A DNA stretch of 47,410 nucleotides from Flavobacteriaceae bacterium (lineage in GTDB: Bacteria > Bacteroidota > Bacteroidia > Flavobacteriales > Flavobacteriaceae): positions 1-47,410 of the forward strand of contig QXYU01000039.1 in assembly GCA_009886755.1 (NCBI GenBank), written 5' to 3'. This document shows, piece after piece, positions 1 to 47,410 of the stretch. Numbering within the stretch: the stretch's first letter is position 1; each line of letters starts with the position of its first letter. Both the position numbers and the translations under genes were made by a program. The notes under the pieces are model-generated. The model ran no database searches. It was not told the DNA's origin and saw only the letters and a program-made list of their open reading frames with translations.

Positions 1-1
1 A

Positions 2-475
2 AATATTAAATTAGACCTTGAGCTAATGCCTAAACACATATATGAAATTGCCCGAGGCAAGACAGGAATACACAAAGAAGCAGCGCTATATTCTTTTAAT
101 CAATTTGGGAAGGCATTGGGTTTTGTTTTGGCGGACATACTCAATTTAATTGATGGATTAATTGTCATAGGTGGTGGTATTTCGAACGCTTGGGAGCTGT
201 TTGCTCCGGCTATGTTTGGGGCAATTCAAAGAAAACATCAATTGTCAAATGGTAATACTGTTGACCGAACTACGATACAAGTTTTTAATATTGAAAACGA
301 ACAAGAAAAACAAAGCTTCCTAAAAGGAGCTATGTCAGAAGTTTGGGTTTCGTCAAAGAATACCATCGCTTATGACACCATGCCCAGAACGGCTGTCATT
401 CGTTCTACAAACGGAGCAAGTAAATCTATTTCGATAGGAGCTTATTATTTTGCCATTTCACAACTTAACAACTGA
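2..475 (+). CDS. ROK-family sugar kinase/regulator, C-terminal part (5' end outside window)
   Basis: The reading frame is open from base 2, before the first ATG at 26, so this is the 3' end of a longer gene. ROK proteins are glucokinases, N-acetylsugar kinases or sugar-responsive repressors. The visible part carries the usual C-terminal hydrophobic strand followed by the triple-glycine motif (IVIGGGIS, about residues 46-53 counted from the ATG), which in the family helps form the nucleotide pocket, and helices around a 'LADILNLIDG' segment. The catalytic DxGxT segment and the Cys-rich zinc motif would lie upstream of the window, so kinase and repressor cannot be told apart. Family assignment is fairly sure; substrate is unknown. 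Confidence 0.75.
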   Translation, partial: NIKLDLELMPKHIYEIARGKTGIHKEAALYSFNQFGKALGFVLADILNLIDGLIVIGGGISNAWELFAPAMFGAIQRKHQLSNGNTVDRTTIQVFNIENEQEKQSFLKGAMSEVWVSSKNTIAYDTMPRTAVIRSTNGASKSISIGAYYFAISQLNN

Positions 476-635
476 AATCATGATTAAATAAGGATTCATA
501 TTTATTTCCATTCCCCCTTGTTCCAATAGAAAAACCGTTTTCTAAAATCCATGCCCCTGTGTTTATATTAGGGGTGCCAGAGAAGTTTTTGGGTTTTTAA
601 ATTAATTTACTGTACAAATACCATACAAAACTAAA

Positions 636-678
636 ATAAAAAATCCCTAAAACATTGATTTAAAATGTAATAGGGATT
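636..678 (-). terminator. Probable terminator of the tmRNA gene
   Basis: Read on the minus strand just past the tmRNA 3' end: an 8-bp arm AATCCCTA (642-649 on plus) pairs exactly with TAGGGATT (671-678), an inner ACATT/AATGT arm can extend the structure, and a T-rich tract follows (A-rich on plus, 632-643). The loop is longer than usual. Confidence 0.55.
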
Positions 679-685
679 AAATAAG

Positions 686-1081
686 TGGAGTCGGCGGGAA
701 TCGAACCCGCGTCCAAACAAGCAATAAAAAGGCTTTCTACATGTTTAGTTTTCTATTAATTTTCGAGTAGCAACTGACAGAAAACAGCCCATTACTACCT
801 TAGCACCTTAATTGAAAAACTTTTACGGTACCCAAAAGTTTCGATGTTGACTTTAATGGTGCCTCTAATCAGATCGCCGTCAACAAGGGCTATCTAGAGA
901 CATCTAGCTTTCCGACCTAGTCGGAACTTGGCTATGACTTACTATAATTCAGTCAATTAAGCAGCTAAAGCGTAGTTATTTTCGCCATTTAAAAGGGTGA
1001 ATCCCAGATTTACGAGTAGTGATTCCTGACTCGACATGCTTACGTTTTCGATTGATCCTGCTGTCAAAACCAGTCGACCCC
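686..1081 (-). ncRNA. ssrA: transfer-messenger RNA (tmRNA, 10Sa RNA)
   Basis: tmRNA rescues ribosomes stalled on broken mRNAs and adds a degradation tag. On the minus strand the 5' end begins GGGGTCGACTGGTTTTGACAG at 1081, the standard tmRNA start. The 3' end contains the T-arm GGTTCGATTCC and the segment CGACTCCA ending at 686, which pairs with the 5' GGGGTCG to form the 7-bp acceptor stem. The CCA end is not encoded; CTT follows. The tag reading frame on the minus strand (986 down to 957) reads GENNYALAA followed by TAA. It sits alone with its own promoter element (1113-1120) and a likely terminator (636-678). At about 396 nt its length is normal for a one-piece tmRNA. Confidence 0.96.
957..986 (-). 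other. tmRNA tag-peptide reading frame (GENNYALAA)
   Basis: Minus-strand codons GGC GAA AAT AAC TAC GCT TTA GCT GCT TAA. The C-terminal ALAA is the typical recognition end for ClpXP-type proteases. clpS, which delivers other substrates to ClpAP/ClpCP-type proteases, occurs elsewhere in this window but is not known to act on this tag. Confidence 0.93.
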
Positions 1082-1112
1082 AATATGTCAAAGAAATGCG
1101 CGAAGCGCGTCA

Positions 1113-1120
1113 CAAAAATA
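1113..1120 (-). promoter_or_regulatory. Promoter -7 element for tmRNA
   Basis: On the minus strand TATTTTTG matches the Bacteroidota -7 consensus TANNTTTG exactly. It lies 31 bp upstream of the tmRNA 5' end, so the primary transcript would carry a short leader that contains a GCGC/GCGC hairpin (about 1097-1110) and is removed during maturation. No clear -33 TTG was found. Confidence 0.6.
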
Positions 1121-1441
1121 TGTAAATTTTAGAAACTCTACGTGGTTTACCCAATACCAAATTAAAAGGACTTTTAAGCCTTCCTAGGGATTTTGTACAA
1201 TCAACAGACGTCTTATTTTTTTCATCGAATATGAATAAATACGCCCTTAAAGCTGGATAAAATTTACAATTCTGTGATGGCTCTATGGGTTTTAGAGCCA
1301 ATTAACAATGTTGTTATCTATTACTCAATGGCGTGAAGCCCCATTAAACATAAAGTTTTGTTGATTTTTATAAAAAAAAAGAGCGGATGATATTTATTTT
1401 TTTTCAAAACCAACATTTCACTTTTGTCAGCTGATTAAAAC

Positions 1442-1449
1442 TATCTTTG
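1442..1449 (+). promoter_or_regulatory. Promoter -7 element for typA
   Basis: TATCTTTG fits TANNTTTG exactly and lies 17 nt before the ATG. A TTTTG stands at 1422-1426, but the spacing of 15 nt to the -7 box is shorter than the usual 17-23. Confidence 0.6.
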
Positions 1450-1466
1450 CCGCAATTAAAAATCCG

Positions 1467-3260
1467 ATGAAAGAAATAAGAAACATCGCCATTATTGCCC
1501 ACGTTGATCATGGCAAGACCACTTTAGTAGACAAAATCATGTACCACTGTTCGCTCTTTAGAGACAACCAGAACACGGGAGAATTGATTTTAGATAATAA
1601 TGATCTGGAACGTGAGCGCGGGATTACCATTCTCTCTAAAAACATTGCGGTTGATTATAAGGGCACTAAAATTAATATTATTGACACTCCTGGTCACGCT
1701 GATTTTGGCGGAGAAGTGGAACGTGTCCTCAATATGGCGGATGGGGTTTTGTTGCTCGTCGACGCTTTTGAAGGGCCTATGCCTCAAACGCGTTTTGTGT
1801 TGCAAAAAGCTCTTGATCTTAAGTTAAAACCAATTGTTGTGGTCAATAAGGTGGATAAGGAGAATTGTACTCCCGATGAAGTACATGAGTCTGTTTTTGA
1901 TTTGATGTTTGAGTTGGGTGCTGAAGAATGGCAATTGGATTTTCCTACGGTTTATGGGTCTGCTAAAAATAACTGGATGAGCGAAGACTGGAAACAGCCT
2001 TCTGATAGCATAGAGCCCTTGCTGGACATGGTTCTTGAACATGTTTCTGTACCTAAAGTAGAAGAGGGATCGCTTCAAATGCTGATTACCTCCTTAGACT
2101 TTTCTTCTTATACTGGACGCATTGCGATTGGTCGACTGCATCGTGGAACACTCAAAGCAAACCAACAGGTGGTTCTTGTTCATAGAGATGGCACTCAGAC
2201 CAAATCACGCATTAAAGAATTAAACCTTTTTGACGGTTTGGGTCGTAAGAAAGTGGAAGAAGTACAAGCCGGTGATATATGTGCTATTTTGGGCTTGGAG
2301 CAATTTGAAATTGGGGACACCATCGCAGACATCGAAAATCCAGAGGCCTTACCGTCCATTGCTATTGACGAGCCAACCATGAGTATGTTGTTTACGATCA
2401 ACGACTCACCTTTTTTTGGTCAAGACGGAAAGTTTGTGACCTCTCGTCACGTTAAAGATCGTTTGGAGAAGGAACTGGAACGAAACTTAGCCATGCGCTT
2501 GGAAGAAACCAATGCGGCGGATAAATTTATGGTTTACGGTCGGGGAGTACTCCATTTATCGGTTTTGATCGAAACCATGCGCCGTGAGGGGTATGAGATT
2601 CAAATTGGTCAGCCACAAGTAATTATCAAAAAAATTGATGGCAAGAAACACGAACCCATTGAGGCATTAACCATCGATCTTCCCGAAACAGTTTCGGGTA
2701 AGGCTATTGAAATGGTAACGTTGCGCAAGGGTGAGATGCTTAGCATGCAACCCAAAGGGGAACGAATGATTTGCGAATTCATTATCCCTTCTCGGGGAAT
2801 CATCGGTTTGCGAAATCAATTGTTGACTGCTACTGCTGGAGAGGCTATTATGAATCACCGCTTTAAAGAATTTCAACCCTATAAAGGAGAAATTCCTGGG
2901 CGTATGAGCGGTTCACTGATTTCTATGGAAAATGGAAATGCAATTCCTTACTCGTTAGATAAACTTCAGGAGCGTGGAAAGTTTTTTATTGGCCCTAACG
3001 AACCAGTCTATACAGGACAAGTAATTGGAGAAAACACACGAAATGATGATATGGTGGTCAATGTGACAAAAACTAAAAAGCTATCGAATGTTCGTGCCGC
3101 AGGTTCCGATGATAAAGTGAAATTGGCTCCTCCGATTGTTTTTACATTGGAAGAGGCATTGGAATATATCCAGTCCGATGAATATGTGGAAGTAACTCCC
3201 AAGGCTATTCGACTTCGTAAAATATTGCTTAGCGAGACCGATCGTAAGCGTCAAGGATAA
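1467..3260 (+). CDS. typA: Ribosome-associated translational GTPase TypA/BipA
   Basis: TypA (BipA) is an EF-G-like GTPase that binds the ribosome and supports 50S assembly and growth under stress and cold. The 597-residue length is typical. The G domain shows the P-loop AHVDHGKTT (residues 11-19), the switch I segment RERGITI (near 50), DTPGHADFGGE (near 73) and NKVDKE (near 127). EF-Tu-like domain II and two EF-G-like domains follow, and the C-terminus has the TypA-specific region with the conserved stretch 'KFFIGPNEPVYTGQVIGE'. The ATG start directly precedes the G domain and follows a good -7 element. It ends 3 bp from the convergent ftsE. Assignment is secure. Confidence 0.97.
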   Translation: MKEIRNIAIIAHVDHGKTTLVDKIMYHCSLFRDNQNTGELILDNNDLERERGITILSKNIAVDYKGTKINIIDTPGHADFGGEVERVLNMADGVLLLVDAFEGPMPQTRFVLQKALDLKLKPIVVVNKVDKENCTPDEVHESVFDLMFELGAEEWQLDFPTVYGSAKNNWMSEDWKQPSDSIEPLLDMVLEHVSVPKVEEGSLQMLITSLDFSSYTGRIAIGRLHRGTLKANQQVVLVHRDGTQTKSRIKELNLFDGLGRKKVEEVQAGDICAILGLEQFEIGDTIADIENPEALPSIAIDEPTMSMLFTINDSPFFGQDGKFVTSRHVKDRLEKELERNLAMRLEETNAADKFMVYGRGVLHLSVLIETMRREGYEIQIGQPQVIIKKIDGKKHEPIEALTIDLPETVSGKAIEMVTLRKGEMLSMQPKGERMICEFIIPSRGIIGLRNQLLTATAGEAIMNHRFKEFQPYKGEIPGRMSGSLISMENGNAIPYSLDKLQERGKFFIGPNEPVYTGQVIGENTRNDDMVVNVTKTKKLSNVRAAGSDDKVKLAPPIVFTLEEALEYIQSDEYVEVTPKAIRLRKILLSETDRKRQG

Positions 3261-3263
3261 GCT

Positions 3264-3941
3264 TTATTGTTGGATTACCTCAAAGAGTTGTCCTTCTTCA
3301 CAACGGAAGATGCGTCCTGGGAACTTAACAATCATGTTATAGTCATGTGTGGCCATCAGTAATGTCATTCCCTGACTGTGAAGTTTTTTGAATAACGTCA
3401 TTATTTCCTTGCTGGTTTCAGGATCAAGATTTCCTGTAGGCTCGTCGGCAATAATCAATTCGGGCTCATTCAAAAGGGCCCGGGCAATCGCTACTCGTTG
3501 TTGCTCCCCACCCGAAAGTTCAAAAGGAAATTTTTGTAAGTCGGCATCAACTCCGACAAGGGTTAGCACCTCTTTGATCCGTTCTGTGATTTTTTGAGTG
3601 TCTTTCCAACCGGTGGCTTTCAGAACAAAACTTAGATTGTCAAAAATGTTTCGATCGGAAAGCAGCTTAAAATCCTGAAAAACAACGCCCAGTTTACGTC
3701 GCAGTTGGGGAATCTGTTTTTCTTTTAAGGCTGCGAGGTCATAGCCGGTAATTTGACCTTGCCCCTTGTCAAGATTTAGGTCCCCGTATAAGGTTTTGAT
3801 GAGGCTGCTTTTTCCGCTGCCTGTTTTGCCAATCAAGAATACAAATTCTCCCGAATGAACTGTGAGATCAACGTCCGAAAGAACGATTTTGTCTCCCTGT
3901 TTGATTTGGGCTTTGGTAAAGGATAATATCGCGTTTGCCAT
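3264..3941 (-). CDS. ftsE: Cell-division ABC transporter ATP-binding protein FtsE
   Basis: FtsE is the ATPase of the FtsEX complex, which activates cell-wall hydrolases at the division septum rather than transporting a substrate. The 225-residue protein is a single ABC domain: Walker [10 protein letters not shown] (near residue 38), Q-loop VVFQDFKLL, signature LSGGEQQR, Walker [13 protein letters not shown] and the switch histidine in MATHDYNM. The FQDFKLL stretch and short length favour FtsE over LolD-type exporters. No ftsX lies beside it; the neighbours are typA (convergent) and the TPR gene (divergent). The minus strand upstream has TATTTTTA (3946-3953), one base off the -7 consensus. LolD/MacB-type ATPase is the main alternative. 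Confidence 0.85.
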
Positions 3942-4051
3942 GACGTAAAAATAAGTTGATTATTCTAGTGGTGATAAGATTGTGAATAAAAATAAGTGGT
4001 AGGCCAGGAATCCCGTTCTTATTGGCTGGGAAGATGATTACTTTTGATGGG

Positions 4052-7048
4052 ATGAGAATTTGGTTTTTTGCTGCATGTTATTTCACCTGTCTAATAGCTT
4101 GGACACAAAACGTATGCTATCCTTTTGATAGTCGGAATCGCGCGCAAATATTTTATCAACAAAAGGACTATTCGAATGCCTGGAGCGCTTGGGAAGTTCA
4201 AGATAAATCGGAAGATGTTTTTAAGAGTGAGGAAAAATCCTACAGAATTCTTTCTTCTGCACTTCGACTCAACACACCCGGAACCGAGAAAAAGCTAAAA
4301 ACCTTTTTGTTAGACTATCCTACTAGTTGGTATGGGGTTGGTATTCCTTTTGATCTGGCAAACTTCTATTTTGAAAATGAAAGGTATGGCTATGCCCTTA
4401 AGTGGTTTCGTAAAGTAAATGAACGAGAGGTTCCTAAGCCACAATTACCACAATACTATTTCAACAAAGGATATACCTACTTTTTGAAAAAAAACTATAA
4501 CGCTGCCCAAACCTTATTGGAAAAGGTGCAAGACCACCCGAAATATGAGTCGGACGCCCACTACTATCTGGGACATATTGCCTACCAACTTGAAGACTAC
4601 GATGGTGCGAGTCAGTCTTTTGGGAAGGTGTCCAACCCCAATCAACAAAAAGACTTGGGTTATTTTAAGGTGGATATGAATTTTAAGTTGGGACGCTTTG
4701 GGGAAGCCATTGCTTTGGGTACGGCTGAATTGGAAAAGTCCAATGCAAACACCTCTGAGCTTTCCAAAATAGTGGGTGAAAGCCATTTTAATCAAGAGGA
4801 ATACGAAAAAGCCTTACCCTATTTATTGGCCTATGAGGGCAAGAAAAATAGATGGTCCAATGTTGATTATTATCAGTTAGGGTATGCTCATTACCATTTG
4901 AAAAACTACGAAGAGGCTGTTGCACAATTCAATAAAATTGTAGGTAAAAAAGATGCCCTTGCTCAAAACGCCTATTATTTCTTGGGTTATTGCTATCTAC
5001 AAATCAAAAAGCCAACCGCAGCACGAAATGCCTTTCGCTCTGCGTCTCAGATGACTTTTGATGCAAAAGTGACAGAAGATGCCTTGTTTCAATACGGAAA
5101 ACTGAGCTACGAATTGGGGAATCCGCATGAGTCTCCACAAGCAGTAATCTCAAAATTTATTTCTAATTACCCCGACCATCCCGAAAAACTTTTGATGGAA
5201 GAATTACTGGTGGAATCATATACCAAGCTCGGAAACTACAAACAAGCGATTCGACTGCTCAAAGAAGAGGGATTGTTTAAAGACAATGCGACCTTACAAA
5301 AGGTATTGTTTTTGCAAGGGTTTAAATCCTACCAGCAAGGCAATTATCGGGAGGCCTCTCAGTTCTTTGAAGAGGCTAATGAGAAAAATGAATCGGAAAC
5401 GATGGCTCTCAGAGCCCTCTACTGGCAAGCGCAATCGGATTATCAACACAATAACTATGCGAGTGCTGTAAATCTTTTTGAGCAGTTTGAAGAAGAAACA
5501 GCAGCAAGTGAATTAGAAGAATGGAAAGCGTTAGAATACAATAAAGGCTACGCTTTTTTCAAGTTAAAACAATATTCTGAAGCGATTCAGGCTTTTGATG
5601 CCCAAACCCAACAAAAGAATGCGTTACGCAAAGAGGTGCAACGCGACTTGTTTCTTCGATTGGGAGATTCTTATTTTGCCAATAAGCAGTATTGGCCAGC
5701 GATGGAGAGCTACAATAAAGCCATTCAATTGAATCCAGCAAAAGGAAGCTATGCCCTATATCAGAAAGCGATTTCGTATGGTTTTGTGGATCGTAATCTC
5801 CAGAAAATAGAGAATTTAGAAGCCTTGATTTCCTCTAGTACAAAGCATAATTTGGTGGATGATGCTTTATTTGCCTTGGCCAGCACCCTGGCGAGTGAAA
5901 ACAAAGTGGTGGCAGCTATAGCCCAATACGACAAACTCCTTCGACTGTTTCCAAAAAGCCCCTACAGCAGCCGAGCATTGCTCAACAAAGGTTTGATTTT
6001 ATACAATCAAGAACGATTGTTAGAAGCAAAGATGGTATTGCGTCGATTGGTTTTGGAATATTCGAAGTCAGATGTGGCACAGCAAGGACTTAATACACTT
6101 CGGGAGATTGCCGTAGAGTCTGGTAAAGTTTCTGACTTTTCCCGATGGCTGCGGGATAATAGAATTCAATCGTTTAGTAATAATGAATTAGAGAAAACCG
6201 CTTTTGAAGCCGCAGAAAAGAAGTTTTTAGACAACAAGAAAAATCAGGCGGAAAAACTCCTAGTAGACTATACCACGGAACATCCATCTGGAGCCAATAA
6301 TGTGGCTGCACATTTTTATTTGGGAGAAATATACTTTGAAGAATCCAATTGGCCGAAAGCCGTTGCTGCTTATGAAAAAGTTATAGATTCCGATAATGAA
6401 TATACCGAAAAAGCTTTGGTACGTTCGGCAATGGCTCTCGTGAATGACGATAAAAAAGCAAATGCAATCCCGATTTGGCAACGTTTGGAAACGGGTGCAA
6501 ATTTCAAAGAGAACAAGCGATATGCGGAGTTCAATTTAATGAAAGCCTACTATGAAGCGGGGAATTACACCCAGTCTGTAGCCCAGAGCGAAAAGGTATT
6601 ATCACTCTCTAATGTATCAGCGAAAGTGAAATGGGATGCCTACGATATGCTAGCGCATTCGTCTCTGATTCTTAAAGACTCGGCAAAGGCCAAACAAGCA
6701 TTTATCGCTTTGGAAAAAGCACCTACGGATGCGCTGGCTGCTGAGGCGCTGTATTTTAAAGCGTATTTGTTGCATCAAGAAGGGTCTTTTGAAAAATCCA
6801 ATGCTACCATTGCAGTTATTGCGCAAAAGTATAGTAGCGCTGGGGAATGGAGTGCTAAGAGTTTATTGCTGATGGCTCAAAACTTTGAGCAATTGGAAGA
6901 TGCCTTTCAGGCCTTGTTTATTTTGGATTCGATTATCGAGAATTTCAAGCAGTATACAACAATCGTTACCCAAGCCCAAGATTTGAAAAAAGCAATTGAA
7001 AAAAAGGAAGCTGAAAAAAATGAAAGTATAGAAAATGGTAACAACTAG
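4052..7048 (+). CDS. Secreted large tetratricopeptide-repeat (TPR) protein
   Basis: About 998 residues: an N-terminal signal peptide (MRIWFFAACYFTCLIAWTQ) followed almost entirely by TPR-like helical hairpins. Recurrent motifs such as 'ALKWFRKV', 'AQTLLEKV', 'ALPYLLAYEG' and 'AIQLNP' with Gly-Tyr/Ala-Tyr at helix A positions are spaced about 34-38 residues apart. The product should be a periplasmic scaffold. Upstream in-frame starts (TTG 4022, ATG 4034) exist; ATG 4052 is preferred because it puts a basic n-region directly before the hydrophobic core. The 3' end overlaps the next gene by 14 bp, so the outer-membrane barrel downstream is probably translationally coupled and a partner. TPR-plus-barrel pairs are known in polysaccharide export (AlgK/AlgE, PgaA, BcsC), but no synthase is nearby. 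Precise function is unknown. Confidence 0.82.
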   Translation: MRIWFFAACYFTCLIAWTQNVCYPFDSRNRAQIFYQQKDYSNAWSAWEVQDKSEDVFKSEEKSYRILSSALRLNTPGTEKKLKTFLLDYPTSWYGVGIPFDLANFYFENERYGYALKWFRKVNEREVPKPQLPQYYFNKGYTYFLKKNYNAAQTLLEKVQDHPKYESDAHYYLGHIAYQLEDYDGASQSFGKVSNPNQQKDLGYFKVDMNFKLGRFGEAIALGTAELEKSNANTSELSKIVGESHFNQEEYEKALPYLLAYEGKKNRWSNVDYYQLGYAHYHLKNYEEAVAQFNKIVGKKDALAQNAYYFLGYCYLQIKKPTAARNAFRSASQMTFDAKVTEDALFQYGKLSYELGNPHESPQAVISKFISNYPDHPEKLLMEELLVESYTKLGNYKQAIRLLKEEGLFKDNATLQKVLFLQGFKSYQQGNYREASQFFEEANEKNESETMALRALYWQAQSDYQHNNYASAVNLFEQFEEETAASELEEWKALEYNKGYAFFKLKQYSEAIQAFDAQTQQKNALRKEVQRDLFLRLGDSYFANKQYWPAMESYNKAIQLNPAKGSYALYQKAISYGFVDRNLQKIENLEALISSSTKHNLVDDALFALASTLASENKVVAAIAQYDKLLRLFPKSPYSSRALLNKGLILYNQERLLEAKMVLRRLVLEYSKSDVAQQGLNTLREIAVESGKVSDFSRWLRDNRIQSFSNNELEKTAFEAAEKKFLDNKKNQAEKLLVDYTTEHPSGANNVAAHFYLGEIYFEESNWPKAVAAYEKVIDSDNEYTEKALVRSAMALVNDDKKANAIPIWQRLETGANFKENKRYAEFNLMKAYYEAGNYTQSVAQSEKVLSLSNVSAKVKWDAYDMLAHSSLILKDSAKAKQAFIALEKAPTDALAAEALYFKAYLLHQEGSFEKSNATIAVIAQKYSSAGEWSAKSLLLMAQNFEQLEDAFQALFILDSIIENFKQYTTIVTQAQDLKKAIEKKEAEKNESIENGNN

Positions 7049-8792
7049 AAAACAGATTTTTCAATTTCTTTTATCTCTAGTTCTTACGCTGGGAGTGGCT
7101 AGAGCACAAGAAAAGGAAGATTTGGGCATCCAAAAAGTCACAGTTACCAAATCGTATACCCCCAGCTTATCCGATGCATTTAAATTAAACACGGAAGAGC
7201 TAGATTTAAAAGCATTACAACCAGAAACACGTAAATTAGAATACCAACCCCAAGAAATTAAAGTTGTTTCCACCTTTGTGCCCAACAAAGCCAGTCCGCT
7301 AAAACTTCAACGAAAAAACAGAGAGGCACCCACCAACAGCCAAGTCAGTTTGGGCTTTGGAAATCTTGGACAATACCTTATTGACGCGTCTGTTCGTGCG
7401 CCCTTAGATAGTCAACAGGCTTTGGGCTTTGATGTTTTTGCAGAAGGGGAGGGGGGCGTTCCTGAGACGGCTGTTCCCAGCAAGCGAGGCCAAACAGAGA
7501 TTGCCGCAACACATCAGTATAATACCTCACAGTTTTCGGCCATACATCAGCTTGGTTTTGAGTCAACGAATAGTAATTACTATGGAGTTTATCCTGATGA
7601 TTCTACAATAAACAATAGTGTTGCAAGTGGTTTGTTGGATTTTGAGCAGCAGTTTTATTCCGTTTATGCCAAGTCGAATTGGCAGTGGTATGACAATTGG
7701 CTAGAGAAGATTCAAGCCAAATTTCGCTATTCTGGGGATCGATTTGGGACTACAGAACAGTTTGCCCATATGGCGCCCAATTTTAGAATTTCGATTTTCA
7801 ATGCTTTTTTGGATATCACTCCGAGCATAAGTTTTTTACAGACAACCTTTCAAGAAGACTATTTCATTAATGCTATTAGTAAATACAACCAATCCAAGGC
7901 AGGAGTTCAAGTCCAATTGGCAGATGTGCGCAATAAGTTTAAATATAAAATTGGAGCTAAGGCACAGTATTTTCTCGGAGATGTTGCTTTAGAGACCCCT
8001 TCTTATTTCTTCTATCCTGAGGTGTTTATGGCTTATAGCGATCCCAAGAAGAAGATGCAGCCGTATCTAAAAGTCAGTGGAAACCTTCGTCTCAATTCAT
8101 ATTATACCGCTTTTCAGCAGAATCCTTTCGTGGCTCCAGCCTTAGAATTGCAACCCACAGATGAAAAGTACAAAGGAGAACTAGGTTTCACTACATTATT
8201 CAAATCGGGAGTAGAATTTCAGTTGGCAGGGCAGTACAGTCAAGCGGATAATTTTAATCTTTTCCAGCGTTTTGCCATGGATCCGTTAGCAAATGAGCAC
8301 GGATACCGTTTGGCGAATTCCTACGGTTGGATTTACGACACAGTAACACGTTTTGGTGCTATTGCGGGTTTAAAATACAAAACCAAGAACCAAAGTGAGA
8401 TACAGATTAACATTCAGCAAAACACATACAATCTTGATACACAAATGGCGGCATGGAACCTGCCAGATATTGAGGCGCAATTGGTTGGCAATTTGAACAT
8501 TGGATCAAAAATGCGCTGGTTTACCTCCTTTCATTTTCTTGGAAGCCGCCCGGGGGCCTATCGTCCAGTGTTGTTGTTGCAAGACCCAGCTGTCAATCAA
8601 GCCGAACTTAAAAATATATCGTCAGTATCCTTTATAAAATCAGAAGTTTCCTATCAGATATATGAACAGTGGAACGTGTTTGTTCGCTATCGTTCTGTGT
8701 TTGGCGATACACCCTATCAGTGGGATTTTACTCCCTTAAACCAAAACATGTTGCTATTAGGAGCTCGCTATAAGATTAACGTCAACCTTTAA
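7035..8792 (+). CDS. Outer-membrane beta-barrel protein (TonB-receptor-like barrel without plug)
   Basis: 585 residues with a signal peptide (residues 1-24, cleavage after GVARA). The mature N-terminus starts with the stretch 'GIQKVTVTKSYTPSLSDAFK', which resembles a TonB-box/linker region, but no plug domain follows. From about residue 100 on the protein is a series of alternating-residue amphipathic strands rich in Tyr, Phe, Gln and Asn, ending with 'LLLGARYKINVNL', an aromatic/hydrophobic-terminated last strand suited to BamA recognition. It overlaps the 3' end of the TPR gene by 14 bp, so the two are likely coupled and form an envelope complex. Homologues are often labelled TonB-dependent receptor; missing plug makes passive pore or export partner more likely. 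Function is inferred only. Confidence 0.75.
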   Translation: MVTTRKQIFQFLLSLVLTLGVARAQEKEDLGIQKVTVTKSYTPSLSDAFKLNTEELDLKALQPETRKLEYQPQEIKVVSTFVPNKASPLKLQRKNREAPTNSQVSLGFGNLGQYLIDASVRAPLDSQQALGFDVFAEGEGGVPETAVPSKRGQTEIAATHQYNTSQFSAIHQLGFESTNSNYYGVYPDDSTINNSVASGLLDFEQQFYSVYAKSNWQWYDNWLEKIQAKFRYSGDRFGTTEQFAHMAPNFRISIFNAFLDITPSISFLQTTFQEDYFINAISKYNQSKAGVQVQLADVRNKFKYKIGAKAQYFLGDVALETPSYFFYPEVFMAYSDPKKKMQPYLKVSGNLRLNSYYTAFQQNPFVAPALELQPTDEKYKGELGFTTLFKSGVEFQLAGQYSQADNFNLFQRFAMDPLANEHGYRLANSYGWIYDTVTRFGAIAGLKYKTKNQSEIQINIQQNTYNLDTQMAAWNLPDIEAQLVGNLNIGSKMRWFTSFHFLGSRPGAYRPVLLLQDPAVNQAELKNISSVSFIKSEVSYQIYEQWNVFVRYRSVFGDTPYQWDFTPLNQNMLLLGARYKINVNL

Positions 8793-8870
8793 ACCTTGAT
8801 AAATAGCGTGTTTTCATTTTATTTTCGTTCAAAAATCAGTTAAATTCGCACCGTTAAATAAGGAACCTAT

Positions 8871-10499
8871 ATGTTGCCAAGAAATTTACTATTACTCGCC
8901 GGAATTTTAACACTAATGTCCTGTCAGCCCAATGCAGACCTTGTGGTTCATAATGCATTGGTTTATACAGTTAACAAGGACTTAGATAAAGTACAAGCTT
9001 TTGCTGTTAAGGACGGTAAGTTTATTGATGTTGGGAATAATGATATATTGGATAAATACAAGGCCAAGAATGTGGTTGATGCACAAGGGCTTCCGATTTT
9101 TCCAGGGCTGATCGATGCCCACAGCCATTTTTTGCAACTGGGACTTAGCTTGCAACAAGCGCAACTGGAGGGAACTGAAAGTTTTGAGGCGGTTTTAGAA
9201 AGAGTTAAAGATTACGCCACAGGTAAAGACTTAGCGGTAATTTATGGCCGCGGATGGGATCAAAACGACTGGAAAGTAAAGGAGTTCCCTACCAAAGAAG
9301 AACTAGACGCACTTTTTCCAGAGACACCTGTTGTATTAGAACGCATTGACGGTCATGCCATGCTCGTAAATCAAAAAGCACTGGATTTGGCAGGAATTGA
9401 TGGTTCTACAGCAGTTGAAGGAGGTACGGTAGTACTCAAAAAAGGAAAACCTACAGGGGTTTTGATTGATCGCCCCATGGATTTGGTAACACAGGCATTA
9501 CCTCCGTTTACCAAACAACAAAAAGCAGAAGCCTTAATAGCGGCTCAAGAGTTGTGTTTTAAACACGGTTTAACAACGGTTACAGATGCAGGAATTGATC
9601 GTTCGGATATTGAATTAATCGATAGCCTTCAAAAAACCAACGCGCTACAGATGCGTGTCTATGCCATGATAAAGAACACCAAGGAAAACTTGGAATACTA
9701 TCTATCTAATGGCATCTATACCAATGATTTTTTGAATGTTCGTTCTGTGAAAGTATATGCGGACGGTGCTTTAGGCTCTAGAGGAGCCGCTTTGTTAAAG
9801 CCCTACGCAGATGCTCCTGGGCATCGTGGTAAGATGATTACTGATTTGGATTCGCTTAAGCGTTTGGCGGCACGTATTGCGAAGACAAAATTTCAAATGA
9901 ATACCCATGCCATTGGGGATGCAGCCAATGAAGCTGTTTTGAATGCCTACACCAATGAGGTCCGCTTTTTACGTGATCCCCGCTGGCGAATAGAACATGC
10001 TCAGGTTGTGGCTCCAAAGGATTTTGAGAACTTTAGTAAAAAAATAATTCCTTCTGTCCAGCCACTTCATGCTACAAGCGATATGTATTGGGCCAAAGAT
10101 CGACTGGGCTCAAAGCGAGAATCTTCTGCTTACGCTTTTGCCGAATTATTAGATAATGCGGGTATTTTAACTTTGGGAACTGATTTCCCTGTGGAGGCAG
10201 TAAACCCATTCCATACGTTCTATGCTGCCGTTGCGCGCAAAGACCTAGAAGGCTCTCCTGAGGACGGCTATCAGGCTGAAAATAAAATTTCACGCTACAA
10301 CACGCTGATGGGAATGACCCGGTGGGCTGCGTTTGCAAATTTTGAAGAAGACATTAAGGGAACGATTGAAGTAGGAAAGTTTGCTGACTTTGTCATCCTA
10401 GATCGTGATATTATGGAGGTAGCAGAACGAAGAATCCCTAAGACACGTGTTATCGCTACGCTAATTAACGGTAAGATTGTCTATTCCAATCGTTTTTAA
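8871..10499 (+). CDS. Lipoprotein amidohydrolase of the YtcJ/amidohydrolase-3 type
   Basis: A metal-dependent hydrolase of the amidohydrolase superfamily, subgroup 3 (N-acyl amino acid deacylase/YtcJ-like). Residues 1-17 form a lipoprotein signal with lipobox LMSC, so the enzyme should be anchored to the outer or inner membrane. Metal ligands are visible: HxH in 'IDAHSHF' (near residue 84), His in 'NTHAIGDAANE' and in 'RIEHAQVV', and Asp in 'LGTDFPVE'. The C-terminus has the usual amidohydrolase beta-sandwich return ('GTIEVGKFADFVILDRD'). At 542 residues it is of normal length. Upstream TAAATTCG (8841-8848) is one base off the -7 consensus. It appears monocistronic, closed by the terminator at 10524. 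Substrate is unknown. Confidence 0.88.
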   Translation: MLPRNLLLLAGILTLMSCQPNADLVVHNALVYTVNKDLDKVQAFAVKDGKFIDVGNNDILDKYKAKNVVDAQGLPIFPGLIDAHSHFLQLGLSLQQAQLEGTESFEAVLERVKDYATGKDLAVIYGRGWDQNDWKVKEFPTKEELDALFPETPVVLERIDGHAMLVNQKALDLAGIDGSTAVEGGTVVLKKGKPTGVLIDRPMDLVTQALPPFTKQQKAEALIAAQELCFKHGLTTVTDAGIDRSDIELIDSLQKTNALQMRVYAMIKNTKENLEYYLSNGIYTNDFLNVRSVKVYADGALGSRGAALLKPYADAPGHRGKMITDLDSLKRLAARIAKTKFQMNTHAIGDAANEAVLNAYTNEVRFLRDPRWRIEHAQVVAPKDFENFSKKIIPSVQPLHATSDMYWAKDRLGSKRESSAYAFAELLDNAGILTLGTDFPVEAVNPFHTFYAAVARKDLEGSPEDGYQAENKISRYNTLMGMTRWAAFANFEEDIKGTIEVGKFADFVILDRDIMEVAERRIPKTRVIATLINGKIVYSNRF

Positions 10500-10523
10500 C
10501 TCGCGAGGGTTTACAATATGAAT

Positions 10524-10549
10524 AAAATGCGGCTAAATGCCGCATTTTT
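10524..10549 (+). terminator. Intrinsic terminator after the amidohydrolase gene
   Basis: A 10-bp stem AAAATGCGGC (10524-10533) / GCCGCATTTT with loop TAAAT, followed by T's to 10549. Confidence 0.85.
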
Positions 10550-10584
10550 GTTTGTTATTATCTAAAATTAATTGACTCGTATTT

Positions 10585-10622
10585 ATTAATAAAACCATAA
10601 TCATGATTATAGGTTTATTAAT
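10585..10622. repeat. 38-bp near-perfect palindrome upstream of asnB (candidate operator)
   Basis: Two 19-nt arms meet between 10603 and 10604; 17 of 19 positions pair, with mismatches at 10596/10611 and 10594/10613. The inner 14 bp ATAATCATGATTAT and the outer ATTAATAAA/TTTATTAAT blocks are exact. It ends 12 bp before the asnB -7 element and so covers the expected -33 region. No T-tract follows, so it is unlikely to be a terminator. A dimeric or tetrameric DNA-binding regulator is the likely ligand; its identity is not evident. Confidence 0.7.
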
Positions 10623-10634
10623 GAACAATATGGT

Positions 10635-10642
10635 TACTTTTG
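10635..10642 (+). promoter_or_regulatory. Promoter -7 element for asnB
   Basis: TACTTTTG matches TANNTTTG and lies 16 nt before the asnB ATG. The upstream -33 region is occupied by the palindrome rather than a clear TTG, which would suit a regulated promoter. Confidence 0.6.
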
Positions 10643-10658
10643 AAAAAAATAAATAATT

Positions 10659-12323
10659 ATGTGCGGAATCGTATGTGCTTTTGAATTAAAACAGGATGTC
10701 GAACAGCTTCGTCCTCAATTGTTAACCATGTCCAAAAGAATTCGTCATCGCGGGCCAGATTGGAGCGGTATTTACAATCACTCCAATGCGATTCTAGCAC
10801 ACGAACGATTGGCAATTGTGGATCCTACTTCGGGAAAACAGCCTTTATTTACTGCTGACAAGTCTTTGGTGTTGGCAGCCAACGGCGAAATTTATAACCA
10901 CCGCGATTTGCGAAAGCAATTTGAAGGATCATATGATTTCCAAACAGACTCAGATTGCGAAGTTTTATTGGCCCTTTATCAAGAAAAAGGCCCAGCCTTT
11001 ATGGATGAGCTCAATGGTATCTTTGCTTTTGCCATCTACGATACGCAGAAGGATAGCTATTTTATTGCTCGTGATCATATGGGTATCATTCCATTGTATA
11101 TGGGGTGGGATGTACACGGCACTTTTTATGTAGCTTCAGAACTAAAAGCACTTGAAGGGGTGTGCACAAAAATTGAGCTTTTTCCTCCAGGACATTATTT
11201 GGAAAGTGGCTCCGACCAGCCGGTTCAATGGTATCAAAGGGATTGGAGTGATTTTGAAAAAGTTAAAGACAATGAGACCAGTATTGAGGAATTGCACGAT
11301 GCACTTTCGGATGCTGTCCAACGTCAGCTTATGAGTGATGTTCCCTATGGTGTCCTTCTTTCTGGAGGTTTGGATTCCTCGATTACTTCAGCTTTAGCCA
11401 AAAAATTTGCTTCAAAGCGCATCGAGTCGGACAATACTCAGCAAGCTTGGTGGCCACAGCTACATTCCTTCTCTGTGGGACTAGAAGGCTCTCCCGACCT
11501 AGCAGCCGCTCGTAAAGTAGCCGATCATATCGGAACCGTGCATCACGAAATTAAATTTACCATACAAGAAGGCTTGGACGCCATCAAGGATGTGATATAT
11601 CATTTGGAAACGTATGATATTACTACGATTCGTGCTTCGACACCAATGTTTTTGATGGCACGAGCAATCAAATCTTTAGGCATCAAGATGGTACTGAGTG
11701 GAGAAGGAGCGGATGAGTTGTTTGGCGGCTATTTATACTTTCATAAAGCACCTACGGCTCAAGATTTCCACGAGGAAACGGTTCGCAAGTTGGACAAGCT
11801 CCATCAGTACGACTGTTTGCGCGCCAACAAGTCGCTTGCCGCTTGGGGTATTGAAGGACGTGTTCCTTTTTTAGACAAGGAATTTATGGATGTAGCCATG
11901 CGGCTAAATCCTAAAGACAAGATGATCAATGGGGAACGAATGGAAAAATGGGTGGTTCGCAAAGCCTTCGAATCCTATTTACCTGAAAGCATCACGTGGA
12001 GACAGAAAGAACAATTCTCCGATGGCGTAGGCTATTCATGGATTGACACCCTCAAAGAGTTGGTGGATGAAAAGGTGACTGACGAACAAATGGAAAATGC
12101 ACACTATCGTTTTCCAACCCAAACGCCACAAAACAAAGAGGAATTTTATTACCGCAGTATTTTCGAAGGGCATTTTCCTAGTGAAGCAGCGGCTCTTAGT
12201 GTTCCTTCAGTACCTTCTGTGGCTTGTAGCACTCCGATAGCCCTCGAATGGGATGAGGCATTTAAAAATCAAAACGACCCCAGTGGTCGGGCGGTAGCCA
12301 AGGTTCATGACGATGCCTATTAA
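10659..12323 (+). CDS. asnB: Asparagine synthase (glutamine-hydrolysing), AsnB type
   Basis: Makes asparagine from aspartate, ATP and glutamine-derived ammonia in the cytoplasm. The N-terminal glutaminase domain starts at once with Met-Cys-Gly-Ile, the Cys being the nucleophile after Met removal, and includes 'RHRGPDWSG', 'HERLAIVDP' and 'NGEIYNH'. The synthetase domain has the pyrophosphate loop SGGLDSS (residue 235 on) and 'SGEGADELFGGYLYFH'. The 554-residue length matches E. coli AsnB. The C-terminal tail (about the last 45 residues, Ala/Ser/Pro-rich) also occurs in that family. Transcribed alone, behind a palindrome that probably controls it and ahead of a terminator abutting the gyrB promoter. 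Confidence 0.96.
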   Translation: MCGIVCAFELKQDVEQLRPQLLTMSKRIRHRGPDWSGIYNHSNAILAHERLAIVDPTSGKQPLFTADKSLVLAANGEIYNHRDLRKQFEGSYDFQTDSDCEVLLALYQEKGPAFMDELNGIFAFAIYDTQKDSYFIARDHMGIIPLYMGWDVHGTFYVASELKALEGVCTKIELFPPGHYLESGSDQPVQWYQRDWSDFEKVKDNETSIEELHDALSDAVQRQLMSDVPYGVLLSGGLDSSITSALAKKFASKRIESDNTQQAWWPQLHSFSVGLEGSPDLAAARKVADHIGTVHHEIKFTIQEGLDAIKDVIYHLETYDITTIRASTPMFLMARAIKSLGIKMVLSGEGADELFGGYLYFHKAPTAQDFHEETVRKLDKLHQYDCLRANKSLAAWGIEGRVPFLDKEFMDVAMRLNPKDKMINGERMEKWVVRKAFESYLPESITWRQKEQFSDGVGYSWIDTLKELVDEKVTDEQMENAHYRFPTQTPQNKEEFYYRSIFEGHFPSEAAALSVPSVPSVACSTPIALEWDEAFKNQNDPSGRAVAKVHDDAY

Positions 12324-12390
12324 TAGTATGAATAAAAGGGTGTTTTTTATCCACTAAATGTTAATAAATCCCCCTTAATTACAAGGCTTA

Positions 12391-14403
<2,013 letters not shown>

Positions 14404-14442
14404 TTCCGCGTTATATAGCATCATTTTAGAGGGTTTTTTTGA

Positions 14443-14450
14443 TACCTTTG
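14443..14450 (+). promoter_or_regulatory. Promoter -7 element for mdh
   Basis: TACCTTTG matches TANNTTTG, 24 nt before the mdh ATG. No clear TTG lies at the -33 distance. Confidence 0.6.
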
Positions 14451-14474
14451 CAAAACATTTTAACCAATTGAATT

Positions 14475-15407
14475 ATGAAAGTTACCATCGTAGGAGCTGG
14501 GAATGTAGGTGCCTCTTGTGCCGAATACATTGCTATCAAAGGGATTGCGAGTGAAGTTGTTCTCTTAGACATCAAAGAAGGATTTGCAGAAGGGAAAGCT
14601 TTGGATTTATATCAAACAGCCACCACTCTTGGATTCAACACGAAACTTGTCGGAGTGACTAACGACTATGCCGCAACAGCCAATAGCGACGTAGTTGTAA
14701 TTACCTCAGGGGTTCCTCGTAAGCCTGGAATGACCCGTGAAGAGCTGATTGGAATCAATGCCGGGATTGTGCAGACGGTAGTAACAAATCTATTGGAGCA
14801 TTCTCCAGAAACGAAAGTTGTCGTGGTCTCCAATCCAATGGACACCATGACCTATTTGGCATTGAAGGCAACAGGTCTGCCCAAAAACAGAATCATTGGA
14901 ATGGGTGGCGCGTTAGACAGTTCTCGATTCAAAACCTATTTGTCTCTTGCTCTTGACAAACCAGCCAACGATATTCAAGGAATGGTTATCGGCGGACACG
15001 GAGACACTACCATGATTCCACTCACGCGATTGGCAAGTTATAATGGTACTCCCGTGCATCAGTTTTTGTCGGAAGCCGCTTTGGAAAAAGTAGCCGCAGA
15101 CACTATGGTAGGCGGAGCTACACTTACCAAACTATTAGGAACATCGGCTTGGTATGCACCAGGTGCTTCTGTTTCCTATTTGGTAGCAAGCCTTTTACAC
15201 GATCAGAACCGTATGATTCCATGCTCTGTTTATTTAGAGGGTGAATATGGGGAATCGGATATCTGTATTGGAGTTCCATGTATCATTGGAAAAAATGGCG
15301 TAGAATCCATCGTTGACGTCAAGCTGGATAGTGCTGAGCAAGAAAAATTCCAAAAAAGTGCAGCTGCTGTTCGCACGATGAATGAAGCACTGAAAGACGT
15401 CCTCTAA
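14475..15407 (+). CDS. mdh: Malate dehydrogenase (LDH-like type)
   Basis: NAD-dependent interconversion of malate and oxaloacetate in the TCA cycle. The 310-residue protein opens with the Rossmann motif GAGNVGASCAEYIA (residues 7-20). Substrate-binding arginines sit in 'PRKPGMTREEL' and 'MGGALDSSRF', and the catalytic His is in 'IGGHGDTTMIPL'. The Arg in the active-site loop (RKPGMTR) favours malate over lactate specificity. The length and absence of extra domains fit the bacterial lactate-dehydrogenase-like MDH group. It has its own promoter element after gyrB. Confidence 0.96.
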   Translation: MKVTIVGAGNVGASCAEYIAIKGIASEVVLLDIKEGFAEGKALDLYQTATTLGFNTKLVGVTNDYAATANSDVVVITSGVPRKPGMTREELIGINAGIVQTVVTNLLEHSPETKVVVVSNPMDTMTYLALKATGLPKNRIIGMGGALDSSRFKTYLSLALDKPANDIQGMVIGGHGDTTMIPLTRLASYNGTPVHQFLSEAALEKVAADTMVGGATLTKLLGTSAWYAPGASVSYLVASLLHDQNRMIPCSVYLEGEYGESDICIGVPCIIGKNGVESIVDVKLDSAEQEKFQKSAAAVRTMNEALKDVL

Positions 15408-15436
15408 GCAAGCGTGATCTATTCTAGAACACGAAC

Positions 15437-15467
15437 TTGTCAAATCATCGGGTAAAACTTATATTTG
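15437..15467 (+). promoter_or_regulatory. Promoter for secDF (TTG -33 and TATATTTG -7)
   Basis: TTG at 15437-15439 and TATATTTG at 15460-15467 are separated by 20 nt, within the 17-23 spacing of Bacteroidota promoters. The promoter lies inside the longest possible secDF frame, which shows that the true start is downstream at 15500. Confidence 0.7.
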
Positions 15468-15499
15468 CTCGCTTTAATTATGCTTTTAATACACCTATA

Positions 15500-18451
15500 A
15501 TGCAAAATAATTCACTCATTCGAGTATTTGGTATCCTTTTCGGACTAGTGAGCATGTATCAGCTTTCTTTTACCTTTATCACAAGCCAACAGGAAGAGAA
15601 GGCCGCCAACTTTGCGGCTCTATCCATTTCTGAAGACACTGAAAACTACTTGGCACTTCGAGATCGTGCGGTGGTTAACTACCTCGACTCTATCGGGAAT
15701 CTTCCTATTTATGGTTATACATCTTACAATGATGCCAAGGGGAAAGAACTCAATAAAGGGTTAGACCTTAAAGGAGGAATCAATGTGATCCTACAAATAT
15801 CTGTTCGTGATATCTTAAAGGGTTTGGCGGAAAACAGCAAAAATGTTGTTTTTAACCAAGCACTTGACGAAGCAGATGCCCTTCAGAAAAGTTCTGATGA
15901 ACCTTATGTGGAATCATTTTTCACTGCTTTTGAAAATGTAAAAGGAGAAAGTGACAAACTAGCAGAGACCAATATTTTTGCAAACCGTACACTAAGTGAC
16001 GAGGTCAATTTTGATATGACTGATGAGCAAGTAAAGCCCATCATTCGTCGCAAAGTAGATGAATCCATCATTTCAGCTTTTGAAGTACTTCGCAAGCGTA
16101 TTGATAAGTTTGGAGTTACACAACCCAATATCCAACGTTTGGGAACTTCGGGTCGTATCCTTGTTGAACTTCCAGGAGCGAAGGATGTGGATCGTGTACA
16201 AAACTTACTTCAGAGTACTGCACAACTTGAATTTTGGGAAACTTTTAAAAACGATCAGTTGATTGGTTTTTTAAGCCAAGCGAACGAGTTGTTAAAAGAA
16301 GAACTAAAAGACACAGAATCTACCGAGAAAACAGCGGCTGATGCTATTGATGACTTATTGGCTGATGTTGTAGAAAAAGATTCTACAGATGTGAACCTTC
16401 CAAACCCAATCTTGGATCGAATCGTAGGGTTTGGATACCAAGGAGGGCCTGTTTTGGCGCAATTTGCCCAAAAAGATCAAGAACTGATTGCTGAATACCT
16501 TGATCGTGCAGATGTTCGCAAATTATTACCTGCACCATATCGTTATATCAAATTCGCTTGGGGCAAAGCGCAAGCCAATGGAGAGGTAACTGAACTTTTT
16601 GCTTTGCGTTCCAACCGCAACGGAGAACCCCCATTGAGTGGAGGTGTTGTTGTGGATGCCATGCAGACCTATGATGCGGTCGGGAAACCAGCTGTTTCTA
16701 TGCAGATGAACGCATCGGGTGCCCGAACTTGGGAAAGCCTTACGGGGAAAGCTTTTAAAGGAGCCAGTAATATTGCCATTGTACTTGATAACGTGGTTTA
16801 CTCCGCACCAGGAGTTCCTGGAGGTGCTATTTCGGGTGGACGCTCCGAAATCACAGGAGAATTTACTCTAAACGAAGCCATTGACTTGGCCAACGTATTA
16901 CGTGCAGGAAAGCTTCCAGCTTCTGCCGATATTATTCAATCTGAAATCGTTGGGCCTTCATTAGGTCAAGAAGCGATTGAAAGTGGCGTTTATTCCTTTT
17001 TGATCGCTTTGGCTTTGGTCTTGGTATGGATGGTTTTCTATTACGGAACCTCTGGGATTTTTGCCGATATCGCCTTGTCTTTTAACATTCTCCTTATTTT
17101 CGGTGTATTGGCTGGACTTGGAGCCGTATTGACCTTGCCGGGGATTGCGGGTATTGTTTTGACAATTGGAATCTCTGTAGATGCCAACGTACTTATTTTT
17201 GAACGCGTTCGTGAAGAACTACGACGAGGAAAAGGAATACGCAAAGCCGTAGCGGACGGATTCAATAACGCTTTGTCTTCAATTTTGGACGCTAACATCA
17301 CCACAGGGCTTACCGCCTTAATTCTTTTCGTGTTCGGTACCGGACCGATTAAAGGTTTTGCTACCACACTATTGATCGGCATTGCGACGTCTTTATTTAC
17401 GGCTATTTTCATTACTAGAATCTTGGTCGATAGTCGTAACGAAAAAGGGAAAAATGTATCCTTTGCCACAGCTGCCACCAGAGGCTTGTTGAGTAATATC
17501 AATTGGGTATTCCTTGGGAAACGAAAAATTGCCTACGCCGTTTCAGGGGTATTGTTAGCGATCAGCCTAGGATCTTTGTTTACGATTGGACTCAACCAAG
17601 GAGTGGATTTTGTTGGAGGACGCTCCTACACCGTTCGTTTTGAAAACGCGGTGAACCCTTCTGAAATTGAATCAGCACTTGTAGATGTGTTTGGAAGTGC
17701 AGAAGTCAAAACTTTTGGAGAAGCCAATCAATTAAAAATAACAACCAAATACAAAGTGGATGTTGAAGGCCTTGCTGTTGACAACGAAATCCAAACAAAA
17801 CTTTTTGAAGCCCTTGGAAGCTATCTTCCTGACGGCACCACTTATGATAGCTTTGTAAATGGCTCGGACGATAAAGCTCTTGGGATTATGTCTTCTATAA
17901 AAGTAGGACCAACCATTGCAGATGACATTAAAAACAACTCCTATTTGGCTGTTATTGGCTCATTGATTGTTGTTTTCCTTTATATTTTATTACGATTCAG
18001 AAAGTGGCAATTCTCATTAGGTGCCGTTGCAGCGGTATTCCATGATGTGATTATTGTACTAGGTGTCTTTTCATTGACATACCAATTCATGCCGTTTAAT
18101 ATGGAAATTAACCAAGCCTTTATCGCGGCTATATTAACGGTGATTGGGTATTCATTGAATGATACGGTAGTAGTGTTTGACCGAATCCGAGAATATGTAA
18201 ATGAGCATCCTAAGTGGACTTTTAACACAACTGTTGATTCCGCACTCAATAGTACTTTGAGCCGTACCTTGAATACTTCCTTGACAACGCTCATCGTTCT
18301 TTTGGCCATCTTTATTTTCGGTGGGGAGTCCATCCGAGGATTTATGTTTGCGCTAATCATTGGTGTTATGGTTGGAACCTATTCTTCTGTATTCATTGCT
18401 ACGCCAGTAATGTTTGATACTCAAGCCAAAAAAGATGCGACAAAAAATTAG
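15500..18451 (+). CDS. secDF: Protein translocase subunit SecDF (fused SecD-SecF)
   Basis: SecD and SecF, here one polypeptide, use the proton gradient to help the SecYEG channel export proteins. After an N-terminal membrane segment (about residues 7-22) comes the SecD P1 periplasmic domain ('GLDLKGGINVILQ' near its start), then the SecD membrane block with 'TIGISVDANVLIFERVREE', and the SecF half with 'GVDFVGGRSYTVRF', its periplasmic domain and a second membrane block with 'VIGYSLNDTVVVFDRIRE'. Total is 983 residues from ATG 15500. A frame extension to 15437 exists but contains the promoter. Fusion is normal in this phylum. It ends in a strong terminator. Confidence 0.96.
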   Translation: MQNNSLIRVFGILFGLVSMYQLSFTFITSQQEEKAANFAALSISEDTENYLALRDRAVVNYLDSIGNLPIYGYTSYNDAKGKELNKGLDLKGGINVILQISVRDILKGLAENSKNVVFNQALDEADALQKSSDEPYVESFFTAFENVKGESDKLAETNIFANRTLSDEVNFDMTDEQVKPIIRRKVDESIISAFEVLRKRIDKFGVTQPNIQRLGTSGRILVELPGAKDVDRVQNLLQSTAQLEFWETFKNDQLIGFLSQANELLKEELKDTESTEKTAADAIDDLLADVVEKDSTDVNLPNPILDRIVGFGYQGGPVLAQFAQKDQELIAEYLDRADVRKLLPAPYRYIKFAWGKAQANGEVTELFALRSNRNGEPPLSGGVVVDAMQTYDAVGKPAVSMQMNASGARTWESLTGKAFKGASNIAIVLDNVVYSAPGVPGGAISGGRSEITGEFTLNEAIDLANVLRAGKLPASADIIQSEIVGPSLGQEAIESGVYSFLIALALVLVWMVFYYGTSGIFADIALSFNILLIFGVLAGLGAVLTLPGIAGIVLTIGISVDANVLIFERVREELRRGKGIRKAVADGFNNALSSILDANITTGLTALILFVFGTGPIKGFATTLLIGIATSLFTAIFITRILVDSRNEKGKNVSFATAATRGLLSNINWVFLGKRKIAYAVSGVLLAISLGSLFTIGLNQGVDFVGGRSYTVRFENAVNPSEIESALVDVFGSAEVKTFGEANQLKITTKYKVDVEGLAVDNEIQTKLFEALGSYLPDGTTYDSFVNGSDDKALGIMSSIKVGPTIADDIKNNSYLAVIGSLIVVFLYILLRFRKWQFSLGAVAAVFHDVIIVLGVFSLTYQFMPFNMEINQAFIAAILTVIGYSLNDTVVVFDRIREYVNEHPKWTFNTTVDSALNSTLSRTLNTSLTTLIVLLAIFIFGGESIRGFMFALIIGVMVGTYSSVFIATPVMFDTQAKKDATKN

Positions 18452-18470
18452 CACCTTTATTAACTGATAT

Positions 18471-18501
18471 AAAAAGCAGCCTTCTAGGCTGCTTTTTTTT
18501 T
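18471..18501 (+). terminator. Intrinsic terminator after secDF
   Basis: Stem AAAAAGCAGCC / GGCTGCTTTTT with loop TTCTA (18482-18486) and a run of nine T's. Confidence 0.9.
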
Positions 18502-18522
18502 GATTAAGTGAAAAAATCATCT

Positions 18523-18530
18523 TACATTTG
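18523..18530 (+). promoter_or_regulatory. Promoter -7 element for the YceI-family gene
   Basis: TACATTTG matches TANNTTTG, 35 nt before the ATG; it is partly inside a 16-bp perfect palindrome. Confidence 0.6.
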
Positions 18531-18558
18531 TATATACAAATATTGTTAAAACAAATAT
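18526..18558. promoter_or_regulatory. Palindromic operator candidate at the YceI promoter
   Basis: A perfect 16-bp palindrome ATTTGTATATACAAAT (18526-18541) is followed at once by a second imperfect inverted repeat, ATATTGTT / ACAAATAT (18540-18558). The pair covers the -7 element and the expected transcription start. AT-rich TTGTAT-type palindromes of this length are typical MarR-family or similar dimer sites; no regulator gene is adjacent. Confidence 0.6.
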
Positions 18559-18565
18559 AAATTTT

Positions 18566-19129
18566 ATGAAAAAGAAAATCCTATTGGTTTTGTTGGCAAC
18601 TGTTACAGCTATCTCAGCCCAAGATTACACCTTAAACACAGCAAAAAGTTCAATCAAGTGGACAGGGGAGGAACTTACCACCAAACAACATTATGGAAGC
18701 CTAGCGTTTGAATCGGGTGCCATTGAATTTAAAGACGGTGTTCCCGTATCTGGATCATTTGTAGTGGACATGACAACGATTGTCAATCAAGATTTACCGG
18801 CAGAGTATGCCAAAAACCTTGAGGGACATCTCAAGTCCGATGATTTTTTCTCAGTGGTCAAATTCCCTTCAGCGAAATTGAACATTACAGGCGCCACAGC
18901 AGCTGCTAAGGGAGCCTTTAAAGTGGATGGTCAGTTGGTGATTAAAGGGATATCTCATCCAGTACGTTTTGATCTAATACCGGAAAATGGGAATTGGATA
19001 GCCAATCTTTCATTTGATCGTTCTAAGTATGAAGTTCGTTTTCGTTCAGGAACCTTCTTTCAAAACTTGGGTGATAAATTGATTTTAGATGATATCGTAT
19101 TGGAAACGAAGTTGGTTTTCTCCGAATAG
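18566..19129 (+). CDS. YceI-family periplasmic lipid-binding protein
   Basis: YceI proteins form an extended lipocalin-like barrel that binds isoprenoid or other amphipathic molecules, and are often induced by stress. The 187-residue product has a signal peptide (residues 1-18, cleavage at AISAQ) and the family landmarks: 'SSIKWTGEELTTKQHYGSL' near the start of the mature part, 'HLKSDDFF', the 'FPSAKLNITG' strand, 'LVIKGISHPVRF' and a C-terminal 'FDRSKYEVRFRSGTFF'. The length matches the family. Single-gene unit with a palindrome-covered promoter and a terminator shared with the convergent yfiT gene. Ligand is unknown. Confidence 0.92.
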   Translation: MKKKILLVLLATVTAISAQDYTLNTAKSSIKWTGEELTTKQHYGSLAFESGAIEFKDGVPVSGSFVVDMTTIVNQDLPAEYAKNLEGHLKSDDFFSVVKFPSAKLNITGATAAAKGAFKVDGQLVIKGISHPVRFDLIPENGNWIANLSFDRSKYEVRFRSGTFFQNLGDKLILDDIVLETKLVFSE

Positions 19130-19149
19130 TTCAATGTTTTGTTCACAAC

Positions 19150-19180
19150 AAAAAGCCGTACAAAATGTACGGCTTTTTTT
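19150..19180. terminator. Bidirectional terminator between the YceI gene and yfiT
   Basis: A 12-bp stem AAAAAGCCGTAC / GTACGGCTTTTT with loop AAAAT (19162-19166). A-tract on one side and T-tract on the other allow it to serve both convergent units. Confidence 0.88.
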
Positions 19181-19703
19181 ATGCGATTTGCGCAATGATA
19201 TTGAGATGTCCCAGATGATGATCACAATGCCAGCTATAGTAGGCTAGGGCCTTATGTAAAGAGTGATGGGTTTCAGTTTCTGGATGGTAAAAAGTCTTGT
19301 CGAAGTCTGACTCGGTAAGGCTGTGAAGAAAAGCCACCCAACGGTAATGAATTCCTTTTAATATATGGATGCTGGCTTCAACACTTGCTTTGTCCTGTCC
19401 TTCTTCCAGAGCAGCCCAAAGGGCTTCAGGATAGTCTTTGATCGTAGGACTGTCTTCGGTCACAGCGTGTTTAAAACGCGCATAGCTATGCAGATGACTA
19501 TCAGCCAAATGATTGAGAACCTGAATGGCTGTCCATCCACCAGGACGATACGCTTGTTCCCATTGTGAGGAGTTCAAGCGAACAGCCATTGCTTTCAAAT
19601 CCAAGGGAAATGCGGCCAAGCGGGCGATTCGTAGTTGGCGTTCTTCTGCGTTTAAATGTGTGACGGCTTCAAAAGAGCCAACAGGATATTGGGGCGTTTT
19701 CAT
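19179..19703 (-). CDS. DinB/YfiT-family metal-dependent protein, probable bacillithiol transferase
   Basis: 174 residues of the DinB four-helix-bundle superfamily. The three metal-ligand histidines are visible: 'NHLADSHLHSY' (near residue 65) and 'HCDHHLGHLNII' at the C-terminal end. The N-terminal 'YPVGSFEAVTHLNAEERQ' and 'RPGGWTAIQVLNHLADS' are characteristic of the YfiT subgroup, whose studied members (BstA/YfiT) conjugate bacillithiol to electrophiles. The finding of bshB1 in the same window supports a bacillithiol role. It is the last gene of the folE-cysS-yidD-lgt-yfiT series, 10 bp after lgt. Family is sure; bacillithiol use is inferred from family and bshB1. Confidence 0.85.
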   Translation of the reverse strand: MKTPQYPVGSFEAVTHLNAEERQLRIARLAAFPLDLKAMAVRLNSSQWEQAYRPGGWTAIQVLNHLADSHLHSYARFKHAVTEDSPTIKDYPEALWAALEEGQDKASVEASIHILKGIHYRWVAFLHSLTESDFDKTFYHPETETHHSLHKALAYYSWHCDHHLGHLNIIAQIA

Positions 19704-19713
19704 GAGTACTATT

Positions 19714-20562
19714 TTAAGCAGCTTTTCGATTGGAAAGGACGATTAAGCCAATTCCAAATAGCACCAAAGGAATGCTTAACCATTGACCAGTGCTCAGCAT
19801 AGGGAGTGTTTTTTCAAAACCTCCCTGGCTTTCTTTGACATATTCAACCAAAAAGCGAATACTGAAAATCCCAGTAAAATAGACGCCTAATAAAAAGCCT
19901 TTTTGAGTTTTGTTTTGATTGTAGAGCGATCGAAGCAAAAAGAAGAGTATCACATATCCAAACGCCTCATAGAGTTGGGCGGGATGTCTCGGAAATCGTT
20001 CTCCATTGTTTTGGAAAACAACCCCAAAACTGGAATTGGTGAATTTGCCTACAATTTCTGAATTGTAAAAGTTTCCTAGCCTGACAAAAGCACCTCCTAT
20101 GGTAGCTGGTATTGTGAGTCTATCGAGAATCCAGATCCAGGAACGGAACTTATATTGTCTTTGGTACAAGGCAATCCCGATTAAAATCCCGATCACCGCA
20201 CCATGACTTGCTAAACCTCTATAGCCAATAAATTTATAGCCTTCGATGGTACCAAAAAGCATACTGCTTCCGCGAATTTCTCGGATGGGAAGTAGAATTT
20301 CTAGTAGATGGTTTTGATAATAGTTCCAGTCATAAAAAAACACATGGCCTAGTCGTGCACCAATTAAGGTGGAAAGGACCATATACATTAGTATGGGGTC
20401 GAGATATTCGATTTTAATATCTTCTTTTTTGAATATTTTTTTCATCAAGTAATAGCCATAGGAAAAGGCAATTACAAACATCAGACTGTAGAAGCGTACC
20501 CCGATTCCAAAGAATTCGAAGAGGGATTCGCTAGGAGCCCAGTTTACCTTCAATAAGATCAT
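19714..20562 (-). CDS. lgt: Prolipoprotein diacylglyceryl transferase
   Basis: Lgt is the inner-membrane enzyme that transfers diacylglyceryl from phosphatidylglycerol to the lipobox cysteine, the first step of lipoprotein maturation. The 282-residue protein has about seven membrane segments and the conserved motifs: 'IGARLGHVFFYDW', 'GLASHGAVIGIL' (the catalytic His-Gly segment), the signature 'FVRLGNFYNSEIVGK' with its key Arg-x-Gly-Asn, and 'RHPAQLYEAF'. Several lipoproteins in the window (amidohydrolase, SusD, the iminopeptidase-like protein) would be its clients. It lies between yidD and yfiT in the minus-strand cluster. Confidence 0.96.
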   Translation of the reverse strand: MILLKVNWAPSESLFEFFGIGVRFYSLMFVIAFSYGYYLMKKIFKKEDIKIEYLDPILMYMVLSTLIGARLGHVFFYDWNYYQNHLLEILLPIREIRGSSMLFGTIEGYKFIGYRGLASHGAVIGILIGIALYQRQYKFRSWIWILDRLTIPATIGGAFVRLGNFYNSEIVGKFTNSSFGVVFQNNGERFPRHPAQLYEAFGYVILFFLLRSLYNQNKTQKGFLLGVYFTGIFSIRFLVEYVKESQGGFEKTLPMLSTGQWLSIPLVLFGIGLIVLSNRKAA

Positions 20563-20620
20563 TGTAGAAATTATTTTGTTGCGCTAAATGTACGGAAATA
20601 ATAAGGAAGAAAAGATCGGT

Positions 20621-20845
20621 TTAGGGCACAGGATCGTGGCCCGATCCTCCCCACGGATGACAGGATATAATTCGTTTAAAAGCGAGGATTCCTCCTTTCC
20701 AAGGTCCGTGCTTTAGAAGTGCTTCTTTGGCATATTGCGAGCAGGTAGGGGTGTAGCGGCAACTTGGTGGTAAAAGAGGGGATAGGAATGTTTGGTATAC
20801 CCATATCAAAAATAAGAAAGGGGCAAGCAATAGTTTCCGAAACAT
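20621..20845 (-). CDS. yidD: Membrane protein insertion efficiency factor YidD
   Basis: A small (74 residue) membrane-associated protein that aids YidC-dependent insertion. The whole sequence matches the family: an N-terminal hydrophobic helix (residues 7-25), then '[18 protein letters not shown]' with the conserved cysteines and '[21 protein letters not shown]' with the third. It starts 5 bp after the cysS stop, so it is in the same transcript. In many other bacteria it sits beside rnpA and yidC; here it has been placed in the cysS-lgt cluster. Confidence 0.94.
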
Positions 20846-20850
20846 CAGAT

Positions 20851-22326
20851 TTAATCCAAGTGAAATTGGGTCCCTTCTTTGGTGTCCTTGAGCTGAACGC
20901 CAATGGCTTGCAGCTCGTCTCGAATTTGGTCGGATAGGGCAAAGTTTTTGTCCAATCGTGCTTGTTCGCGAAGTTGCAGTAATAGCCCAATGGTTTGCTC
21001 CAATTTAGCGTCTGTTTTTCCTATCGCTTTTTGGCAAGGCTTTTCAAGCCCCAAAACTTCCCATAAAAAAGCGCTCATAAGTTGCTGTAATGCTTCTTTT
21101 TGTTCGCTGTCAATGCTTTGCAGTCCGTTCTTAACGCTGTTGATGAATTTAACGGCTTCAAACAGTTGGGCAATCAATATCGGGGTGTTGAAATCATCAT
21201 TCATGGCTTCGTAACACTGCTGCTTCCATTGACTGACGTCAAAATCACCAGAAACCCCATGGGGCAAATCTGCCAATTGATCAAAAGCTTCCATTAGCTT
21301 GTGGTAGCCTTTTTCAGAAGCTTCAAGTGCTGCTTCACTGATATCTAGAATACTGCGATAATGGGCTTGCAGGATAAAAAACCGTACTACAGAAGGCGTA
21401 TAAGGCTTGGAAAACAGCGTGTTTTGTCCTGTGAAAATTTCATTGGGGAGAATATTGTTTCCTGTAGATTTCGCCATTTTCTTACCGTTTAAAGTCAGCA
21501 TATTGGCATGAATCCAATAGTTTACTGGACTTTTTTTATTGACGGCCTCGGCCTGTGCAATTTCACATTCATGATGTGGAAATTTCAAATCCATTCCACC
21601 CCCATGAATATCAAACTGTTCCCCGAGGTATTTAGTGCTCATGGCAGTACATTCTAGATGCCAGCCGGGGAATCCATCACTCCAAGGGGAGGGCCAACGC
21701 ATAATGTGTTGGGGTTCCGCCTTTTTCCATAGGGCAAAGTCCTGAGGGTTTTTCTTGTCACTTTGACCGTCCAAACTTCGAGTATTATGAATTAGGTCTT
21801 CAATGTTTCGCCCGCTGAGCTTCCCGTATTGCTGTTCTTTATTGAATTGGATCACATCAAAATAAACCGATCCATTCACTTCATAGGCAAAACCTGCTTT
21901 GAGGATCCCTTTGATGATTTCAATTTGCTCAATGATATGCCCTGTGGCGGTAGGCTCAATACTTGGAGGATGGTTGTTGAGTTGGGCGAGGGTTTTGTGA
22001 AAATCGACTGTATATCGCTGGACAACCTCCATGGGTTCAATTTTTTCCAGCCGAGCTTTTTTAGCAATGCGGTCTTCTCCGACATCTTCATCATTTTCTA
22101 GGTGCCCAGCATCGGTAATGTTTCGAACATAGCGCACTTTGTTCCCGAGAAAACTCAAATAACGATAGACAATGTCAAAGGAAATAAAGGTTCGACAGTT
22201 ACCCAAGTGAACATTACTGTATACCGTGGGCCCACATACATACATCCCGACATAGCCGGGTGTCAGGGGTTTGAACTCTTCTTTTTTACCGCTGAGGGAA
22301 TTGTAAACCCGTAGTTTTTGTTCCAT
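20851..22326 (-). CDS. cysS: Cysteinyl-tRNA synthetase
   Basis: Class I aminoacyl-tRNA synthetase charging tRNA-Cys. The 491-residue enzyme has the zinc-site Cys in '[15 protein letters not shown]', which also holds the HIGH-like motif (HLGN), further zinc ligands in 'HLECTAMS' and '[14 protein letters not shown]', and the KMSKS motif as KMAKS ('[11 protein letters not shown]'). The C-terminal anticodon-binding part includes '[25 protein letters not shown]'. Its ATG overlaps the folE stop by one base (TAATG), implying coupled translation; yidD follows 5 bp later. Confidence 0.96.
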
Positions 22327-23006
22327 TAAAATTCCGTCTCAATTTGAATGTATTTTAGGAATTCGTTTTTACGGTGTTCTTCTTTGAAAACCCCTCCGAA
22401 TTCTCCAGTCACAGTACTGCTGCTGATGTCACGAATACCTCGGGAATTCACACAAAGATGTTTGGCATCAATCACACAGGCAACATTATCGGTGTTCAAT
22501 ACTCCTTGCAATTCATTCACAATTTGACGGGTGAGACGCTCTTGTACTTGAGGGCGCTTGGCATAATAGTCCACAATGCGGTTCATTTTGGACAAGCCTA
22601 CCACATTCCCATTGGATATGTAAGCCACATGTGCTTTCCCCACTATGGGGAGCAAATGGTGTTCACAGGTGGAGTAGAGAGTAATGTTTTTCTCCACCAA
22701 CATTTCGTTGTATTTGTATTTGTTTTCAAAGGTGGACAGTCCCGGACGTCTGTCAGGGTGGAGGCCACCAAAAAGTTCTTTGACAAACATTTTGGCTACA
22801 CGTTTGGGGGTACCTTTAAGGCTGTCATCGGTCAAATCCATTCCTAGGGTTTGCAGAATGTCTGTTACATTTTCTTGAATGCGACTGATTTTCTCTTCGT
22901 CCGTTAGTTCAAATGCATCTGAACGCAAGGGTGTTTCCAAAGCGGCAGACAGGTGATCGGAGTCCAAATCAAGGGCTTCTGTGGGTACTATTTTTTCTAT
23001 TTTCAT
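22326..23006 (-). CDS. folE: GTP cyclohydrolase I
   Basis: Converts GTP to dihydroneopterin triphosphate, the first step of tetrahydrofolate synthesis; folP (34.8 kb) acts later in the same route. 226 residues with the family signatures: '[20 protein letters not shown]' containing a zinc Cys and two His, '[22 protein letters not shown]' and '[12 protein letters not shown]' with the second zinc Cys. The N-terminal 40 residues are variable. First gene of the minus-strand cluster; the upstream TACCTTTA (23024-23031, minus) is one base off the -7 consensus. Stop codon overlaps the cysS start. Confidence 0.96.
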
Positions 23007-23122
23007 AGCGCTAAAAACTACAGTAAAGGTAAGGATTTATTGCGAAAAGCGGCAGGGGAGGGACATCTCTTGAAGCAGTCCTTTTTTTAATGTTTGTTCT
23101 GGGCTTTATTTGTTTTTTGACA

Positions 23123-24634
23123 CTAGAGCTTCAAAAGGTAGGTCAGAAATATCTGAGTATGAATTGCTTCGGTGGCCACTGCAGAGGTTAGCCCTTCACT
23201 GTAAAGCGTGTCCTGTCGGTTGCGGATATGATTTACCATACTGATGCCAAAGAGATTGCCACCGAGATCATAGCTAAGTCCGGCTGTATAGGCTTGGTCG
23301 GTTTTTTGAATCTTTTTATCGGGGTTGGATGCACTGAGATAACCGCCTTGCAGTTGGATACGTCCGATACGATATTCCCCGCCGATACTTATCTTTTCTC
23401 GAGCGATAAAATTGTTTTGAAACAGGTTATTAAGACCTCCTAAATAATTGCCTTGACTTTCAGTGTCAAATTGCAATCCACTGATATCACTTCTACTGTA
23501 ATCAACACTCAGCAGACCTTTGTCTTTGAATATATAAGCCAAACTCAAACGTGTAACAGAAGGGATTCTGAGTTGATAGTCAGGAAATCGATTGACCACG
23601 TTTGGTTCTACTACGGTGGTGACTAGACCGTCCTCAAAAAGCCCTTCACTTTTAAGAGCTTGCTGGCCTTCTTCTTCAAAGCTCCACCAAACGGGGCTTT
23701 GGTAACTGATCCCCAAACGAAACGACAAGGGCAGTTTCAAAATCATCCCTACTTGTGCGGAAAAGCCGCTTCCATAGGTGTTGAGTACATTTTCAAAGAT
23801 AATGGATTGCACGGGGCTGTTGCTGTTAGTGCTGCGCTCCCTGAGTATCGTACGATGCTCAAACTCCAAACGATGTGAGTTTAAAGCCGCGCCAAGGTAG
23901 AGCTTGTCTTTGTAGACTCCACTCAAGGCAAAATTGTATTTGTAATGCCTACCCTTTTGCTGGGAACTCCAGTCGTGTTGTACGCTTCCTGCCACATTGG
24001 ATCGGTATTCCGTATTGCGACCATCGTCCACTAAAGGATCAATAATATAGGATTGATAGCCTAGGAAAGCTTGCTGCGCTCCATATCCAAAATTATCACC
24101 GAGATACTCATAGACCCCAGGGATGGTTTCGTCCTCAAAAAGTTCAATTTTTTCGGTCGCTAGACCATCGGCATAATAGGTGAAATAGTTTCCTAAATTT
24201 TGACTGGAATTGGTTCCTAATGCATTTCTTTTAGCCCCAAAATCAGCTACTTTTTTAATATTAAAAGCAAAAGCAAGTTTTGTCCAATCTGTATTTTCAA
24301 TAGAATTTTTGAGGGTATACACCAATCCAAAATGATTAAAACGAAATTGACTTTGTTCCTGTGCCGTTGCTGTAGAAAAATAGGTGGATGTAATTTCCTG
24401 ATTGTTGATAGCAGCAACCAATCCCAATTCCGAAAAATTGAATACACCAGCGGCTGCAGGGTTATCGGCTATAGCGGACAGATCACCGCCTAGGGCTCCA
24501 AAAGAACCAGCCATTCCAGTGTAACGCGCGGTTCCTGACAGATCTTCTTGGGTAAACAACAAGGCGTCAGTTACCGATTGGGACCATAGCGCGGTAGAAA
24601 AAATTAATAGGCTGAATGATAAAAGTACTTTCAT
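23123..24634 (-). CDS. OmpP1/FadL/TodX-family outer-membrane transport protein
   Basis: FadL-type porins are 14-stranded barrels with an N-terminal hatch that let hydrophobic compounds cross the outer membrane. The 503-residue protein has a signal peptide (residues 1-18, ending LWSQS), then the family's hatch segment: 'GTARYTGMAGSFGALGGDLS' and the NPAA motif in 'AIADNPAAAGVF' (near residue 57). The rest alternates amphipathic strands ending in 'HTQIFLTYLLKL'. It precedes folE by about 116 bp on the same strand but the gap makes co-transcription uncertain. Substrate cannot be read from sequence. Confidence 0.88.
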   Translation of the reverse strand: MKVLLSFSLLIFSTALWSQSVTDALLFTQEDLSGTARYTGMAGSFGALGGDLSAIADNPAAAGVFNFSELGLVAAINNQEITSTYFSTATAQEQSQFRFNHFGLVYTLKNSIENTDWTKLAFAFNIKKVADFGAKRNALGTNSSQNLGNYFTYYADGLATEKIELFEDETIPGVYEYLGDNFGYGAQQAFLGYQSYIIDPLVDDGRNTEYRSNVAGSVQHDWSSQQKGRHYKYNFALSGVYKDKLYLGAALNSHRLEFEHRTILRERSTNSNSPVQSIIFENVLNTYGSGFSAQVGMILKLPLSFRLGISYQSPVWWSFEEEGQQALKSEGLFEDGLVTTVVEPNVVNRFPDYQLRIPSVTRLSLAYIFKDKGLLSVDYSRSDISGLQFDTESQGNYLGGLNNLFQNNFIAREKISIGGEYRIGRIQLQGGYLSASNPDKKIQKTDQAYTAGLSYDLGGNLFGISMVNHIRNRQDTLYSEGLTSAVATEAIHTQIFLTYLLKL

Positions 24635-24746
24635 TTCAATGGAATTATATTATCAGGATGAGGCAAGGAGTGATTTGTTACAATATCATATAACACACAA
24701 TTGGCACAGTGATGAGACTGTAATAACGGGTGGGTGAGTAAGTATT

Positions 24747-25946
24747 CTAATTATTTTTTCGACCACCGCTACTACGACCGCTGGAACTTCTTCCACCCGT
24801 ACTTCTTCCGCCACTACTCGCCCTTGGGCTACTGTAGGAGCGAGAAGGGCTACTCGAACGGGAGGTGCTATATGAGCGCTGACTATTACCCTTATTGTTA
24901 TAGTTTCGGCTTCGCCCAGCATTCGTGGATCGACCTGTGGTATTTATTGTCCCCTGTGGACCGTTATAATTTGTCGTACCTCTTCGAGGAGTTCTAACCC
25001 GAACGGGTGCTACTTGCTTCACTGCGTTAGATGTTACTATGGGAGCGGCGCCAGCGGCACGTTGTCCTCGATTAGCTCTTCCTAAATTGGCAGGAATTCG
25101 ACCGTAGCCTATAGAATAGAGGTTGCGCCCCACATTGTAACGTACACGGGGTTGTTTCGTGTTTTGACTTTCTTTAGTTTGCTGTGCTGCTTTTCTATCG
25201 CTTCGACTACGATCGTCGCGACTGCCTCGGTAGCCTTTTTCTCCCCGATGGGTGGCCATACGGCTGTAGCGTTGTTCTTGCCCAAAACCATTAAAAAAAC
25301 GGTTGTTGTTTCTGAAATAACGCGATCCATAGGCATAAGGCGAATAATAGCGATAGGGATTATGATAAGGGAAAGGTCCATAAAAACCACCCCAGAATGG
25401 ATCGTAGAAGGAATTGTATCCAGCCCATCCCCAATAAGGGTTGCCACCGTATCCCCAGGCATTGTAATGCCCCCAAGGATTGTTATATCTCCAAAAATCA
25501 AACCGATTCCATCCCCAACCAGAACCAAAAAAATAGGGGTTCAACGGGCGGTTGTTGATTAGGTAAATCTCCGTGTTATTTGGTTGCGACCCCCAAGGTT
25601 GGTTGTTGACTTGAGCGCTACTATATCCGTCTACATCTACAAAAACTTCATTGTTTGGAGGCGTAGATACATACTCATCGCTAAGGTTTTGAAAGTAATT
25701 CTGATAATACCCCGTATTTTGTTGACTGCTTTGGCTAGGAGCTTGCTGATATTGATTAGCTACGTTTGAAGCTGGAGCGCCATTTATTGCTGTTTTTGTG
25801 TTTTGTCTGGGTGCCGGATTACTGTTATAAATCCCATCAGAATCATAATAAGAAACTCCTTGAAACGAACCGCATTGAAAAGAGACTCCTGCAACTAATA
25901 GAATAATGCCTATTTTTTTTCCTGTAGTAAATTTTCTCATATCCAT
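24747..25946 (-). CDS. Secreted low-complexity protein (Asn/Tyr/Gly- and Arg/Ser-rich), function unknown
   Basis: 399 residues. The N-terminus (residues 1-27) is hydrophobic after a basic patch and has a Cys at 25 in 'AGVSFQCGSF', a poor lipobox; it could be a lipoprotein or a plain secreted protein. The middle (about 110-220) is extremely rich in Asn, Tyr, Trp, Phe and Gly ('NPWGHYNAWGYGG' type runs). The C-terminal 80 residues are an Arg/Ser/Gly/Thr tract ending 'SGRSSGGRKNN', strongly basic. This looks like a surface or matrix-associated disordered protein rather than an enzyme. No catalytic motif seen. It is divergent from proS (92 bp apart). The gene is probably real because the whole frame is open and starts with a signal-like sequence. 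Confidence 0.7.
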   Translation of the reverse strand: MDMRKFTTGKKIGIILLVAGVSFQCGSFQGVSYYDSDGIYNSNPAPRQNTKTAINGAPASNVANQYQQAPSQSSQQNTGYYQNYFQNLSDEYVSTPPNNEVFVDVDGYSSAQVNNQPWGSQPNNTEIYLINNRPLNPYFFGSGWGWNRFDFWRYNNPWGHYNAWGYGGNPYWGWAGYNSFYDPFWGGFYGPFPYHNPYRYYSPYAYGSRYFRNNNRFFNGFGQEQRYSRMATHRGEKGYRGSRDDRSRSDRKAAQQTKESQNTKQPRVRYNVGRNLYSIGYGRIPANLGRANRGQRAAGAAPIVTSNAVKQVAPVRVRTPRRGTTNYNGPQGTINTTGRSTNAGRSRNYNNKGNSQRSYSTSRSSSPSRSYSSPRASSGGRSTGGRSSSGRSSGGRKNN

Positions 25947-25979
25947 AATCTATTCGTTTAAAGGAGCCACAAAAAATAG

Positions 25980-25987
25980 TAGTTTTG
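25980..25987 (+). promoter_or_regulatory. Promoter -7 element for proS
   Basis: TAGTTTTG fits TANNTTTG, 51 nt before the proS ATG. Confidence 0.5.
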
Positions 25988-26038
25988 TGCCTCTGAAGTT
26001 ATATTAAACATAATGGCAAAAGTTGTGCCAAAAATTTT

Positions 26039-27517
26039 ATGGCAAAAAAATTAACTACTCGAAGCGAGGATTATTCCAAATGGTACAACGAACTAGTTGT
26101 ACAAGCTGATTTGGCTGAAAATGCGGCGGTGCGCGGTTGTATGGTTATCAAACCCTACGGTTATGCTATTTGGGAAAAAATGCAAGCAGAACTCGACAAA
26201 AAATTTAAGGCTACAGGTCATCAAAACGCCTATTTCCCTTTGTTTGTTCCCAAAAGCTTATTTGAAGCAGAGGAGAAAAATGCGGAAGGTTTTGCGAAAG
26301 AATGTGCCGTAGTAACCCACTATCGTTTGACCAATGATCCAGACAAACCCGGAAAGCTTCGTGTGGATCCTCAAGCAAAGCTGGAGGAGGAATTAGTGGT
26401 TCGTCCCACCAGTGAGGCCATTATTTGGAATACTTACAAAAACTGGATTCAGTCCTATCGCGATTTACCCATTCTTTTAAACCAATGGGCCAATGTCGTG
26501 CGCTGGGAAATGCGAACGCGATTGTTTCTTCGTACGGCTGAGTTTTTATGGCAAGAAGGACATACTGCCCATGAGACCAAGCAAGAAGCGTTAGAAGAAG
26601 CGCGTCTGATGAATCAGGTTTATGCGGACTTTGTTGAAAACTTTTTGGCGATTCCTGTTATTCAAGGGGTCAAGTCAGCATCGGAGCGTTTTGCCGGAGC
26701 CGAAGAAACCTATTGTATTGAAGCTTTGATGCAAGACGGAAAAGCACTGCAAGCTGGAACGTCTCATTTTTTAGGACAAAATTTCGCCAAGGCTTTTGAT
26801 GTTAAATTTGCCAATAAAGAAGGAGGATTGGACTATGTATGGGCTACTTCTTGGGGAGTTTCGACTCGTCTGATGGGCGCTTTAATTATGACCCATAGTG
26901 ACGATAACGGGTTGGTACTTCCACCCAATTTGGCTCCTATTCATCTGGCTATTGTTCCCATTTATAAAACGGAGGAACAACGAACGGCCATTGCCGAAGT
27001 TGCCGAAAAACTCAAATCTGAATTAGAAGCGGTAGGGCATACTGTTAAGTTTGACAATCGTGACAACTTTAAACCGGGGTATAAATTCAACGAATACGAA
27101 ATCAAAGGTGTACCATTGCGAATTGCCATTGGGCCCCGAGATTTGGAAAACAATCAGGTGGAAATTGCGCGTCGCGATACCTTGGAAAAAAAGACAGTTG
27201 CCTTGGACACGGTCACCACTTTAGTCCCCGAGTTGTTAGCAGAAATGCAAGAGCAGTTGTTTGATCGTGCGATAGCCTATCGTACGGAATACACCACTGA
27301 GGTGGATGATTTTGAAACTTTTAAAACCGTATTGAACGAAAAAGGAGGTTTTATTTCTGCACATTGGGACGGTACTAGAGAAACGGAAGAAGCCATTAAA
27401 AAAGCAACCAAGGCAACCATTCGTTGTCTCCCCATAGATGGAGAAAAATCAGCAGGTAAATGTGTTTTCTCCGGAAAGCCATCACAGCAACGAGTCCTTT
27501 TTGCAAAGGCATATTAA
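26039..27517 (+). CDS. proS: Prolyl-tRNA synthetase (archaeal/eukaryote-like short type)
   Basis: Class II synthetase charging tRNA-Pro. The 492-residue length, lack of the editing (INS) domain and the C-terminal extension mark it as the archaeal/eukaryotic-type ProRS common in Bacteroidota. Motif 1 surrounds '[17 protein letters not shown]'; motif 2 is '[20 protein letters not shown]'; proline-site residues occur in 'EGHTAHET'; motif 3 is near '[19 protein letters not shown]'. The anticodon domain follows, and the tail ends 'RVLFAKAY' with the aromatic C-terminus typical of this type. It is transcribed divergently from the low-complexity protein gene. Confidence 0.96.
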
Positions 27518-27756
27518 GACGAAAGTGGTAGGGCAATCGTTTTCAAGCCTTGCACCAAATCTATATATGTCAAATGACACCTCTTGAAACACTCCGCTAG
27601 ACTTGTAATACCTACTGTTTATGATTTTTGTTTTTCCTGAGGAATTTTATTCTCCATGAGCCTTAAAAAGAAAGTCGATTAACATGTTTGTTTTGGGGCG
27701 CTATGATAGCAATGAGAACTTATTTACTAAGGCTTATTAAAATTTTCAGGGGAGAC
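27518..27756. other. Non-coding stretch between proS and the tRNA-Glu promoter
   Basis: No frame of note, no strong hairpin-plus-T-tract after proS and no repeat longer than chance was seen. The only recognisable element in the wider gap is the promoter for tRNA-Glu at its end. Confidence 0.4.
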
Positions 27757-27787
27757 TTTGGTTTGCTGTAAAAAAGGAGTATTTTTG
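27757..27787 (+). promoter_or_regulatory. Promoter for tRNA-Glu and rpsT
   Basis: TTTG (27757-27760) and TATTTTTG (27780-27787) are separated by 19 nt, a full match to the Bacteroidota promoter. Transcription should begin about 40 nt before the tRNA. Confidence 0.75.
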
Positions 27788-27834
27788 CCTCGCTAAAGTT
27801 AGAAAAGGTCAGAATTATAGACCTTATAACAAAT

Positions 27835-27906
27835 GGCCCGTTCGTCTATCGGTTAGGACGCCAGGTTTTCATCCTGGAAAGAGGGGTTCGATTCCCCTAC
27901 GGGCTA
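27835..27906 (+). tRNA. tRNA-Glu (anticodon UUC)
   Basis: A 72-nt cloverleaf: 7-bp acceptor stem GGCCCGT/ACGGGCT, D-arm with GGTTAGGAC, anticodon stem CCAGG/CCTGG with loop TTTTCAT (anticodon TTC at 27868-27870), and T-arm GGGG-TTCGATT-CCCC. Discriminator A at 27906; CCA is not encoded. rpsT begins 20 bp later with no terminator between, so the two are probably co-transcribed. Confidence 0.97.
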
Positions 27907-27926
27907 CTTTTTAAAAAACAGTTTGT

Positions 27927-28178
27927 ATGGCAAATCATAAATCGGCTCTCAAACGCATCCGATCCAACGAAAGAAAACGACTCAGAAACCGTTTTCAACA
28001 CAAAACAGCTCGAAATGCAGTTCGTAAACTTCGTGCTACCACTGATAAAAAAGAAGCAGATACTTTGTTTCCGCAAGTTATTTCTATGGTTGATAAACTC
28101 GCCAAGAAAAACATTATTCATGCGAACAAGGCCGCTAATTTAAAATCTAAGCTCGCCAAGTTTGTTGCGACCTTATAG
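27927..28178 (+). CDS. rpsT: 30S ribosomal protein S20
   Basis: Small basic primary 16S rRNA-binding protein of the 30S subunit. 83 residues, Lys/Arg/Ala-rich, with the family start '[20 protein letters not shown]' and the helical middle '[20 protein letters not shown]' followed by '[25 protein letters not shown]'. Co-transcribed with tRNA-Glu upstream (20-bp gap) and ended by a strong terminator. Confidence 0.97.
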
Positions 28179-28196
28179 ATTTAAATTATCCTTTAT

Positions 28197-28227
28197 AAAA
28201 AAGCCTTCCTATTAGGAAGGCTTTTTT
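28197..28227 (+). terminator. Intrinsic terminator after rpsT
   Basis: Stem AAAAAAGCCTTCC / GGAAGGCTTTTTT with loop TATTA (28210-28214). Confidence 0.9.
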
Positions 28228-28344
28228 GTTTTATCTAGTCTTTAAACACCTATTATGTATTGTATGCGTTTGGGTTGAACAAAAAGCAAATATCTCAAAT
28301 ATTCCGTAGGCTTGAGTTTTGGAAGAGTTGGATGATTAGATGCT

Positions 28345-29952
28345 TTACGAATTCATTGAAATCAAGAACTCTTCATTGTTTTGAGTTCGCTTAAAGCGAT
28401 CGTTAATAAACTCCATCGCTTCCACAGGATTCATGTCAGCTAAATACTTGCGCATGATCCACATCCGTTGGATGGTGTTTTCGTCAAGGAGTAAATCGTC
28501 TCGACGCGTACTGGAAGACACCAAATCAATGGCAGGGAAAATTCTACGATTGGCAATACGACGATCCAGTTGGAGTTCCATATTCCCAGTTCCTTTAAAC
28601 TCTTCAAAGATCACTTCGTCCATTTTGGAGCCTGTTTCGGTCAGGGCTGTTGCAATGATAGAAAGAGAACCTCCGTTTTCAATTTTCCGAGCCGCTCCAA
28701 AAAAGCGTTTTGGTCGGTGCAGGGCATTGGCGTCCACTCCTCCAGAAAGAATCTTTCCTGAAGCGGGTTGCACGGTGTTGTATGCCCTTGCCAGGCGGGT
28801 AATCGAATCCAATAGAATCACAACATCATGACCGCATTCGACTAATCGCTTGGCTTTTTCCAAAACGATATTAGCCACTTTAACATGGCGGTCAGCGGGC
28901 TCGTCAAAGGTTGATGCAACTACTTCACCGTCGACATTACGTTGCATATCGGTCACTTCTTCCGGGCGTTCGTCAATCAATAGAATCAATTGATATACTT
29001 CGGGGTGATTGGCCGCAATAGCATTGGCAATGTCTTTGAGGAGCATCGTTTTTCCTGTTTTAGGTTGGGAAACGATCATTCCACGTTGTCCTTTTCCAAT
29101 GGGAGAAAAGAGATCGATAATACGAGAGGAAATGGTACTCTGTTTGTCGGCCAATTTAAATTTCTCTTGAGGAAAAAGAGGCGTTAGGTGTTCAAAGGAA
29201 ACACGGTCACGAACAATTTTTGGATCCAATCCATTAAGAGTATCTACTTTAATGAGTGGAAAATATTTTTCACCTTCTTTGGGAGGACGAACAGTACCCA
29301 GAACGGTATCTCCAGTTTTGAGTCCGAACAAACGAATTTGCGATTGTGAAACGTAAACATCGTCAGGGGAGGAGAGGTAGTTATAGTCAGAGGAACGTAA
29401 AAAACCATAGCCTTCGGGCATGATTTCTAAAACCCCTTCCGTTTGAATGATCCCTTCAAATTCAAAGTCGGGTTCGCGATAACGATTGCGATGGTCTTTA
29501 TTATGATTGGGCTCTCCGTGGTGTTTTTTATTTTGGTTCCGGTTTTTGTTTCGGTTGTTTTGGTTGTTTTGGTGTTTGCGATTCGGGTTGTCGTGCCCTT
29601 CTTTGTCTTTGGATTCTTTGGCAGGGGGATTGTCTTGAGCGTCGTTTTGCTTGGGTCCTGCTTGTGGATTTTGTGTTTTTTCTGCTTTGGGTGCTCGCTC
29701 TGGCTTGTTGGTGCGTTGCGGCTTTGTTTCCTTGGGCTTTTGTTGCTTGGGCTTTTGTTCCTTTGGCTTGTTGGCCATGGGTTCATTTGCATCGGAAGCG
29801 CCAATAGCTTGCGGATTAGCAGAGATAAAATCAATAATTTGGTAAATGAGATCCAGTTTTTTAAGACCGGTAATTCGTTTCACGCCAAGGCCTTTAGCCA
29901 TGTCTTGAAGTTCATTTAACTTCTTACTTTTTAGCGTAGCGATTTCGTACAT
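28345..29952 (-). CDS. rho: Transcription termination factor Rho with long disordered insertion
   Basis: Hexameric RNA helicase that ends transcription. 535 residues: Rho N-terminal helical domain (about 1-45, '[20 protein letters not shown]'), then a low-complexity region (about 55-165) made of Lys, Asn, Pro, Gln and His, then the cold-shock-like RNA-binding domain ('[20 protein letters not shown]') and the ATPase domain with Walker A '[10 protein letters not shown]', Walker B '[16 protein letters not shown]' and '[21 protein letters not shown]'. E. coli Rho (419 residues) lacks the insertion; Bacteroides thetaiotaomicron Rho has a comparable disordered segment that drives condensate formation. 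It is divergent from the DUF4293 gene. Confidence 0.96.
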
Positions 29953-30065
29953 AGTGGTGGTGAGTAAAAGAAAATTGAAGTGGGTGGGGTGTTTTGTAAT
30001 CTAAGATTGTTCTGATTACGCACCAATAATACGAATTAAATTTTAATACCCATTCAAATAAAAGT

Positions 30066-30073
30066 TATTTTTG
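30066..30073 (+). promoter_or_regulatory. Promoter -7 element for the DUF4293 gene
   Basis: TATTTTTG matches TANNTTTG but ends only 7 nt before the ATG at 30081, so the mRNA would have a leader of only a few bases. Confidence 0.5.
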
Positions 30074-30080
30074 CCTCATC

Positions 30081-30470
30081 ATGATTCAAAGAATACAAAG
30101 TCTCTACCTAGTATGTGTGTTGTTTGCACAACTTGTCGTGATGCTTACTGCTGAGGGAGCTTATCTCAAACTTGAATATCTTCAGTCTTCGCAGCTTCGA
30201 GCTGGACATTTTTTTATGATAGCTCTATTAGCAGTTATACTTTTTATGTTTATGAAAAGACCCTTACAGTTACGGTTAATAGTTGTAAGCGTGGGATTTA
30301 TCCTACTCAAACTCGGTTGGGGGCTTTATGCTATTTCGTTAATAGATTTTAATTTCAGCACTGATTTTGGTATCGGTTTGGACTTATTGAGTATGATGCT
30401 ACTGCTATTAGCTCACCGAGCGATTCGTAAAGATGAGGCATTAGTGCGTTCCATTGACCGTATCCGCTAA
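30081..30470 (+). CDS. DUF4293-like small integral membrane protein
   Basis: 129 residues with four predicted membrane helices (about 8-22, 43-58, 64-90 and 97-115), starting 'MIQRIQSLYLVCVLF', which is the usual opening of the Bacteroidota DUF4293 family. Members commonly sit next to rho, as here (128 bp from the divergent rho start). No catalytic residues are seen and function is unknown. Its stop overlaps the convergent phosphodiesterase gene by 4 bp. Confidence 0.75.
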   Translation: MIQRIQSLYLVCVLFAQLVVMLTAEGAYLKLEYLQSSQLRAGHFFMIALLAVILFMFMKRPLQLRLIVVSVGFILLKLGWGLYAISLIDFNFSTDFGIGLDLLSMMLLLLAHRAIRKDEALVRSIDRIR

Positions 30471-30970
30471 GAAGCCGATCGTCTTCCCAACTCAGCTACC
30501 TCCAAGTTTTCAATCCGATCTTCATCAATAGTAAAACGTAAGAGGGTACGCATTTGATGAAACCCACTGCGGCCGGCCGCACCAGGATTCATATGCAATA
30601 ATTTTTTTTGTAGATCGTTTTGCACCTTAAGAATATGAGAATGCCCACATATATAGAGTTTGGGTTGGTGTTCATCGAGTAGTTGTCGGGTAGTGGCATT
30701 GTAACGCCTTGGGTATCCTCCGATATGGCGGATTAAAACCTTGACCTTTTCGCAATAAAAAATTTGATTTTCAGGACAGACTGCTCGAATCTGGTGTCCA
30801 TCAATATTGCCAAACACCGCTCGTGTGGGTTTGGCCTTTTCAAGTTGTTCTAAAAGACTAATAGTGCCAATATCACCAGCATGCCATACTTCGTCAGCCC
30901 ATTCCAAATGCTTGATGATTTTAGCATCCAAACAGCCATGGGTATCGGAAAGAAGACATATTCGAGTCAT
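30467..30970 (-). CDS. YfcE/MJ0936-type metallophosphoesterase
   Basis: 167 residues from ATG 30970. All metallophosphoesterase motifs are present: 'LLSDTHG' (DxH), 'HAGDIG' (GD), 'VFGNIDGH' (GN-D), a His in 'LIRHIGGYP' and 'YICGHSHI' (GHxH), followed by 'NPGAAGRSG'. Small phosphodiesterases of this group act on phosphodiester model substrates; the natural substrate is unclear. The frame can be read upstream to 31189, but the extra 73 residues match nothing in the family and overlap the opposite-strand locus, so the internal ATG is used. Convergent, 4-bp overlap with the DUF4293 gene. Confidence 0.9.
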   Translation of the reverse strand: MTRICLLSDTHGCLDAKIIKHLEWADEVWHAGDIGTISLLEQLEKAKPTRAVFGNIDGHQIRAVCPENQIFYCEKVKVLIRHIGGYPRRYNATTRQLLDEHQPKLYICGHSHILKVQNDLQKKLLHMNPGAAGRSGFHQMRTLLRFTIDEDRIENLEVAELGRRSAS

Positions 30971-31002
30971 TTTTCTATATTTAGGATCCAAATTACGAAA
31001 CC

Positions 31003-31010
31003 TATTTTTG
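31003..31010 (+). promoter_or_regulatory. Candidate -7 element before the small membrane-protein locus
   Basis: TATTTTTG matches TANNTTTG. It lies 2 nt before ATG 31013 and about 146 nt before ATG 31157, so if used it fits the second frame better than the first. Confidence 0.4.
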
Positions 31011-31012
31011 CT

Positions 31013-31156
31013 ATGGCTATAATTGCTCCACTCCGTTTTTGTAAAAAAACGTTCATATCTACAGCGCACCAAAAATCCCAAGTGATTCTCGATGAAGATC
31101 ATTTGATTTATCGTTTGGATGAAAAATATATTTTTCGAAAGATTTATTACAAGTAA
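31013..31156 (+). pseudogene. Possible N-terminal fragment or small ORF in frame with the next gene
   Basis: A 47-codon frame from ATG 31013 to TAA 31154-31156, ending '...DHLIYRLDEKYIFRKIYYK'. It is in the same reading frame as the following membrane protein, whose ATG comes directly after the stop. It could be (a) the 5' part of one gene split by a nonsense change, (b) a short coupled ORF, or (c) leader sequence without coding role. The charged, strand-like composition looks protein-like, but I recognise no family. Confidence 0.3.
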
Positions 31157-31474
31157 ATGAATGAGGCGATTTTGGTTCGAATCAACCATCTTTTTCGCCT
31201 GCTTTCCGCTATTTTTATTTGCTTGCAGGGATTGGCATATTTTGTTTTAAAAAGCGAAGGTCCCCCCTTATACCCAACGTTGAGTTTTATTTTATTTCTC
31301 TTGTTTTTTATCGGCCTTCTTTTGAATGGGAGATGCCTATACTGTGTTCGTATTCGCCGCATGGGTTTTGAGTCTGATGTGTTTATGACCAGTAAACGAA
31401 AAGAAGCCAAAGCCCTTGTACATGCTATCAATGAAACCTTAGTACAGCAATCGAATAAAGCGATATATTTGTAA
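31157..31474 (+). CDS. Small two-helix membrane protein, function unknown
   Basis: 105 residues: a short basic N-terminus, membrane helix 1 (about 14-32), a 'KSEGPPLYP' turn, membrane helix 2 (about 41-58), then a cytosolic-looking tail with 'VFMTSKRKEAKALVHAINETL' forming a likely amphipathic helix. This helix-hairpin-plus-tail layout resembles small membrane proteins in which a PH-like or DUF6232-like fold is interrupted by a membrane hairpin; if so, the N-terminal strands would be encoded by the preceding in-frame fragment. That idea is inference. It starts exactly after the upstream TAA and ends 7 nt before the truA start. Confidence 0.6.
   Translation: MNEAILVRINHLFRLLSAIFICLQGLAYFVLKSEGPPLYPTLSFILFLLFFIGLLLNGRCLYCVRIRRMGFESDVFMTSKRKEAKALVHAINETLVQQSNKAIYL
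31464..31471 (+). promoter_or_regulatory. Promoter -7 element for truA
   Basis: TATATTTG matches TANNTTTG, within the last codons of the preceding gene and 10 nt before the TTG start of truA. Confidence 0.5.
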
Positions 31475-31481
31475 AAAAAGC

Positions 31482-32231
31482 TTGCGCTACTTTATTCATT
31501 TCGCCTATAACGGTCAGCCTTACCATGGATGGCAAATACAACCCAATGCCCATAGCGTTCAGCAAGAATTAGAGACAGCCTTGGGGACACTACTCCAAGA
31601 ATCCCTTCCGCTGACAGCTGCGGGAAGAACGGATACTGGAGTTCATGCTTCCCATATGGTGGCTCATTTTGATTATAACAAGCCGCTTCCAGAAAACCTT
31701 CCCTTTTTACTGAATCAATATCTCCCTCCCTCCTTGGCTATCGATAAAATTCATTTGGTTCCTGAGAATGCGCATGCTCGTTTTGACGCACGATCACGTA
31801 CGTATCAATATCACATTTCACGGGTTAAAAATCCTTTTCAATACCCGTACCATTATTTCTTGAAAGGATCGTTGGACGTGGATCGAATGAACAAAGCCGC
31901 AGCGATATTATTGGATTACAATGACTTTGAGTGTTTCTCTAAGGTGGATACGGACGTTAAAACCTTTTTGTGTAAAATTGAATCGGCTCATTGGGAAAGC
32001 CAAGGAAATGAGCTTATCTTTACCATCCAAGCCGATCGGTTTTTGCGCAACATGGTACGTGCCATTGTCGGAACCCTCATAGAAATCGGTCAAGGCAAAC
32101 GAACATTGGAATCCCTTCACCACACGATCGCCTCTAAAAACCGCTCTGAAGCCGGATATTCAGTTCCTGCTCATGCTTTGTTTTTAGTTCATATTGATTA
32201 TCACTCAACACATCTTGAAAACAATGGCTAA
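31482..32231 (+). CDS. truA: tRNA pseudouridine synthase A (TTG start)
   Basis: TruA makes pseudouridine at positions 38-40 in the anticodon arm of many tRNAs. The 249-residue protein shows the family start 'MRYFIHFAYNGQPYHGWQIQ', the catalytic Asp in 'AAGRTDTGVHASH' (near residue 51), 'ARFDARSRTYQYHI' and 'FLRNMVRAIVGTLIEIGQGK'. The start is TTG at 31482: it gives exactly the conserved N-terminus and no ATG or GTG exists in frame before the catalytic Asp. Its end overlaps the ABC exporter start by 8 bp. Confidence 0.95.
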   Translation: MRYFIHFAYNGQPYHGWQIQPNAHSVQQELETALGTLLQESLPLTAAGRTDTGVHASHMVAHFDYNKPLPENLPFLLNQYLPPSLAIDKIHLVPENAHARFDARSRTYQYHISRVKNPFQYPYHYFLKGSLDVDRMNKAAAILLDYNDFECFSKVDTDVKTFLCKIESAHWESQGNELIFTIQADRFLRNMVRAIVGTLIEIGQGKRTLESLHHTIASKNRSEAGYSVPAHALFLVHIDYHSTHLENNG

Positions 32232-33993
32232 AAAAAGTACTAAGATTTTTGATCGAGCCTTGTTTGCCAAGTTAATGCAGTTTGTGTCGGTGTATAGAGG
32301 TGTCTTTTATTTTGTGATGTTTGCTGCGATTTTACTTTCTGTATTTTCAACGCTGACGCCCTATCTTTTGATGATCACAGTTGATGATTACATTACTCCA
32401 AAGGACTATGCGGGTATGCAATTGTTTGTCGGATTGATGCTAGTAACATTACTGCTAGAAGTAAGCTTTCAATTTCTTTTTGTGTTTTATGCGAACTGGC
32501 TTGGGCAAAACGTAATTATGAAATTGCGTACGACGCTTTTTGAAAAAATTATCGGTTTTAAAATGAGTTATTTTGACACTTCCGCAGTGGGGCGATTGGT
32601 AACTCGTGCAGTCAATGATATTGAAACCATTGCAAGTATTTTTTCTCAAGGCTTGTTTATGATTATTGCCGATCTCCTAAAAATGCTGTTGGTCATTGGG
32701 GTCATGCTCTTCGTTGATTGGCGTTTGTCATTGATTGTGTTTTCGATACTTCCTGTTATTCTATATGCCACCCGAGTATTCCAAAAATCCATGAAAAAGG
32801 CTTTTGAAGAAGTACGTCTGCAAGTTGCCAACTTAAACACCTTTGTTCAAGAGCGTATTAGTGGCATGAAAATCGTGCAATTGTTTCACCGGGAGCAGTC
32901 AGAGTACAAGTCGTTTGTAGCAATTAATGAAAAACATAAAAAAGCTTGGCTTAAAACCGTTTGGTTCAACTCTATTTTCTTTCCTGTGGCTGAAATATCC
33001 TCTTCCATCACCATTGGTCTGTTGGTTTGGTACGGAGGTTTGAATGTGGCCACTGGTGGCGATGTGTCTCTCGGAACGATCTTTTTGTTTATTCAAATGT
33101 CGCAGATGCTCTTTCGTCCCTTGCGACAGATTGCAGATAAATTCAACACCCTACAGATGGGGATGGTAGCAGCTGAACGGGTCTTTTCAATTCTAGAGAC
33201 AGAAAAGGAAATCGAAGACGAAGGAACCCTAGAAAGAACATCTATCGAAGGAGCTATTTCCTTTGAAAAAGTTCATTTCTCCTATATAACGGAAGAAGAA
33301 GTGCTTCATGGAATTTCCTTTTCGATAAAAGCAGGGGAAACGGTTGCTATCGTTGGAGCAACCGGTGCTGGAAAGTCCACTTTGATCAATCTGCTTTCAC
33401 GTTTTTATGAAATTAATTCAGGGCATATCACCATTGATGGTACTTCCATTAGAGACTATAGCTTAAAGAACTTACGCCGTCATGTAGGAGTGGTTTTGCA
33501 GGATGTTTTTCTTTTTGCGGATTCCATATTTAAAAACATCACCCTTCAAAACACTTCTATTACGGAAGAAGAAGTAGCTGCTGCTGCCAAAGAGATAGGT
33601 GTGCATGAGTTTATCAAAAGCCTTCCGGGTGGGTACCACTATAACGTAAAGGAGCGGGGCGTAATGCTTTCTTCGGGACAACGCCAACTGATCGCTTTTC
33701 TTCGCGCTTATATGGCCAAGCCAAGTATTTTGGTTTTGGATGAGGCCACCGCCTCCATTGATTCACATTCTGAAGAATTGATTCAAAAAGCTACCCAAAA
33801 AATAACACATGATAAAACATCACTAATCATTGCCCATCGATTGGCAACAATAAAGAATGCGGATCGTATTATCGTGATGGACAAAGGAAATGTAGTGGAA
33901 GTAGGCACCCATAAAGAATTGCTGAAAATAGATAATGGCTTCTACGCTCAACTCCATAAGGTGCAATTCTTAGAAAAAAAGGAAGCTGTCTAA
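32224..33993 (+). CDS. MsbA-like ABC exporter (fused membrane and ATPase domains)
   Basis: A 589-residue half-transporter that should dimerise in the inner membrane. The N-terminal type I exporter domain has six membrane helices (first at about residue 20). The ATPase domain holds Walker A 'VGATGAGKSTLIN', Q-loop 'VVLQDVFLFADS', signature 'LSSGQRQLIAF' (in place of LSGGQ), Walker B 'ILVLDEATASID' and the switch His in 'IIAHRLATI'. Lipid or drug export is likely; lipid A flipping by MsbA cannot be proven here. ATG 32224 is chosen over an upstream TTG (32194). It overlaps truA by 8 bp, so the two are co-transcribed. Confidence 0.92.
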   Translation: MAKKSTKIFDRALFAKLMQFVSVYRGVFYFVMFAAILLSVFSTLTPYLLMITVDDYITPKDYAGMQLFVGLMLVTLLLEVSFQFLFVFYANWLGQNVIMKLRTTLFEKIIGFKMSYFDTSAVGRLVTRAVNDIETIASIFSQGLFMIIADLLKMLLVIGVMLFVDWRLSLIVFSILPVILYATRVFQKSMKKAFEEVRLQVANLNTFVQERISGMKIVQLFHREQSEYKSFVAINEKHKKAWLKTVWFNSIFFPVAEISSSITIGLLVWYGGLNVATGGDVSLGTIFLFIQMSQMLFRPLRQIADKFNTLQMGMVAAERVFSILETEKEIEDEGTLERTSIEGAISFEKVHFSYITEEEVLHGISFSIKAGETVAIVGATGAGKSTLINLLSRFYEINSGHITIDGTSIRDYSLKNLRRHVGVVLQDVFLFADSIFKNITLQNTSITEEEVAAAAKEIGVHEFIKSLPGGYHYNVKERGVMLSSGQRQLIAFLRAYMAKPSILVLDEATASIDSHSEELIQKATQKITHDKTSLIIAHRLATIKNADRIIVMDKGNVVEVGTHKELLKIDNGFYAQLHKVQFLEKKEAV

Positions 33994-34781
33994 TTGACTA
34001 AGTCTGATTGAATGACACGCTTGAGTTCCTCTAAATCGGCAAAAGGCACAAACGCACCATCTTTGATATAAGAGACTGAACCTGTCTGCTCGGAAATGAC
34101 TAACACCACGGCATCTGTTTTTTCAGACACCCCCAAGGCAGCGCGGTGCCTTAGCCCATAACGTGATGGGATATCAGTGGTTTCTGATACAGGAAGGATG
34201 ACACGAGTCGCAGTAATAGTATTGTTTTTCACAATAATAGCGCCGTCATGCAAAGGCCCATTTTTAAAAAAAATAGATGCTAAAATATTTTGAGACAATT
34301 CAATTTTGGAAGCTTCTCCTGTGCTTTTTAAAAAATCAAGACTATTACTTCGCTCCAAAACAATGATGGCACCGGTTCGATCTTCAGCCATACTCTGACA
34401 AGCTCTAATAAGGGCAGCGACTTTGAGAGTTGATAAAGGTGCTTGGCGTTGATTGAGAAAGTTGAAATAGCGCATCACATTTCGTCGTGTGGCAAAATTG
34501 GTGGAACCGATCAGCAGGAGGAACTTTCGTATTTCTTGTTGAAACACCACAATGAGTGCAAAAAATCCGACACTGATAAAATTTCCAAGGATATTGCTTA
34601 AAACGTCCATATGGAGGGCATCGGTAAGCTTGTAGATCAAATAGATGATAACAATACCCACAAAAATATTGATCGCAACGGTTCCTTTGACCAAGCGGTA
34701 TAAATAGAAAAGAAGCACGGCTACCAAAAGGATGTCGAGAACGTCTATGAAGGTAATCTCTAAGAAATCAAATCGATTCAA
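33990..34781 (-). CDS. cdaA: Diadenylate cyclase CdaA (c-di-AMP synthase)
   Basis: Makes cyclic di-AMP from two ATP. About three N-terminal membrane helices ('VLDILLVAVLLFYLYRLV', 'AINIFVGIVIIYLIYKL', 'NFISVGFFALIVVF') precede the DAC domain with the catalytic 'NGPLHDGAIIV' (DGA) and 'SRYGLRHRAALG' (RHR) motifs. The frame reaches back to 34838, overlapping folP, but the TTG at 34781 gives a start like that of known CdaA proteins (NRFDFLEITFIDVLDIL) and removes the overlap; 263 residues then. It follows folP on the same strand, a conserved order in this phylum. The 3' end overlaps the convergent exporter gene by 4 bp. Confidence 0.93.
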   Translation of the reverse strand: MNRFDFLEITFIDVLDILLVAVLLFYLYRLVKGTVAINIFVGIVIIYLIYKLTDALHMDVLSNILGNFISVGFFALIVVFQQEIRKFLLLIGSTNFATRRNVMRYFNFLNQRQAPLSTLKVAALIRACQSMAEDRTGAIIVLERSNSLDFLKSTGEASKIELSQNILASIFFKNGPLHDGAIIVKNNTITATRVILPVSETTDIPSRYGLRHRAALGVSEKTDAVVLVISEQTGSVSYIKDGAFVPFADLEELKRVIQSDLVN

Positions 34782-34809
34782 AGGGGAGGATTTTGGTAAA
34801 AGTAAGAAA

Positions 34810-35631
34810 CTAATTGAGTGCTTGCAACAATTCCACAACCTGTACTGCTTCTTTTACATCGTGTACTCGCAGGATATGTGCGCCGTGTTGCAAGGCAACG
34901 GTATGCAAGCTTGTGGTGCCATTGAGGGCTTCTTCAGGAGGAATATTCAACGTTTTGTAAATCATTGATTTCCGAGAAATACCAACCATCAGAGGGCTTT
35001 TCAAACGGTGATAGTGTTTGAGGTTTTTCAAAATCTGGTAGTTGTGGTCCTTGTTTTTACCAAATCCAAAACCGGGGTCAATGATGACATCCTGAATCCC
35101 CGCTTTATAGAGTTGTTCTTTTTTTTGTGAAAAATACAAAAGCTGTTCTTCCACTACGGATTGATATTCGGGTTGATCTTGCATGTTCTGAGGGCTGCCT
35201 TGCATGTGCATGCATACATAGGGGGCGTCGTATTGTGCAACGATTTCTAAAATTGCTGCATCCGAAGCACCTCCCGAAATATCATTGATAAGGGCCACAC
35301 CTTGATCCAAGGCTTTGTGAGCAATTTGACTGTCAAAGGTGTCCACCGAAAATAATGTTTCAGGAAAGACGCGTAGCAGTTCGCTAAGTAAGGGAAACAA
35401 GCGCTTGGATTCTTCCTCTGTATTAAGAGCGGTGGCTCCGGGTCGGCTACTAACAGCCCCGACGTCAATAATAGTAGCCCCTTCTTCCAGCATTTTTTGA
35501 GTTTGCTTTAGGGCAGCATCCCAACTGTCAAACCGTCCACCATCATAGAATGAATCAGGGGTAAGATTCAAAATCCCCATTATTTTAGGAATCGTAAGAT
35601 CGACAAGAGTACCGCGGCAATTTAGCGTCAT
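34810..35631 (-). CDS. folP: Dihydropteroate synthase
   Basis: Joins p-aminobenzoate to hydroxymethyl-dihydropterin diphosphate in folate synthesis; the sulfonamide target. 273 residues from ATG 35631. Signatures: 'MGILNLTPDSFYDGGRF' (start of the pterin site), 'GATIIDVGAVSSRPGA', 'SVDTFDSQIAHKAL', 'LINDISGG', 'YVCMHMQGSPQNMQ', 'VIIDPGFGFGKNKDHN' and 'MVGISRKS'. The frame is open upstream to 35745, but that part has no family similarity and crosses the divergent promoter region. cdaA follows on the same strand. folE earlier in the window belongs to the same pathway. Confidence 0.95.
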   Translation of the reverse strand: MTLNCRGTLVDLTIPKIMGILNLTPDSFYDGGRFDSWDAALKQTQKMLEEGATIIDVGAVSSRPGATALNTEEESKRLFPLLSELLRVFPETLFSVDTFDSQIAHKALDQGVALINDISGGASDAAILEIVAQYDAPYVCMHMQGSPQNMQDQPEYQSVVEEQLLYFSQKKEQLYKAGIQDVIIDPGFGFGKNKDHNYQILKNLKHYHRLKSPLMVGISRKSMIYKTLNIPPEEALNGTTSLHTVALQHGAHILRVHDVKEAVQVVELLQALN

Positions 35632-35710
35632 AATTTCCGTGTAAAATTTTCTGAGAATAACGTAGTCTCGAATAAAAATTTGTCGAAATTTACACCAAAT
35701 TCGGCCACGA

Positions 35711-36253
35711 ATGACGCAGACAGAACAAGAATATAAAAACATCATCGGGCAGTGTAGAAATCTCTTTTCAAAAAAGATGAAAGACTACGGAAGTGCCTGG
35801 CGAATCTTACGACTGGCCTCATTGACCGATCAAATTTTTATCAAGGCCCAACGCATTCGATCGCTGCAACAAAATGGATCTCAAAAAATTGCAGAAGGGC
35901 AAACTTCTGAATTCATTGGAATCATTAATTATTCTCTGATGGCGTTGATTCAAATTGATTTGGGTGTTGCCGAGCAGCCCGACCTTGATTTGGATGCGGC
36001 TTTGGCTCAGTATGATGAAAAAATAGCAACAACTTATCAGTTGATGCAAAATAAAAATCATGACTATGGAGAAGCTTGGCGTGATATGCGAGTGAGTTCT
36101 CTGACAGACCTGATCCTTCAAAAGCTTTTGCGAGTCAAACAGATCGAAGACAACGAAGGGAAAACACTGGTTAGTGAAGGAATTGACGCGAACTATCAAG
36201 ACATGATCAACTACGCTGTTTTTGCTTTGATTCATATGGAATCCAATACATAA
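35711..36253 (+). CDS. DUF1599 protein with two tandem copies of the domain
   Basis: 180 residues made of two similar halves. Half one (about 8-80) has 'KKMKDYGSAWRILRLASLTDQI' and 'EFIGIINYSLMALIQID'; half two (about 100-178) has 'NKNHDYGEAWRDMRVSSLTDLI' and 'DMINYAVFALIHME'. The KDYG-AWR-SLTD and INY-AL-I-M pairs are the DUF1599 hallmarks; the family has been linked to nucleotide-modification gene sets in phages, but chromosomal copies like this one have no known role. First gene of the operon with an ABC permease, tpiA, prmA and clpS; the permease ATG follows the stop directly. Confidence 0.85.
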   Translation: MTQTEQEYKNIIGQCRNLFSKKMKDYGSAWRILRLASLTDQIFIKAQRIRSLQQNGSQKIAEGQTSEFIGIINYSLMALIQIDLGVAEQPDLDLDAALAQYDEKIATTYQLMQNKNHDYGEAWRDMRVSSLTDLILQKLLRVKQIEDNEGKTLVSEGIDANYQDMINYAVFALIHMESNT

Positions 36254-37330
36254 ATGGGACATTTTCTCTTTTCAAAACTCTTGAATGGAACCCTGACCCT
36301 CCTGGGGGTAGCGAGTTTGGTGTTTTTGATTTTCAGTGTCCTGCCTGGCGATCCTGCGCAAATGATGCTTGATCAAAACGAAGGGAGTGAGCAATTGGAA
36401 GCTCTAAAGAAAAAATATGGCTTTGACCTGCCTGTATATCAACAGTATTTGTATTACTTAAATGATCTTTCACCCCTTTCGATCCACTCTCGAGAGCCCA
36501 ATCATTTCACCCACTTTTCGTCTGAACAGCATTCAGGTATTCAACTTTTTAAAACGGATAAATGGCAAACTGTAGTCAAATGGCCGTATTTACGGACCTC
36601 TTATCAAAAGCAAGGAAAGCCCGTCTCTGAAGTTATTGGAGAAACCCTACCAAATACCTTTGTTCTGGCTTTATTCGCCATTGGAGTTGCCATAGTGTTA
36701 GGGGTTCTGTTAGGTATGTTGGCTTTGCGTTATCGTGACACTATTTGGGATCAAACCATATTGTTTACCAGTACATTGGGCATGAGTATCCCCTCTTTTT
36801 TAAGTGCCATTTTATTTTCATGGTTATTTGGCTATGTATTTCATTCATGGACAAATCTAAACATGACCGGCAGCTTGTATGAGATTGATGACTTTGGAAT
36901 GGGGCGTCAGATTCGCTGGAAAAATGTCATTCTTCCAGCTTTGGTTTTGGGAATCCGACCCATTGCAGTGATTACGCAACTGATGCGTAGCAGTCTGATT
37001 GAAGTACTGTCCCAAGAGTATATCAAAACCGCTTATGCTAAGGGCTTGGGCACGACACAGGTACTTTTTAAACACGCTTTAAAAAACGCTTTAAACCCTG
37101 TGATTACAGCGCTCTCTGGCTGGTTTGCTTCCATGCTGGCTGGAGCTGTTTTTGTAGAATATATCTTTGGTTGGAAAGGTCTGGGTAAAGAAATCGTAAC
37201 AGCCTTAAATTTTTTGGACATTCCCGTTTTGATGGGAGCTGTCCTCACTATTGCCTGCTTATTTATCCTAATTAATATTCTGGTGGATCTTGCCTATACC
37301 GTATTGGATCCCCAGGTCAAACTAAATTAA
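36254..37330 (+). CDS. DppB/OppB-type ABC transporter permease without partner genes
   Basis: 358 residues, binding-protein-dependent transport permease. N-terminal membrane helix ('LTLLGVASLVFLIFSVLPGD', about residues 12-31) with the typical PGDPA, a long periplasmic loop (about 60-125), then five further helices. The cytoplasmic EAA loop that contacts the ATPase is intact ('EYIKTAYAKGLGTTQVLFKH', near residue 257). Normal partners (DppC, DppD/F, DppA) are absent from the neighbourhood. It starts on the base after the DUF1599 stop and precedes tpiA by 9 bp. Peptide or nickel transport is the family's usual role; here the substrate and partners are unknown. Confidence 0.9.
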   Translation: MGHFLFSKLLNGTLTLLGVASLVFLIFSVLPGDPAQMMLDQNEGSEQLEALKKKYGFDLPVYQQYLYYLNDLSPLSIHSREPNHFTHFSSEQHSGIQLFKTDKWQTVVKWPYLRTSYQKQGKPVSEVIGETLPNTFVLALFAIGVAIVLGVLLGMLALRYRDTIWDQTILFTSTLGMSIPSFLSAILFSWLFGYVFHSWTNLNMTGSLYEIDDFGMGRQIRWKNVILPALVLGIRPIAVITQLMRSSLIEVLSQEYIKTAYAKGLGTTQVLFKHALKNALNPVITALSGWFASMLAGAVFVEYIFGWKGLGKEIVTALNFLDIPVLMGAVLTIACLFILINILVDLAYTVLDPQVKLN

Positions 37331-37339
37331 ACGAAAAAC

Positions 37340-38089
37340 ATGAGACAAAAAATCGTAGCCGGAAACTGGAAAATGAATAAAGACGCCGCAGGCTCTATTG
37401 ATTTAGTCAAAGAATTAACAGCCAATGCCTTTCCTTCGGGAGTACGTGTAATGATTGCTCCTGCCACGGTCTTTTTGGATCGCATCGCACAAGCAACGAA
37501 AGGAACAGGCTTAGAAGTAGCCTCACAAAACATGAATGCCGCCGATTCTGGTGCCTATACAGGTGAGGTGTCCGCAGCTATGTTGCAGAGTATTGGAATC
37601 AATGCTACTCTGTTGGGGCATTCAGAGCGCCGTGCCTATTACAACGAGACCAATGAAAGCCTGGTACATAAAGTTAAAACAGCCATGGAAACCAATATGG
37701 AAATTGTTTTCTGTTTTGGTGAAGAGTTGGCTGATCGAAAAACAGACAATCATTTTAAAATTGTAGAGCAACAACTCGAAGTAGCCTTGTTTTCACAAGA
37801 AGGATTGGACTGGTCCAAAATTATCTTGGCCTATGAACCCGTTTGGGCTATTGGAACCGGTGAGACGGCCTCTCCCGAGCAAGCACAAGAAATGCACGCC
37901 TTTATCCGTAGCTTGATTCAAAAGCGATGCGGTGATGCGGTTGCTGAGACTACTAGCATTCTTTATGGTGGAAGTGTTAAACCCACGAACGCTGAAGAGC
38001 TTTTTTCGCAAGCTGATGTCGATGGAGGACTTATTGGTGGTGCTTCCTTGAAAGCAGATGACTTTATGGGGATTGTGAACGCTATATAG
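37340..38089 (+). CDS. tpiA: Triosephosphate isomerase
   Basis: Interconverts dihydroxyacetone phosphate and glyceraldehyde 3-phosphate in glycolysis/gluconeogenesis. 249 residues with the active-site Lys in 'AGNWKMNKD' (near residue 11), His in 'LLGHSERRAYYNE', Glu in 'AYEPVWAIGTGETASP' with its flexible loop, and the phosphate-binding 'YGGSVKPTNAEEL' and 'GLIGGASLK'. Inside a tight operon, 9 bp after the permease and 5 bp before prmA. Confidence 0.97.
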   Translation: MRQKIVAGNWKMNKDAAGSIDLVKELTANAFPSGVRVMIAPATVFLDRIAQATKGTGLEVASQNMNAADSGAYTGEVSAAMLQSIGINATLLGHSERRAYYNETNESLVHKVKTAMETNMEIVFCFGEELADRKTDNHFKIVEQQLEVALFSQEGLDWSKIILAYEPVWAIGTGETASPEQAQEMHAFIRSLIQKRCGDAVAETTSILYGGSVKPTNAEELFSQADVDGGLIGGASLKADDFMGIVNAI

Positions 38090-38094
38090 TTCTT

Positions 38095-38934
38095 ATGTCA
38101 ACCCCTTATGTAGCGGTTCATTTCACGTTGAATCCAGTGGTTACTTATGCAGAGATTCTTCTGGCGGAACTTTCTGTTTTCTCTTTTGAAAGTTTTGAGG
38201 AAACCGAAACCGGATTGGTGGCCTATGTTAAAGAAGGCGCTACGGACTTGAGCGTTTTGGAGACACTTTCCTTAATAGACAATGAAGCAGTAGCAATTGC
38301 CTATGAAGTCAAACGCATTGCCCCCCAAAACTGGAATGCGGATTGGGAAAAGGATTTCACCCCAGTAATCGTGAATGAGCGTTGTCGTGTTCGGGCGAGT
38401 TTTCACCCTGCTGGGACGTACCCCTTAGAGCTTGTTATCAATCCAAAAATGAGTTTTGGTACTGGGCATCATGAAACCACAGCTTTGATGCTCTCTCATT
38501 TGCTAGAAATTGATTGTACAGCTTGGCGGGTGTTGGATATGGGGTGTGGAACTGGGGTCTTGGGAATTGCCGCCATGCGACTGGGGGCCACTGAAGTGTT
38601 GGGCGTTGATATTGAACCTTGGTGTATCGAAAACACCCATGAAAATGCCCTTTTGAACGACTGCCCAACCCTGGAAGCTATTCAGCAAAATGAAGTGCCT
38701 GCCAATCGCGGTATGTTTGATTGTGTCATTGCCAATATCAACAGAAATGTACTATTGGAACAAATGGCCGATTATGCTCGGATTACCAAGGTGGGAGGGA
38801 AAGTCCTTTTGAGTGGTTTTTACAAAAAAGACTTAGCTGTTATTTCTTACCAAATGACTACATTAGGGTATCGTTTGAATAGCAGTAAGGAAAAACATGA
38901 TTGGATGGCCGTACTTTTTGATTTTCAAGGCTGA
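38095..38934 (+). CDS. prmA: Ribosomal protein L11 methyltransferase
   Basis: SAM-dependent enzyme that trimethylates lysines and the N-terminus of ribosomal protein L11. 279 residues: an N-terminal L11-recognition domain (about 1-90), then the Rossmann methyltransferase domain with 'INPKMSFGTGHHETTALM', the SAM motif 'VLDMGCGTGVLGIAAMRLGA' and 'CVIANINRNVLLEQM', the N-I-N replacing the N-I-L of E. coli PrmA. The 3' end overlaps clpS by 38 bp. Confidence 0.95.
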   Translation: MSTPYVAVHFTLNPVVTYAEILLAELSVFSFESFEETETGLVAYVKEGATDLSVLETLSLIDNEAVAIAYEVKRIAPQNWNADWEKDFTPVIVNERCRVRASFHPAGTYPLELVINPKMSFGTGHHETTALMLSHLLEIDCTAWRVLDMGCGTGVLGIAAMRLGATEVLGVDIEPWCIENTHENALLNDCPTLEAIQQNEVPANRGMFDCVIANINRNVLLEQMADYARITKVGGKVLLSGFYKKDLAVISYQMTTLGYRLNSSKEKHDWMAVLFDFQG

Positions 38935-39211
38935 AGAAAAGCCTTCTTTGGATCCTGAAGTAGCAACTCTCACAGAGCTGGATGCGGATAAAGAACATGA
39001 GATCATGTTGTACAATGATGATGTAAACACTTTTGCACATGTCATTGAGACCTTGATTCGTGTTTGCGAACACAGCCAACAACAGGCAGAACAATGTGCC
39101 ATTTTGGTGCATTATTCTGGGAAATGTGTGGTCAAAACAGGTGCTTATTCTGATTTGGATCCACGCTGTACCCTTTTACTTGAAGCAGGACTAAGTGCCG
39201 AAATCCTCTGA
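38897..39211 (+). CDS. clpS: ATP-dependent Clp protease adaptor ClpS
   Basis: ClpS delivers N-degron substrates to the ClpA/ClpC-ClpP protease. The folded core is recognisable: 'IMLYNDDVNTFAHVIETLI' holds the N-degron pocket residues, followed by 'QAEQCAILVHYSGKCVV' and 'TLLLEAGLSAEIL'. With ATG 38897 the protein is 104 residues and overlaps prmA by 38 bp in another frame; TTG codons at 38918 and 38948 are alternative starts that would shorten the variable N-terminal arm. Last gene of the DUF1599-permease-tpiA-prmA-clpS operon. Confidence 0.92.
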   Translation: MIGWPYFLIFKAEEKPSLDPEVATLTELDADKEHEIMLYNDDVNTFAHVIETLIRVCEHSQQQAEQCAILVHYSGKCVVKTGAYSDLDPRCTLLLEAGLSAEIL

Positions 39212-39272
39212 AAGACCCCTGCGAGCCGAATCTCCGCAATTTGTTGTAAGTTAGCATTTCAAAAAAAATTCT

Positions 39273-39839
39273 ATGAAAGCAGCTGTACTCTTGATGGGTG
39301 TTTTCGTCGCTATGATGAATCCTAATTCAAGACAAACGAGACAAAAAATGGGCAAAACAATTTTCCAATTCTCTGTTGAAGACATCAATGGAAAAACTTT
39401 TGATTTTAGTTCCCTTGCGGGTAAAAAAATCATGATTGTCAATACAGCTTCCCGTTGTGGACTGACACCTCAATATGAGATTCTCCAATCCCTCTACGAA
39501 AAGTATCATGATCAAGACTTTGAGATCATTGGTTTTCCGGCTAATAATTTCTTGGCTCAGGAGCCTGGAACCAATGAAGAAATTGCCACTTTTTGTAGTG
39601 TCAATTACGGTGTGAGTTTTCCAATGATGGAGAAAATTTCGGTAAAAGGAAAAGATATGCATCCGGTGTATCAATTTTTAACCTCGGAAGAACAAAACGG
39701 AGTTATGGATTCCAAGGTGACTTGGAACTTCCAGAAATATCTGTTGGGCCCCGATGGAACTTTAGAAAAGGTAATTTCTCCTAGAACAGATCCCGATGAT
39801 CCGGAAGTAATTACTTGGATAGAAAATAATGGAAGCTAA
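39273..39839 (+). CDS. Glutathione-peroxidase-family thiol peroxidase, probably exported
   Basis: Thioredoxin-fold peroxidase reducing hydroperoxides. 188 residues; the first 16 form a weak signal-like segment ('MKAAVLLMGVFVAMMNP'), so it may be exported; an internal ATG (39348) would give a 163-residue cytosolic form. Peroxidatic Cys in 'NTASRCGLTPQYE', probable resolving Cys in 'IATFCSVNYGVSFP', and the Trp-Asn pair in 'VTWNFQKYLL'. In the usual FPCNQF site the sequence is 'FPANNF', so the Gln of the catalytic tetrad is replaced by Asn and the Cys by Ala. Such bacterial members usually work with thioredoxin-like donors. It overlaps the next gene by 11 bp. Confidence 0.92.
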   Translation: MKAAVLLMGVFVAMMNPNSRQTRQKMGKTIFQFSVEDINGKTFDFSSLAGKKIMIVNTASRCGLTPQYEILQSLYEKYHDQDFEIIGFPANNFLAQEPGTNEEIATFCSVNYGVSFPMMEKISVKGKDMHPVYQFLTSEEQNGVMDSKVTWNFQKYLLGPDGTLEKVISPRTDPDDPEVITWIENNGS

Positions 39840-40980
39840 AAAAAACTTTAAAACCCTTTGTGTTCACGAAGGGGAACTTGAGGATCATCGCTTCAAGGGA
39901 GTAGTGTCTCCCATTTATATGTCTTCGGCATATGCTTTTGAGGATATTGACAAAAAACGTTACCCACGTTATTTCAACACTCCCAATCAAGAAGCATTGG
40001 TTCAAAAACTAGCGGCTTTAGAAGGTGGCGAAGCTGCCTTGATTTTTGGCTCAGGGATGGCTGCAATCAGCACTGCGTTGCTATCTCAGTTGAAGCAAGG
40101 GGATCATTTTATTTTTCAAAATGATATTTATGGTGGTACGCGAAACTTTATCAAAAAAGAATTTCCTCGATTGGGAATCGCATTCAGTTTTACTAAGGGA
40201 TTATCGGTGGAGGACTTTGAGTTGGAGTTACAACCCAATACCAAAGGGGTATATTTAGAATCACCGAGCAATCCGTTACTTAAGCTGGTTGACTTGAAAG
40301 CCATTGCTTCCTTGGCGCAATCAAAAGGAGTTTGGACTATGATCGACAATACTTTTGCCAGTCCTGTCAATCAAAATCCGATCGCATTAGGTATCGATAT
40401 TGTAGCTCACAGCGCCACCAAATACCTTGGAGGTCACTCCGATATTACGGCGGGGGTAGTGGTCTCCTCGCAAGCAATCATGGATCATGTGTACGCTTCG
40501 GCCATTAATTTTGGTGGTAGTTTGAGTGATATGATGGTGTGGATGCTAGAACGCAGTATTAAGACGTTGGCCCTTCGGGTTGCAGCACAGAATGAAAATG
40601 CGCTGTTGTTAGCTGAACATTTAGAGGATCACCCATTAATCAAAAGGGTTCATTATCCTGGCCTAGCATCACATCCAGATCATACTTTAGCTAAAGAACA
40701 AATGAAAGGTTTTGGCGGAATGCTCTCTTTTGAATTGAGTGCTGAAGTTGCCGTGTCTGCGTTTTGTGCAGAATTAACACTCGTCAAAGCAGCCATGAGC
40801 TTGGCAGGGGTAGAGAGTACACTCATAGTTCCTCGATTGACCTCGCATGCGCTTCTGACAGAGGAAGAGCGAACGGAACAAGGAATAAGTTCTTCTTTAA
40901 TCCGTTTTTCGTGCGGGATAGAAGCCCAAGAAGATCTTCGTGCCGATATAGACCAAGCTCTTTTAAAAGCGAAACAATGA
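39829..40980 (+). CDS. Cys/Met-metabolism PLP-dependent enzyme (trans-sulfuration family)
   Basis: Fold-type I PLP enzyme, 383 residues, of the cystathionine gamma-synthase/gamma-lyase/methionine gamma-lyase family. PLP lysine in 'VAHSATKYLGGHSDI' (near residue 200), Asp that binds the ring nitrogen in 'WTMIDNTFASP', phosphate-site 'GSGMAAIS', the Tyr in 'NDIYGGTRN', and the terminal 'SSLIRFSCGIEAQEDLRADI'. Sequence alone does not separate synthase from lyase. It overlaps the peroxidase gene by 11 bp and is followed 86 bp later by bshB1; cysteine made or used here could link to bacillithiol, which contains cysteine (inference). Confidence 0.9.
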   Translation: MEAKKNFKTLCVHEGELEDHRFKGVVSPIYMSSAYAFEDIDKKRYPRYFNTPNQEALVQKLAALEGGEAALIFGSGMAAISTALLSQLKQGDHFIFQNDIYGGTRNFIKKEFPRLGIAFSFTKGLSVEDFELELQPNTKGVYLESPSNPLLKLVDLKAIASLAQSKGVWTMIDNTFASPVNQNPIALGIDIVAHSATKYLGGHSDITAGVVVSSQAIMDHVYASAINFGGSLSDMMVWMLERSIKTLALRVAAQNENALLLAEHLEDHPLIKRVHYPGLASHPDHTLAKEQMKGFGGMLSFELSAEVAVSAFCAELTLVKAAMSLAGVESTLIVPRLTSHALLTEEERTEQGISSSLIRFSCGIEAQEDLRADIDQALLKAKQ

Positions 40981-41031
40981 AACGAGCACAATCAAAAATT
41001 AACACACAGTTGAATGACTACAAGCGAGTTC

Positions 41032-41069
41032 CATCTGTCAGCTGTAAAAAATAAAAATTTAGACAGATG
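41032..41069 (+). promoter_or_regulatory. Inverted repeat that includes the bshB1 start codon
   Basis: CATCTGTC (41032-41039) and GACAGATG (41062-41069) are exact 8-bp inverted arms separated by 22 nt of AT-rich sequence. The ATG of bshB1 is the last three bases of the second arm, so in mRNA the start codon would be base-paired. May act as a translational control hairpin; the repeat is seen, its role is inferred. Confidence 0.45.
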
Positions 41070-41786
41070 AAATTAGATATTCTTGCCTTTGGAGCCCATC
41101 CCGACGATGCAGAACTAGGAGCGGGGGGAAGCCTAAGTAAAGCTGTAGCAACAGGAAGTAAGGTTGGAATTATAGACCTTACCCGTGGAGAATTAGGGAC
41201 CCGAGGAACTCCCGAATTACGAAGTCAAGAAGCTCATAAAGCAGCTAAAATTATAGGTGTTTCCATTCGAGAGAACCTAGGGTTTGCGGATGGTTTTTTT
41301 GAAAACTCTAAGGTAAACCAGTTAAAAGTGATTGAGAAGATTCGACATTATCAACCCGATGTTGTTTTTTGCAATGCGATCGAAGATCGTCATATTGACC
41401 ATGCTCGTGGGAGTGAACTGGTTAGCAATGCATGTTTCTTAAGCGGCTTGGTTAAAATTGACACCTATGACGAGGAGGGTAATCCACAATCGTCTTGGCG
41501 CCCCAAGCAAGTGCTTCATTACATTCAATGGCAGGAAATAGAACCGCAGCTTTGCTTGGATATTAGTGGCTATTTGGATATCAAGATGAAAGCTGTAGAG
41601 GCCTATGCCTCTCAGTTTTTTGATCCTTCCTCCGTTGCCCCAGAAACACCCATTAGCAATCAAAATTTTATTGACAGTGTTGCGTATCGCGCCAAAAATT
41701 TAGGTCGTTTGATCGGTGTTGAAGCCGCTGAAGGCTTTACTGTTGAGAAGCTTATAGCGGTTGATTCTGTAGCTAATTTACTGTAA
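41067..41786 (+). CDS. bshB1: Bacillithiol biosynthesis deacetylase BshB1
   Basis: Zinc enzyme that deacetylates N-acetylglucosaminyl-malate in the second step of bacillithiol synthesis. 239 residues of the LmbE/PIG-L family: zinc ligands in 'AFGAHPDDAELGAGG' (HPDD, near residue 11) and 'EDRHIDHARGS', plus 'DLTRGELGTRGTPELRSQEA', which marks the BshB1 subgroup. C-terminal part has 'YASQFFDPSSV' and 'SVAYRAKNLGRLIGVEAAEGF'. bshA and bshC are not in the window. An inverted repeat pairs with its start codon. The YfiT-like protein at 19.2 kb is a probable user of the product. Confidence 0.95.
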   Translation: MKLDILAFGAHPDDAELGAGGSLSKAVATGSKVGIIDLTRGELGTRGTPELRSQEAHKAAKIIGVSIRENLGFADGFFENSKVNQLKVIEKIRHYQPDVVFCNAIEDRHIDHARGSELVSNACFLSGLVKIDTYDEEGNPQSSWRPKQVLHYIQWQEIEPQLCLDISGYLDIKMKAVEAYASQFFDPSSVAPETPISNQNFIDSVAYRAKNLGRLIGVEAAEGFTVEKLIAVDSVANLL

Positions 41787-41818
41787 ACGAAAGGAATCAA
41801 AGTGCCTGTCTTTAAATT

Positions 41819-41848
41819 TTGTCAACCGTTATAAATACTTTATTTTTG
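41819..41848 (+). promoter_or_regulatory. Promoter for tRNA-His
   Basis: TTG (41819-41821), 19-nt spacer, TATTTTTG (41841-41848): a full match to the TTG-N17-23-TANNTTTG promoter. It is 9 bp from the tRNA 5' end, so there is practically no leader. Confidence 0.8.
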
Positions 41849-41857
41849 CCGCAAACG

Positions 41858-41934
41858 GTGGTTGTAGCTCAGTTGGTTAGAGCGCCTGATTGTGGTTCAG
41901 GAGGTCGGCGGTTCGAGACCGCTCTTCCACCCCA
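41858..41934 (+). tRNA. tRNA-His (anticodon GUG)
   Basis: Cloverleaf with anticodon stem CCTGA/TCAGG and loop TTGTGGT (anticodon GTG, 41892-41894). A G at 41857 supplies the extra 5' G(-1) that marks tRNA-His, facing C73. The 3' CCA (41932-41934) is encoded. T-arm GGCGG-TTCGAGA-CCGCT. The acceptor stem has U-U oppositions at positions 5-68 and 6-67, which weakens it slightly. Confidence 0.95.
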
Positions 41935-41942
41935 GATTAGAT

Positions 41943-41973
41943 AAGGGATTGCAGAAACGCAGTCCCTTTTTTT
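41943..41973 (+). terminator. Intrinsic terminator after tRNA-His
   Basis: Ten-pair stem AAGGGATTGC / GCAGTCCCTT (one G-T) with loop AGAAAC, followed by T's to 41973. Confidence 0.82.
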
Positions 41974-41979
41974 ATATTA

Positions 41980-42000
41980 AATCTGCCCACAAATCTGCCC
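41980..42000 (+). repeat. Short direct repeat AATCTGCCC downstream of tRNA-His
   Basis: AATCTGCCC occurs at 41980-41988 and 41992-42000, a 12-bp period. It lies just past the tRNA terminator, a place where integrated elements often leave scars; no integrase is present in the window. Confidence 0.4.
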
Positions 42001-42022
42001 CTCAAAATTTAATCCTAACTAT

Positions 42023-42568
42023 ATGCAAATTAATCTTTTAACTAAAGATGCTCATTTTGAAGTCATTGAACAAATGATTGCTAACAATCTTATTGAAAAT
42101 ATAGACCTAAGGGAACAAGAAAGTCAAGGATTTTTAATAGCAAACTTCACAAAGGAGGAATTAAAAAAATTCAACGCAATTTGTCCTATTCTTTTAGCAA
42201 TTCAAGGGGATGAAGTCCTTGGCTATGTTATTGTAGGCACAGAAAAATCAAAAGGAATTCATCCGGTAATTGATTCGATGATTTCAGATAGTAAGAAAGC
42301 ACTAGGCAAGCCTTCGTTACCTTCATCTGATAGACACATTTTCATAATTCAAGTCTGTGTGGATTCCAGCCATCGTAAAAAAGGTGTTTTTAAGCAACTA
42401 TACACATCCCTTATTGAAAAGTATAAGAAGACCTATAAGCTGATAATTACGGAAGTGGTAACACGTAACAAGCGGTCATTTGTTGCTCATGAACGTATGG
42501 GATTTGAAGTAATCCGGTCTCAAAATGGGATAGACCATCCTCATCTTATGGTGTGTTTAAGAATTTAA
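42023..42568 (+). CDS. GNAT-family N-acetyltransferase
   Basis: 181 residues of the acetyl-CoA-dependent GNAT fold. The acetyl-CoA-binding motif A is visible as a hydrophobic strand and turn, 'FIIQVCVDSSHRKKGVFKQLY' region (about 112-132; Arg/Gly pattern RKKGVF in place of the standard Q/RxxGxG/A), and motif B as 'VVTRNKRSFVAHERMGFEVI' (Asn and the 'HERMGF' turn). Codon use is more AT-rich than in the housekeeping genes upstream, and the gene sits right after tRNA-His, both consistent with later arrival. Substrate is unknown. No convincing promoter match was found in front of it. Confidence 0.85.
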   Translation: MQINLLTKDAHFEVIEQMIANNLIENIDLREQESQGFLIANFTKEELKKFNAICPILLAIQGDEVLGYVIVGTEKSKGIHPVIDSMISDSKKALGKPSLPSSDRHIFIIQVCVDSSHRKKGVFKQLYTSLIEKYKKTYKLIITEVVTRNKRSFVAHERMGFEVIRSQNGIDHPHLMVCLRI

Positions 42569-42631
42569 TAGTATATTTAAAATAAATGTTTAGTAACTAT
42601 TTTTAATAAATTCTCAACAAATCAAACAAAA

Positions 42632-45535
42632 ATGAAAAAAGTGAAACTATTGTTTGTCTTGCTACTTGGTTTTATTTCATTAGCAATGCAAGCACAGCAG
42701 GTTTCTGGTATCGTTTTAGACGAAGACGATAATCCGATTCCTGGTGTGAATGTTATTGTAGAAGGAACAGCCAATGGTACGACAACAGACTTTGATGGAA
42801 ACTTTTCTATTTCTGCTAATAATGGAGATAGATTAATTTTCTCGTTTATCGGATATGCCACACAAACGTTAGCAGCCGATGGACAAACCATGTCTATTAA
42901 CCTATCACCTGACGCCACTCAACTGGACGAAATTGTCATAACAGGTCTTGGTTCCAGTGTAAAACGAGGTAATTTGGCGAATGCTGTTGCTACGGTTTCA
43001 ACAGAGGAATTGGTGGGTAAAACAAACCAAAGTACTATTGATGGAGCTCTTTACGGAAAAGTAACGGGGGTCAATATTACTGCATCTTCTGGTGCTCCTG
43101 GTGGAGGATTTGCTCTTCGATTACGGGGTATTTCTTCAATTAATGGTAATAACCAACCTTTATACATCGTTGATGGTGTATACTTGAACAATGCAGAAAT
43201 CCCATCAGGATTGCGTTTTGCTTCAGGTGCCAATCGAGGGAATGAAGAAAATGCACCCAACCGAATTGCTGACTTGGATCCAAACGATATAGAAAATATT
43301 GAAATTTTGAAAGGAGCCTCTGCTGCGGCTATCTACGGAACACGAGCCAACGCTGGTGTAGTAATCATCACCACCAAAAAAGGACGTGCTGGTAAAACAG
43401 TAATCAACTTAAATCAAAGTGTTGGATTCAATACGATTATCAAAAAGTTGGGCATGCGTAACTGGACAGCTTCTAGTGTAGAAGCAGCTTTTGGACCAAG
43501 TGAAGTACCTTTTTTCAACGAAGCTATTGCCGCTGGCGGATTGGTTGATTATGAAGAAGAAATTTATGGTCAGCAAGGGCTTATCACTGATACAAAAATT
43601 AGCGCTTCTGGCGGTAATGATAAGACAACTTTCTATGTCGGCGCTTCCTATAGAGACGAAGCAGGTATCATTGATAATACTGGCTTTGATCGTTTTTCGA
43701 TTCGAGCAAACATCGAGCATAAAATTTCCAATACCTTTGATTTATCAATTAATTCAAACTTTATTCAAAGTGGTTCACAACGTAGTTTCTCTGGAAACGA
43801 GAACCAGGGAGGACTAAGTTACGGTTACACATTGGCCTATACACGCCCATGGTTTAGAGGTTTCCCCGATGCTAACGGGAATTATCCTGACAACCCTAAT
43901 GCTTCAGGAAACCCCATTTATGTAAGAGATAAAACAGTCAATGATGATGTCAACAATCGTTTGATTCAAAGTGCAAAATTGACAACTAATATTTTGCAAA
44001 GTGAGGGGAATACTCTGAAAATGATTTGGAGTGGAGGGATTGATTTTCTTGCCAATGAAACTTTTGTTTATGTTCCTGAAACACACCAAGCTCAAAAAGG
44101 TGGTGATAATGGGTTTATTGGAGTTGGTAAGAACAACTTTAAAAATTACAATCTATTAGGTATTGCCGTATGGAATAAGGATGCTATGGGTGGCGATTTA
44201 GGTTTAACCACACAAGCGGGTGTTTCCTACTTGTCTCGTGATGCAGATTTAATCCTTAACCGAGCAACGCAATTGATTCCAGGACAAACAGCTCTTGGTC
44301 AAGGTTCCTCACAGCAAATAGATCAAACACAATCACTGGTTCGTGAATTTGGTTATTTTGGACAAGTTGAAGGGAACTATAAAGACCAACTGGTTGGTAC
44401 CTTAGGTTATCGTATTGATAAATCTACCTTGAATGGTGATCCAAATAAATTTTATGGATTCCCAAAGGCCTCTTTGGCCATCAACTTACAAAATTTTGAT
44501 GGATGGGAATCAGGGACTATAGATCAATTTAAGATTAGAGCTGCTTATGGAGAAACAGGTTCTTCGGCAAGCTTTGGATCTGTTTTCACCTCCCTGAATC
44601 AAACATCCATTGGTGGTGTAGGAGGTTCAAGCATATCATCACTCAAAGGAGATTCCACCATCCAACCAGAAACTTCACAAGAATTAGAAGCAGGAGTCGA
44701 TTTGCGTTTCCTTGGAAAGATAGGGGTAGAGCTTTCGTACTATAATCGAAATGTTAACGATTTGATTTTGAGTCGTGCCCTTGAAACATCTAGTGGTTTT
44801 GGAAGCGAGACAACCAATCTTGCTGATTTGAAAAACTACGGAGTTGAGCTGGGACTAAATATTGATGCCTATGATACAGAAACGTTTTCTTGGGATACCG
44901 GTATCCAATTTTGGTTTAACCGATCTGAAATAACGAAACTTGATGTACCAGCCTTTCCACAACCGGGAGCTGGATTTGGTTTAGGGCTTGGTACTTTCTA
45001 CATTCAAGAAGGTCAGCCCGTTACCCAATTGGCTGGAAATGTTAACGGTGTTCCAACACAAATCGGAAACGTAGAACCAGATTTTCAAATGTCATTCAAC
45101 AACCAATTTACCATTGGAAAAAATCTTGACATTCGATTCTTGATTCACTGGAAAGAAGGAGGGGAAAACATTAACCTTTCAAAATTATTAACAGATTTGA
45201 GTAGTCTTACCCCTGATTTGGACACACCAGAAGGGCAAGAAAGAACGGGTCTTGGCTTTGTGGCGGAACGCTTTATCGAACCCGCCGCATATTTGCGACT
45301 ACGAGAGGCGGCAATTTACTACACCTTACCAGACGATACTTTTGCCTGGTTATCTGAGGGCATTAGCAGTGTTCGTTTGGGACTAACAGGAAGAAATCTG
45401 TTTACCATCACAGATTACAGTAGTTATGATCCAGAAACTTCCGTAAACGGAGGGGCTGGTTTATCCAGTGGAATTGAGGTAACTCCTTTCCCGAGCTCTA
45501 AACAGTATATGTTTAATCTTAATGTCAAATTTTAA
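42632..45535 (+). CDS. SusC/RagA-family TonB-dependent outer-membrane transporter
   Basis: 967 residues; imports glycans or peptides together with its SusD lipoprotein lid. Order: signal peptide (1-21, ending MQAQ), carboxypeptidase-D-like beta-sandwich ('GIVLDEDDNPIPGVNVIVEG', about 26-100), TonB box/plug start 'LDEIVITGLGSS' (near 103), plug with 'PLYIVDGVYLNN' and 'IENIEILKGASAAAIYGTRA', then the barrel ending 'QYMFNLNVKF' with a terminal Phe. No sigma/anti-sigma genes or regulator lie beside it. susD follows 12 bp later. Substrate not readable from sequence; a peptidase-like gene downstream hints at peptides. Confidence 0.95.
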   Translation: MKKVKLLFVLLLGFISLAMQAQQVSGIVLDEDDNPIPGVNVIVEGTANGTTTDFDGNFSISANNGDRLIFSFIGYATQTLAADGQTMSINLSPDATQLDEIVITGLGSSVKRGNLANAVATVSTEELVGKTNQSTIDGALYGKVTGVNITASSGAPGGGFALRLRGISSINGNNQPLYIVDGVYLNNAEIPSGLRFASGANRGNEENAPNRIADLDPNDIENIEILKGASAAAIYGTRANAGVVIITTKKGRAGKTVINLNQSVGFNTIIKKLGMRNWTASSVEAAFGPSEVPFFNEAIAAGGLVDYEEEIYGQQGLITDTKISASGGNDKTTFYVGASYRDEAGIIDNTGFDRFSIRANIEHKISNTFDLSINSNFIQSGSQRSFSGNENQGGLSYGYTLAYTRPWFRGFPDANGNYPDNPNASGNPIYVRDKTVNDDVNNRLIQSAKLTTNILQSEGNTLKMIWSGGIDFLANETFVYVPETHQAQKGGDNGFIGVGKNNFKNYNLLGIAVWNKDAMGGDLGLTTQAGVSYLSRDADLILNRATQLIPGQTALGQGSSQQIDQTQSLVREFGYFGQVEGNYKDQLVGTLGYRIDKSTLNGDPNKFYGFPKASLAINLQNFDGWESGTIDQFKIRAAYGETGSSASFGSVFTSLNQTSIGGVGGSSISSLKGDSTIQPETSQELEAGVDLRFLGKIGVELSYYNRNVNDLILSRALETSSGFGSETTNLADLKNYGVELGLNIDAYDTETFSWDTGIQFWFNRSEITKLDVPAFPQPGAGFGLGLGTFYIQEGQPVTQLAGNVNGVPTQIGNVEPDFQMSFNNQFTIGKNLDIRFLIHWKEGGENINLSKLLTDLSSLTPDLDTPEGQERTGLGFVAERFIEPAAYLRLREAAIYYTLPDDTFAWLSEGISSVRLGLTGRNLFTITDYSSYDPETSVNGGAGLSSGIEVTPFPSSKQYMFNLNVKF

Positions 45536-45547
45536 ATCAAACGAAAA

Positions 45548-46864
45548 ATGAAATATTTAGACATTACATACAGAAAAATGAACAAGGTTCTTCTTCTGCT
45601 AAGTGCATTAGCTATTGTCTCTTGTACCTTTGATGATGAAGTTGATCCGAATCGACCCAGTTTACAGGGAGTGCTATCAGAAGCATCGATCAACCAACTC
45701 AATAATTTAGTAGTGGGTACACAATCAGCAATGCGATTGGGACTGGAAATTCAAACAACGGGTGCTGGCACTATGGCCAGAGAACTTTATTTGTTTGACG
45801 CCGATCCAAGAAACACAGCCGATCTTTTGGGAGCTAATGGAGCAAACTTAGACAATAACTCGTTCTATACCACTTCTCCTTGGAGATCTCGATATGTTGC
45901 CATCAAAAACGCCAATATTCTTCTTGACGCGGTTGATAACACTTCCGCGGCAAGTGACGCTCAGAAGGCTGGGTATAGAGGTTTTGCTAAGACCGTCATC
46001 GCACACGAACTAATTCAGTTAGTTAAATCCTTTAACCGTGCACGAATTGATGTATCCGACCCTAAAAATCTGGGCCCTATACAAGATGCTAGTGCAGTAT
46101 TTTCAGCAGTCAACACAATGCTAGATGATGCTTTATCTGATTTAAGCAGAGCAGGATCTTCTTTTGCATTTTCATTGGCAGGTTTCACGAGTTTTGATTC
46201 CCCGAGTACATTTTCTCAATTCAATCATGCTTTAAAAGCAGTTGTAGCAGTATACAGCGGAGACAGCTCTGGTGCGCTTACGTCACTCTCAGCTTCCTTT
46301 ATGGATATCGATGGAGATTTGACGGTTGGACCCAAACACGTTTTCAGCCTCAACAGTGGTGATTCAACCAATCCTATTTATAAGATTGTAGACAACAATG
46401 GAGATCAAATCATTGTACACGACAGCTTTATGAATGATGCTGAAGCTGGTGATACTCGTGTTTCCAGAAAAACAGTTGTCCGAGCCAATCCAGCTTCTCA
46501 AGATGGATTGACAGGAACGCATCAAACAGCCTTGTATAGCACAAATGTTTCTTCTATAGATATCGTTCGAAATGAGGAATTGGTTCTCTTGTATGCAGAG
46601 GCAAACATTCCTGGTGACCTTGCAGAGGCAACTCGCGCAATTAATGTCATTAGAAATGCTGCTGGATTAGCTGACTATAGTGATGCTAATACAGCTGCTG
46701 CACTGACAACAGAACTATTGCATCAAAGAAGATATTCTCTTTGGTGTGAAAATCACAGAATGTATGATTTGAGAAGATATAATTTATCATCTTCATTACC
46801 GCTTGACAGATCTGGCGATCAAGTATTCAATGTATTCCCTATCCCTCTGACAGAGAATGAATAA
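45548..46864 (+). CDS. SusD/RagB-family nutrient-binding outer-membrane lipoprotein
   Basis: 438 residues, somewhat short for SusD (often about 500). Lipoprotein signal with lipobox 'AIVSC'; either ATG 45548 or ATG 45578 (giving 'MNKVLLLLSALAIVSC') may be the start, the latter being the more classic signal. The TPR-like helical scaffold is indicated by 'RYVAIKNANILLDAV' and 'GYRGFAKTVIAHELIQLVK', and the end shows the family hallmark 'ELLHQRRYSLWCENHRMYDL' followed by 'NVFPIPLTENE'. It closes the SusC transporter from outside. Followed by a strong terminator. Confidence 0.93.
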   Translation: MKYLDITYRKMNKVLLLLSALAIVSCTFDDEVDPNRPSLQGVLSEASINQLNNLVVGTQSAMRLGLEIQTTGAGTMARELYLFDADPRNTADLLGANGANLDNNSFYTTSPWRSRYVAIKNANILLDAVDNTSAASDAQKAGYRGFAKTVIAHELIQLVKSFNRARIDVSDPKNLGPIQDASAVFSAVNTMLDDALSDLSRAGSSFAFSLAGFTSFDSPSTFSQFNHALKAVVAVYSGDSSGALTSLSASFMDIDGDLTVGPKHVFSLNSGDSTNPIYKIVDNNGDQIIVHDSFMNDAEAGDTRVSRKTVVRANPASQDGLTGTHQTALYSTNVSSIDIVRNEELVLLYAEANIPGDLAEATRAINVIRNAAGLADYSDANTAAALTTELLHQRRYSLWCENHRMYDLRRYNLSSSLPLDRSGDQVFNVFPIPLTENE

Positions 46865-46871
46865 TTTTCAC

Positions 46872-46903
46872 AAAAGGCCAAGCAGTTTTGCTTGGCCTTT
46901 TTT
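46872..46903 (+). terminator. Intrinsic terminator after the susCD pair
   Basis: Thirteen-pair stem AAAAGGCCAAGCA / TGCTTGGCCTTTT with loop GTTT (46885-46888) and T's to 46903. Confidence 0.92.
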
Positions 46904-46916
46904 AATTGTACTACAT

Positions 46917-47410
46917 ATGAAAAAAATTATACTATTTAGCTTAGGTCTATTATTCTTTTCTTGCCAAACAAGTCCTGAATCTGGTGTAAATAATTATTTA
47001 AATTACGACGGGAAGTCCGATAAATTGAGCGGTGGTGTGAAAATGATTCCGATTACAACATCAAAAGGAAATTTTAATGTATGGACAAAACGTATAGGAA
47101 ATAACCCCACACAAAAAGTTCTTTTATTGCACGGTGGACCCGGTGCTGCTCATGATTACTTTGAAGCGGCAGACTCTTATTTTCCAAAGGCATCTATCGA
47201 ATATTATTACTATGATCAATTAGGCAATACCAAAAGCGATAATCCAGATGATTTAGATTTATGGACTATTGAAAGATTTGTAGATGAAGTGGAACAGGTT
47301 CGAATTGCTTTAGGTTTGACCAACGAGAACTTCATAATTCTTGGTCATTCATGGGGAGGTATTTTAGGTTTAGAATATGCACTGAAGTATCAACAAAATT
47401 TAAAGGGCTT
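46917..47410 (+). CDS. Lipoprotein alpha/beta hydrolase, proline iminopeptidase type (3' end outside window)
   Basis: The frame from ATG 46917 stays open to the window end (164 codons seen). Lipoprotein signal 'MKKIILFSLGLLFFSC' with lipobox FFSC, so it should be membrane-anchored and probably in the periplasm or on the surface. The alpha/beta hydrolase fold shows the oxyanion-hole motif HGGPG (in 'LLLHGGPGAAHDYF', near residue 74), 'YYYDQLGNTKS' and the nucleophile elbow GHSWGG (near residue 143). HGGPG with DQ-G-S is typical of prolyl aminopeptidases (family S33). It follows the susD terminator, so it has its own start of transcription. The catalytic Asp and His lie beyond the window. Confidence 0.87.
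   Translation, partial: MKKIILFSLGLLFFSCQTSPESGVNNYLNYDGKSDKLSGGVKMIPITTSKGNFNVWTKRIGNNPTQKVLLLHGGPGAAHDYFEAADSYFPKASIEYYYYDQLGNTKSDNPDDLDLWTIERFVDEVEQVRIALGLTNENFIILGHSWGGILGLEYALKYQQNLKG

Follow-up and report, generated by a model that had tools for sequence, protein, structure and literature searches.

An overlapping gene pair encoding a giant TPR protein and a plug-less outer-membrane barrel as a candidate Tol/Ton-type trans-envelope module of Bacteroidota

Why would a bacterium couple a TPR protein of about 1000 residues to an outer-membrane β-barrel that has the fold of a TonB-dependent transporter (TBDT) but no plug domain? The question is raised by two overlapping genes in a 47,410-nucleotide stretch of DNA from a Flavobacteriaceae bacterium (contig QXYU01000039.1), referred to as a whole as the window. 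An earlier note, made from the letters alone, had described a TPR protein with a signal peptide whose gene overlaps by 14 bp that of a 585-residue barrel, and had proposed that the two could constitute an undescribed module. The two open reading frames, which lie in different frames, and their overlap were as described (Table 1), and no published description of the pair was found in the literature covered, which was mostly open-access, preprints being outside its scope.

Table 1. Positions of the gene pair and associated features in the window
Feature	Position	Strand	Description
TPR protein gene	4052..7048	+	ORF; 998 aa; start resembling a signal peptide, followed by an alpha-solenoid that runs to residue 992
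Outer-membrane β-barrel gene	7035..8792	+	ORF; 585 aa; 22 predicted strands; TBDT barrel fold without plug
Overlap of the TPR and barrel genes	7035..7048	+	14 bp (sequence)
Low-confidence barrel residues 25-96	7107..7322	+	Conserved motifs: TonB-box-like stretch, then FSxPVASTFTPAKGKA-like stretch of the barrel family
TonB-box-like stretch IQKVTVTK of the barrel	7128..7151	+	Weak in the window's copy; plainer in distant orthologues
22 predicted transmembrane strands, barrel residues 102-581	7338..8777	+	AF2
FtsE-like ABC ATPase gene, divergent	3264..3941	-	Conserved neighbour in the window's gene order

The larger protein has a start that reads like a signal peptide, matched Pfam TPR_2 (E-value 1.1e-38) together with other TPR models, and was modelled as all helical by AF2 (pLDDT 89.6, pTM 0.56) from an alignment of 50 of the 80 loci found by the TPR profile. 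When this model was searched with Foldseek, the best 50 rows, whose TM-scores normalised by query length were 0.12-0.27, consisted largely of TPR-type solenoids from eukaryotic complexes, and the bacterial matches among them were two Campylobacter jejuni flagellar-motor periplasmic-scaffold chains (ranks 24 and 27). Similarly, the TPR alignment profile retrieved TPR proteins of many kinds from the PDB sequences. The protein exceeded the NCBIfam cut-offs for tol_pal_ybgF and BamD, and PorW/SprE matched below cut-off; since the matched stretches were repeats inside the 998-aa solenoid, we took all three matches as generic TPR similarity. The protein may act as a periplasmic scaffold.

The barrel presented no Pfam match up to an E-value of 0.1, and its sole NCBIfam match (gatB, 0.094) was at chance level. 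Its AF2 model (pLDDT 83) was built from the window's copy and 75 homologues, taken from 75 of the 80 loci after omission of L059, which had no barrel, of L111 and L118, which were cut, and of L124 and L128. No plug domain was modelled, because residues 25-96, which we read as disordered, were of low confidence and the 22 strands started only at residue 102; the absence of a plug, claimed from the letters, was in this way borne out. Foldseek comparison with the PDB gave 807 matches (E-value up to 10), and the 50 listed were all TBDTs, such as BtuB. In agreement with this, all 23 PDB sequences matched by a profile of 46 barrel orthologues with E-values up to 3.1e-5 were TBDTs. The TonB-box-like N-terminus, also described earlier, takes a weak form in the window's barrel (IQKVTVTK), while distant relatives show plainer versions of it (LPEFLITG, LPDFVITG). 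A strict TonB-box pattern was present in 10 of the 46 barrel tails (shuffled mean 0.08), the window's copy not being among them, and a relaxed one in 29 (shuffled mean 9.5), both patterns having been chosen after the sequences were seen. Residues 25-96 are a candidate docking tail for TonB or for the TPR protein. A relation to BamG was considered and rejected, since BamG was superposed on FadL in the available portion of its published description, whereas the barrel studied here matches TBDTs.

The coupling of the two genes was supported by their distribution. Among the top 80 loci retrieved by the TPR profile alone, the barrel lay downstream on the same strand in 79, at 100 bp or less in 74 of these, and the 80th locus was cut by a contig end; this adjacency is more than chance. 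In a phylum-wide sample of 148 genomes, full-length TPR orthologues and the barrel occurred in the same 107 genomes, in 84 of them as neighbours (same strand, gap up to 2.5 kb, with gaps above 1.1 kb in five). When the 34 genomes that had supplied barrels to the profile were excluded, 73 out of 73 held both genes, 50 as neighbours. The neighbourhood survey suggested by the earlier note gave a divided answer, with the genes unlinked in 23 of the 107 genomes and yet both kept in all of them. Barrels were counted at a threshold of 1e-30, set after a gap between 9.3e-33 and 1.4e-23 had been seen, and weaker, mostly partial matches in family f29 and other genomes were counted as other TBDTs. The barrel profile (A5) consisted of 46 hand-picked rows, to which the 38 phylum loci contributed 32; four loci without an adjacent barrel, one lost to the ORF-length filter and one second TPR copy were omitted, and two of the 32 (L174 and L188) were picked by position alone. 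An apparent loss of the barrel in families f33 and f35, where the TPR gene seemed to stand alone, was discarded when a deeper profile found the barrel elsewhere in the genome. Eleven of the 148 genomes carried neither the TPR gene nor the barrel nor TolB. In a class-level sample, searched for the TPR gene, 152 of 158 genomes contained it, mostly as one copy. The two samples share genomes and the genomes are related, so these counts are not independent events.

This distribution bears on a role in type 9 secretion (T9SS) or gliding, as an accessory module of which the pair had also been considered. SprA was found in 106 of the 107 genomes with the pair and was absent from the 30 f29 genomes, as such a role would predict. 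However, the TPR gene was kept in all five class genomes without SprA, SprA occurred without the TPR gene in six class and 11 phylum genomes, and no T9SS gene was recognised adjoining the TPR gene. We regard this role as quite improbable and rejected it on the SprA distribution.

The likeness to polysaccharide or matrix exporters of the AlgK/AlgE, PgaA or BcsC plan, drawn in the earlier note, fared no better. These exporters also combine a TPR scaffold with an outer-membrane barrel, and a glycosyltransferase-like gene (by reading) lay about 5.4 kb upstream on the opposite strand in 48 of 115 loci. However, their barrels are smaller (16-18 strands) and come with a dedicated synthase. Neither feature was seen at the pair: its predicted barrel is of the 22-strand TBDT type, no AlgE, PgaA or BcsC chain was among the 50 listed of 807 Foldseek matches, and none of the conserved genes immediately beside the pair, named by reading apart from the FtsE-like gene and the amidohydrolase, was recognised as a synthase. 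Accessory exopolysaccharide systems would also not be expected to reach nearly all class genomes, as the TPR gene does. This explanation, which we consider highly improbable, was rejected on the barrel fold and the neighbours.

In relatives, the genes near the pair indicated another context. According to profiles of their own, a SPOR gene followed the barrel in 26 of the 38 phylum loci, TolQ and TolR were present in 17 and all three in 15; in f33 and f35, whose TPR gene now lies elsewhere, the barrel was followed by SPOR in 8/8, TolQ in 8/8 and TolR in 7/8 loci. Of the loci scanned, 7 had themselves gone into the SPOR profile, 6 into that for TolQ and 5 into that for TolR, and some SPOR matches were weak, down to 21-25 bits. 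Pfam confirmed MotA_ExbB, ExbD, SPOR, HU-CCDC81 and TonB_C or TonB_2 in the example loci tested, while several transducers (L156, L183, L224) gave no Pfam TonB match and that of L254 was just below cut-off. Of the NCBIfam models, tolQ was the best match for the TolQ examples tested and tolR/ExbD were matched by the TolR examples, every score falling far short of the curated cut-off. By a rough estimate (about three ExbD genes per genome, 20 kb of 3-4 Mb), TolQR would be met by chance in about 2 % of the sampled stretches. In the window's gene order, TolQ/TolR fell within the sampled stretch in 1 of 115 loci, with other genes between, and five of the eight class loci sampled (f17-f23) had neither SPOR nor TolQR nearby. 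The SPOR and TolQ-TolR-TonB-type motor context was seen only in the operons of relatives, beyond the letters of the window. An FtsE-like gene was present at 106 of the 115 loci in the window's order, the window counted (top NCBIfam model FtsE, with 248.1 bits against a cut-off of 264.85), an amidohydrolase was an immediate conserved neighbour in 55, and FtsK lay upstream of the barrel in 6 of the 8 f33/f35 loci.

Two further explanations had to be weighed against these neighbours. The barrel could be a nutrient importer, a TonB-dependent receptor whose plug was lost or swapped and which uses the TPR protein as accessory. Like BtuB, FrpB, FpvA and SusC, to which it is closest in predicted fold (50 listed matches) and sequence profile, it has 22 predicted strands, and its distant members carry TonB-box-like tails; in addition, TolQ/ExbB, TolR/ExbD and TonB-type genes adjoin it in relatives. 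However, the model offers no plug to gate import, no substrate is known and no substrate genes were recognised among the conserved neighbours (named mostly by reading). The barrel also differs from these transporters in having a TPR partner in every sampled genome that holds it, the TPR gene is single-copy in 105 of 107 genomes, and a SPOR gene accompanies the barrel in many relatives. We hold an importer to be improbable, and a plain nutrient TBDT was rejected on the missing plug. Alternatively, the pair might belong to a module for outer-membrane biogenesis or for lipid or lipoprotein export with a Ton-type motor; the barrel would then serve as the conduit, and the TPR protein would act in the periplasm as chaperone or bridge. 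An open, plug-less barrel of 22 strands would be predicted to form a large pore, LolA was encoded upstream of the barrel (over cut-off in L253, just below in L254), as was an LPG_synthase_TM protein in L253, and f29, a family that fits Chlorobiota, lacks the pair just as Chlorobiota are reported to lack BamG/BamH and SprA (PMC12611786). In contrast, the BAM complex purified from F. johnsoniae is reported as BamA, D, G, H, M and P, with no giant TPR protein, and the SPOR, FtsK and FtsE-like neighbours point to the septum. Such a biogenesis or export function appears unlikely.

The window's own genome contains a TolQ-TolR cluster and, beside an M23 peptidase gene, an HU-SPOR gene, both away from the pair. 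In a TolQ tree, its TolQ fell in a clade of 31 members (support 1.0) that also contained 18 operon TolQs but not its own ExbB; seven operon TolQs lay outside this clade with nutrient-type ExbBs between, the deep nodes being poorly supported. In the window's own gene order, the link to the motor rests on orthology.

The Tol-type genes raised the question of how the pair relates to Tol-Pal. In the portion available, a 2025 analysis reported no identifiable tol-pal loci in Bacteroidota, proposed PorE, plus TolB-Pal fusions in some taxa, as the Tol-Pal counterpart, and stated that further systems which stabilise the outer membrane are still to be found (PMC12204202). Among the genomes sampled here, family f29 lacked both the TPR gene and the barrel and had tolB-pal with tolQ-tolR close by, together with an OmpA-domain protein and a TPR lipoprotein of 266 aa. 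The TolB profile at E ≤ 1e-25 matched 36 of the 148 genomes, 30 of them, all f29, with full-length proteins and six with partial propeller matches, five of which were in genomes holding the pair; the TPR gene and full-length TolB occurred together in 0 of 148. PF04052 (TolB_N) exceeded its cut-off in six of the 148 genomes, four from f29 and two from f41, the latter being marginal matches in frames of about 1040-1090 aa unlike TolB and in genomes that hold the pair; the TolB_N control was also positive in Bacteroides ihuae. The contrast between TPR gene and TolB rests on one family and is one confounded event, because Chlorobiota, which f29 fits, are reported to lack also SprA, SusCD and BamG/BamH (PMC12611786, in the available portion).

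Taken together, this evidence, all of it comparative, leads us to conclude that the pair is, on balance, the periplasmic and outer-membrane end of a Tol/Ton-type trans-envelope module driven by the proton-motive force, which would link the inner membrane, the cell wall and the outer membrane. Its likely purpose, as we infer from the comparisons, is to bring in the outer membrane with the wall at constriction, as Tol-Pal does elsewhere, and the pair perhaps stands in for Tol-Pal, which Bacteroidota seem to lack. The module would comprise the TPR scaffold, the plug-less TBDT-type barrel, a SPOR protein (in some cases HU-SPOR), a TolQ-TolR-type motor and a TonB/TolA-like transducer. The transducer, energised by TolQ-TolR, would grip the disordered TonB-box-like tail of the barrel with its C-terminal domain, and the pull would act on the barrel as outer-membrane anchor, with no plug to move. 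The TPR solenoid may dock on the periplasmic face of the barrel and couple it to SPOR, which would bind denuded septal glycan. More tentatively, these parts might form a complete, undescribed Tol-Pal substitute across Bacteroidota, running from TolQR through a TonB-like rod to the tail of the open barrel, in which the superhelix of about 1000 residues would span from the barrel to septal glycan bound by SPOR; through HU-SPOR members, even the nucleoid might be joined to this chain.

Such a module would resemble Tol-Pal (TolQ-TolR-TolA, TolB, Pal, CpoB/YbgF) in its motor, which lies beside the outer-membrane parts in 17/38 phylum loci and in 1/115 of the window's order, in its TolA/TonB-like transducer, TPR protein and peptidoglycan-binding part, and in its division-gene neighbours. 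It differs in that neither TolB nor Pal was seen among the neighbours examined, the selected ones run through Pfam giving no OmpA-domain (Pal-type) match, and in that the anchor would be a 22-strand barrel, peptidoglycan contact would run through SPOR and the TPR protein has about 1000 aa versus 266 aa in the lipoprotein of the f29 operon. In the Agl/Glt gliding machine of Myxococcus, a TolQR-type motor likewise acts on TPR proteins and outer-membrane barrels; this machine has other components and belongs to another phylum. PorE, the proposed outer-membrane-peptidoglycan tether of Bacteroidetes, has been suggested to take over from Tol-Pal in the phylum studied here, but it is a single lipoprotein that combines CpoB, TolB, carboxypeptidase-like and Pal-like parts, and no relation to the pair is described in the available portion of that source (PMC12204202).

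If this reading is true, a TonB-type system would move the outer membrane itself instead of a nutrient, and a plug-less TBDT-type barrel would have a non-transport role. It would address the question of how, in the absence of Tol-Pal, the outer membrane of Bacteroidota stays attached and is constricted. The module is present in 107 of 148 phylum genomes, and in many relatives it is linked with a motor operon and with a domain that binds the wall, so that its role could be tested by depletion in standard laboratory species.

Sequence inspection confirmed that the pair, located on contig C33 of a 1.78-Mb draft genome (G000), consists of two ORFs sharing 14 bp in different frames, as the earlier note had read them. 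The first encodes a TPR protein (Pfam), predicted to fold as a single long alpha-solenoid (pLDDT 89.6, pTM 0.56) whose overall curvature is uncertain because of this pTM. The second protein had no Pfam match. Its AF2 model presented 22 strands within residues 102-581 (pLDDT 83, pTM 0.78), while residues 25 to 96 formed a low-confidence stretch. When the model was used as a Foldseek query, the best 50 of 807 matches (E up to 10) were all TonB-dependent transporters (TBDTs), BtuB being the top one among the matches listed (E 4.5e-17, TM 0.57/0.61). Similarly, a profile of 46 barrel orthologues matched 23 PDB sequences at E up to 3.1e-5, all of them TBDTs whose barrel regions formed the aligned portion (best E 4.2e-11); a porin was among the weaker matches below this group. 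Altogether, the model, the Foldseek search and the PDB profile matches indicate a TBDT-type barrel predicted to have no plug domain, in agreement with what had been proposed.

Coordinates of the pair and of other features of the window
Feature	Position	Strand	Basis
Secreted TPR protein	4052-7048	+	Pfam
Outer-membrane barrel	7035-8792	+	AF2 model, Foldseek, PDB profile matches
Putative outer-membrane barrel (503 aa) adjoining Tyr/Gly/Arg/Ser-rich protein (399 aa)	23123-25946	-	
Rho-like termination factor, long Lys/Asn/Gln-rich N-terminal region	28345-29952	-	by reading
SusC-like receptor (967 aa, TonB-box-like LDEIVITG), then SusD-like lipoprotein (438 aa)	42632-46864		by reading

The pair is old and linked. 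The named relatives found with the TPR profile were Flavobacteriaceae, e.g. Flavobacterium, Aquimarina and Maribacter. The barrel was detected at E <= 0.001 in 28 out of 40 relatives, with the TPR orthologue adjoining in all 28. Eight further stretches were taken where the TPR query alone had matched: in five (L048-L052) a diverged barrel adjoined the TPR gene, two (L053 and L054) ended at contig ends and one (L055) carried no TPR orthologue. Among the best 80 named loci of the TPR-profile search, the barrel was downstream of the TPR gene on the same strand in 79 and within 100 bp of it in 74; the remaining locus was cut by a contig end. In a phylum sample of 148 genomes (completeness >= 90%), a full-length TPR orthologue was present in 107 and the barrel (E <= 1e-30) in 107, the two sets being identical. 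The adjacency survey suggested by the earlier note gave a divided answer, since the genes were neighbours (same strand, gap within 2.5 kb) in 84 of these 107 genomes and apart in 23, namely 22 from families f33 and f35 plus G091. When the 34 pair genomes that supplied rows of the barrel profile were subtracted, both genes occurred in 73 out of 73 and were neighbours in 50. A gap of about 1.0-1.4 kb, with room for an extra gene, separated TPR gene and barrel in the named locus L112, in four genomes of genus g38 (G059, G063, G106 and G180) and in G147, where a 445-aa ORF lay between them (L184). Second TPR gene copies were found in L193 (G041; 839 aa, no barrel found in its stretch) and in G166:C66, the latter with a second barrel match too.

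In the window's gene order, a divergent FtsE-like ATPase gene was a conserved neighbour (106 of 115 loci); its best NCBIfam model was FtsE (248.1 bits, cut-off 264.85). In other gene orders the operon extends further. SPOR, TolQ and TolR profiles, which we built from 5-7 of the 38 phylum loci, were then scanned against all 38 (same strand, start <=5 kb from the TPR end). A SPOR-domain gene followed the barrel in 26 loci, TolQ and TolR in 17, and all three in 15. Pfam confirmed HU-CCDC81 domains plus SPOR in L156 and L161, SPOR in L172, L173, L177, L168 and L187, and MotA_ExbB and ExbD in L156 and L172. TonB_C or TonB_2 was found by Pfam in L172 and L177, the latter with no TolQ/TolR nearby in the profile scan; the corresponding proteins of L156 and L183 had no Pfam match. 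In L024 and L172, the motor proteins matched tolQ and tolR/ExbD best among the NCBIfam models, with scores far under the cut-offs. Counting against such a link, ten of the 38 loci had neither SPOR nor TolQR near: one was a second TPR copy, four were TPR loci of the split type, and the other five were among the eight class loci (f17-f23). Within the stretch examined, only one of the 115 Flavobacteriales-type loci (L024) carried TolQ/TolR, separated from the pair by three other genes.

Eight barrel loci were examined in f33/f35, where the TPR gene is apart. SPOR (weakest 21.4 bits) and TolQ followed the barrel in all eight and TolR in seven; thus, with the halves separated, the barrel remains with the motor. 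FtsK was upstream of the barrel-SPOR-TolQ operon in six (L253-L255, L257, L259 and L260; Pfam). Pfam also placed LolA above cut-off in L253 and slightly under it in L254, and LPG_synthase_TM in L253.

Elsewhere in the window's genome, an HU-SPOR gene (L225, G000:C31; HU-CCDC81_bac_1, bac_2 and SPOR all above the Pfam cut-off) adjoined a gene for an M23 peptidase with EnvC-like make-up, with a DprA-like gene also beside it. Of 40 relatives, 38 had HU-CCDC81_bac_2 above cut-off; of 14 control genomes, one did, and seven matched below or above it. An NhaD-like/FolC-like cluster (both named by reading) contained TolQ and TolR genes (Pfam); the gene following these had no Pfam match and is called TolA-like from its position and make-up. 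In a FastTree of TolQ/ExbB, the window genome's TolQ, twelve other Flavobacteriales TolQs and 18 operon TolQs (encoded with the pair or barrel) formed a clade of 31 (support 1.0), which excluded three f29 TolQs and the ExbBs from two systems of nutrient type, one of these systems being the window genome's own. Seven operon TolQs fell outside it, beyond the nutrient-type ExbBs, and deep-node support was only 0.15-0.32, so the tree does not establish the operon TolQs as one group.

Ten of the 46 barrel tails carried a strict TonB-box-like pattern, against a mean of 0.08 and a maximum of 1 over 500 rounds of shuffling; no barrel body carried it. With a relaxed pattern the count was 29 tails (shuffled mean 9.5, maximum 19). 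These counts are descriptive because the patterns were set up after the sequences were seen. Flavobacterial tails (EVVTVVKPYTPTISDAFK-like) merely resemble the TonB box, and LDEIVITG in the window's own SusC-like protein is a comparable stretch.

The TPR gene and SprA, representing the T9SS, were separable. SprA was present in 117 of the 148 phylum genomes (106/107 with the pair, 11/11 with neither system, 0/30 f29). A search of 158 class genomes for these two genes gave 152 with the TPR gene and 153 with SprA. The five lacking SprA all kept the TPR gene, and each of the six lacking the TPR gene had SprA.

Family f29 (30 genomes), which would fit Chlorobiaceae, had no TPR gene at 1e-60 and no barrel at 1e-30. 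Instead, tolQ, tolR, a tolA-like gene, tolB, pal and a TPR lipoprotein gene were close together (Pfam on L249, where one unrelated gene precedes tolB) and contiguous in L252. The TolB profile (E <= 1e-25) matched 36 of the 148 phylum genomes, 30 with full-length matches, all f29, and six with partial propeller matches, five of these in genomes with the pair. Full-length TolB and the TPR gene coincided in none of the 148. Four f29 genomes had TolB_N above cut-off. So did two f41 genomes with the pair, where the frames exceeded 1000 aa; Bacteroides ihuae, a control, also matched. Eleven phylum genomes (G040, G044, G045, G050, G052, G054, G117, G125, G163, G171 and G175) had SprA but neither the pair nor full-length TolB. 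This contrast is compatible with replacement but cannot prove it, because f29 is one family and, according to the F. johnsoniae BAM paper (PMC12611786), Chlorobiota also lack BamG, BamH, SusCD and SprA.

Our literature search, which left preprints and most subscription papers outside its scope, found no paper on the pair or the operon among those listed. SPOR binds denuded septal glycan, and FtsE, FtsK and EnvC have roles in division. The analysis demonstrates linkage, co-occurrence, predicted folds, domains and the grouping of the window genome's TolQ with operon TolQs. The pair quite probably acts together with the SPOR and TolQR proteins; the contacts, force and septal role of such a module are putative. 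Outer-membrane constriction or tethering may be the job of the pair, with the chances evenly balanced. Taken as a whole, the balance tips slightly towards the pair being the outer-membrane end of a Tol/Ton-type trans-envelope module with a likely role in division.
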